Shown here: positions 1-40,308 of the stretch, piece after piece
How the letters are laid out: every line of letters starts with the position of its first letter
Position numbering within the stretch: the first letter of the stretch is position 1
DNA from: a virus
DNA: 40,308 nucleotides
IMG/VR virus record: IMGVR_UViG_3300025641_000018
Span: 1 to 40,308 of that record
Direction: 5' to 3' (one strand)
Notes under the pieces: model-generated
Told to the model about the DNA's origin: nothing
Seen by the model: only the letters and a program-made list of their open reading frames with translations
Databases searched by the model: none
Made by a program: the position numbers and the translations under genes

Positions 1-189
1 GAGAATTGCAGGGTTATCTTCTGCGGAGATTTCCGTCAGGCGGATCTAAAACAGAATGGCATGAAGGATTTTATGCAAATCCTCAAACGCATGGAGCTTT
101 TCGACTTTATTGACTTCCAGGTAGAAGACATAGTACGATCCGACTTCGTTAAATCATATATTATAGCAAAGAATGAACTTGGCCTATGA
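1..189 (+). CDS. phoH: PhoH-like ATPase, C-terminal fragment
   Basis: The reading frame is open from base 1 and ends at TGA 187-189, giving the last 62 residues of a protein whose start lies left of the window. It contains FCGDFRQADL, which matches the conserved GD.xQ.D segment that follows Walker B in PhoH family ATPases, and then FVKSYIIAKNELG, a typical phage PhoH ending (DIVRS followed by VK and YII). PhoH proteins are NTPases with proposed RNA-related roles, and their function in phages is unresolved. The stop overlaps the start of the helicase gene (ATGA), so the two are translationally coupled. Family assignment rests on the visible motifs only; the Walker A region is outside the window. 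Confidence 0.75.
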   Translation, partial: ENCRVIFCGDFRQADLKQNGMKDFMQILKRMELFDFIDFQVEDIVRSDFVKSYIIAKNELGL

Positions 190-1469
190 AAGCAGTAGTT
201 AGTAACAGAATTTACATGGAATGCACTCCTGAACTGCAGAAGCAGATCGACGACGAGCTTACGTATGCGATTCCGACCCACAATCCACTTGATCCTCCCC
301 AGATGATTAAGAATATGGGACTTATCCGCAACGGGTTGATTTCTATGCCCATAGGGCGCATGGATTTGATACCAGAGCACTATGAAATTGTTGATAAACG
401 CTTAGAAAAGCCAGTAGAGTTTCCTGAGTTTAAGTTCGACTTACGAGCTAGTCAGAAAGACGTATATGATGAAATCGAAGACAACGCTATAATTAACGCA
501 TGGGTCAGTTGGGGCAAGACTTTTACAGGTCTTGCAATAGCCGGTAAGTTGGGTCAAAAAACGCTTATTGTTACCCACACTGTCCCATTGCGTAATCAGT
601 GGGCAAAAGAGGTAGAGAAAGTCTATGGAATTAAGGCAGGGATCATAGGTAGTGGAAAGTTTGAACTTGATGCTCCTATCGTGATTGGCAATACACAGAC
701 TTTATACCGAAATATTGATAAGATTCGCAAAGAGTTTGGCACTATCATACTAGATGAAATGCACCATGTTAGTAGCCCGACCTTTTCTAAGATTCTCGAC
801 ACAAATTACTGTCGATACAAGATAGGTCTATCAGGCACTATCGAGAGAAAAGACGGAAAGCACGTAGTTTTCAGAGATTACTTTGGTAGTAAGTTGTTTC
901 AACCGCCAAAAGAGAACTACATGACACCGACTGTGCATCTAGTACATTCTGAGATACGCTTTATGGACGGAGCTAAGATACCTTGGGCAAACAGAGTCTC
1001 TGCGTTATCAAATAATGAGGAATATAGGCACACTATAGCAATGCTTGCAGCTGGATATGCCGCCAGAGGACATAAAGTCCTGGTGGTCAGCGATCGAGTC
1101 AGTTTCCTCAAAGCTTGCGCCGAGCTGACTGGTGAGAAAGCCGTTTGTGTTACAGGTGAGGTAGCACACGAGGACAGAGAGACACTCGTAGACGAAATTC
1201 TCTACGGGGACGCTAATGTTCTCTACGGAACGCAAGCAATTTTCTCAGAGGGTATATCTGTTGATACTCTGAGCTGCTTAATACTGGCAACCCCAGTAAA
1301 CAACGAGCCCCTCCTTACACAGTTAGTAGGTCGGGTAATACGAAAGAAAGAAGGTAAGATTAGTCCAGTTGTTGTAGACATCCACCTTCGAGGCAAGACT
1401 GCACAGAGACAAGCCTCGAATAGGGTAGGATTTTACATGAAACAGGATTGGTCGATGAAGTACCTTTAA
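186..1469 (+). CDS. SF2 DNA helicase, UvsW-like
   Basis: A 427-residue superfamily 2 helicase. The RASQKDVYDEI segment near residue 87 resembles a Q-motif/UvsW-type entry to the helicase core. The Walker A position reads AWVSWGKT (about residues 105-112), motif II is DEMHH (190-194), motif III-like SGT is near 217-219, and motif VI is QLVGRVIRKK (379-388). Phage helicases of this type (T4 UvsW) branch-migrate and unwind recombination intermediates and restart forks. That role fits the neighbouring gp46/47, ssDNA-binding and resolvase genes. It starts at an ATGA overlap with the upstream PhoH gene and is followed by a promoter. The first glycine of Walker A (GxxxxGKT) is replaced by alanine, which is unusual but occurs in some phage helicases. 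Confidence 0.88.
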   Translation: MKAVVSNRIYMECTPELQKQIDDELTYAIPTHNPLDPPQMIKNMGLIRNGLISMPIGRMDLIPEHYEIVDKRLEKPVEFPEFKFDLRASQKDVYDEIEDNAIINAWVSWGKTFTGLAIAGKLGQKTLIVTHTVPLRNQWAKEVEKVYGIKAGIIGSGKFELDAPIVIGNTQTLYRNIDKIRKEFGTIILDEMHHVSSPTFSKILDTNYCRYKIGLSGTIERKDGKHVVFRDYFGSKLFQPPKENYMTPTVHLVHSEIRFMDGAKIPWANRVSALSNNEEYRHTIAMLAAGYAARGHKVLVVSDRVSFLKACAELTGEKAVCVTGEVAHEDRETLVDEILYGDANVLYGTQAIFSEGISVDTLSCLILATPVNNEPLLTQLVGRVIRKKEGKISPVVVDIHLRGKTAQRQASNRVGFYMKQDWSMKYL

Positions 1470-1480
1470 AAAAATAGTTC

Positions 1481-1509
1481 TTGACAACATACTTAAAAAG
1501 GAGTATAAT
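1481..1509 (+). promoter_or_regulatory. Perfect sigma-70 promoter
   Basis: TTGACA (1481-1486) and TATAAT (1504-1509) are both exact consensus and are separated by 17 bases, in the gap between the helicase and the next gene. The expected start of transcription is near 1516. The spacer also holds the Shine-Dalgarno AAGGAG (1498-1503) of the GTG at 1512, so promoter and ribosome site are superimposed. Confidence 0.8.
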
Positions 1510-1511
1510 AC

Positions 1512-1913
1512 GTGTTCTTATTTAGCTGGGAGAAGGTTTTTGACGAGGCAGAGGGTAGCCCGCTTGAATGTTGCCGTATCATGGAAATGCTTATAGAAAA
1601 GCAAATACCAAAAAATAAATACGATCCAATATACAAGTACGCGACCAAGTCCTTTAATGGCACGAGTTTCTTACTTCATGCAGATGTCATGGCGCTCAAC
1701 GCTTATAAGTACAGCCACCGGGACGTGGCAATATATTACGCCCTAGCTTCAATTAGAAGTATGGCGGATTACATAGCAACACAACAAACCACACTAGATC
1801 TATACCATGTACCGGTTGATCTAGAACTAATCGAAGAAAACAGCCTACTTCGTATAGGTGATGGCGTAGTCCATTTTCTATATGAGGAAGTCACAACGGA
1901 GAATTTACACTAA
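1512..1913 (+). CDS. Conserved-looking phage protein of unknown function
   Basis: This encodes 133 residues with no domain I can name. It is mixed alpha-helical, with aromatic-rich stretches (FSWEKVFDEAEGSP, YKYATKSFNGTSFLLH) and an acidic C-terminal half. I chose the GTG at 1512 because AAGGAG lies 8 bases upstream and the next in-frame ATG (1580) has no ribosome site and would remove the N-terminal FSWEKVF stretch. The stop overlaps the next ATG (TAATG), coupling it to the ssDNA-binding protein. The position between the helicase and that protein suggests a replication or recombination accessory role, but this is only context. The start of a transcript from the overlapping promoter would fall inside this gene. 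Confidence 0.6.
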   Translation: MFLFSWEKVFDEAEGSPLECCRIMEMLIEKQIPKNKYDPIYKYATKSFNGTSFLLHADVMALNAYKYSHRDVAIYYALASIRSMADYIATQQTTLDLYHVPVDLELIEENSLLRIGDGVVHFLYEEVTTENLH

Positions 1914-2545
1914 TGGCATTATCATTTAACAAGCAAACTGGCGGCGCACAAAAATCATCCATCTCTACTTTTCAGTACAAAGATGGCGACAATAAAATGC
2001 GTATCGTTGGTGACATCTTAGCTCGCTACGTCTACTGGATTGAAGGCGAGAACGGCAAGAACATTCCTTTGGAGTGTCTCTCATTCGATCGCAATGCCGA
2101 GCGATTCAATAACAAAGAACAGGATTGGGTTCGTGAATACTTCCCAGACCTCAAGTGTGGCTGGAGCTACGCTGTACAAGTAATCGACCCTACCGATGGT
2201 AAGGTTAAAGTAGCAAACCTTAAGAAGAAGCTGTGGGAGCAAGTAATTACTGCTGCAGAAGATCTGGGCGACCCTACTGATCACGCTACTGGCTGGGATG
2301 TATGTTTCAAGCGAGTAAAGACTGGCCCACTGCCTTACAATGTTGAGTACCAACTCCAAGCATTGAAGTGCAAGCCACGTGCTCTGACTGAAGACGAGCT
2401 GGCATCTATTGCTGATCTCAAGTCTATGGACGATGTTATGCCTCGCCCAACAGCAGACGCACAGAAAGAACTGTTAGACCGCCTACGCAATGCAGGCGCA
2501 GAAACCGATGACGAAGCACTGGAAGCTGAGTTCAATATCGGATGA
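1913..2545 (+). CDS. Single-stranded DNA-binding protein, gp32-like
   Basis: A 210-residue protein starting MALSFNKQTGG. The core contains NKMRIVGDILARYVYWI and a lysine-rich patch (VKVANLKKKLWEQV), and the tail is strongly acidic (ETDDEALEAEFNIG, about residues 197-210). A beta-rich core with an acidic C-terminus is the organisation of gp32-type ssDNA-binding proteins, where the tail recruits replication and recombination partners. The position just before gp47/gp46-like genes fits. The gene is coupled on both sides by overlapping stop/start codons (TAATG at 1911, ATGA at 2542). No clear zinc ligands are seen, unlike T4 gp32. Assignment is by overall layout and neighbourhood; a structural search would settle it. 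Confidence 0.65.
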   Translation: MALSFNKQTGGAQKSSISTFQYKDGDNKMRIVGDILARYVYWIEGENGKNIPLECLSFDRNAERFNNKEQDWVREYFPDLKCGWSYAVQVIDPTDGKVKVANLKKKLWEQVITAAEDLGDPTDHATGWDVCFKRVKTGPLPYNVEYQLQALKCKPRALTEDELASIADLKSMDDVMPRPTADAQKELLDRLRNAGAETDDEALEAEFNIG

Positions 2546-3517
2546 TCTTATATACAGCAGATTGGCACATAAAGCTGGGACAGAAGAACGTCCCAGTATC
2601 GTGGGCTTTAAACCGCTATAATCTATTCTTTGAGCAAGTGTACGAGCTTGAGAAAGAGTGCAGTATGCACATTATAGGTGGTGATCTGTTTGATAGACTG
2701 CCAAACATGGAAGAGTTGGAACTTTACTTCAAGTTTATTCGTGGAGTAAAGATTCCAACTGTTATCTATGATGGAAACCATGAAGCTACTAAGAAGTACA
2801 AGACCTTCTTTACACAGTTAAAGCAAGTATCGCGGGATATCAACCCTCTGATACACATTGTGGATATTTCTTACGTTGATGAAGACCTAGGTTACGGCAT
2901 ATTGCCTTATACTGATCTTCACCGTAAGGGTAGCATTGAGCAGTTTAACACAAGTCAAGTTTAACACAAGTCAACCTCTATTTACTCATGTTCGTGGAGA
3001 GATACCTCCTCATGTTAAACCAGAAGTAGATTTAGACAGGTTTGAAGACTTTCCTGTAGTATTTTCCGGAGATCTACACTCCCATAGCAACAGTCAACGT
3101 AACATTGTATACCCTGGTAGTCCTATGACTACTTCTTTTCATAGAAGCATAGTTAAAACAGGCTACTTGCTTATCAATGAACAGGACTGGAGCTGGATGT
3201 GGGAAGAGTTTAGACTACCGCAGTTATTGAGAAAGACAGTATCAAATCAATCTGATATGGTACCAACCGACTACCACCATACAATCTATGAAGTAGAAGG
3301 CGATATTCAAGAACTTGCAGGTGTTAAGAACTCAGACCTCCTCGATAAGAAAGTAGTTAAACGAAAATCAGAGGCAAGCCTGATTATAGATAAAGATATG
3401 TCGATACAAGAAGAACTAGCAGAGTATTTGGCATATATTTTAGAATTACCAGAAACCTCAATACCAGAGATAATAGGAACATACAATGATTACGCTTCAA
3501 AAGTTGAAATGGGATAA
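2542..3517 (+). pseudogene. SbcD/gp47-like recombination nuclease, split by a frameshift
   Basis: Two consecutive reading frames together encode one Mre11/SbcD-type metallophosphoesterase, the T4 gp47 counterpart and partner of the gp46-like ATPase that follows. The first (2542-2964) has the ADWH motif, GGDLFDR and GNHE. The second, open through to 3517, has FSGDLHSHSN and the C-terminal remainder. They are separated by a 16-base tandem duplication (2942-2973) that shifts the frame and creates TAA at 2962-2964. Deleting one copy restores EQFNTSQPLFTHVRGE in frame and gives a protein of about 319 residues, close to T4 gp47 (339). As written the metal site is split, so either the gene is inactive, the sequence contains an error, or translation crosses the junction. 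The end overlaps the start of the next gene (3486). Confidence 0.85.
2942..2973 (+). repeat. 16-bp tandem duplication
   Basis: AGTTTAACACAAGTCA occurs twice head to tail (2942-2957 and 2958-2973). Its length is not a multiple of three, and it introduces the only frame break in the gp47-like gene. Confidence 0.97.
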
Positions 3518-5276
3518 TTGCTTTAGTTACGGTTCTGGTAACGAGTTAGACTTGGATGATAACACAGTAACACAAATTATTGGTACTAACGGAATGGGCA
3601 AGTCGTCTATTCCGTTAATCATCGAAGAAGCTCTGTACAACAAGAATTCTAAAGGAATTAAAAAAGTTGATATTCCAAACAGACATATCAATGAAGGATA
3701 CAACATATCTCTTACTTTCACTAAAGACGGTTCGACATATGAGATCACCATCAAACGTAAGTCTAGTATCAAAGTAAAACTAGAGAAAGATGGTGAAGAC
3801 ATTAGTAGTCATACGGCTACTAACACATACAAGACTATTCAAGGTATTATTGGAATAGATTTCAAAACATTCTCGCAGTTGGTATATCAAAATACTAATG
3901 CGAGCCTGCAGTTTCTTACAGCAACAGACGCTAACCGTAAGAAGTTCTTAATCGACCTTCTTCAGTTAGAGCATTATGTAGAGTTGTTCGAAGTATTTAA
4001 AGCCGCTTCGAAAGAAGCAACTTCAAAGAGTACAAACGTTTCAGGTCAGTTAGCGACCGTAGAAAAATGGTTGGAAAATAACAAACTTGAGAGTACCGAT
4101 GTACTACCCCTGCTAAAAGTAGAAAGTTCGTTGGAAGAACACGAGAAAGATCTCCGTCATTGGACGAATGAACTTGATAAGTGGACTGAAAATTCTGATA
4201 AAATTTCTAAGAATAACGGATATAAAAAGCAGCTCGATGCTATAGATATTGACACTCTAAATGCAGACCAAGTAGAGTTTATAGAGTCCGAAGATCTTAT
4301 GTCGGAGATTGGATCAATTAGAGCAGTCGCTGCGGGTGCGAAGACAACCCTAAATAAACTAGGAAAAGTACACGATGAATGCCCTACCTGTAAGCAACCT
4401 ATCGACAATTCGGTAGAGAAAGCTATGGTCGAAGTAGAGCAGAAGAAATTTGCAGAAGCAAAGGAGAAATTAGATGAACTTACAGAACAGCTTAAACAAG
4501 TTAAAGCAAATAATGGAAGATTTGAAAGTAACACAAAAGCTATCCGAGATTGGGAAATGCTTTATCAGGCTTATGACAGCTCTATCTCTGCGGATCATGT
4601 GGATAGTGCGGAGCTTGAAGCCAGCGTTGGTGACAGCCGTAGAGGAGTACAAGAAGCAAAAGCGCAGGAGTCAAAACTTAGGGCCGAGAACGAGCGTAGA
4701 AACAAACTCAACACAAGACTCCAAGTAATCCAAGAACAGACTGACGACTTTAAAGCGCAGAAAGAAAAACATAAAGCAGACCTCGTTGAATTACAAAGTA
4801 AAGAAACGACTCTGGACATCTTGAAGAAGGCATTTAGTACAAATGGCTTGCTTGCATACAAGATTGAAAATTTAGTAAAAGAGCTAGAAGAGTTGACAAA
4901 TACTTATCTAGCCGAACTATCTGATGGTAGGTTTACCCTAGAGTTTGTGGTATCGAACGACAAACTTAATGTACAGATTACAGATGCAGGAAGCATTATT
5001 GATATTCTTGCTCTCTCTTCTGGAGAACTTGCCCGAGTTAACACCGCTACTCTACTAGCTATCCGTCAGCTAATGAGTAGTATTTCAAAGTCAAGAATCA
5101 ATGTTTTATTTTTAGACGAGGTTATCAATGTACTCGATGAGACAGGAAGAGAGCGTATGGTAGAAGTATTGCTTCGAGAAGATTTAAATACTTATATCGT
5201 ATCGCATGGTTGGACTCACCCCCTCCTCGAAAAGATTGAAGTCGTCAAGGACGGAAACGTCAGCGTACTGGAGTAG
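3486..5276 (+). CDS. SbcC/gp46-like SMC-type ATPase
   Basis: A 596-residue Rad50/SbcC-family ATPase, the partner of the gp47-like nuclease. Walker A is GTNGMGKSS (residues 33-41). Long heptad-like coiled coils flank a zinc-hook CPTC (299-302). The ABC signature is LSSGELARV (510-518), and Walker B with its catalytic acid is VLFLDE (D544, E545). A switch histidine is plausible at IVSHGW near the C-terminus. The complex would resect DNA ends for recombination-dependent replication. The start overlaps the nuclease gene by 32 bases in another frame. Because this half is intact while its partner is broken, the pair is a useful test of whether the duplication upstream is genuine. Confidence 0.93.
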   Translation: MITLQKLKWDNCFSYGSGNELDLDDNTVTQIIGTNGMGKSSIPLIIEEALYNKNSKGIKKVDIPNRHINEGYNISLTFTKDGSTYEITIKRKSSIKVKLEKDGEDISSHTATNTYKTIQGIIGIDFKTFSQLVYQNTNASLQFLTATDANRKKFLIDLLQLEHYVELFEVFKAASKEATSKSTNVSGQLATVEKWLENNKLESTDVLPLLKVESSLEEHEKDLRHWTNELDKWTENSDKISKNNGYKKQLDAIDIDTLNADQVEFIESEDLMSEIGSIRAVAAGAKTTLNKLGKVHDECPTCKQPIDNSVEKAMVEVEQKKFAEAKEKLDELTEQLKQVKANNGRFESNTKAIRDWEMLYQAYDSSISADHVDSAELEASVGDSRRGVQEAKAQESKLRAENERRNKLNTRLQVIQEQTDDFKAQKEKHKADLVELQSKETTLDILKKAFSTNGLLAYKIENLVKELEELTNTYLAELSDGRFTLEFVVSNDKLNVQITDAGSIIDILALSSGELARVNTATLLAIRQLMSSISKSRINVLFLDEVINVLDETGRERMVEVLLREDLNTYIVSHGWTHPLLEKIEVVKDGNVSVLE

Positions 5277-5278
5277 AG

Positions 5279-5452
5279 ATGTCGGCAGGTAGAAGAAGAC
5301 TATGGTGGAGACACCTTAAAGCACAAGAAGAACTGGAACTCAAAGAGTCCAAGATAAAAGAGGAAGAAGATGGTAGATTCGAGAGCGAAGGGAGCGAGAG
5401 GCGAGTACCTAGTGAGGGATATGTTGAGGGACTCGACGGGTCTCAAGTTTGA
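5279..5452 (+). CDS. Small charged protein (57 aa), tentative
   Basis: An ATG at 5279 is preceded by GGAG at 5270-5273 with a 5-base spacer and opens a frame of 57 codons. The N-terminus is basic and tryptophan-rich (MSAGRRRLWWRHLK), followed by a charged helix rich in E and K. It starts two bases after the gp46-like stop, as expected for a coupled gene. Its last 83 bases overlap the resolvase gene in another frame, which is long for this genome and lowers confidence. No function can be suggested. Confidence 0.4.
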   Translation: MSAGRRRLWWRHLKAQEELELKESKIKEEEDGRFESEGSERRVPSEGYVEGLDGSQV

Positions 5453-5816
5453 AAGAGTGCCCGCCTCTGGAGCATTAGAGTATTTGAAAGGGGACTTATA
5501 TGTCCCTAATCAGCGCAATCATTTTTGTATTGAAGTAAAGAATTATAAAGACTCTGCATTGACAGACAAAGTATTCACACAACCTAAGACAAACAATTTG
5601 ATTCGCTGGTGGAAGAAAGTAGTAATACAAGCGGCAGGTGGCGATCAAAAGCCAATGCTATTTTTTAAATATGACCGTTCTAAAGTATTTGTATGCACAG
5701 AACAGAAGCCTGAGAATACACAACAGTATTTGTATATAGCCTTTCTGGATTGTTATGTATTACTTGCAGAGGATTGGTTAGCAGCAGAAAAAGTGGAGTG
5801 GATAGGTGGCTTTTAG
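5370..5816 (+). CDS. Hjc-like Holliday junction resolvase / PD-(D/E)XK nuclease
   Basis: A 148-residue protein with the layout of the archaeal-Hjc/PD-(D/E)XK nuclease group: KGARGEYLVRDML (catalytic E12), FERVPASGA, KGDLYVP (D42) and CIEVKNY (E55, K57). Such enzymes cleave four-way junctions and could resolve branched replicative DNA before packaging. The start is the ATG at 5370, with AGAGGAAG upstream. The end overlaps the GTG start of the 5' nuclease (stop in GGCTTTTAG). A general repair nuclease of the same fold cannot be excluded, but the SGA motif after the first acidic residue favours resolvase. Confidence 0.75.
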   Translation: MVDSRAKGARGEYLVRDMLRDSTGLKFERVPASGALEYLKGDLYVPNQRNHFCIEVKNYKDSALTDKVFTQPKTNNLIRWWKKVVIQAAGGDQKPMLFFKYDRSKVFVCTEQKPENTQQYLYIAFLDCYVLLAEDWLAAEKVEWIGGF

Positions 5817-6645
5817 TTTTAATGAAGCAACATCAGGTAAAGAAAGTAAGACTATAGTAATTGATGCCTTGAACTTGGCCTTCCGTTGGAAGCATCAAGG
5901 TAGAACAGACTTTCGAGATGACTATGTACAAACTGTAAAATCCTTAGCCCAGTCATACAAATGTGGTAATATTATTATTACCGCAGACTGGGGCTCTTCC
6001 AGCTATAGGAAGGGTATCTTACCAGAGTACAAGCAGAATCGAAAAGATAAGTACGAAACACAAACAGATGCAGAGAAGCAGGCATTTATAGACTTCTTTG
6101 ATGAATATGAAGGCACACTAGAACTATTGGCAGAGTCGTTTCCTGTTCTTCGTTATCAAGGTGTAGAGGCAGATGATCTTGCTGCCCACCTGGTAAAGCG
6201 TAAGAAAGAGTACGGTTTAGAAGAGATTTGGCTAGTATCGAGTGACCGAGATTGGGACTTGTTAATTCAGGATGGCGTAAGTAGATTTTCTTATGTAACC
6301 CGTAAAGAAGTCACAATCAATAATTGGAGTGAGCATTACAATGTAACTCCTGAAGAGTACATCTCCTTTAAATGTTTGACTGGAGATAAGGGCGACAACG
6401 TACCAGGCATTAACGGTATAGGCCCAAAACGCGCAGAGTCACTAATCAAAGATTATGGCGATGCAATGACCATCTATGACAACATACCTTTAGACGGTAA
6501 GTATAAGTATATTCAAGAGCTAAATGCAAATGCAGAACTGCTCTTGACAAACTATGAGTTGATGGATTTAGTAACATATTGCGATGACGCAATTGGTGCA
6601 GACAATGTGTCTGATATACAGCGGAGAATGACAAATGCAGATTGA
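5806..6645 (+). CDS. 5'-3' exonuclease / flap nuclease (FEN, T4 RNase H-like)
   Basis: A 279-residue 5' nuclease of the PIN/FEN group. Metal-binding acids are visible in order: IVID (D20), TADWG (D61), GVEADDLAAH (E121, D123, D124), SSDRDWD (D147, D149) and LTGDKGDNVPG (D194, D197). The last leads into the helix-3-turn-helix GINGIGPKRAESL that grips duplex DNA. The arch segment SSSYRKGILPEYKQNRK is also typical. It would remove RNA primers and flaps during lagging-strand synthesis. The start is a GTG at 5806 with GGAG 8 bases upstream. The gene ends 11 bases inside the next gene. No polymerase domain is fused to it. Confidence 0.92.
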   Translation: MAFSFNEATSGKESKTIVIDALNLAFRWKHQGRTDFRDDYVQTVKSLAQSYKCGNIIITADWGSSSYRKGILPEYKQNRKDKYETQTDAEKQAFIDFFDEYEGTLELLAESFPVLRYQGVEADDLAAHLVKRKKEYGLEEIWLVSSDRDWDLLIQDGVSRFSYVTRKEVTINNWSEHYNVTPEEYISFKCLTGDKGDNVPGINGIGPKRAESLIKDYGDAMTIYDNIPLDGKYKYIQELNANAELLLTNYELMDLVTYCDDAIGADNVSDIQRRMTNAD

Positions 6646-8404
6646 TTATAAGAGAGACAACTATCTATCAGAGTTTAGTATTAAAACTTTAGAAGATCGT
6701 TATTTAGTAGAAGGGGAAAAGTCTCCCCAGGATGCGTTTGCACGAGCAGCAAGAACCTTCGCTGACGATGAAGCACACGCACAGAGATTGTATGACTACG
6801 CTAGTAAGCTGTGGTTCATGTTTAGTACGCCTGTTTTGAGCAATGGCGGCACTAGCCGTGGCATGCCTATCAGTTGCTTTCTAAACTATGTTGAAGATAG
6901 CCGAGAAGGTATCACTGGTCACTATACTGAGAATGCGTTCTTGTCTAGTGTAGGCGGTGGTATTGGGGGTTGTTGGAACGATGTACGATCAGTAGGAAGT
7001 AAAACCTCTGCGGGGTCAGAGTCAACTGGAGTAATTCCTTTCTTGAAAGTGGTTGATGCAGAAATGCTCGCTTTCTCACAAGGTGTAACAAGACGAGGTA
7101 GTTATGCAGCATATTTGGAAATGTCTCACCCAGAGATTGAAGAGTTTCTGGACATTCGTAAGCCTACAGGCGGAGACGTTAATCGCAAGTCTACTAACTT
7201 GCATCATGCTGTCACTGTTTCTGACGAGTTTATGGAGCTGATCGAAGGAGCTACAAGAGAAGAAGGTTTCGATGATTCATGGGATTTAGTAGATCCACAC
7301 AGTGGTGAAGTTACGAAGACTGTATCAGCTAAGACACTTTGGGTAAAGTTGATCCAAAATCGTGTAGAGACTGGCGAACCATACATTATGTTTAAAGATA
7401 CAGTTCAGGCCGCTTTACCACAATTTCAGAAAGATGCAGGGTTGCAGGTACATCACTCAAATCTTTGTTCTGAAATTACACTGGCTACAGATGATCAGCG
7501 CACAGCAGTATGTTGTTTGTCAAGTGTAAATCTGGAAGAGTATGACGAGTGGAGCCAGAATGAGCAGTTCATTCCTGATCTAGTACGAATGTTAGACAAT
7601 GTACTTGATCACTTTATCGCCAATGCCCCTAACGAGCTATACAGAGCGAAGTTAAGTGCAGAAAAAGAAAGAAGTATTGGCCTGGGTGCTATGGGTTTCC
7701 ACGCTTATCTTCAGAGACACAACATTCCGTTTGAGAGCGTGCTTGCAAAAGGTGCAAACAACAGAATGTTTACAAGAATTAAATCGGAGGCAGTACGTGC
7801 AACAAGACAACTTGCAACAGAAAGAGGGGAGTGCCCTGATGGTAAAGGCTACGGCGTACGTAATGCTCACTTGCTTGCCGTTGCTCCTAATGCTAGTAGT
7901 AGTATTATATGTGGTAATACAAGTCCTAGCATTGAGCCTTACCGGGCTAATGCTTTTACGCAGAAAACTAAAAGCGGTAGTAGCCTTCTTAAAAACGAAT
8001 ACTTACAGCACGCACTTCAAGAAATAGATATGGACACGGACGAAGTTTGGAAGAGTATCATTACAAACGGTGGATCGGTTCAACAACTAGAGTTCTTAGA
8101 TGATTATACTAAGGATGTATTTAAGACAGCAGTAGAGATTGACCAGAAGTGGGTTATTGAGTTTGCAGGGGATCGACAGAAGCACATTTGCCAAAGTCAG
8201 TCACTAAACGTATTCTTCCCTGCTAATGTTTCAAAGCAGGAACTGCACGCGATACACATGGCAGCATGGAAGCAGAAAGTAAAAACTCTATATTATCTAC
8301 GAAGTGAAGCGATAAAGAGAGCCGAGACAGTATCAGATGAAGCACTACGAAAGTATATCTTCGATACTATTGATGAAAATGATTGTTTAGCGTGTGAGGG
8401 TTAA
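6635..8404 (+). CDS. nrdA: Ribonucleotide reductase, class I large (alpha) subunit
   Basis: A 589-residue alpha subunit that reduces ribonucleotides to deoxyribonucleotides. Active-site residues are clear. C81 (PISCF) and C293 (AVCCLSS) form the redox pair. N276, C278 and E280 in NLCSEITL correspond to the E. coli N437/C439/E441 thiyl-radical site. NASSSIICGNTSPSIEP is the phosphate-binding/finger-loop segment. The C-terminal CLACEG (C584, C587) is the shuttle cysteine pair re-reduced by thioredoxin. It lacks the N-terminal ATP-cone and is much shorter than E. coli NrdA (about 760), so feedback inhibition by dATP at an activity site is not expected. The gene overlaps the 5' nuclease at its start and is followed directly by thioredoxin and nrdB. 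Confidence 0.96.
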   Translation: MQIDYKRDNYLSEFSIKTLEDRYLVEGEKSPQDAFARAARTFADDEAHAQRLYDYASKLWFMFSTPVLSNGGTSRGMPISCFLNYVEDSREGITGHYTENAFLSSVGGGIGGCWNDVRSVGSKTSAGSESTGVIPFLKVVDAEMLAFSQGVTRRGSYAAYLEMSHPEIEEFLDIRKPTGGDVNRKSTNLHHAVTVSDEFMELIEGATREEGFDDSWDLVDPHSGEVTKTVSAKTLWVKLIQNRVETGEPYIMFKDTVQAALPQFQKDAGLQVHHSNLCSEITLATDDQRTAVCCLSSVNLEEYDEWSQNEQFIPDLVRMLDNVLDHFIANAPNELYRAKLSAEKERSIGLGAMGFHAYLQRHNIPFESVLAKGANNRMFTRIKSEAVRATRQLATERGECPDGKGYGVRNAHLLAVAPNASSSIICGNTSPSIEPYRANAFTQKTKSGSSLLKNEYLQHALQEIDMDTDEVWKSIITNGGSVQQLEFLDDYTKDVFKTAVEIDQKWVIEFAGDRQKHICQSQSLNVFFPANVSKQELHAIHMAAWKQKVKTLYYLRSEAIKRAETVSDEALRKYIFDTIDENDCLACEG

Positions 8405-8405
8405 G

Positions 8406-8651
8406 ATGAGATTACTTAAATTTAGTGCAGAATGGTGTCAACCTTGTAAGATGTTGGCAAAAACGTTGGAGGGGGCTAATCTCCCCTATACTATCTCAAG
8501 TATTGATATTGATGATAGCCCAAACTTAGCAGCGGACTACAAAGTTCGCGGAGTACCTACAATGATACTTGTAGATGATAATGATAAAGAAGTAGGCCGC
8601 TTAGTCGGAGTTAAGACTAAAGCCCAGATAGAGGAGTTTATAAGTGAGTAA
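8406..8651 (+). CDS. Thioredoxin-like reductant of the phage RNR
   Basis: An 81-residue thioredoxin-fold protein. The redox motif is WCQPCK (C11, C14) and the cis-proline loop is RGVPT. It is shorter than E. coli Trx (108). I place the start at the ATG 8406 (MRLLKFSAEW) rather than the in-frame GTG at 8394, because GAGGG lies just upstream and thioredoxins begin close to the first beta strand. It sits between nrdA and nrdB, and its start lies one base after the nrdA stop. This makes it the probable electron donor to the C-terminal CLAC of NrdA. The end overlaps the GTG start of nrdB by 8 bases. Confidence 0.92.
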   Translation: MRLLKFSAEWCQPCKMLAKTLEGANLPYTISSIDIDDSPNLAADYKVRGVPTMILVDDNDKEVGRLVGVKTKAQIEEFISE

Positions 8652-9606
8652 TTTACTAGAAGAAAGAGAATACTATAAGCCGTTCAATTACCCGTGGGCA
8701 TTTGAACATTATAAGTCACAGCAGCACATGCACTGGTTGCCTGACGAAGTAAATCTTGCTGATGACTTGAAAGATTTTCGTGAGAACCTTAGTCCAGGGA
8801 ACAAGTCACTCTTAGCAAACATCTTTCGTTTCTTTACACAGGCTGATGTAGATGTATGTTGTGGCTATGCTACACATTACCTGCCAACCTTTAAGCAGCC
8901 AGAAGTACGAATGATGCTATCAGCTTTTGCAGCTATGGAAGCAGTACACCAGGAAGCATACTCGTTGTTACTAGAGACACTTGGGTATGGAGATGATGAG
9001 TACAAAGAGTTCATGAAGCATAAGGCGATGATGGACAAGCATGAGCATCTTAGCAACTTCGGTATGGACTCTAAGATGGATATTGCGAAAACAATGGCTA
9101 TCTACTCAGGTTTTACCGAAGGGGTGCAGTTGTTTAGTAGTTTTGCTATTCTGTTGAACTTCCCTCGCCACAACTTGATGAAGGGTATGGGACAGATTGT
9201 TACTTGGTCTGTTCGAGACGAAAGTCTCCACGTTGAAGGAATGTCACAGTTATTCCGTACATTCATTCAAGAGAACCCAGAATTGTGGAACGATGATCTG
9301 AAGTATGAGATCTATTGTGCCGCAGAGCGATCAGTAGAGCTAGAAGATGCGTTTATTGACTTATGTTTCGAAGGTGCAGATGTCCCAGACCTCACGCCAG
9401 AAGATGTTAAGTTATATATTCGCTATATTGCAGATCGTAGACTGTTAGGACTAGGTTTGAAGAAGATTTTTGGAAGTGATAAGAATCCTTTAGATTGGCT
9501 AGACTATATGCTAAACGGCGTTGAACACGCTAACTTTTTTGAAAACAGAGCCACCGAGTATTCCAAAGCGAGTACAACTGGAAATTGGCAAGATATATTT
9601 AAATAG
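8644..9606 (+). CDS. nrdB: Ribonucleotide reductase, class I small (beta) subunit
   Basis: A 320-residue R2 protein carrying the di-metal site and tyrosyl radical. The likely ligands are D68 (FFTQADVDV), E99 and H102 (MEAVHQEAY), E160 (GFTEGVQ), and E194 with H197 (DESLHVEG). Y106, three residues after H102+1, sits at the radical tyrosine position. The protein pairs with the NrdA encoded upstream and needs oxygen. It uses a GTG start at 8644 overlapping thioredoxin. A tyrosine at the radical site argues against the tyrosine-less class Ic type. Confidence 0.96.
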   Translation: MSNLLEEREYYKPFNYPWAFEHYKSQQHMHWLPDEVNLADDLKDFRENLSPGNKSLLANIFRFFTQADVDVCCGYATHYLPTFKQPEVRMMLSAFAAMEAVHQEAYSLLLETLGYGDDEYKEFMKHKAMMDKHEHLSNFGMDSKMDIAKTMAIYSGFTEGVQLFSSFAILLNFPRHNLMKGMGQIVTWSVRDESLHVEGMSQLFRTFIQENPELWNDDLKYEIYCAAERSVELEDAFIDLCFEGADVPDLTPEDVKLYIRYIADRRLLGLGLKKIFGSDKNPLDWLDYMLNGVEHANFFENRATEYSKASTTGNWQDIFK

Positions 9607-9615
9607 GAAATAGAC

Positions 9616-9849
9616 ATGACAGAAGAAGTAAAGACAGTAACACTTAATGATACACAATATAACGTAGATGATATGAGTGAGAGAGGGCAGTATATTGTAG
9701 CTCAGTTAGGCGAGATTCAGCAAGAGAGCCAGGAAATGAAGTTCAAGCTCGATAGACTAGAGATCGCTAGAAAGGGTTTTGTTGAGTTGTTGCAAGCAGA
9801 AGTAGAAGATCAACCTGCCGAAGCAGAGATTCAAGAAGTAGAAGGGTAA
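9616..9849 (+). CDS. Small acidic coiled-coil protein (DUF6447-like)
   Basis: A 77-residue protein beginning VTLNDTQYNVDDMSE, then a predicted amphipathic helix (GEIQQESQEMKFKLDRLEIARKG) and an acidic end. The V-x-L-N-x-x-x-Y-x-V-D-D-x-S-E start followed by a helix resembles small phage proteins I know as DUF6447. That link is from memory of the pattern and the function is unknown. A ribosome site (TAGGAAAT) precedes the ATG. It is the last gene of the plus-strand operon, and its stop lies just before the bidirectional terminator. Confidence 0.65.
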   Translation: MTEEVKTVTLNDTQYNVDDMSERGQYIVAQLGEIQQESQEMKFKLDRLEIARKGFVELLQAEVEDQPAEAEIQEVEG

Positions 9850-9852
9850 AAG

Positions 9853-9879
9853 AAAGGGGGCTATTGCAGCCCCCTTTTT
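9853..9879. terminator. Strong bidirectional rho-independent terminator
   Basis: GGGGGCT (9856-9862) pairs with AGCCCCC (9868-9874) around ATTGC. The stem is extended by AAA before and TTT after. A T5 run follows on the plus strand and TTTCTTTT on the minus strand. It lies between the stops of the converging early/replication and virion operons (9849 and 9885) and would serve both. Confidence 0.93.
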
Positions 9880-9884
9880 ATGTC

Positions 9885-12800
9885 TTACCAAGTCCCGATT
9901 GCGACTCTCTTCCATGTATTAGTTGCAGTACATATGTAAATATAGTTAGTATCCCATACAATTTGTCCTGCTGTTCCTGCAGCAGTAGCTGACGCAGGTG
10001 TCTCATTAGGAATAACAAGATCCCCATCAATAGTTGTAGTACAAGTACCAACCCCGCCACCAATATTGATATTAGTAGTAGAGCCAGAAGCGCCCGCATT
10101 ACCAATATTAACAGTATTAGTTTTACCGCTCGCAGTAGCACCCGCACTAATTTTTATAGTTTGAGTATCAGTACTTCGACCAAATTCAAACACTCCCGTA
10201 CTAGAAGTCCCGCCTACCTTAACCGTACCTCCAACAGTACTGAAAGCAACATTACCGCTGGCGGTCAGCCCTGATTGAGAGACAATAGAACTTGCAGTTC
10301 TGAGTCTGCCGGAAATATATACGTCTTTTTCAAACGTTGCGTTTTTATATACGCCTAAGTTTCCTGTAACTTGAGTAGATCCTGAGGATTCTATAACAGT
10401 ACCTGGGTTATTTACAGTATACTGAACAACATTATCGTCTGTTAGGCCCACAATAATTGCGACGTTCGCAGCCTGATTAAGGTAGATACCTGTAGGGCTT
10501 AGCTCTTCATTTGCTGTATTAGCGAAACCTGCAAACGACATAGTTGTAATATCGAAAGCTGTAGCAAGAGCGAAACTAATAATATTTCCTCTATCTCTAC
10601 AGGCAATGTGTGCTGTTTTACCGTCTACAGAGAACTCAATAGCCTGTACTAGAGTAATCTCATCCATCATCTCTAGGCTATCTTTAAAGGTATCGAATTG
10701 AACCTCAGCATCTGGCGCGACAGCAATAGTACCACTAGATACTCCGATGCCTGCAATATCATATGCACTGCTGAGATCATAGGAATAAATAATATCCTTG
10801 CCATTGGCACCCGCCTTACTAGAGCCTACAAGTATAATTTTTGTCCCGTCTGCATTGAATCTAAACCCTGTAGGATTAGTGTCTACGTTGTCAGAGAAAT
10901 CACGAGTAACTACAGCGGAACTCGAGAGAGTTGTTATGTCCCAATTTGTACCAACTGTATAATATCTTAGCTGATCAGAGCCTCCGTCAAGAGTCCAGAG
11001 TTTGCTGCCGTCTGCGCTAAATACGAGATCTTGAGGGTTGCCACCATGGGCGACATTGGCCTGCCCTACATGAGCAACTGTGCTGGAAAGATCGTAGGCA
11101 GAAGATACACTATATTGCTGAACCCTGTCGCTTTGTGTACCTATAACATACAACTTTGTGCCACTGTCTCCAAAGATAGCACCGCCAGGATTAGTCTCCT
11201 GCCCCGCTGTACTAAACTCTTTACCTGTGTACTCCCAGTTTACAGCTGTTTTATTCGTGTCTTCTCTAATAATACTAGAGCCAGTCTTAAATTGAGTAGC
11301 TTTTGCTGTGCCTACAACATCAAGAGCTTCTTGCGGACTTGAAGTGTTAATACCAACACGATTCTGGTCAGCATCTGTTTTTAGAAGATTAGTGCTGCCA
11401 TCATCTTGAAAAACTATAAAGTCTCCGTTTGTGCTAAACTTAAATGTGGCTTTAGCATCCGCAGGAGTCTTATTCCTGTAGAAAGTCATTGCTCCAAAAT
11501 CGGAACCGCTTCCGAAGGAGCTTATATAGCTATTACCGCCTTGGTGACTGATCTTAAACTGCTCATTGCCATCACTATCGTTCATAAGAAGTATAGGGTT
11601 GTCGTCGAGTACAGTAAGACTGGTAAACTTACCCGTACTAGGAGTAGTTGCTCCGATAGTTGCACCATCAACCGTACCACCGTTAATATCTGGCGAATTG
11701 ATAGCAGGAGTATTTAGTGTTTTATTATTTAGTGATAGTGTATTGCTTGCTGTAGCCACGACTGCTGTATCAACGGCTACGGTTACCGCACCACTAGTAC
11801 CACCACCAATCAATCCATTACCAGTAATAACATTAGTAATGTCACCTTGGATGTTAGCGGTTTGATCAGCTACGTACGCTTTTACAGATTGTTGAGAAGG
11901 TGCACGAGTGGCACTATTAGTACTAAACCCATCTTCGTCTATAATATTATTTGCGATTCGAGCATCTGCACGAGTATTTGTGAAGTACAGATTTGAACCT
12001 TCTGAAAGGTCTGTTGTAGTGGCTGCTGCTATACGAGCATCTGCACGAGCATTTGTAAAGTAAAGATTTGAACCTTCTGAAAGGTCTCCAGTGTCTGCGG
12101 CCTGTATACGAGCATCTGCACGAGCATTTGTAAAGTAAAGATTTGAACCTTCTGAAAGGTCTCCAGTGTCTGCGGCCTGTATACGAGCGTCTGCACGAGC
12201 ATTTGTAAAGTACAGATTAGTACTACCTTCGGTAATTTCGTCTGTGTTATCTTTGCCTGCAACTTGTGAATCTACATATGCTTTAATCGACTCAGAAGTA
12301 GAAAGAGTAGTAGCACTTGCACCAGACATATCGTCGGCATCAAGAATATCTGTAATTGCTACAGCACCAGTACCGGACAAGGAGTCAAACTCAACTAGTC
12401 CAGTTACGTCGATACCGTTAGAGGTAGTCTCGAACTTTTTACCGTAGTTGTGGTATAGGTTAATCGCACCACCTGGTACAAACGTGGCAGAGAGTGCGAG
12501 ATTATTCGAGGTACTTCCAAGCGTAATACTTGGGCCGTCCGTCTGAATAAATAAAGTGCCTGCGCCTGTGTCTCGAATATAGCTCTCATTAGATACATGG
12601 AAGATTTCCATATCTGTATCCTGCAAGCTTGTTGATGCTCCAAAACCAAGTATACTACCATCGTGCACTTTTAGAGTGTTTGCATTGCCCTGCCAGCGAA
12701 TATTTCCGCCATTAGTACCTTGCATAGTAAAGAAGTCCGTAGCAACACCATTGCTAGCGTTCATCTTCTCAGAGTCCACTTCTGCAAGAGCAGCCTGTAC

Positions 12801-12956
12801 ATTTGTAGCGGCAATGCCTCCAGTAGGAGTAAAAGTTACACCTGTCGCAGTGGTAGAGGCAGCAGCAGAAAGGGTATCACCTACGAGGGTGATAGGAGTT
12901 TCTGTAATACTTACCCCATTAACAACTTCTGTAATTTCTAAAGTAATCTTTGACAT
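9885..12956 (-). CDS. Tail fibre protein with repeat shaft and beta-propeller-like domain
   Basis: A 1023-residue fibre, probably involved in receptor binding. The N-terminus (ITLEITEVVNGVSIT) resembles other fibre heads. About residues 243-335 are four copies of a 25-residue repeat ending LYFTNARADARI, typical of trimeric phage fibre shafts. About 595-850 carries repeated segments such as NPQDLVFSADGSKLWTL and NPTGFRFNADGTKIILVG, which read as blades of a beta-propeller. The C-terminal IVWDTNYIYICTATNTWKRV is a common fibre ending. It overlaps the upstream small gene by TAATG and shares its promoter at 13312-13340. It is last in the operon and ends at the bidirectional terminator. Confidence 0.85.
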   Translation of the reverse strand: MSKITLEITEVVNGVSITETPITLVGDTLSAAASTTATGVTFTPTGGIAATNVQAALAEVDSEKMNASNGVATDFFTMQGTNGGNIRWQGNANTLKVHDGSILGFGASTSLQDTDMEIFHVSNESYIRDTGAGTLFIQTDGPSITLGSTSNNLALSATFVPGGAINLYHNYGKKFETTSNGIDVTGLVEFDSLSGTGAVAITDILDADDMSGASATTLSTSESIKAYVDSQVAGKDNTDEITEGSTNLYFTNARADARIQAADTGDLSEGSNLYFTNARADARIQAADTGDLSEGSNLYFTNARADARIAAATTTDLSEGSNLYFTNTRADARIANNIIDEDGFSTNSATRAPSQQSVKAYVADQTANIQGDITNVITGNGLIGGGTSGAVTVAVDTAVVATASNTLSLNNKTLNTPAINSPDINGGTVDGATIGATTPSTGKFTSLTVLDDNPILLMNDSDGNEQFKISHQGGNSYISSFGSGSDFGAMTFYRNKTPADAKATFKFSTNGDFIVFQDDGSTNLLKTDADQNRVGINTSSPQEALDVVGTAKATQFKTGSSIIREDTNKTAVNWEYTGKEFSTAGQETNPGGAIFGDSGTKLYVIGTQSDRVQQYSVSSAYDLSSTVAHVGQANVAHGGNPQDLVFSADGSKLWTLDGGSDQLRYYTVGTNWDITTLSSSAVVTRDFSDNVDTNPTGFRFNADGTKIILVGSSKAGANGKDIIYSYDLSSAYDIAGIGVSSGTIAVAPDAEVQFDTFKDSLEMMDEITLVQAIEFSVDGKTAHIACRDRGNIISFALATAFDITTMSFAGFANTANEELSPTGIYLNQAANVAIIVGLTDDNVVQYTVNNPGTVIESSGSTQVTGNLGVYKNATFEKDVYISGRLRTASSIVSQSGLTASGNVAFSTVGGTVKVGGTSSTGVFEFGRSTDTQTIKISAGATASGKTNTVNIGNAGASGSTTNINIGGGVGTCTTTIDGDLVIPNETPASATAAGTAGQIVWDTNYIYICTATNTWKRVAIGTW
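11952..12214 (-). repeat. 75-bp tandem repeats in the fibre shaft
   Basis: Two adjacent copies (12031-12105 and 12106-12180) are identical over all 75 bases. A partial third copy (12181-12214) differs at one base, and a diverged copy lies at about 11952-12030. The unit is 25 codons, so copy number changes keep the frame. Confidence 0.95.
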
Positions 12957-13291
12957 TAACGAGTGACCTCCTGCGTAACAGTAACAGTGCCTTCGAGAAG
13001 GCGAGTTACGATACCTGAATCTACAAGCTCCAAGTCATAGTAATAGCGTCCTGCTGCAATTGCAGAGGTTTCGCTGTTTGATAACTTAGCTGTGATTTTT
13101 CCTGTGACACTGCCGTCTTCTACGAGGCAAGTGAAAGTTTCCGTAAGTGTGGAAGAGTCTTTGGTTGGTCTAAGTTGCGCTCGCGCAGTATCACCGGAAA
13201 GACTCTTAGCTGTTCCTGACTCCTTTACGATAAATTCCAGGGCAAAGTCGGTCCCTTGGTCGATGATTAGGTTATAGCGTGCTGCGCTCAT
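12956..13291 (-). CDS. Small tail/baseplate protein, BppU N-terminal-like
   Basis: A 111-residue all-beta protein: YNLIIDQGTDFALEFIV, ARAQLRPTKDSSTL and AGRYYYDLELVDSG. This is the sequence style of the small immunoglobulin-like proteins related to the N-terminal domain of baseplate upper protein BppU, found beside fibre genes in many phages. It may attach the fibre to the tail tip. This is an inference from layout and pattern. The ATG at 13291 has a strong GGAGG with a 7-base spacer and lies 14-20 bases downstream of a perfect promoter. The stop overlaps the fibre start. Confidence 0.6.
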   Translation of the reverse strand: MSAARYNLIIDQGTDFALEFIVKESGTAKSLSGDTARAQLRPTKDSSTLTETFTCLVEDGSVTGKITAKLSNSETSAIAAGRYYYDLELVDSGIVTRLLEGTVTVTQEVTR

Positions 13292-13311
13292 ATGATTTCC
13301 TCCATTACAGA

Positions 13312-13340
13312 ATTATAACTAAGTTGACATTCTATGTCAA
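13312..13340 (-). promoter_or_regulatory. Perfect sigma-70 promoter with palindromic -35 region
   Basis: On the minus strand TTGACA (13340-13335) and TATAAT (13317-13312) are exact and separated by 17 bases. The expected start is near 13305. The -35 box is half of a perfect dyad TTGACATagaATGTCAA (13324-13340), which could bind a dimeric regulator. It drives the BppU-like gene and the fibre. Confidence 0.82.
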
Positions 13341-13353
13341 GGTTTATTTTTGA

Positions 13354-13374
13354 GAACCCCTCTATGAGAGGTTC
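13354..13374. other. Hairpin overlapping the stop of the tail-tip gene
   Basis: GAACCTCTC-ATA-GAGGGGTTC on the minus strand forms a 9-bp stem with one wobble, containing the TAG stop of the J-like gene. No U-run follows on the minus strand, but CCTATTTTTAC follows on the plus strand, so it looks like a terminator of antisense (plus) transcripts or an mRNA 3'-end stabiliser. Confidence 0.5.
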
Positions 13375-16300
13375 CCTATTTTTACTCGCGGTGTGCTTTC
13401 CGTACCGCTATAGATTTCGATAACATCATTCACTATCTCAAGTCGAGAAGTGTTTGTAGAAGATGTACTCTTTAATGTGAAGTCTCCATGATTTTTTATA
13501 GAGAGGTTCGTACCGTCAAACTTAATAAAATCATTATTATCTCCAAGAGCAAACTTAGCTTTGTGATCGACAACCTCGCCATTGCCCTCCCAGCCTAAAA
13601 AGAATCCATTAGTACCGCTGCTGAAAGTACTCTTTCCTGCGGAGTATATTTTACCTTTGTTGGAACTACTCTGGGTAGTACCAGAAGTACCTAACACCAT
13701 ACTACTCTCTACCAACAATGTCTTCGTTCTCACATCATTCGCATTAACTGCATTGGCAGAAAGTGTTCCGTCAACGATCATACTTCCGTAGACTTTCTCC
13801 GCTACTAGAGTACTCCAAAAATTATGGTCTCTTGCGGTAGCACCTAGTGCAGCTGCTTCTGCCTCAGTTATGTGAGGTCCAATATATATGCGCTCACCTG
13901 CTATATACGTATCACCCATATAGGGATCGCCGGTGGCATCCTCTACCACTTCAATTCTGAAACGGTCTCCGTTACGAAGCCTTTTTACTCCATCAGCGTC
14001 AGGAGTAACGAGAGTGGAGGCTATTTTTATGGCGGAAGTCGAGGTGCTGTTTGCCATTTCTGTATGCCCAATATGTACGTTTACCCCTCCGCCACACCAA
14101 TCTCGTGTACGTCCGAATGTAAGTGCAGCCGGGACAGTCCCTGGGGTGGTTATCGTAGAGTGTTGGTACTCAGTAAATGTATCGCCCCCTGAAGTAGTCT
14201 CAGTAGGAGTTCCTGTAATAGAAAGCGTAAGATTACCAATATCGCGAAGCCCGGGGATTTTTTCAATTGAATAACGTACCGCACCAATTGTAACATTTTG
14301 ATCGTCTTCAATAGCTACATCAAACTCTATAATATTTTGGTCAGTATTAGCATTATAGAAAGTGCCAGTTAGCGTCAAAGAGGCAGACCCCAGTTGTACC
14401 GCAAATCTAGAGCCGCCGGTTATTTCGGTAACGGTTCCCCAGTGCCAAGTACCACTAGCAGGAGAGTTACCTCCATCGTATGGCATATTACTGCCGTTCT
14501 TTACTATCTTAACAACAGAAGCAAACTGCTCTGCCGCAGGTACAGCACCCGTAGAAAGTGCACGTAGTTTCTGCCCCATGTTAGTAGCAGTTACAGTAAA
14601 TGTATTGCCTGGTATGCCCTGATTACCATCACTTGTAATTCTGTTACCTGTAAATGTAACCTCGGCCGTAGCAAAATACTCTGACCCTAGATACGTATCT
14701 CTGAAGGTTACTCTAACTGTCCCTGGTGTCGCGGTAAAGGCATTTGGAGGAGTAAACACCAAGTCTGCATCAGTACTGAAATCCTGTAACAAAGTCGTTG
14801 AACCTACACCAGTTACTTGTTCGAATTTATAGGCAGCAGTGCCTAATCCGTTAATGCCTTGTGCAGTAATAGTCGCAGTTGCATTGTAGTTAGAGTCTAT
14901 ACCAGTACCGTCTGTTTCATAAGTGAAACTAGTACCAGGCTCGACTCTTAAATCTACGCCTCTTAATACGTTTGCAGCCAGGTTTGTGCCTTCTATACCC
15001 GCTACCGTTGCAGGTTCGAACACAGAAAACTGTCGTCTGGATACAGCACCTGCGATATTCTGTACAGGCGCATCAACAGCATAACGTATCCAATAGTATC
15101 TTGTAGTATTACTCTGTGAGACCTCTGTTACAGGGTCGGTAAAAGTACTAGTATCAAGTCTGCCTGCTAGTAAAGTAGCTCTAAAAGTAATAGTTTGGTC
15201 GTTTGTCCAAGTAAAGGGGCTACTAAGAGTTATGACATTACCATTAACTGCGGTGACTTCGATAGTTTGATTGATTTCTCGCATCTGCCCAGTACCTGAA
15301 AAAGTTCCGGTGCTGCTTGGTACTACTAAGTCCCCTACACCAAAGTTAGTCTCAGAGCCTGCATCCAAGGCGGCCCAGTTGGTGTCTCCTACAACCGAGA
15401 TTTCATATACCGCAATAGGGTAGGAGTCTCCACTAGCTATAGTTTTAATACTAGTGCCGTTAGCCAGAGTGGTTCCTACTGCAACATCTGAAGCGTTATC
15501 AACAGTTAGGGAGGTAGACTCTGTTCCTGCACCATTTGCTACAACATCAACTGTTCGTTTATTTTTTGTGCTACTAAATACTTGGACATCATGAGTTGCT
15601 GGATTGTATCCTGCTCCATGTCTCCAAAGTAGTTTAATACCTCCAATACCTGCTTGCGAGCCTGTTGTTGCAGTTAGACTGTTAGGCGGCTGCATTTGGT
15701 CTAGGACTACTGTGCCTGGTCCTGACTGTTTGTTGGCTACTCCATCTGAGTCTTTTGTTGCATTAACAATATAAGCACCATCAGAGTGTTCCTCTGCTGT
15801 TACGGCTACCTGGCCGTTCTCTAAAAAGTTAAGGTTAGTTATTCTCCACAGCTTATCGTCCCATCCAAATCTCTCGTAGGTTAATGCAATAATCTCACCT
15901 GCTAGCAGTAATATCCCTGAAGGTCTAGTATTGAATTGAATCTCAAGGCCGTTTCTAGACTCATCAAGAAACTGTTTTATATTGAATCTGGCGTTAAAGT
16001 AATTACTTATGCTAGGAGTGGCAAAGCTGCCTTTCTTAGGCACTCCGTTATCTTCTCTCAAGTAGGTTGAGTTAAAAAAGCTTACGGATCGTGTTTCGAA
16101 CCCGTTCTGAGGATCTACTATACTTGCACTAACGCTGTTATAGGTCTTCTTGCTGCCCTTATCTGTCAGCTTTATCTGGCCTACAATATCTTCTTCTTTG
16201 ACTTTTTCATATGCTGATAGCGAAGGAGACTTGCTCTTAACACTTAACTGATAAGAGCCGTTGGCGTATCGAAGGATACCGTTAAACTGCCTCAACATAC

Positions 16301-19300
16301 CGTTGATATTTTCAAATACAGTATTCGTGGTCTGAATAGTTTGGTTTAACTGGTGTCTGGTTACATTTCTTTGAGCCCTGCTATCCCAGCCTAGGTATTT
16401 CCAATATTTTACATTGTCCGAGTCATATAAGGTATACCCGGAGGCCGTTAAAGATCCTCCACCATCTCTGCTTTTTACAAGAGGGTTGCCGTCTCCTGCA
16501 GTTATGTCTGGATCTCCATCTACTAGTAGTGCACTCACTCCAGACCCTGAGACTATGTTTAGCTGTAGGCCTGTTATGTCACTGCTGGTTCCTCCAACAA
16601 AGTCGGGTAGTGTTCCTCCAGTGCCACTTTTTCTACGTAAACGTGTTACTCCGGAGCTGTCTATCTTCCATACCGCCTGCCCCTCCGCATAGTAGTTATA
16701 GCTGTCCCACTTTTGTGCAATTTTACCTATAACATCTGTGAAGGTCACTTCTCTATAATCAGCAGTTTTACCTTCTATATTAAAAGAAGCACTAACACTC
16801 TTAACAGTGCCTTGGAAATGTAAACTACCTCCGAAGCTTCTCTGATATACACTCCCTATACCAGGGATAGCACCAGATATAACTACTATAACATCAGAGC
16901 GAGTATCACATTGCTGTGCTGCCGCTTTGAATGTAGCCAAATCAATATCCGACTCTTTTAGTCCTTTACCATATCTTTTACTTTGCATATAATCTAACAG
17001 TTGCATTGCAGGGTTGATACTAACTCTTGCATCTTTTTTAGTTGTAATGCTATATAAATCTGATGCTTTAGGCTCATACCCAGGATCCCAGGCCTCTCCT
17101 ACAAAGGCTACAACATCATTAGATGATGTAAGCCACGAAATTATCTCTCTTTCTTGTACATAAGGAACATTTGTAGTAGAGTCAAATCTATAAAGAGTTA
17201 CAGTGGCTCCAACATACTCAAGAGAGTTCGAAGCAGTACTAGCTAAGTTAGGTGTGCCGCCTGAGGGAAATTGTATAGCATTACGTAGAAGTATTTCATC
17301 TACGTCTATCTCGGATATATCTGGTGTAACATCAGAAGGTAGGTTAACTACATCAGAAAGTTGGTTCGATGAGCTGTCGTAATCACCAAAACCAAAGGAA
17401 GAAGTAGATAAAATACCTCTTGGATTATTACCTTTTCTTAGTCCGAACATAGCCTTTCTTTTAGGCGCAGGGTCATTTACTCCCGGACTAAGCTCATAAA
17501 CATCAGGAGCATTCACTGCTAGTTCGAATGCGGAACTTACGTTACTATCAACCACGAATTTGCCCGCAGCTTGAGTAGTTGCAAGATCTGCGGAAAGTTT
17601 AGAGGTAATTGACCCTGTTTTAATTATAGCACTGCCGACGTGCATATGCCACTCGGTACCGCCTTCGCCACTTTGAGTAGACATACGAAGCTTATAGCCT
17701 GTAGGCGTAGGTGAGGTAGCCCATCTAAAACGATGTTGGGTCTCCCCGTCTCCATCAAGGAAAGACCACTTATCTATAATTGTTGTTGTTATTTCAGAAA
17801 AGCCCTCCCCTGTTAGGTAGACGGTATCCCCTGCATTAAAGTTATTAGGATTCTCGTTGGAAAAAGCGGCACGATGAGAGTAACTACCATCATAGTTATA
17901 ACAGTCTACGTCCCTGCCCCTTACGACGAAGTCCAACGAAGGAAGCTGAAATTCTCCCGCTGCGATTTGATACTCTCCTACACAATATGCAGTATCTAGA
18001 ACCCTATGGTTAGGGGTCCAATAAGACGAAGGGTTTCCTTCAAAATAGTCATTCTGAATCTTAAATAATCCACCATCTGCTTTTTCGACGAGCATATGAT
18101 TAGCTCTTTGGCTAGAAGTACCTTTATGAAATACTAAAGTACAGTTAATAGGAGTTGTGAATCTATAAGCCTCTTCGTGTTGTATGCCTTTAAAACCTAC
18201 CCCTCCCGCATCCATAGTTCGCGTTTCTTGTGTATAGTAATGGCTGCCATAAATGGGCTCGTCCTGAGCACCGTCATTGGCTAGCTTAGCTTGAAACATA
18301 TTGCTAAGCCTGCCGGACAGGGAGGGCCTATTAGTAAAAGTAGTGTGCGTATATATACCTACACCCTGCGAAGCAGGTGTGCCAACCAAGCTATTTCCTG
18401 CATCTTGTCTTCCTTTACAAACTACCTCAACATTTTCCTCTTCAGACTGAGAAGAGCGGGCAGCAGAATCCTTTTCGTCCACACAAATAGTCGACTTGTC
18501 GTCAATAATAATATCCAGCACGCCTCCGATGCTTCCCTCACATAAGGCGTATCCTGCGTACACTCTTGTGGTGTTATTCTTTAAGTTATCAAAAAAGAAA
18601 GGGATACTATCAATTTTCTGGACGCCATAAACCACAGGAAGAGCCTGGGCCTTAAGATTTAGTTTCAGATCCACATCTGTTGGTACATCTACCTCATACT
18701 CTTCTTGTATTGCCTTTTTACTCAGTCCCAGATTCTTCTTTTTATATCTCAGGCGAGTTCTAGTTTCTTTTTTATTATAAGTAGCTATAAGATTAAGTGC
18801 AAGCTCTGAGTGTGCGAAACCCATATCTCCCGCATACTCTTGTCGAAGTAGCATATTTTTATCTGGACGACCTGTAACGTCTAAAGCTCTGTGCTCAGCG
18901 TCTTGGGTTATTCTATTTTGTACTCTTACAAAGTCTCCCCAATGGCTGGAAAGGCTCCATGTCATTACAGTACCCTTTTTCGGGTCTTCGGTCAGGGCAG
19001 CATTAGAAATTATGCCTTTAAATAAAAGCATAGCACCGCCAGAAGTATAAGTAGATCCTGGACCTGTAAAGCCGGGTCTTCCTCCTATAATTGCATTCGT
19101 ATTAGGGTCCATATGTACACGATATATAGTGACTTCTCTATTGATATAATTTGTGTAAGATACATTGCCATTACCTAAAATCAAAGTATTAAGTTCTTCA
19201 GAGATCTGTGAGATAGTATATAGACTAGAGGTGTTTTGAGTATTCCAGGTACCTCCTGCGGTGGTTGCCTTGAGTGTGGTACCTCCACTTGTAAATCTAT

Positions 19301-19820
19301 TAACTATAACAGATAAACCTGTGTTAGTTCCCCCTCCGCCAAATAGGAGCTTATCTCCTTCCACAAACCCTTGCTCTGACAGATCAATATCTGTAACAAT
19401 AGTATTCTGATCAGCATTAAAAGTACAGCTAGCACTTATAGTAGTACCCAAAGAAGTAGCGTCTAGGTTCAGTGAGAGCGTGGAGGCTTTTGCCTCGATC
19501 CCTTCGTTAATAGTACCTACCTTTAGTACTTTATTGGCATGGTAGATTTGCTCTCCGTTTGCGAGAGGCGCAGATAGGCTTGAGTCAAGAGCGTAAGCAT
19601 CTTGTTGATATTGCTCTCTTCGACTAAAGGTTCCATCATCAAAGGAGATATCTACTGCAGCGTCTGTCAAATAGCTGTAATCTAGCACGGTCTCTGCGCT
19701 TATGCCGCTGTAGTTAGTCGATATACTAGGCTTCTCAAACTTTATTAGGTGTGCTACTATATAGGGTTCGTTGTTGTACAATGAGTCGCGTAGCTCATTA
19801 TTTAAAGGGCGATATGACAT
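13362..19820 (-). CDS. Tail tip / central fibre protein, lambda J-like
   Basis: A 2152-residue protein, the largest in the window. It follows the tape measure and distal tail genes as expected for the host-specificity tip protein. The SKRYGKGLKESDIDLATFKAAAQQCD stretch (near residues 940-965) matches the conserved R-YG-G--E-DID-A-F--AA--C signature of J-type tail proteins, with large insertions on both sides. An FN3-like region starts near MQPPNSLTATTGS (about residue 1375) and is interrupted by a small inserted module. The end has MIVDGTLSANAVNANDVRT (about 2010), a segment seen in J-like C-termini, then a fibre-like tail. It is much longer than lambda J (1132). The ATG overlaps the stop of the preceding gene at 19820. 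Confidence 0.88.
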   Translation of the reverse strand: MSYRPLNNELRDSLYNNEPYIVAHLIKFEKPSISTNYSGISAETVLDYSYLTDAAVDISFDDGTFSRREQYQQDAYALDSSLSAPLANGEQIYHANKVLKVGTINEGIEAKASTLSLNLDATSLGTTISASCTFNADQNTIVTDIDLSEQGFVEGDKLLFGGGGTNTGLSVIVNRFTSGGTTLKATTAGGTWNTQNTSSLYTISQISEELNTLILGNGNVSYTNYINREVTIYRVHMDPNTNAIIGGRPGFTGPGSTYTSGGAMLLFKGIISNAALTEDPKKGTVMTWSLSSHWGDFVRVQNRITQDAEHRALDVTGRPDKNMLLRQEYAGDMGFAHSELALNLIATYNKKETRTRLRYKKKNLGLSKKAIQEEYEVDVPTDVDLKLNLKAQALPVVYGVQKIDSIPFFFDNLKNNTTRVYAGYALCEGSIGGVLDIIIDDKSTICVDEKDSAARSSQSEEENVEVVCKGRQDAGNSLVGTPASQGVGIYTHTTFTNRPSLSGRLSNMFQAKLANDGAQDEPIYGSHYYTQETRTMDAGGVGFKGIQHEEAYRFTTPINCTLVFHKGTSSQRANHMLVEKADGGLFKIQNDYFEGNPSSYWTPNHRVLDTAYCVGEYQIAAGEFQLPSLDFVVRGRDVDCYNYDGSYSHRAAFSNENPNNFNAGDTVYLTGEGFSEITTTIIDKWSFLDGDGETQHRFRWATSPTPTGYKLRMSTQSGEGGTEWHMHVGSAIIKTGSITSKLSADLATTQAAGKFVVDSNVSSAFELAVNAPDVYELSPGVNDPAPKRKAMFGLRKGNNPRGILSTSSFGFGDYDSSSNQLSDVVNLPSDVTPDISEIDVDEILLRNAIQFPSGGTPNLASTASNSLEYVGATVTLYRFDSTTNVPYVQEREIISWLTSSNDVVAFVGEAWDPGYEPKASDLYSITTKKDARVSINPAMQLLDYMQSKRYGKGLKESDIDLATFKAAAQQCDTRSDVIVVISGAIPGIGSVYQRSFGGSLHFQGTVKSVSASFNIEGKTADYREVTFTDVIGKIAQKWDSYNYYAEGQAVWKIDSSGVTRLRRKSGTGGTLPDFVGGTSSDITGLQLNIVSGSGVSALLVDGDPDITAGDGNPLVKSRDGGGSLTASGYTLYDSDNVKYWKYLGWDSRAQRNVTRHQLNQTIQTTNTVFENINGMLRQFNGILRYANGSYQLSVKSKSPSLSAYEKVKEEDIVGQIKLTDKGSKKTYNSVSASIVDPQNGFETRSVSFFNSTYLREDNGVPKKGSFATPSISNYFNARFNIKQFLDESRNGLEIQFNTRPSGILLLAGEIIALTYERFGWDDKLWRITNLNFLENGQVAVTAEEHSDGAYIVNATKDSDGVANKQSGPGTVVLDQMQPPNSLTATTGSQAGIGGIKLLWRHGAGYNPATHDVQVFSSTKNKRTVDVVANGAGTESTSLTVDNASDVAVGTTLANGTSIKTIASGDSYPIAVYEISVVGDTNWAALDAGSETNFGVGDLVVPSSTGTFSGTGQMREINQTIEVTAVNGNVITLSSPFTWTNDQTITFRATLLAGRLDTSTFTDPVTEVSQSNTTRYYWIRYAVDAPVQNIAGAVSRRQFSVFEPATVAGIEGTNLAANVLRGVDLRVEPGTSFTYETDGTGIDSNYNATATITAQGINGLGTAAYKFEQVTGVGSTTLLQDFSTDADLVFTPPNAFTATPGTVRVTFRDTYLGSEYFATAEVTFTGNRITSDGNQGIPGNTFTVTATNMGQKLRALSTGAVPAAEQFASVVKIVKNGSNMPYDGGNSPASGTWHWGTVTEITGGSRFAVQLGSASLTLTGTFYNANTDQNIIEFDVAIEDDQNVTIGAVRYSIEKIPGLRDIGNLTLSITGTPTETTSGGDTFTEYQHSTITTPGTVPAALTFGRTRDWCGGGVNVHIGHTEMANSTSTSAIKIASTLVTPDADGVKRLRNGDRFRIEVVEDATGDPYMGDTYIAGERIYIGPHITEAEAAALGATARDHNFWSTLVAEKVYGSMIVDGTLSANAVNANDVRTKTLLVESSMVLGTSGTTQSSSNKGKIYSAGKSTFSSGTNGFFLGWEGNGEVVDHKAKFALGDNNDFIKFDGTNLSIKNHGDFTLKSTSSTNTSRLEIVNDVIEIYSGTESTPRVKIGNLS

Positions 19821-20752
19821 TATTTTTGTGCCTCCTGCAATTTAAGGGAAATTTGGTATAAGTTTTTACTGTCGAGAGAGTATCTCTGAGTTGAATCATT
19901 TATAATAACTCTCATTAAGGGATTGTGGAATACAAGTTTTGCGCCATCATAAAGATTTCTTTGAAGTGCCGGAACTGTGTATAGTCTTGTAGTCTCGTTG
20001 GAGCCGTCCAACGGAGGCTGGTTTTCATAGTTTGTTCGGGTCTCTGCTCTCACTACTTGGTACATTTTTGTGTGGTTTGAGTCAGAATCATCATCAATAG
20101 TAAAAAAGTCTCCAGGCTTTGGAGCACCATGAGTACCGTCATCATAACCTGTAAAAGACATCAATATATTATCAGCACCTGCTTTTGTATATGTAGGTTC
20201 GGCAGAGGTTAGAGCAGAGGTTCCTGCTGCGGTCGCTACAAACAGCTGACCCACCGATGCACTTGTCGAGCCTCCTACACTGCTCCAGTTAGTTCCGCCA
20301 GTCACATCAGTAATCTTGTACTGCTGTCCAACTATAAAGGTGCCGCCTGCCTGAGGCACGTGAGCAGCTAAAGGCTCTTTTCCTAGGCCATCTACGCCCC
20401 CTACGGCTTCTGTCGTGGGTCTTACAGTTGTTGCAAAAGTAGCAGACTGGGGTGCTTTGTTTTGAGGGAGGGAAACAAAGAAAGGAAGAAGTCTGCCCTT
20501 CTTATGTAATAAGAAACTATTCAAAGGCTCAAACTCTGATCTAGTCAAAGGGTTATAAGTTATTGCTAATTCCCAAGAGTGCCCAGAAGCGATACGAGTA
20601 ATCACACGACCAGAGTTAGTTCGATCGTTCATTACGTCTTGTTTAGAGGTAACAGATACCGACTTATAGCCGGGACCTGCTCCATTCACTGTAGCTTTAC
20701 CTGTGTCGCCTATCGTATTATTAGGGTCTGGTAGTATATTTTGAAAAGCCAT
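19820..20752 (-). CDS. Distal/minor tail protein
   Basis: A 310-residue protein between tape measure and J-like tip, where phages encode distal tail and hub components (lambda M/L, Dit). Its first 115 residues (SGRVITRIASGHSWELAITYNPLTRSEFEPLNSFL, GRLLPFFVSLP) are a compact beta-rich domain of minor-tail type. The C-terminal part contains a beta-barrel-like segment (PKPGDFFTID...TRLYTVPALQRNLYDGAKLVFHNPLMRVII). Residues about 130-185 are an inserted module (YKITDVTGGTNWSSVGG...VGQLFVATAAGT), also found in two other tail proteins here. Start and stop overlap the neighbours. The exact family is not certain. Confidence 0.65.
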   Translation of the reverse strand: MAFQNILPDPNNTIGDTGKATVNGAGPGYKSVSVTSKQDVMNDRTNSGRVITRIASGHSWELAITYNPLTRSEFEPLNSFLLHKKGRLLPFFVSLPQNKAPQSATFATTVRPTTEAVGGVDGLGKEPLAAHVPQAGGTFIVGQQYKITDVTGGTNWSSVGGSTSASVGQLFVATAAGTSALTSAEPTYTKAGADNILMSFTGYDDGTHGAPKPGDFFTIDDDSDSNHTKMYQVVRAETRTNYENQPPLDGSNETTRLYTVPALQRNLYDGAKLVFHNPLMRVIINDSTQRYSLDSKNLYQISLKLQEAQK

Positions 20753-23700
20753 TATAGTCTAGTTTCCTCTACAGCTTCTAAAAATAGCTGTCCTTGTTCG
20801 TTTGCCGCCTCTCTAATCATTCTGATTATGTTTCCTCGTTGTATTATTAGCATATCTTCCACTCCGGAGGCATCAATAGCCTGTATAGAGAAGTTTACGT
20901 TAGTTGGTGCCATATTTTGCATATCTGCGGTATCATCTGCCGATGTAATATCTCCAGGTACTGCGGGGGTAAATAGCTCTGGCCCTTGCTCCCCTACGAT
21001 GAATCCTGTATTGCCGCCTGAAGCTCTATTCTTATACCCTGTAAATGCAGGAGTGAAGTTTTGCATTCCTCCCTGACCAGAAGCCCCTCTCATGTATCCA
21101 GTCTCTCCAGCCTGGTTATTGCCTTTGGCAAGATCTACAGAATTAGACCTAGAGCCGACCGACATTGATGAAACACCTCCGCCTACACTACCGCCTCCGC
21201 TGAAGCTAGTAGCTTGAATCATTGAGACCTGCTTTGCACCCATAGCGACAACCATAGCTGCCGCGGCCGCACCAAGTGCTGGACCTACAATAGGAATCAT
21301 CGCTAGAGACGTATACGCAGCAATTGCGCCTTGAGCAGTAGAGATGATTGTTTGAGCAATCTTCATCTTCTTTTCGTCTTCAAAAGCTTTTCGAGCTACC
21401 GCGGTTTTCTTGGCTTCCAGAGCCTTTATTTTGCCTGCGGAAGCGGCTGATTGACCATCACGAGCTTTTTCTGCTGCGATTTCTTGATCAATTCCTCTCA
21501 GTTTATCAGCAGTAGCAGCTTGCTGCATCTTCATCATTCCACCGATTAAGGAGGAGGCAACCCCTAATCCTGCGCTGATCTTTTCAGAATTTGTAGCACT
21601 TGAGTCCGCCATTGTTGAGAGTGCAGTATCGAAAGAAGCTGAGAATCCTTCGATCATCTCCATACCTGCAGAAAGGCTTTCTCCTTCTGGACCTAGGCCT
21701 GCCATCGTAGAAGCCGCGCTACCTAGAACCTCTCGCGCTCTATCTCTTTTGTCAAGCGCTATGTTTTTGTCTTCATCTTCTTTTGCAATATTAGTAGTGA
21801 CCCCTTCTACCCCTATATCAGAGATCGCAGCGGTTGCTGTTTTATTAGCGGCCATTTGTGCATCCATTCGTGCACTTGTTTGCAGTTGCAGTAGCTGATC
21901 GTATATTGCAGTATCTAGACCAGCATCTTCGGCCTGTGCTCTTGCAAGCTTGGTTTGTGCTTCTAAAAGCTTATACTCCATTTTAATCGTCTGATGCTTA
22001 GCTTTTCTTTCGCTCTCAATAATAGCAAGTCTGTCTTTCTTTGTTTCATCAAAAAGCTTTTTCGCGGCTGCAGCAGGGCTTTTTTCCTTAGCATCTTTTT
22101 TCTCAAGCAGATTAGCAACTTTAAGATCGTTCTGCTTTATTTTTAAATTCGATTTTGCAAGAGAGAGGCTGGAAGCGGCCGACTTAGACAATAGATTAAA
22201 TTTTGCTTTTTCTTGCTGAACCTCTGCTATGGCTACTTTTAAGCTGTCATTTTTATGTGCTGTAATTCGGCCCGAGACTCGGTCTATTTCTGCCTGAACC
22301 TTGAGCATATCATTGGTTATAACACCTTCTTTGGTTGATGCTGCTAGGTTTTCATATTTAGCTTGCAAGCCATTGCGGGTCTGTATAAGAGCTTGCTTAG
22401 TGAAGCTCAATTCTTCTTTTTTTGCTTCTGCGTTGGCTGAGGAAAATTGAGAAAGAAGTTGGGCGCTGTCGCTCAACTTCTTGCTCTCTATCGCAGAAGT
22501 TGCTATAAGAACATTATTTGCAGCTATTTTATCTTGAATGACCTGTAACTGGTCGACAAAACTTCCTGCAAGAGCATCACCGTCCAGCTTTAGGGCCTTC
22601 TGTAGTCTGCCTATTTGCTCTATAGTATCTTGTGGTACGGGACGTATTTCTGTCTCTCCAACTAGCTTTGCCTGCTTAGCTACGTTTACTAGGCCCGTTC
22701 GTAGACCCTTTACAGAGTCAAAAAGTTCTCCATACTTTCCTGCTTGTTCGTTAGTAGCTTTAGTAGTTTCATTAGCCATTTTAGTCGTAATTTCAATTAC
22801 TCCAGCTGTTTCTTGTTTAAGAGCCGCTAGAGGATCACTTACGCCTTCGAGAGCTTCTGTAAGGGCTGCAGAGGAGATATTGCCGTCACCGGACAGAACA
22901 CCACTCTCTACTAAAGTATTATATTTGTCTATCTCAATCGCAAGAGCCTCTGTCATACCGCTAGCTTTTGCTTTTGCTTTTGCCTCTGCTAAGAGCATCC
23001 TAATGCTTTCTTTACTTACACTATTATTATCCGCTACTATCCTATTATACTCTTTTTCGGCACCTGACGCGAGCAGGATAGACCTAGACAGGTTAGCGTT
23101 TAGAGTCGCCGAGAGCTTTTTATTAGTGGCATCTGCGGCAGCGAGCTTGGCCCGATTTCTTGCCACGTTGTTCTGTCTTTCGGCCAAGTTAGTGAGGGCG
23201 TCTGCTTCATCCTCGAGGTCGTCCTCATCTTTGGCCGCTATCATTTTTGCAATGCCTGCGGTAATCTGCTGAGTAACACCTACACGAACAGCTAGTGTTG
23301 AAGCGAAGGCTTCTTCTGCATCCTTTACAGATCTCAAGTGCTCAGCTAGCTGTGCGCTGATTCTTGCAAAACTAGAAAAGGAATCGACTACCTCGTCCGT
23401 GGCCTTTGCCAGGCCGCTTTTCTTAAACATGTTTCCAAACAAAGGAAGAAGAAGCGATCCAAAGAAAAGTACTTGTCCAATAATAGGGACAATGTTTAGC
23501 AATGCAGAACCGAAGAGAGCAGCACTAGCACCAGCAGCCTGAAAGCCGACACGCAAAACATTAAGAGGGCCTGCAGTCCTACCTACAGTAGCCATGTGGC
23601 CTCTAGCTGCTCTGGCAGCAACTCGGAAGCCTTCTGCTGGGCCGGACTGCCCAATCATATCTTGAGCAACACTCTGTCTCCGAGCAATGTGAGAAGTGGA

Positions 23701-24993
23701 TCGTGCTCTAGAACCTGCGGAACTTATCTGGCCTCTTCGACCTTCTGTAGCAATTAACTGCTCGGTAGCAATTCTCAATTCTCTTATCTGGTTAAGCTCT
23801 ATCTGTCTTTGTGCCCGTGTGGCCTCGTTTCCTGTGTTAAGTCGTGCTGCTCTCTGAGTCTCTGATCTTTGTAAGGTCACTAGGTGTGCTCTATACTCCG
23901 CCAGACTTAGAGAGCCTGAACGAAACCCAGCTTCAACCGCACGAAGACTTGCAGGTACTGTTTTGAAAGCAGTATTTACTTGTGCAACTGCATTTACATA
24001 CTGTGTTGATATTGCTCTACCTGCTCTACTGGCCTCAGCAGCTGCAACAGACGCCATAGCTTTATTACTTGCAGAGAGATCTCCAAGTGCGGGTAATATT
24101 TTCTTTGTAACAGAGCTTGCAAGGAGCAAAAGCCCTCCGACCATTGCAGTAGGAAAGCTTGATAAAAAATTAACAAGAGGTATAGCACCTTTGTTAATAA
24201 AAGTAGTAATATCTTTTACCATGTCTCTAAATTGAGCGGATAACTGAGCAAAAGGCTCTGCATCTACGTTCTCAAAAATCATCGAGAATTTTTTCTGACC
24301 TTGTTCAAGAGTAGCATTTAGAAATGCTTGCTGCTTTTGAAAACGGGATAAATCACTTACCACAACACCAATACTATCAGCATATTTTTGTGAGGCTTCA
24401 TCAAGACGTACCATGATACCCAATTCATCAAGAATTTCAGGTTCAAGTTTTGCAGTACCTTTTACAAGACGAGTAAGTGCATCTCCCATATCTCTTCCGA
24501 GAGCGAGAGAAGCACCTTTTGCGACTTTTGTTAGACCTTCTAATTGACTAGTACTAAATCCCGCACTTGTTGCAAGTGCGGTTGCTTCCATTGCCTCTTT
24601 CAGAGTAATAGCGCCCTCAGTTATATTTTGAAGATTTTGGGCTACAAACGGAAGATTTTGACCTGCGGCATTACCTACGGCGATCAAACCTTGTTCGAGT
24701 TGGTCAAGAGCGGAAGCTCTTTGGAGAGCACCAAAAGCGGCAGTAAGAGCAAATGTGTGTGCCATCAAGGTAGCGTATGCAGCAACAAGACCACCAGCAC
24801 TACTTGCTGTAGCAGCAAAGGCACGTGTCTGATTGCCCTGCATATTTGAAGCACCGCGGGTAGTTTTATGCAAACGCGCATTAGCTTCCGAGGTTCTATC
24901 TATACCCGCAGCTGCTTGGTTTGCTTGATTTGCTATCTGCTGAAGACTTCCATCTTCAAGGACTCTGAACCGCATGGTTACTGTATTGGCCAC
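20752..24993 (-). CDS. Tape measure protein
   Basis: A 1413-residue, alanine- and glutamine-rich, mostly helical protein placed between the tail chaperones and the tip genes. The N-terminus (MANTVTMRFRVLEDGSLQQIANQANQAAAGID) is typical of tape measure proteins. A hydrophobic region at about 490-530 (LLNIVPIIGQVLFFGSLLLPLF) and another near 1220-1255 (SLAMIPIVGPALGAAAAAM) could insert into the host membrane for DNA ejection. The coiled-coil middle carries many KAK/EAK heptads. At the usual roughly 0.15 nm per residue the tail would be about 200 nm (inference). No peptidoglycan hydrolase domain was recognised. Confidence 0.93.
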   Translation of the reverse strand: MANTVTMRFRVLEDGSLQQIANQANQAAAGIDRTSEANARLHKTTRGASNMQGNQTRAFAATASSAGGLVAAYATLMAHTFALTAAFGALQRASALDQLEQGLIAVGNAAGQNLPFVAQNLQNITEGAITLKEAMEATALATSAGFSTSQLEGLTKVAKGASLALGRDMGDALTRLVKGTAKLEPEILDELGIMVRLDEASQKYADSIGVVVSDLSRFQKQQAFLNATLEQGQKKFSMIFENVDAEPFAQLSAQFRDMVKDITTFINKGAIPLVNFLSSFPTAMVGGLLLLASSVTKKILPALGDLSASNKAMASVAAAEASRAGRAISTQYVNAVAQVNTAFKTVPASLRAVEAGFRSGSLSLAEYRAHLVTLQRSETQRAARLNTGNEATRAQRQIELNQIRELRIATEQLIATEGRRGQISSAGSRARSTSHIARRQSVAQDMIGQSGPAEGFRVAARAARGHMATVGRTAGPLNVLRVGFQAAGASAALFGSALLNIVPIIGQVLFFGSLLLPLFGNMFKKSGLAKATDEVVDSFSSFARISAQLAEHLRSVKDAEEAFASTLAVRVGVTQQITAGIAKMIAAKDEDDLEDEADALTNLAERQNNVARNRAKLAAADATNKKLSATLNANLSRSILLASGAEKEYNRIVADNNSVSKESIRMLLAEAKAKAKASGMTEALAIEIDKYNTLVESGVLSGDGNISSAALTEALEGVSDPLAALKQETAGVIEITTKMANETTKATNEQAGKYGELFDSVKGLRTGLVNVAKQAKLVGETEIRPVPQDTIEQIGRLQKALKLDGDALAGSFVDQLQVIQDKIAANNVLIATSAIESKKLSDSAQLLSQFSSANAEAKKEELSFTKQALIQTRNGLQAKYENLAASTKEGVITNDMLKVQAEIDRVSGRITAHKNDSLKVAIAEVQQEKAKFNLLSKSAASSLSLAKSNLKIKQNDLKVANLLEKKDAKEKSPAAAAKKLFDETKKDRLAIIESERKAKHQTIKMEYKLLEAQTKLARAQAEDAGLDTAIYDQLLQLQTSARMDAQMAANKTATAAISDIGVEGVTTNIAKEDEDKNIALDKRDRAREVLGSAASTMAGLGPEGESLSAGMEMIEGFSASFDTALSTMADSSATNSEKISAGLGVASSLIGGMMKMQQAATADKLRGIDQEIAAEKARDGQSAASAGKIKALEAKKTAVARKAFEDEKKMKIAQTIISTAQGAIAAYTSLAMIPIVGPALGAAAAAMVVAMGAKQVSMIQATSFSGGGSVGGGVSSMSVGSRSNSVDLAKGNNQAGETGYMRGASGQGGMQNFTPAFTGYKNRASGGNTGFIVGEQGPELFTPAVPGDITSADDTADMQNMAPTNVNFSIQAIDASGVEDMLIIQRGNIIRMIREAANEQGQLFLEAVEETRL

Positions 24994-25397
24994 TAGTGTT
25001 TTCTCTTTGCCTTATCCATCTCCCGTTTCATTGCTTTGCGGGAGTCTTCAATGGCCCTTGAGTCTAACCAAGACAATATGTCTAGAAAGTACTCGTTATC
25101 CGTTACTTCGTAAATTTCCATGTAATAAGGAAGGTTTGTATAGTCCTTACCCATAAACCCTAGGTCGGGTATGTATCTATCTCCTAAGGCGTTAAATGTA
25201 TTTAGTGCGTTCTGTATTGTGGGTGGAAAGTCTAGCCAGTCAGGAGGTATCTCACTCTCAACTGGCTCCTTTCCTAACTGATCGCACATCTCAAGATAAC
25301 GCTCTCTTGTCATCTTTGAGCCACTCTGTTTAAAGAAGCGATCAAGCCTCTGAATCGCTTCCTCTCGCTGGTCCTGCACGAAAGTTATCAAGATCAA
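24993..25397 (-). CDS. Tail assembly chaperone, downstream frame (lambda gpT analogue)
   Basis: A frame of 134 codons rich in acidic and aromatic residues (QREEAIQRLDRFFKQSG, EIPPDWLDFPPTIQNALNTFNALGDRYIPDLGFMGKDYTNLPYYMEIY). It overlaps the preceding chaperone gene by 56 bases in the +1 frame and ends at the tape measure ATG. The frame opens just after a TAG. The first possible starts are TTG 25397 and GTG 25379, neither with a Shine-Dalgarno, and the first ATG (residue 29) would cut into the protein. This favours synthesis as an extension of the upstream protein by frameshifting, as in lambda G/GT. The coordinates given are the open frame, not a proven start. Confidence 0.75.
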   Translation of the reverse strand: MILITFVQDQREEAIQRLDRFFKQSGSKMTRERYLEMCDQLGKEPVESEIPPDWLDFPPTIQNALNTFNALGDRYIPDLGFMGKDYTNLPYYMEIYEVTDNEYFLDILSWLDSRAIEDSRKAMKREMDKAKRKH

Positions 25398-25773
25398 AGA
25401 CTACCTCATTAAGCCAGGTATCAAATTCAGTTGATGAACTTACCAAGGTCTCTGCATTATCTAATGTATAAGGCAGCTCTTGCTCCGAGTCTTGATCGCC
25501 GTAGTCTACTAGTAGTAGTGTTTCAAGGTGTCCTAAAGTTAACCCTTTCCAGTCTTTAACTACAGCTTTAGTGAACTCTGTTACGAACTTTTCTTCATCG
25601 AGACTCTCTACAACTGCACGAGTTTTACGGTCAAACTTTTGTCCAGTACAACGCTTACGTAAACCATTCAATTCTTTTCGTGAAAGGTTTGCTACTTCTA
25701 CGGAAAATCCGCTCAAGCCTGGGAAATCTACCCATACGGCTTTGGTGTCGACCATTAACTTCTTTAGGTCCAT
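25342..25773 (-). CDS. Tail assembly chaperone, upstream frame (lambda gpG analogue)
   Basis: A 143-residue protein in the position of lambda G, upstream of the tape measure and after the tail-tube genes. It has the compact alpha/beta look of that group (AVWVDFPGLSGFSVEVANLSRKELNGLRKRC, KDWKGLTLGHLETLLLVDYG) and an acidic C-terminus. It would bind the tape measure during tail assembly. AGGAG lies 9 bases before the ATG. The last 12 codons after F131 overlap the second chaperone frame, and a TTT-C sequence there (25383-25380) is a candidate slip site to produce a fusion of about 259 residues. Confidence 0.78.
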   Translation of the reverse strand: MDLKKLMVDTKAVWVDFPGLSGFSVEVANLSRKELNGLRKRCTGQKFDRKTRAVVESLDEEKFVTEFTKAVVKDWKGLTLGHLETLLLVDYGDQDSEQELPYTLDNAETLVSSSTEFDTWLNEVVFDLDNFRAGPARGSDSEA

Positions 25774-25804
25774 ACTACATTACTCCTATATCTATTTTTG
25801 TTTA

Positions 25805-27484
25805 TTAAGTTTTGATGACACCCAACAAGTTTGTTGGGTTATCGGAAAAGCGCCAGTCGTAGCTCTGTGTAAACACATCGGATACGGTAGCACGATTTGT
25901 GAAGCTGCAAGAAGTCATATTTATATCAATACCTGGATAGGCGTTTGATACATGTAAATCCTTACCTGCTTGTATTCTGAGAGAGGTTCCCCTACTGAAA
26001 GTCTGAGCATCCGACCCTGTAGTATCTGCTAAATAACGACCGATACTCCCGGCCAAGGTTTTGCTGTTTATAGTGAAGGAGCTAGGATACATTGCAGTAG
26101 CTGCATTAGTAGCTGCTAAACCTGCATTTACAGTCTGATAGGGAGTCCACTCTATATCATTCTGAAGTTCTGCTTTTATACTATAAATACTGTCTGATAT
26201 ATCCGAACCACCTAAAGTTATGGTGTGCTCTTCACTTATCAAGTGAGTACGAGTTGCACTATCAGCAACAATTACCCCGGGGGTTGTAAAGGCGTTATTG
26301 GCCGCTACTTTAGTCAGTTTAGATGCTTGACCAGTTACAGACAGACGCAGGGGTTTCAATCTCTCGATCTCAAACGTCCCGCTTGTAAGTACTGAGTTTT
26401 CTAGTCTAAATACATCTTGCTGTGTTGATATATATAAATCAAATGTTGTACAATCTAAAAGCTTTGTTCTTACTATATCAAAGTCTGATTCCGAAATAAC
26501 TGGAAGCTGAAACTCAAAATTTGCAGCATTTGCTTTTGTGATGGTACTTGCGTCAAAAAACTTATTTTCGTGTATAGTATCTACAGAGTGTTTATCCTCT
26601 GTAAAGGTCTGGCTAAAAGATAGCTGTGGGCCTACCTCTAGATTATAAATTGCGCCGCTGCCTACCTTGTTACTATCATAGATGGCTAGAGCTTCTGCAT
26701 CTGTTAAAGTTCTGTTCCATACCTGTGCATTTGCTACGGCACCTATAAATCCTTGACTAGCTGTTGGGATATCTGATCCAGAGTTTGCATTAGAGCCGAT
26801 AATCAACCCCGAAGGGACAGTGGGCTTATATGTTACGAAGTTGCTGTTTTTGACTCCATTGAGATAAGCTGTTAAACCTGTTACAGCCACTTCATCTCCT
26901 ACAGAGTACCCTGCTCCCGCCTGAGTAATAGTAACTGTTTTCGGAGCGCCTGTTATAACTACATTGTTCCAAGAACCTGTTGTAATACTGCCTAGGTTAG
27001 CATTGATGGGCCCATGGGCTGCAACGTTTGGAAGATTATCGTATTCTCCAGTTAAAATTACGCTCTGGGAGCCGCTTGATACACTTTGATTTACTTTTAC
27101 TCCCCAACCATCAGAAAAGTCTCTTGTAATAAGACGAGGCTGATTACTTCCGCTAGTAGTATCAGATCTAAACCACAAGGAAAAAGACCAAGTCTTGTCA
27201 GCTTCTACACTATTTGCGTCTGTCGCGGATAAGAGCCCAAGCCCTGCCTGAGCAACTGCAGTTAGTTTAAGAGAGTTTGTAAAGGGACAGTTTGTGTCTG
27301 TATCTACAACCATGGATCCGTTTACAGCCGTCTTAGAGCTTACGCCATCTACTAAACCAGTGGTTAAATTATTAAGTCTAAAGTAGTTGACTAAACCTGA
27401 GTGTGGGTAAGCCGCTGCTGTCGCGGAAGAGACACCAGTAACTAGCTTTACGCTCGCTTGCTTTAGAAAGTTGTAAATTGGCAT
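25805..27484 (-). CDS. Tail protein with LamG/concanavalin-like domain
   Basis: A virion protein between the tail-tube genes and the chaperones. Residues about 25-270 are a LamG-type jelly roll: GLVNYFRLNNLTTGLVDGVSS, WSFSLWFRSD, SWNNVVI, LNGVKNSNF and FIGAVANAQVWNRTLTDAEA. It is interrupted near residue 180 by a short GAGYSVGDEVAV insertion. LamG domains bind glycans, so exposed surface adhesion is possible. The C-terminal 290 residues are beta-rich without a recognised family. I start at the ATG 27484 (MPIYNFLKQ) because GGAG lies 6 bases upstream; a frame-matched ATG at 27502 has no ribosome site. It has its own promoter and a leader hairpin. Confidence 0.7.
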   Translation of the reverse strand: MPIYNFLKQASVKLVTGVSSATAAAYPHSGLVNYFRLNNLTTGLVDGVSSKTAVNGSMVVDTDTNCPFTNSLKLTAVAQAGLGLLSATDANSVEADKTWSFSLWFRSDTTSGSNQPRLITRDFSDGWGVKVNQSVSSGSQSVILTGEYDNLPNVAAHGPINANLGSITTGSWNNVVITGAPKTVTITQAGAGYSVGDEVAVTGLTAYLNGVKNSNFVTYKPTVPSGLIIGSNANSGSDIPTASQGFIGAVANAQVWNRTLTDAEALAIYDSNKVGSGAIYNLEVGPQLSFSQTFTEDKHSVDTIHENKFFDASTITKANAANFEFQLPVISESDFDIVRTKLLDCTTFDLYISTQQDVFRLENSVLTSGTFEIERLKPLRLSVTGQASKLTKVAANNAFTTPGVIVADSATRTHLISEEHTITLGGSDISDSIYSIKAELQNDIEWTPYQTVNAGLAATNAATAMYPSSFTINSKTLAGSIGRYLADTTGSDAQTFSRGTSLRIQAGKDLHVSNAYPGIDINMTSCSFTNRATVSDVFTQSYDWRFSDNPTNLLGVIKT

Positions 27485-27502
27485 CTTTTCTCCGGATAAC
27501 AT

Positions 27503-27525
27503 AAAGGGCTCGAAAAGAGCCCCTT
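27503..27525. other. Leader hairpin of the LamG gene
   Basis: AAGGGGCTC-TTTTC-GAGCCCTTT on the minus strand forms a 9-bp stem with one wobble, 10-15 bases after the expected transcript start and just upstream of GGAG. Only three Ts follow on the minus strand, while TTACTTTTTTC follows on the plus strand. It may stabilise the mRNA 5' end or stop antisense transcripts. Confidence 0.55.
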
Positions 27526-27542
27526 ACTTTTTTCTTACACAT

Positions 27543-27571
27543 AGTATAGTCGAATAGACCATAAAAGTCAA
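27543..27571 (-). promoter_or_regulatory. Sigma-70 promoter for the LamG tail gene
   Basis: TTGACT (27571-27566) and TATACT (27548-27543) on the minus strand lie 17 bases apart, each one base from consensus. They are placed between the stop of the tail-tube gene (27592) and the LamG gene. Confidence 0.72.
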
Positions 27572-27591
27572 GAAATATTTTTAAGTACCTA

Positions 27592-28731
27592 TTACAGAGT
27601 AGTACCTTTGTACGTGATCGCTGCTTCGTCAGTGCCGCCAATTGTAGAAGGCAGTGCGTGGAAGTTCACTTCAAGAGAAATTACATCATCCATTGAGTGA
27701 GTAGGAACCTCAAGGTGACAAGAGTTCATAGTAACAACTACGCCTGGTGTCGCACTCGCTCCACCGATACTAAATACAAGCTCGAAGTCATTAGTCACAA
27801 CATCAGTGGACTCAATAATATCCTCAAAGAGGTCTGCGGTAGAGTTGTTTCCAGCGTCTCCAGCCCCTAAATAAGCAGTAAAGCTACCGCCAACACTACG
27901 AGTACCTGTAACGTGTCCTAACGGCTGATTCACCACACCTAAAGTTTCAGGGGTGAGGAATGTCATGTTGTTACTCATTGTAATATTACCGCCTGTTAGT
28001 ACAACATCATAGCTTGACTGGAAGTTGCCTCCGCCGCCATTGGTAATAGCCAAAGAAGTTAAACGGTTACGAATGAAGTTAGCGGTATCGGTAGATGCAG
28101 TACCTTCTTTAATAACACCTGCCAGGTTAGGTACAACCCCGCCCTCTACTTCTGAGATTAAGCCGCCCATACCAGACCAGTTGATAGTAGCGATACCATC
28201 AATATCAAAATCAATAGAAGCTTCATTTACTACACAGCCTTCGATTTTATATAGCTGATCAGTTGCTGCTCCTGATGTCTTCGACAGCAGGAAGAATAAA
28301 TCAAAAGTACCTAAAGTAACTTTGTTTGAGTTTGCAAAGCTAATACCCATACCGGTAGCTTCATTATCATTAGTAATATCTGAAAAGGTAAAGGAGCTGT
28401 AAGTACCTGCACCAACAAAGTTAGACCAAAGTGCTTCCTCTACTGCGTGAGTCTTTGCGGCATTATCGGCCGCGCCTGTGCCAGAACCTGCTGATACAAA
28501 TGGGCGAATATAAGTTGAAAAGCTCCACTCGGCTGGTGCGTACGAATCTGTAAACATCTGTCTACCACGTCGACTAACGCCTGCTGAGGTTGCCATCTCG
28601 TTCAGAGTAATTTCTGAAGTGTTTGTTCCTTGTGAAAATGAAAAACCGTCCAATACAGGAAGGGTCCATGTGTTAGAGCCTTGCACAAGAAATACCTGTG
28701 TGTCTCTACTAAAAAATAATTTATCTGCCAT
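27592..28731 (-). CDS. Major tail tube-like protein, short paralogue
   Basis: A 379-residue protein, one of two adjacent paralogues. It starts MADKLFFSRDTQVFLVQGSN and continues with DGFSFSQGTNTSEITLNEM, GRQMFTDSYAPAEWSFSTY and FDIDGIATINWSGMGG, all shared with the upstream copy. The position between tail terminator and chaperones, the beta-rich composition and the QGTNT-E-TLNEMA motif fit a tail-tube subunit. It has the compact form without the two insertions of its paralogue. It has its own near-perfect promoter and AGGAG, suggesting it is the more abundant of the pair. Tube identity is inferred from synteny. Confidence 0.72.
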   Translation of the reverse strand: MADKLFFSRDTQVFLVQGSNTWTLPVLDGFSFSQGTNTSEITLNEMATSAGVSRRGRQMFTDSYAPAEWSFSTYIRPFVSAGSGTGAADNAAKTHAVEEALWSNFVGAGTYSSFTFSDITNDNEATGMGISFANSNKVTLGTFDLFFLLSKTSGAATDQLYKIEGCVVNEASIDFDIDGIATINWSGMGGLISEVEGGVVPNLAGVIKEGTASTDTANFIRNRLTSLAITNGGGGNFQSSYDVVLTGGNITMSNNMTFLTPETLGVVNQPLGHVTGTRSVGGSFTAYLGAGDAGNNSTADLFEDIIESTDVVTNDFELVFSIGGASATPGVVVTMNSCHLEVPTHSMDDVISLEVNFHALPSTIGGTDEAAITYKGTTL

Positions 28732-28767
28732 AGTAATTCTCCTATGTATCCTGAAAAGCCTAAGGGT

Positions 28768-28802
28768 TATTCCACTTTTCTAATATGTAGTATAGTGGAA
28801 TA
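28768..28802 (-). promoter_or_regulatory. Inverted repeat across the -10 region (operator candidate)
   Basis: TATTCCACT (28768-28776) and AGTGGAATA (28794-28802) are perfect 9-bp inverted arms 17 bases apart. They bracket the -10 box and transcription start of the tail-tube promoter. Centre-to-centre spacing of 26 bases is compatible with binding of a dimer on non-adjacent turns or with an mRNA hairpin if transcription starts upstream. Confidence 0.5.
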
Positions 28803-28817
28803 CCCCTAGAATGTCAA
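28789..28817 (-). promoter_or_regulatory. Sigma-70 promoter for the short tail-tube gene
   Basis: TTGACA (28817-28812) is exact and TATACT (28794-28789) is one base from consensus, with a 17-base spacer. It lies between the two tube paralogues, and the expected transcript start is near 28782. Confidence 0.78.
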
Positions 28818-28826
28818 GAACTTTTT

Positions 28827-30707
28827 TTAAGCGCCTTTATAGGCAATAATTGCTTCATCGGCATCAGAGATGCTGGTGGGCAAAGCGTGAAAGTTAACCT
28901 CAAGAGACACTACGTCATCCAATGAGTGTGTGGGTAGTTCTAAGTGGCATTGACGAAGCTCAACATTACAGCGAGGAGTATTAACGTTACCTCCAATACC
29001 GAACGTAAGTTCGAATACATTAGTAATTTTAGTTCTTGCTTCGTGGATGTCCTCGAACAAATCCGCAGAGGTGCCAGCTGTTGCATTACCATCATTATCT
29101 AAGTAACAAGTAAAGTTACCTCCGATTGAGCGAGTACCTGTAACATGACCTAAAGGCTGGTTCACTATTCCCACAGTTTCGGGGGTTAAGTATGTAATGT
29201 TATTACTAAAAGTAATATTACCGCCTGTTAGTACAGTTGCGTATCGACCTTCCCCATCATGTCCTGGGAAAGTAGTTTCGTCCGCGGCTTTAATAGCAAG
29301 ACTAGTTAGGCGATTTCGGATAAAGTTATTTGTAGAGGATGTTCCCTCTGTTACAGTAGTAGTTACGTTTCCAGTCTCTGAAATCTTTGAACCTAGACCA
29401 GACCAGTTAATAGTAGCAATACCATCTATATCAAAATCAATAGCCGCTTCATTTACTACACAATTTTCTACTTTATAGTTAATTCTCTTTTCAAACTTTA
29501 GTACACTCCCGATTGGCACGTTACGTCCAACGTCTAAGGTAATTTCTTTTACGAGGACACTACCACCTAGGTCGTTAATACCTACGACCCTTTGAGTTGC
29601 GCCACTAAATAGTGGAGTAGTGCCATCTGATTGGAAGAATGTTACTAGGTCACCTAGCTGAACACCTGTGGTATCGCCGTTGATAAACATACGAGGGTTG
29701 CTAACACCTGAAGTAGGTGCCATACTACCTGTATTGTCGGGGAACCCTGGGTCTGTGCCCACTGAGCTGCCTACGGTAAATATGTCGCCGACTGCTGGAT
29801 TGGCACCAGTACCGCCTGTATTTGCTGCCCAACCTACTGACTCCCAATTACTTTTAAGAGTTGCGCCAGCTACGCCTGCCTGAAGGTATAGGATCTGATA
29901 CTCTGCAGCTGCATATGCTTCACCAACTGCAATTTGAGTTGCGTTCGAGAAGGTTATAAGTTTTGTAGTTTTCTCGACAGTGGTAGTTTCGCCAAGATTA
30001 AAATACAAATCAAAAGTGCCTAAGGTTACTTTGTTTGAGTCCTCAAACTTAACTACTTGCTGGTCATCAAATGGAGAGGCTAAGGTGTTAGAAAGCCCAT
30101 CTTTCCAGATAGTATTATAAGTATTTTCCACAGGTGCGATATAAGAGCCGTCACCTACCATTTGAGCCCATAAAACCTCTTCTACTGCGTGATGTCTTGT
30201 AATATTGTCGATGCCGCCATTAGCTACAGTACCGCTAGCTATAAGAGGTCTCATATAGGTTGAAAAACTCCACTCGGCAGGTGCATAGGAGTCTGTAAAT
30301 AACTGACGACCTCTACGGCTATTACCAGAAGCATCGGCCATTTCGTTAAGGGTAACTTCCGTTGTATTAGTACCTTGACTCATAGAAAAGCCATCAATAA
30401 TTGGAATTTCCCAAATACCTGCGCCACCACGAATAACAGCATCAGTGCCTCCACCAGGAGCAGCAGCTACTGTAACAGTAGGGGTGGAAGTATAGCCTAC
30501 GCCTGGACTTGTAACAGTTACTGTGTCCACTGCACCACTATCAATAGTACAAGTAGCTGTGGCCTGAACGCTCGCGCCACCACCACTTATAGTGATAGCT
30601 GGTGCGGAAGTATAGCCCGCTCCTGCTACTTGAATATGCAATTGTCTAATGGTACTGAGACCCATAAAGACTTTTGTATCTCTGCTGAAAAATAGATTAT
30701 CAGCCAT
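28827..30707 (-). CDS. Tail tube-like protein, long paralogue with two inserted domains
   Basis: A 626-residue protein homologous end to end with the 379-residue neighbour (MADNLFFSRDTKVF, DGFSMSQGTNTTEVTLNEM, GRQLFTDSYAPAEWSFSTY, FDIDGIATINWSGLGS). It carries two extra blocks. Residues about 16-95 hold a glycine-rich beta segment with two GAGYTS/GVGYTS repeats. Roughly 155 residues are inserted between KVTLGTFDLYF (about 227) and NCVVNEA (about 416). Insertions at the same fold positions suggest surface decorations on a tube subunit. The leader shares CTTTTCAGGA and AGGAG with that of the paralogue, showing the duplication included the upstream region. No consensus -35 is visible upstream, only TGGTATAAG at 30755-30763. 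Confidence 0.72.
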   Translation of the reverse strand: MADNLFFSRDTKVFMGLSTIRQLHIQVAGAGYTSAPAITISGGGASVQATATCTIDSGAVDTVTVTSPGVGYTSTPTVTVAAAPGGGTDAVIRGGAGIWEIPIIDGFSMSQGTNTTEVTLNEMADASGNSRRGRQLFTDSYAPAEWSFSTYMRPLIASGTVANGGIDNITRHHAVEEVLWAQMVGDGSYIAPVENTYNTIWKDGLSNTLASPFDDQQVVKFEDSNKVTLGTFDLYFNLGETTTVEKTTKLITFSNATQIAVGEAYAAAEYQILYLQAGVAGATLKSNWESVGWAANTGGTGANPAVGDIFTVGSSVGTDPGFPDNTGSMAPTSGVSNPRMFINGDTTGVQLGDLVTFFQSDGTTPLFSGATQRVVGINDLGGSVLVKEITLDVGRNVPIGSVLKFEKRINYKVENCVVNEAAIDFDIDGIATINWSGLGSKISETGNVTTTVTEGTSSTNNFIRNRLTSLAIKAADETTFPGHDGEGRYATVLTGGNITFSNNITYLTPETVGIVNQPLGHVTGTRSIGGNFTCYLDNDGNATAGTSADLFEDIHEARTKITNVFELTFGIGGNVNTPRCNVELRQCHLELPTHSLDDVVSLEVNFHALPTSISDADEAIIAYKGA

Positions 30708-30754
30708 GTTTTTTCTCCTTTATTGTCCTGAAAAGACTGGGCTTTAAGTATTTA

Positions 30755-30763
30755 CTTATACCA
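30755..30763 (-). promoter_or_regulatory. Weak extended -10 candidate before the long tube gene
   Basis: TGGTATAAG on the minus strand resembles an extended -10 (TGnTATAAT, one mismatch). No TTGACA-like -35 lies at the right distance. It is 48 bases upstream of the start codon. Confidence 0.3.
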
Positions 30764-30770
30764 GTATTTT

Positions 30771-31223
30771 CTAGTATCTTACCTCTATAAGCATCTCGCC
30801 GACACCTAGGGGTTCGAGTACACCTTCATCAGTATCAATACTAACTATGGTGATTTGTTGAGTATACTGAGTTTTGCCTTGCCTATCAGTATACGGTAAT
30901 CTTGAGCTTTCTTCAAGGACTGTCTCTACGTCTTCAAGTAGCCCATCTAAAGCAGCTACAGAGTCTTCATCTTGTACATAACAACGTAAAGTTACAGACA
31001 GAAATCTGTCCTTGTAACCGCCGCCCTGGTATTCTCTAGTTTCTCCTCCTGCATTTAAATGCACTGCGGGAAACTCTTCTACCTCGTCCCAGAACTTGAG
31101 TCGAGGTGAGATATTCTCATTTAAGTCAGAAAGATAACCGCCTGAGCCGTTAATATCTTTGAGCTTTTCGACAATAGCATTCACAATGCCCAGTCGTCTT
31201 GTTGTATAACCTCGTGCTGCCAT
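30771..31223 (-). CDS. Tail terminator / completion protein
   Basis: A 150-residue protein at the head-tail boundary of the gene order, immediately before the tube genes, where tail terminators (lambda gpU, SPP1 gp17) lie. The sequence has the usual layout: an N-terminal helix (RLGIVNAIVEKLKDI), FPAVHLNAGGETREY, and a strand pattern (LSVTLRCYVQDEDSVAALDGLLEDVETVLEES) ending in LIEVRY. These proteins form a hexameric ring that stops tube growth and joins the head. The ATG overlaps the stop of the upstream gene (TAATG). Confidence 0.72.
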   Translation of the reverse strand: MAARGYTTRRLGIVNAIVEKLKDINGSGGYLSDLNENISPRLKFWDEVEEFPAVHLNAGGETREYQGGGYKDRFLSVTLRCYVQDEDSVAALDGLLEDVETVLEESSRLPYTDRQGKTQYTQQITIVSIDTDEGVLEPLGVGEMLIEVRY

Positions 31224-32644
31224 TACATTCTCCTAGTGTAGAACCTTCCTATTGCCATTTGTTGTGCTACTTCTCGTATAGATCTATCAATTAAAGGTCT
31301 TGGATCTCTTTCGGGGGTAGCCCAGGGAGGCGCTCCAATGCCCATCTCAAAAACACCATAAGGCTCGTTATCATAGGTATATCCAATACTTGGGAAACCT
31401 TTTGAAGTCTCTGTAACTTCTAACACTTTGACACTTTCTGAAAATCTGCCTGTGCGATTTACAAGCGCAGGTGCTTGCATATTCTTTCTTACTGTATCAG
31501 GTAAATCTTTATTTAACATAGCAATCATATGCAGAGGGTTGCTAGTGAAGCTCTTCTTTGCTCTTGTTTTTGATAATCTTGGTGCAGTACCTTTCTTATT
31601 TTGTTTAACGCTACTGCGGCCTTTGGTCTTGCCTGTAGATCTAGCCTTGCCTTTACCCGGCTTGTAAGACCCTTTTGATTTACTATCTAGCTGTACTTTT
31701 AAAGATTTATTCTTTCCTGCACTTTTTACTAAAGGATTAACGATTGCTTTTGTCGCTAGAGTCTTTAAGCTGTCTGAGCCTTCTAAATTTAAGAACTCTT
31801 CTTCTGTGAAACCATTAAAGATATCCATAGCGGCCTGCTTTGCAAGTTTCTCATATACTCCATCTGTTGCTCGATTTGCATACTTATCTTGATATTGTAA
31901 AACAGGAACATAGTCTGAGCGCAAGCGCCCTCTCTTATCTATAGTTGTCTGGTAATCTACTGTACAACCTACTATCATAGAGTGCGCTAAGTTATCAATT
32001 TGTCCGGATTTTAAAAGTCCGTTTGCCTCTTTCTGAACATAAGCATTAAACTCTACCTGCTGTTCGGGAGTAAGAAGATCATGTATGCTTTGAGAAGCCT
32101 GATTTATACTTAAACCAGATATTGGAGTACCTGTGCCGGCTCCGTGCCCTCTGTCTACTTTGCCTTTGATTGAATCTTTAAAAGCTTTACGAGCTTTTTG
32201 AGTAACAAGGGCTTCGATTATGTCTTTCTTTAACTCACCTGCAGTAGCAAATGAACCTACAAGAAATGCCTCTCCCTTTTGTAATAGTGCAAAAATTTCA
32301 GGGGCATCACCAGCGAGCTTAGTACCAGGAATAGTATTTAGTACGCTTGCAGGCTGCGAAACATTAAACTTGTTATTCTTCAGATAAGTAGCTTGTTTTG
32401 TGCGTGCAATGGCTCTAGCTTTTTGTAAGTTTTTTGGCGTATTGTATCTTTTAAAACGTTTTTTGGGCATATGCCCTCTATCCATCATCTCAAGAATAAT
32501 GTCGTCTAACCATTTTAAATCCTGTAAATATACAACCTGAGGCCTGTTCGTTTGAGCAGAAGCTCTCATAAGTTCGGCTTCTTTTTTAGAAGCAGCCTTT
32601 AGTATCTGATCAGACATCCGCTTCTTGACGGAGGCATTACTCAC
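31223..32644 (-). CDS. HK97 gp10-like head-tail protein with large N-terminal extension
   Basis: A 473-residue, very basic protein between connector and tail terminator. The C-terminal 80 residues (NRTGRFSESVKVLEVTE, YGVFEMGIGAPPWATPERDPRPLIDRSI) match the pattern of HK97 gp10/neck-type proteins, which end with an F-E-G...P-RP...R block. The N-terminal 370 residues are unlike that family. They are lysine-rich and helical, with a low-complexity basic linker (KSKGSYKPGKGKARSTGKTKGRSS, about residues 325-348, quoted in part). The start is a GTG directly after the connector stop. The extension is odd and could bind DNA, but nothing proves it. Confidence 0.55.
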   Translation of the reverse strand: MSNASVKKRMSDQILKAASKKEAELMRASAQTNRPQVVYLQDLKWLDDIILEMMDRGHMPKKRFKRYNTPKNLQKARAIARTKQATYLKNNKFNVSQPASVLNTIPGTKLAGDAPEIFALLQKGEAFLVGSFATAGELKKDIIEALVTQKARKAFKDSIKGKVDRGHGAGTGTPISGLSINQASQSIHDLLTPEQQVEFNAYVQKEANGLLKSGQIDNLAHSMIVGCTVDYQTTIDKRGRLRSDYVPVLQYQDKYANRATDGVYEKLAKQAAMDIFNGFTEEEFLNLEGSDSLKTLATKAIVNPLVKSAGKNKSLKVQLDSKSKGSYKPGKGKARSTGKTKGRSSVKQNKKGTAPRLSKTRAKKSFTSNPLHMIAMLNKDLPDTVRKNMQAPALVNRTGRFSESVKVLEVTETSKGFPSIGYTYDNEPYGVFEMGIGAPPWATPERDPRPLIDRSIREVAQQMAIGRFYTRRM

Positions 32645-33238
32645 TTAAAAGTTCTTATAAAGATCCAGTATACGTTTGATATGGTCGGGGAAGCCTACAT
32701 TACCAGACTGCCCAGACGTACCTTGATTCTGGATGCTTGCGCCTGACAAAGTTTGACGCTGTTTATGTTCGTCTTTATGATAGTAGGAAATTAGATCAAT
32801 TACTGCTAACTTGAGATCTGCGGGGCAGGTTGCGTAGCCACCTTTATATATTACTTTAACAGAGCCTGGACCTCTTGGAAACTCTTTATAGCCTGTAGAA
32901 CCATCACTGCGGTATACAGTGTCTGTCTCAAGGTCTACATAATAGTCTCCATTTGCTTCACTGAGAGTAGTATATGCACTAGTGATGGTTTTTCTTTCTT
33001 GTAAGGAGATAACCTCTACAAGAGGGGCCTCTTCAAGAGAAACCATATAAGTAGAGTAGTCTATATTAAAAGTCTCTGTTTTGTTGTTATTATTGTAGTG
33101 ATCAATAATAGTACTATTACAATAAGTTTTTACTAATTGACTCACAGAAGTGACTAATTCCTCAAGACGAACATCATCACCGAAGCCGGTAATCTTTTTC
33201 GCTGTTTTATAATCATCTAAGGTTATTAAATTTGCCAT
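32645..33238 (-). CDS. Head-tail connector, HK97 gp6-like
   Basis: About 197 residues beginning MANLITLDDYKTAKKITGF. A helical N-terminus of the ITLDDYK type, VTSVSQLVKTYCN, a central beta part and a C-terminal helix with PADLKLAVIDLISYYH is the classic layout of gp6-like adaptor proteins that bind beneath the portal. I chose the ATG 33238; an in-frame ATG at 33253 is also possible. The frame is open back to 33442, but that part lies inside the capsid gene and across two terminators. No strong Shine-Dalgarno is seen, so expression may be low, in keeping with a 12-13 copy ring. Confidence 0.75.
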   Translation of the reverse strand: MANLITLDDYKTAKKITGFGDDVRLEELVTSVSQLVKTYCNSTIIDHYNNNNKTETFNIDYSTYMVSLEEAPLVEVISLQERKTITSAYTTLSEANGDYYVDLETDTVYRSDGSTGYKEFPRGPGSVKVIYKGGYATCPADLKLAVIDLISYYHKDEHKQRQTLSGASIQNQGTSGQSGNVGFPDHIKRILDLYKNF

Positions 33239-33255
33239 TCTATATAAGTCCATTA

Positions 33256-33283
33256 GTAAAAACTTAGGAGAGCGAACTCTCCC
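33256..33283 (-). terminator. Second UUCG-loop terminator after the capsid gene
   Basis: GGGAGAG-TTCG-CTCTCCT on the minus strand (33283-33266) is a 7-bp stem with one wobble, capped by a stable UUCG tetraloop and followed after AAG by TTTTT (about 33262-33258). Confidence 0.8.
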
Positions 33284-33299
33284 TCGTTTTTCTACTTTG

Positions 33300-33331
33300 T
33301 AAAATAAAACAATGAGGTGGCGAACCACCCC
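33300..33331 (-). terminator. First UUCG-loop terminator after the capsid gene
   Basis: GGGGTGG-TTCG-CCACCTC on the minus strand (33331-33314) is a 7-bp stem with one wobble and a UUCG loop, followed by ATTGTTTTATTTT. It begins 20 bases after the capsid stop. Confidence 0.85.
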
Positions 33332-33350
33332 AAAGTTATTAGTATTACTA

Positions 33351-35390
33351 TTACTCGGCGTCGTAGATAGTGTGTACTGCTGGGAAGTTTGCAGTGTAAC
33401 CGGCAACCAGCTCAGCGAAGCCAATTGACTGGCTAGCAACAAGATCGGTACGCTGGTTAGTTACTGAGTAATCAGACTCAATGCTAACGCCGCGCAGACG
33501 AGGAATAACGTAGTTACGAGTGTTAACCAACTGGAATACAGTATCGTTATCACCACGAGTAAGCAGATCAGAAACAACAACCTGGATACCGTAGATAGAA
33601 CCAACAGTACCAGAAGTCTTGCTGTTCAGCTCGCCTACCTGAGAAATATCAGCAAAAGCTGCGTCTTGCATCAGTTCCATGTAACCTTGTGGGCTAACAA
33701 TCAGTGCCAGGTCAGCAGAGTTAATACCATACTTACCCATCTGTGAGCGCGCCTTAACAACTTCCAAAGAAGTCAGAATCTCAGCAGGATTGTTGTGAGA
33801 GAAGTCAGTTACAGCAAGACCACCAAGAGCACCAACGTCTTGAGACAAGCCAACGCCTTGGTCAGTGCCATTAACACCAACTAAACCGCTGATAGATACG
33901 CCATTATCACCAAACATACACATCTTGTCTTTAGCACGTGCATGAGCGCGAGCCATAGCAGACTGAAGCATAGGAAGCAGAGACACAAGAGTCTTCTCGT
34001 CAGTGTCATTCAGCAGGTTAGTGCTAGAAATCAGACGATGAGGCTTCAAGATTACTTGACCAACTGCGTAAGCAGAGTTAGTAGCAGCAGTACCGTTAGT
34101 GTTGTTTTCCAAGTTACCAGCAGCAGCGGCAGTAGCGAAGCTAGCTGCTTCAGCATCTGGATTGATTGGCAGAACGGTAGCACCACCACTTACAGCGATT
34201 TCACGGAAAAGGCCAGCTACTTTTTGCTCTAGCTTAACTTCTTCTTCGAACTGAGTAGCAACAGTAGTATCTAGAGAGATAGTTACGTTGCCAGTAGCAG
34301 TTACAGCTGCGCCGGCTTTTTCCATGATCTCACGACCATAATCAGTGTCCATACCTTTACCAGTAATTTTACCGAGGATGTGGGCGCCTAGGATCTCAGA
34401 ACCTGTTGCTTCAGAAGCACCACGGCCAGAGAAGTCACGCTTGCTCTTACGCATAGCTTCCATTTCAGCAGCTTTCTCTGCGAGGTCTGCCTTATACTTC
34501 TCAACGATTGCAGCGTGGTCAGCGTTCTTAGCTTCAAACTCTTTTTCGAGGTCAGCTTGTAAAGCTTCTACGCCAGTTTGAATACCGGTTTCGATGCTTG
34601 ATTTAATTTGTACGCCTTCAGCTGCTTTAGCGGCTTCGGCTTCTTGAGCTGCTTTAGCTACTGCTTCGTCAGCTGCTTTTTGCTCGGCTTGCTTCATAGC
34701 AATCTTAGCAGCTGTGTCTTCAGCTACCTTCTTTGCAAAAGCTTCCAAGTCGATGTTTTGATTGTCCATTTTGATCTCCTGATCTGCGGAATTAAGTTCC
34801 GCGCTTTTCGGTGTGTGGTCACTAGCTATATTTGAAGAGATATCTTCGTCCTTAGCCAGAGACTGACCGGCTAGATCTACACGATTAGTGAAAGTTTTTT
34901 TGAATTCTTCGTACTCATCAGATGAGTCAAAAGACTTCGCGAGCGAAAAAGTAGCTGCCTGGTTACAAGGTACGGAAACAACCGATACCTCAAACAACTC
35001 AGCGTCCTTAATCATTAGTCCATCAGTTTCCTTTAGGTAATCCGCGTCCTTGATTTTGAAACCGACGGAAAAGGCTCCAAGGACACCGTCTTTAACGAGC
35101 TCAGCAACATTGCCAGGGGCATTTTTGCTGATCTTACATTCGAGTTCTAAACCATTTGGTCCTGCTTTCATACCTGTGGCTCGACCAATCGGTCTGTCAT
35201 AGTCATGATTAAACAGAATAATTGGATTTTTCTCAAAGTTTTGTAATCCACCTTTAGTCCAAGCCTCAGCTGAGATTGTATCACCTGCGCGATCAAAATC
35301 TGCTGTACTAGCCATACCACGGATCATTACTGATCCATCGTCTGATTCTGCGGCCTTGAAAGTAGATGTTAGATTAAAAATCTTATTCAT
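33351..35390 (-). CDS. Prohead protease - scaffold - major capsid protein fusion (HK97 type)
   Basis: A 679-residue protein joining three functions usually encoded separately. Residues 1-170 are an HK97-type (U35) prohead protease: MIRGMASTADFDRAGD, LFNHDYDRPIGRA (catalytic H62), GAFSVGFK (S108), and LFEVSVVSVPCNQAA. Residues about 208-330 are a charged coiled-coil delta/scaffold domain. From about 370 to the end is an HK97 capsid fold (VATQFEEEVKLEQKVAGLFREI, VILKPHRLISSTNLLND, VSPQGYMELMQDAAF). An in-frame ATG at 34769 (M208) with AGGAG six bases upstream could make a separate scaffold-capsid product of 472 residues. Two terminators follow the stop. Confidence 0.92.
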   Translation of the reverse strand: MNKIFNLTSTFKAAESDDGSVMIRGMASTADFDRAGDTISAEAWTKGGLQNFEKNPIILFNHDYDRPIGRATGMKAGPNGLELECKISKNAPGNVAELVKDGVLGAFSVGFKIKDADYLKETDGLMIKDAELFEVSVVSVPCNQAATFSLAKSFDSSDEYEEFKKTFTNRVDLAGQSLAKDEDISSNIASDHTPKSAELNSADQEIKMDNQNIDLEAFAKKVAEDTAAKIAMKQAEQKAADEAVAKAAQEAEAAKAAEGVQIKSSIETGIQTGVEALQADLEKEFEAKNADHAAIVEKYKADLAEKAAEMEAMRKSKRDFSGRGASEATGSEILGAHILGKITGKGMDTDYGREIMEKAGAAVTATGNVTISLDTTVATQFEEEVKLEQKVAGLFREIAVSGGATVLPINPDAEAASFATAAAAGNLENNTNGTAATNSAYAVGQVILKPHRLISSTNLLNDTDEKTLVSLLPMLQSAMARAHARAKDKMCMFGDNGVSISGLVGVNGTDQGVGLSQDVGALGGLAVTDFSHNNPAEILTSLEVVKARSQMGKYGINSADLALIVSPQGYMELMQDAAFADISQVGELNSKTSGTVGSIYGIQVVVSDLLTRGDNDTVFQLVNTRNYVIPRLRGVSIESDYSVTNQRTDLVASQSIGFAELVAGYTANFPAVHTIYDAE
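34767..34802 (-). promoter_or_regulatory. Internal ribosome site, start and hairpin within the capsid fusion
   Basis: On the minus strand the hairpin GCGGAA-CTTAA-TTCCGC (34802-34786) is followed by AGGAG (34780-34776), ATCAAA and an in-frame ATG (34769-34767) at residue 208. The spacing is ideal, and the start lies exactly where the protease domain ends and the scaffold domain begins. Confidence 0.75.
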
Positions 35391-35391
35391 A

Positions 35392-35661
35392 TTATTTCTC
35401 TACAGTACTTGCCCTGAGTGCTGCTAAAGGGTCTTGTTTTATGGGCTCTGGCTCATCTTTAATAGGTTGAGCTAGTTCCCAGTATTCTGGGTGGTGCTTC
35501 TTGAACAGTTCTAACATTTTAGGGTACCCACCTATGGTATGTGCCATTACTTTGTCTGTTACAGGCTTTCTGCCGTCTCGCTTGAAAGCAGCGTAAGACT
35601 TAGGTAAGCCGTGCTCTGCGAAGTATGCTGCTAACTTCTTTAGCAGTTGTTTATTATACAT
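35392..35661 (-). CDS. Small basic protein of unknown function
   Basis: About 89 residues from the ATG 35661 (MYNKQLLKKLAAYFAEHG), which overlaps the portal stop and has GAGGAAG just upstream. The frame is open further up (to 35718), but that part lies within the portal gene. It is helical and basic in the first half (KSYAAFKRDGRKPVTDKVMAHTIGGYPKML) and acidic and proline-rich at the end (IKDEPEPIKQDPLAAL). The helix-turn-helix-like spacing suggests possible nucleic acid binding, but I do not recognise a family. It stops one base before the protease-capsid ATG and is therefore coupled to it. Confidence 0.6.
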   Translation of the reverse strand: MYNKQLLKKLAAYFAEHGLPKSYAAFKRDGRKPVTDKVMAHTIGGYPKMLELFKKHHPEYWELAQPIKDEPEPIKQDPLAALRASTVEK

Positions 35662-36850
35662 CTTCCTCTTCCTGGGACGGTCTTCCGCCCTCATCTGGGT
35701 TTGCTGCTGATCCTGCAATATTCGCAGGAACTCTTATATCTTCTGCTTCTTCTCTAGTATCGTATCCTAATGCTTCACGAGCTTCGTTCGGGCTAATAAT
35801 ACCGCCATTTACTAGTGAGGTATAGTACGCTGCACTGTCTCGTAGCTCTGGCTGTAAAGCCGGTACGTTTGTTACGTCTTCTACAATCTCAAAACCAAAG
35901 AAACGGGAGAACCCTGAGTTTAGTTTCGCAACGATAGGTAGTATGGTCTCAAGGTAATATAGTCTCATATTCGGACGAATATTTGCGTTGTTACCTGAAT
36001 CTAAAAGAATAGGAGGTACTCCCATTGCTTTTAAAATAATCTTTTCATTCTCAGCAATAGAGGTTTGAAAGTCTAAATCTTTAAAACTTACATTTGAAAT
36101 CTTGTCTAGCTCAATACCACCGTCAAGAATAAGAGGGCGTCTGCCACCAGTATCTGGTCTATAACGACTCTGCCAAGAGACCATCATGCGTTCTTTAATT
36201 TTATCAGACAAAGTATTCGGAGATTTTAGTACTAGACCTGGAACAGCTCCATTCTTAAAGAAGTTATCTTGGAAGTCTCTCATTCGGCTAATAAGTTGCA
36301 TAGTGCGGAGCGCAGGCTTCAGGCGTGATACGCCTCGATAAACATCATAGAAAGAGTTGTCTTTGATGTGGATAATTTCTTCCGGGCTGTACTCAATATC
36401 ATTATACATATACTTCTCAATATAAGTCCTAGAGTCTCCATGTATTGTTACCTTGTCAGCAGGTAGATGATAGAGGTGGGCCCCATCAAAGTATACAAAA
36501 ATGTTGCCATCAAGCATAAAATCAGTAATAAGATTACGTCTAAAAGTGTTGATGTCTTGGAAAGGGTTTGGTTCTTTTGTGAGCAATAACTCAACTTTAG
36601 ATCTCTTCACGCCTTTAACAATACCTGGTCTAGCCACAGGCTTGACGGTGGTATTAACACCCGCTGTGTCGTCTACGACAATGTTGACGGCTCTATTTAC
36701 AATCTCTAGGCTTTCGTAGTAATGCTCGTAATTGGATGTGTATTCACGAGAAGATTCAGTTTTTCCGCCGCCCATATATTGCTGACCCGGATTAAGTTTC
36801 TCAACTTCTTCCGTTCCCGCTTTATTTTGAAAAGGATTATACCAAGCCAT
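35654..36850 (-). CDS. Portal protein, HK97 family
   Basis: A 398-residue portal, the dodecameric ring through which DNA is packaged. Typical segments are visible: YYESLEIVNRAVNIVVDDTA (N-terminal helix), FRRNLITDFMLDGNIFVYFDG, EEIIHIKDNSFYDVYRGVSRLKPAL, RMRDFQDNFFKNGAVPGLVLKSP, and FQTSIAENEKIILKAMGVPPILL. The last is characteristic of phage_portal family members. The C-terminus is acidic (EEAEDIRVPANIA, GRPSQEEEDV). Its length is near the HK97 portal (424). It lies between the HNH protein, which overlaps its start by 14 bases, and the small protein preceding the protease-capsid gene. Confidence 0.93.
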   Translation of the reverse strand: MAWYNPFQNKAGTEEVEKLNPGQQYMGGGKTESSREYTSNYEHYYESLEIVNRAVNIVVDDTAGVNTTVKPVARPGIVKGVKRSKVELLLTKEPNPFQDINTFRRNLITDFMLDGNIFVYFDGAHLYHLPADKVTIHGDSRTYIEKYMYNDIEYSPEEIIHIKDNSFYDVYRGVSRLKPALRTMQLISRMRDFQDNFFKNGAVPGLVLKSPNTLSDKIKERMMVSWQSRYRPDTGGRRPLILDGGIELDKISNVSFKDLDFQTSIAENEKIILKAMGVPPILLDSGNNANIRPNMRLYYLETILPIVAKLNSGFSRFFGFEIVEDVTNVPALQPELRDSAAYYTSLVNGGIISPNEAREALGYDTREEAEDIRVPANIAGSAANPDEGGRPSQEEEDV

Positions 36851-37202
36851 GTTTTTCTCTTTGAATCTCTACCCAGCGCATTTGTTTCTTTGCAGTCCCT
36901 AGCGCAGGGTCTTTGCCATATATTTTGTGAAGGCTTAAGTGGTGCGTATGGCACAGTGTTACTGTGTGATCATACAGCTCGGCACTATGCTCTTCAATGA
37001 AGTCGTCCCTGAGTGCTTGTATATAGTCAGGGTTCAGCTTGTTCTTTGTAAGCCACTGGTTTAGCAGTGGTGTCAAACTATAAAAATGGTGGAAATCAAG
37101 TTGCTCTGTTTCGCCACAAATACGACATTCTGTCCCTTTCTCATACTTGGACTTTGCCTTGTCTCGTACATACTTTACTGCGTCGCGTTTTAGTTTAGGC
37201 AT
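36837..37202 (-). CDS. HNH-like zinc protein beside the terminase
   Basis: A 121-residue protein with CRICG (C26, C29), LDFHHFYS (H38, H39) and LCHTHHLSLHKIYG (C84, H87/H88, H92). This is the CxxC...DxHH...CxxCH/HxxH layout of HNH nucleases. HNH proteins next to the large terminase in HK97-like phages assist DNA cleavage during packaging, which fits the position between terminase and portal better than a homing role. It has its own perfect promoter 34-62 bases upstream and a GGAAAG ribosome site. Overlap with the portal start suggests that portal and capsid are transcribed from the same promoter. Confidence 0.8.
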   Translation of the reverse strand: MPKLKRDAVKYVRDKAKSKYEKGTECRICGETEQLDFHHFYSLTPLLNQWLTKNKLNPDYIQALRDDFIEEHSAELYDHTVTLCHTHHLSLHKIYGKDPALGTAKKQMRWVEIQREKHGLV

Positions 37203-37235
37203 TTTCTTTCCGGTTCTTCATTTTTCATTAGAAGA

Positions 37236-37264
37236 ATTATATCGAGTTTAAGGTAACTTGTCAA
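37236..37264 (-). promoter_or_regulatory. Perfect sigma-70 promoter for HNH-portal-capsid
   Basis: TTGACA (37264-37259) and TATAAT (37241-37236) on the minus strand are both exact and 17 bases apart, in the 86-base gap after the terminase stop. Confidence 0.83.
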
Positions 37265-37288
37265 TAACTATTTTTCCGTAGGTCATCG

Positions 37289-38593
37289 CTAGAAGGACAC
37301 ATTTGAAGTAATAAATGAGTACAGTGCGTAACGAAGTGCGTCTGCCATGTGTGATGCCATGTTATGTTTCGGTTTTTCCTTTATAAGATTCGGATTTGGA
37401 TCCCATTGATACGCATCTACACAGGAGAGCGATTCCTTCGCAGCTTGATCAACAAAGAGGGAGTCGTTGTCGATAATGGCTGCAACATGGCCAATTCCAT
37501 CGATGATAGATTTCTTCGCGTTAATAGTTGATATTCCATAGTTCTGCGCGAAATCGAACCTTGTTTGTTGAGCAGCTGAGTCAATATAAATATAATCAAT
37601 ATCCCAACGATCAATGAGTTTTTGGATCTGTTCTGCATGTTGGTCTGTGGTTCTCTCGTTATTAAAATACTCGTCTAGTAAATAGAACTTCTCGGTGTCC
37701 CAATCGTAAGCAATTACACACATTGCAGTTGGGTCTCTAAAACCAACATCGAGACCTGCAAATACATCCATCCTGCTAGTATCAAAATTAGCGAGGTCTT
37801 GTACTTGAGTCTCAAAGTTAAAGTTCCAGATCTGACCTTCATAAGTATTAAAGTCGGCCTCGTACTCCTGCTTGAATTCTGCCTCTGACATAGACTTTCG
37901 TGCTTCTGAAATATCGCTCTCAGACATCCGTGGGTTGTCTTTATAAGTAGCTCGAACACTGCACCACTCTGGAAACTCATCTGAAAAGCCTCGCATAAAG
38001 AACTCAGAGAACCAGTTATTGCGGCCCCGTGGGGTAGAGATAAAAATTGCTTTTGAATTTGGTTTATCTAGGGTAGGTCGGAGTGCTACGTTGAAAGCAT
38101 CTCTGCCATCTGCAAGTGCGGCTTCGTCAAAGATAATAAGATCATAAGAACGACCTACACAAGAGTCAACCTGGTTTACAGAACCCATTCGTACTGTAGA
38201 GCCGTTGGATATTTCGATCACTTTATCTTTGGCGTTATCTTTTGTAACCTCTAGATCAAAGTGCTTAATCAAGTTCCTTTGTAGATCAAAAGAAATCTGA
38301 GACAAGGAGTAGTTAGGAGACATGATTAAGATTGTAGAGCCTGGTACTAGAGACACAAGCTGTCCAATAATGTTCGCAATGTATGTCTTACCTTGACGTC
38401 TAGAAATAGCCGCAGAGATAAAACGATACTTAGGGTTATTCACCGCATTGATAATTGCTATCTGCGAGGGTAGAGGTGTGATGTTTAGTAGATCCAAATA
38501 AGGAGCTACGGGGAGTTTGAGAAACCTTGCCTCAGATTGTAATTCAACTATTTCGTCAGAAACTACATCTCTCCGACTTACTTCAACTGCCAT
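37289..38593 (-). CDS. terL: Terminase large subunit
   Basis: A 434-residue packaging motor. ATPase motifs: Walker A-type SRRQGKT (64-70), Walker B LIIFDEAA (D156, E157) and the coupling motif FISTPRG (184-190). Nuclease acids follow in the C-terminal RNase H-like domain: FAGLDVG (D282), YIYIDSA (D338) and MADALRYAL (D418). It translocates DNA into the prohead through the portal and cuts concatemers. It is somewhat shorter than many terminases (about 450-600) but holds every motif. No small terminase is recognisable in the window; one of the unknown small proteins or a gene beyond the right edge could fill that role. Confidence 0.95.
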   Translation of the reverse strand: MAVEVSRRDVVSDEIVELQSEARFLKLPVAPYLDLLNITPLPSQIAIINAVNNPKYRFISAAISRRQGKTYIANIIGQLVSLVPGSTILIMSPNYSLSQISFDLQRNLIKHFDLEVTKDNAKDKVIEISNGSTVRMGSVNQVDSCVGRSYDLIIFDEAALADGRDAFNVALRPTLDKPNSKAIFISTPRGRNNWFSEFFMRGFSDEFPEWCSVRATYKDNPRMSESDISEARKSMSEAEFKQEYEADFNTYEGQIWNFNFETQVQDLANFDTSRMDVFAGLDVGFRDPTAMCVIAYDWDTEKFYLLDEYFNNERTTDQHAEQIQKLIDRWDIDYIYIDSAAQQTRFDFAQNYGISTINAKKSIIDGIGHVAAIIDNDSLFVDQAAKESLSCVDAYQWDPNPNLIKEKPKHNMASHMADALRYALYSFITSNVSF

Positions 38594-38609
38594 TTTATAT
38601 TCCTGTTAG

Positions 38610-38918
38610 TTATTTTTTACCGACTGCTTCTTTAGCGTAGAATGCTGCAACAATAGCGGCTACGGAAACAAAGTAGGTAGGAGCCATGTCTCCCAGAGTC
38701 TTTGACGCATTCTCCAAACCTACTAGTTCCGCAATTACTACAGCGAAGGGATAAAGTAACATTCCACCAAGTGCAAACCAGGCCATGTTTCTTTGCGCAT
38801 CTCGCATAGCGTCTTGATCTTCTAATTCTTTTCGTCGAGCCTCAAGGTACATAGCCTCTTCTGCGCTAGATACCTTGCCATCTCCGTTTGTGTCTGCTGG
38901 ATGAAATTCAGTACTCAA
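38610..38918 (-). CDS. Membrane protein with EF-hand loop; holin candidate
   Basis: A 102-residue protein. Residues 9-20 form a complete EF-hand loop (DTNGDGKVSSAE, with D9, N11, D13, S17, E20), expected to bind calcium. A charged helix follows, then two hydrophobic segments (about 46-67 and 79-95) and a lysine-rich end. Size, two membrane helices and a basic C-terminus would suit a holin, but there is no lysozyme gene nearby, so this is a guess. Calcium binding in front of membrane helices is unusual. It lies between the terminase and a structural-type protein, overlapping the latter's stop by four bases. Confidence 0.65.
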   Translation of the reverse strand: MSTEFHPADTNGDGKVSSAEEAMYLEARRKELEDQDAMRDAQRNMAWFALGGMLLYPFAVVIAELVGLENASKTLGDMAPTYFVSVAAIVAAFYAKEAVGKK

Positions 38919-39652
38919 TTTGGTATATACTCCCTTGATTCATCTATTAACATAAGCTCAAAGTTTACTATTAGCTCTGACCCCGCTGAAGCGGTGATCG
39001 CTCTAAAGTCTATATCAGTCTTTTCTGGTAATTTTGCACCAAACGCTAGCTCCTGTCTGAAGGTGCTCTCAAATAGCTTAATCTCACTAAGAATCTGAAA
39101 GTCTTGAACCTCTACTCCTCCCTCGGCAGTAAACAAACGTAACGTTGCATCGTCATTTTTACCAACAGAACCGGTATAGTTTAAAAGATACGCAGTAAAC
39201 CCCGCAGGTATAGTATAAATGCCAAGCTGAGTCTGGCCCAGACCTGCCTCTAAAGTAGCAACTACGGTGCCTGTACCGGAACCAATATGAAGAGTAATAT
39301 CTCCTGCATTTGCGCTACCTGTATAAGAGGCTCTTGTTATTCTTTTATAAGTATTAGAAAGTTGTACAGCAGTCGCACCTGTCATAGTCTTAGTTTCAGT
39401 TACTTTATTATAGTTCCCATCTAAGCCTTCTACAGTTATTTCGCCTGTATCGGCGCCTTCTGCGCTCTTTGCGAAGATAGCTTTTGCAGCACCTGCCCAA
39501 GAAGCCCAGGGATATAAGCCTCCGGTATTCCAAATAGTCTCATAACCGTTCGAGGCCAGGGCTGGGTTGAATCCGAACTTATGTACTGGATGCAGTAGGT
39601 AGTTTCTTTCTGACGTACCGTTTACATCAATTAAATATTTAATGTTTACCAT
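38915..39652 (-). CDS. Probable virion structural protein of unknown function
   Basis: A 245-residue beta-rich protein starting MVNIKYLIDVNGTSERNYLLHPVHKFGFNPAL. It is rich in G, T and S with repeated strand patterns (GEITVEGLDGNYNKVTETKTM, GDITLHIGSGTGTVVATLEAG) and no cysteines. Composition and position among virion genes suggest a capsid decoration, fibre or neck component. There is no motif that decides between them and I recognise no family. The ATG overlaps the stop of the basic protein upstream (39646). Confidence 0.55.
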   Translation of the reverse strand: MVNIKYLIDVNGTSERNYLLHPVHKFGFNPALASNGYETIWNTGGLYPWASWAGAAKAIFAKSAEGADTGEITVEGLDGNYNKVTETKTMTGATAVQLSNTYKRITRASYTGSANAGDITLHIGSGTGTVVATLEAGLGQTQLGIYTIPAGFTAYLLNYTGSVGKNDDATLRLFTAEGGVEVQDFQILSEIKLFESTFRQELAFGAKLPEKTDIDFRAITASAGSELIVNFELMLIDESREYIPN

Positions 39653-39957
39653 TTTACTTTATCCGCCCAATATGCTGCTGACATTTTGCCTTTCGCAATA
39701 TTCTTAGCGTGTCGTGCTTTAAACGATCTACGCTTAGCTTTCGTAGCTTCTGATTCGCCGGCCTTCGGCTTCCCTGCCGTTTTAGCTCCCTGCTGACCGA
39801 ACCTGATTGTCTTCACCTTGCCGCCTACTTTGGCTACTACAATGTGAGACTTTTTTGCATGACCAGGAGTGCGTTTAGGTTTATTATACCCCGATACTCC
39901 CGCTCTTTTTATCCTAGAGTCTTTCTTTTTAGTAGTCTTTCTTTTACGTACGGCCAT
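39646..39957 (-). CDS. Highly basic small protein (DUF6321-like)
   Basis: A 103-residue protein, about one third K or R. VSGYNKPKRTPGHAKKSH, IRFGQQG and SFKARHAKNIAKGKMSAAYWADKVKW match a phage family I know as DUF6321; function is unknown. The RFGQQG block and the C-terminal KxRH-NI--GK-S-AYWA-KVKW look like a folded RNA- or DNA-binding element rather than a random basic tail. The start lies on the stop of the other basic gene (TAATG-type overlap at 39957). Confidence 0.7.
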   Translation of the reverse strand: MAVRKRKTTKKKDSRIKRAGVSGYNKPKRTPGHAKKSHIVVAKVGGKVKTIRFGQQGAKTAGKPKAGESEATKAKRRSFKARHAKNIAKGKMSAAYWADKVKW

Positions 39958-40169
39958 TAGTAGCCCCTACGTTTGCGATTCTTGCTCGCTCTTTGACCTC
40001 TTTTAGGCTTGCTTGGCTTCTTCTTCGGCTTTTTCATTGCCTTTTCATATGCTGCGTGAGTTTTACCTGCCATGTAAATCTTCCCCTTTCCGGCACCGTG
40101 ACTATGGGTACCTCTTAAACCTAACCGCTTCGCTGCTTTCATAGCGGCTGCTTTAGTTTTATATCGCAT
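39957..40169 (-). CDS. Very basic small protein
   Basis: A 70-residue protein with KTKAAAMKAAKRLGLRGTHSHG, GKGKIYMAGKTHAAYEKAM, then a lysine-proline-arginine tail (KKPKKKPSKPKRGQRASKNR). The first half looks like a small SAP-like or helix-hairpin unit, and the tail like a nucleic-acid-condensing extension. No family is firmly recognised. It begins just after the stop of the partial gene at the right edge and is coupled to the next basic gene. Two adjacent cationic proteins upstream of packaging genes may act on DNA during packaging, which is inference only. Confidence 0.65.
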   Translation of the reverse strand: MRYKTKAAAMKAAKRLGLRGTHSHGAGKGKIYMAGKTHAAYEKAMKKPKKKPSKPKRGQRASKNRKRRGY

Positions 40170-40170
40170 C

Positions 40171-40308
40171 TTATTTTCCTAACGGATTGGACAGATAGTC
40201 CATACCGTCCCAGAGTTCTTGTATCTCGCGCTTTAGTACTTTTACTTCGCCTTCAATACCTTCTAACTCTTTAGTCTTTAATTCTGCTCTTTGTACTACG
40301 CCTTTCAT
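40171..40308 (-). CDS. Small coiled-coil protein at the window edge
   Basis: The minus-strand frame from 40308 reads MKGVVQRAELKTKELEGIEGEVKVL and continues to GMDYLSNPLGK, ending with TAA at 40171-40173. If the ATG at the very edge is the start, the product has 45 residues. The frame may also continue beyond the window. The pattern is a single charged helix with heptad-like spacing of leucine, isoleucine and valine. No function is apparent. Confidence 0.5.
   Translation of the reverse strand: MKGVVQRAELKTKELEGIEGEVKVLKREIQELWDGMDYLSNPLGK

Follow-up and report, generated by a model that had tools for sequence, protein, structure and literature searches.

A probable in-frame nested start and a predicted RNA leader in a protease-scaffold-capsid gene of an uncultured tailed phage

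The phage studied here very likely has, in its head module, a nested, in-frame gene pair with products of 72 kDa and 50 kDa and an RNA leader. The window is the whole stretch of DNA analysed, 40,308 nucleotides (IMG/VR virus record IMGVR_UViG_3300025641_000018, positions 1 to 40,308). Judged from its sequence, one gene of the window very probably encodes two proteins. Initiation at position 35390 would yield a 72 kDa protease-scaffold-capsid protein, and initiation at Met208 a 50 kDa precursor of scaffold and capsid that would be the counterpart of T5 pb8. We infer that both starts are used. Two products through initiation at codon 208 had been proposed in the initial annotation of this DNA, and comparative analysis supports the proposal on three counts: the junction start is conserved, it coincides with the gene boundary of unfused relatives, and it recurs in a second fusion family.

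Features of the fusion ORF and of its predicted internal start region (all on the minus strand)
Feature	Position	Strand	Remarks
Protease-scaffold-capsid fusion ORF	33351..35390	-	679 aa, open throughout
S78 prohead protease domain (predicted)	34935..35390	-	aa 1-152; Pfam match 18-152
Disordered linker	34770..34886	-	aa 169-207; lowest pLDDT of the structure model; overlies the RNA element
Scaffold (delta) domain (predicted)	34317..34769	-	about aa 208-358, mainly helical; end placed from T5 pb8
Predicted mature HK97-fold capsid protein	33354..34316	-	aa 359-679, 33.4 kDa; from sequence and fold
Predicted nested product, scaffold + capsid precursor	33354..34769	-	472 aa, 49.5 kDa
Internal start codon ATG, Met208	34767..34769	-	codon 208
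Internal Shine-Dalgarno AGGAG	34776..34780	-	upstream of Met208
Long imperfect RNA hairpin	34809..34869	-	7/16 pairs covary
Helices of the long hairpin	34869-34866 with 34812-34809; 34859-34853 with 34828-34822; 34847-34843 with 34838-34834	-	
Short RNA hairpin GCGGAA-CTTAA-TTCCGC	34786..34802	-	4/5 counted pairs covary

The fusion ORF is intact, with no stop codon within its 679 codons, and the protease and the HK97 capsid share one frame, as had been annotated; frameshifting is therefore unnecessary. The N-terminal part is a predicted HK97-type prohead protease of family S78. Peptidase_S78 was matched over residues 18-152 with an E-value of 2.7e-14 in Pfam (PF04586, 54.1 bits, above the curated cut-off of 21), and TIGR01543 of NCBIfam scored 68.7 against a cut-off of 59. 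From sequence and model, the C-terminal part is a predicted T5-type HK97-fold capsid protein. It matched the T5 and DT57C capsid chains with a phmmer E-value of 3.7e-28 and a capsid profile, which itself includes T5, with an E-value of about 1e-130. Its best Foldseek matches were 8ho3, 8zvi and 6oma, at 24-28% identity. The structure model, of low overall confidence (mean pLDDT 58), is disordered from about residue 169 to 214, and the scaffold helix begins at residue 215. The ORF also matched PHROG 80 and PHROG 617 ('major head protein'), the latter covering both of its halves. In its close relatives the protease half is far better conserved than the capsid half, a contrast suggestive of recombination or of strong selection on the shell.

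The motif AGGAG-ATCAAA-ATG, reported earlier at the protease/scaffold junction, was found there, with the spacer ATCAAA at 34775-34770. The Shine-Dalgarno (SD) interaction at Met208, at -7.4 kcal/mol, is the strongest among the 26 in-frame ATG, GTG and TTG codons of the ORF. The calculated masses, 71.9 kDa at full length and 49.5 kDa from Met208, are near the 73 and 50 kDa estimated before. When the Met208 product was aligned with the DT57C capsid precursor, its residue 27 fell on residue 25 of the chain and the two were collinear; Met208 therefore corresponds to the start of a T5-type precursor. K358 is invariant in 16 homologues, and the alignment places it at most one residue from K159 of T5 pb8, after which the scaffold of T5 is cleaved off. 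By analogy, the scaffold would be removed after K358. In most close relatives, but not in diverged ones, the SD core AGGA forms the loop of a GATC-AGGA-GATC mini-hairpin (34770-34785).

Conservation of the junction start was examined among fused homologues. A first scan used a peptide pattern across the junction, and all of the 80 closest relatives that it returned had the junction start; this perfect conservation was not trusted, because the pattern itself spanned the junction, and was set aside. Three further scans were anchored in the protease and thus did not select for the junction. The resulting set comprised 269 fused loci, or 146 at 90% non-redundancy, and the capsid profile was matched in the same frame in 269/269. 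An in-frame ATG or GTG preceded by an SD-like motif is present at the junction in all 146 non-redundant homologues (145 ATG, one GTG), although the linkers differ. These loci thus share what is expected of a nested gene of the C/Nu3 type, an internal SD and start that are conserved and in frame with the longer gene. The settings of SD and start vary widely (AGGAGATCAAAATG, AAGGAATTAAAAATG, AGGAGAATACAATG, GGAGACTAAAATG, AAAGGAGACACACAAGTG). The junction start has the best SD of its ORF in 102/146 homologues, where about 22 would be expected, and in 136/146 it is surpassed by no more than one other start. Moreover, in the window's clade the codons that spell the SD are synonymously fixed (Gln CAG in 39/39, Glu GAG in 52/52), whereas CAA and GAA are commoner than CAG and GAG elsewhere in the gene. 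One member of this clade (L162:3383-3430) has lost most of the linker and the long hairpin and keeps the junction SD and start. An assembly artefact was rejected as the source of the fusion, since 249 closed fused ORFs were counted among the retrieved loci, some contigs being repeated. With T5-like sequences included, the capsid alignment proved too diverged for searching, and a search with the capsid part recovered no relatives in bacterial genomes.

The strength of the protease start was also compared. In the window's clade the SD of the protease start is weaker than the internal SD in 48 of 51 homologues, with mean energies of -4.8 and -7.75 kcal/mol respectively; because of this weak SD, the long form is presumably the rarer one in this clade. 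In the clade of L150 and in others the SD of the protease start is equal to or stronger than the internal one, which rules out that the protease SD is weak in general. In the scheme that we propose, the long form would be a minor product whose scaffold and capsid domains let it co-assemble, bringing a few copies of the protease into each prohead. The protease would then cut the scaffold away near K358, on the model of K159 in T5, leaving a capsid protein of 33 kDa.

Unfused relatives place the gene boundary at the same point. The protease and capsid are adjacent, separate genes with gaps of 3-17 nt in T5, BF23, Vibrio phage phi 3, Enterobacter phage KKP_3711, Vibrio phage D308 and Klebsiella phage pKMKP103. 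These T5-like isolates have the same gene order, and the boundary between their protease and capsid lies where the fused ORFs have the junction start. In the protease tree, fused and split proteins are intermixed, and well-supported branches force at least five changes of state. LEKL-type tails end the split T5-like proteases and are absent from the fused ones. In Vibrio phage phi 3 (L084:2080-2088) the two genes lie in the same frame with one stop codon and three bases between them, one substitution away from fusion. The capsid of Stenotrophomonas phage SOVA965 (L339:978-2383) is annotated as two overlapping pieces, perhaps owing to a frameshift or a sequencing error.

Upstream of the internal SD, the 6-bp hairpin noted in the initial annotation is real; it is conserved and belongs to a larger RNA element. 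On its own, given the amino acids encoded, the short hairpin of the window is not significant under a synonymous-codon null (p = 0.12); what makes it significant is the covariation seen among relatives. The long and short hairpins together show compensatory changes at 11/21 pairs in the window's clade. The bases of this fold pair in 97.9% of alignment cells, against 23-41% in slid controls, and positions -29 and -18 pair variously as GC, CG, TA and AT. In one covarying pair both partners are third codon positions (GCC with CCG 30 times, GCA with CCT 19 times). None of 500 shuffles reached the observed covariation; as these counts ignore relatedness, the argument rests on the slid control and on how varied the pair changes are. 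RNAalifold, applied to 58 distinct sequences, returned a structure of about 100 nt at -23.7 kcal/mol with 8 covarying pairs. Synonymous sites are most conserved at codons 169-216 for the window's clade and at codons 169-192 for its sister clade. Along the ORF, the synonymous-shuffle z is lowest in the 99-nt stretch immediately preceding the internal start in two clades (-2.75 and -3.28). In a local-folding profile, the window's clade and the L150 sister clade have a hairpin equally far upstream of the ATG, with different stems, and a comparable long hairpin plus short hairpin occurs in the sister clade, where 7/17 pairs covary. With the covariance model of the window's clade, the best matches in the sister clade and in L134/L137 were weak and fell precisely on the junction; split T5-like loci and the PAJU2 family discussed below gave no match. 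No comparable structure is evident in the remaining clade, 56/146 fused homologues (about 38%); thus the structure is not required for the nested start in general. A search of the window against Rfam 15 returned no match at the gathering score.

From these data we infer that the element is a structured RNA leader within the coding sequence with a role in initiation. It would promote or regulate initiation at Met208; in the simplest case, it would prevent the internal ribosome-binding site from pairing in translated RNA. Consistent with this, accessibility of the SD in the window's clade is 0.52, compared with 0.38 in synonymous shuffles (p = 5e-10); outside this clade, the sister clade included, the effect is absent. 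However, elongating ribosomes have to unfold the RNA. That the element represents an undescribed family of regulatory RNA in the coding sequence of many uncultured phages, setting or switching the ratio of protease to capsid, perhaps by means of two exclusive folds or of feedback from the capsid protein, is put forward only tentatively.

Other actions of the structure were considered. A cut upstream could generate a capsid messenger with a structured 5' end followed by the SD, so that the structure would serve messenger processing or stability. Retention of the order hairpins, SD, start in two clades is compatible with this rather unlikely function, which would complement internal initiation and not substitute for it. 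A regulated switch, for example one in which the capsid protein binds its own leader, seems less likely still. It would exploit two exclusive folds sharing the strand 34859-34853, the long hairpin and a three-way junction. Both are nearly fully pairable in the 58 sequences (98.8% and 99.0%), and a possible CC-GG pairing could mask the SD, but much of the remaining pairability is explained by invariant columns common to both folds, and covariation favours one of them (7/16 against 4/20 pairs). The three-way junction, our initial model, was placed second because covariation is higher in the long hairpin, whose model was also better at finding the sister clade; the single-sequence fold, with a z of -2.65 against dinucleotide shuffles, likewise pointed to the long hairpin. 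It is improbable that the structure slows elongation and thereby lets the protease fold ahead of scaffold synthesis: it does lie at a domain boundary within a disordered linker, but its distance upstream of the internal SD is nearly fixed and the SD is conserved as well. A leader that keeps the internal ribosome-binding site open remains our preferred reading of the element.

A second, distant S78 fusion family includes Pseudomonas phage PAJU2, whose protein is annotated 'prohead protease fused capsid protein' (P85500). Like the ORF of the window, that of PAJU2 has an S78 protease in frame with a scaffold and an HK97 capsid, and an SD and ATG at the junction; unlike it, it is distant on the protease tree, is described as self-cleaving and has no match to the RNA model. 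The strongest in-frame SD of PAJU2 (L326:2032-4035), CCAGGAGGGCAACGACATG, precedes Met197, at the protease/scaffold junction. The family, with members from Pseudomonas, Salmonella, Escherichia and Rhizobium phages and from prophages, has an SD and ATG at the junction in 9/9 fused ORFs, and this start ranks first among internal in-frame starts in 7/9. Four relatives with an early stop in the protease are split. That the whole gene makes a single 72 kDa product from which the protease frees itself, the internal SD being fortuitous, is very improbable: the fused ORFs do run without interruption over their whole length, and a paper on another phage records autocatalytic cleavage as proposed for PAJU2 and a polyprotein as noted for Nocturne116 (PMC8306868), while a related triple fusion is treated as one gene in another (PMC8508860), but 146/146 and 9/9 fused ORFs carry a junction SD and start, with differing linkers and synonymous fixation, and one protease per capsid subunit would be hard to pack. 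Given the strong SD at Met197, the self-cleaving reading of PAJU2 may itself need revision. The protease and capsid also share one gene in thaumarchaeal proviruses (PMC6563490) and in Pseudomonas phage MD8 (PMC8508860); unlike for the window's ORF, an internal start is not among the features described in the available parts of these two sources. In the MD8 fusion (L327:4371-6452), of a ClpP-type protease and a capsid, a very strong SD lies upstream of Met185 and another upstream of Met220, close to where the scaffold is proposed to start.

Annotations and descriptions usually treat ORFs that fuse protease and capsid as one protein or as a polyprotein that cleaves itself. Because the internal start is conserved in two distant fusion families, such ORFs may instead be nested genes. 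If so, nesting would explain how capsid subunit is made in large excess over protease from a single gene, and by what route the protease enters the head. The covarying RNA that precedes this start is a concrete candidate for controlling the proportions of the head proteins, and it illustrates that RNA folding can shape the sequence of a protein linker. Protease-capsid fusions were already known (thaumarchaeal proviruses, MD8, PAJU2), as were nested protease/scaffold genes (lambda). In a limited search of the open-access literature, we found no paper on an internal start in fusions of this kind, and no description of a nested capsid start in a triple fusion, occurring in two families and with covarying RNA in one.

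Among the closest known systems is that of T5 and DT57C (protease pb11, capsid precursor pb8 of D20-21), which shares with the window the gene order, a homologous protease (about 44% identity), the capsid, and a scaffold that forms the N-terminal part of the capsid precursor and begins where Met208 aligns. Unlike the window's ORF, T5 has no fusion; a stop codon and a 17-nt gap separate its two genes. In lambda C/Nu3 and comparable nested genes, an in-frame internal start gives a product without the protease, as predicted for the window. The resemblance to lambda drawn in the initial annotation is apt in principle, but Nu3 is scaffold only, the lambda capsid has a separate gene and the protease is of another family, whereas in the window the frame runs on through the capsid, so that the nested product comprises scaffold and capsid. 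Herpesvirus UL26/UL26.5 likewise pairs a long protease-scaffold form with an abundant short form that has the same C-terminus, as proposed here; unlike in the window, the short form arises from a separate transcript and not from an internal ribosome-binding site, and the capsid protein is not fused.
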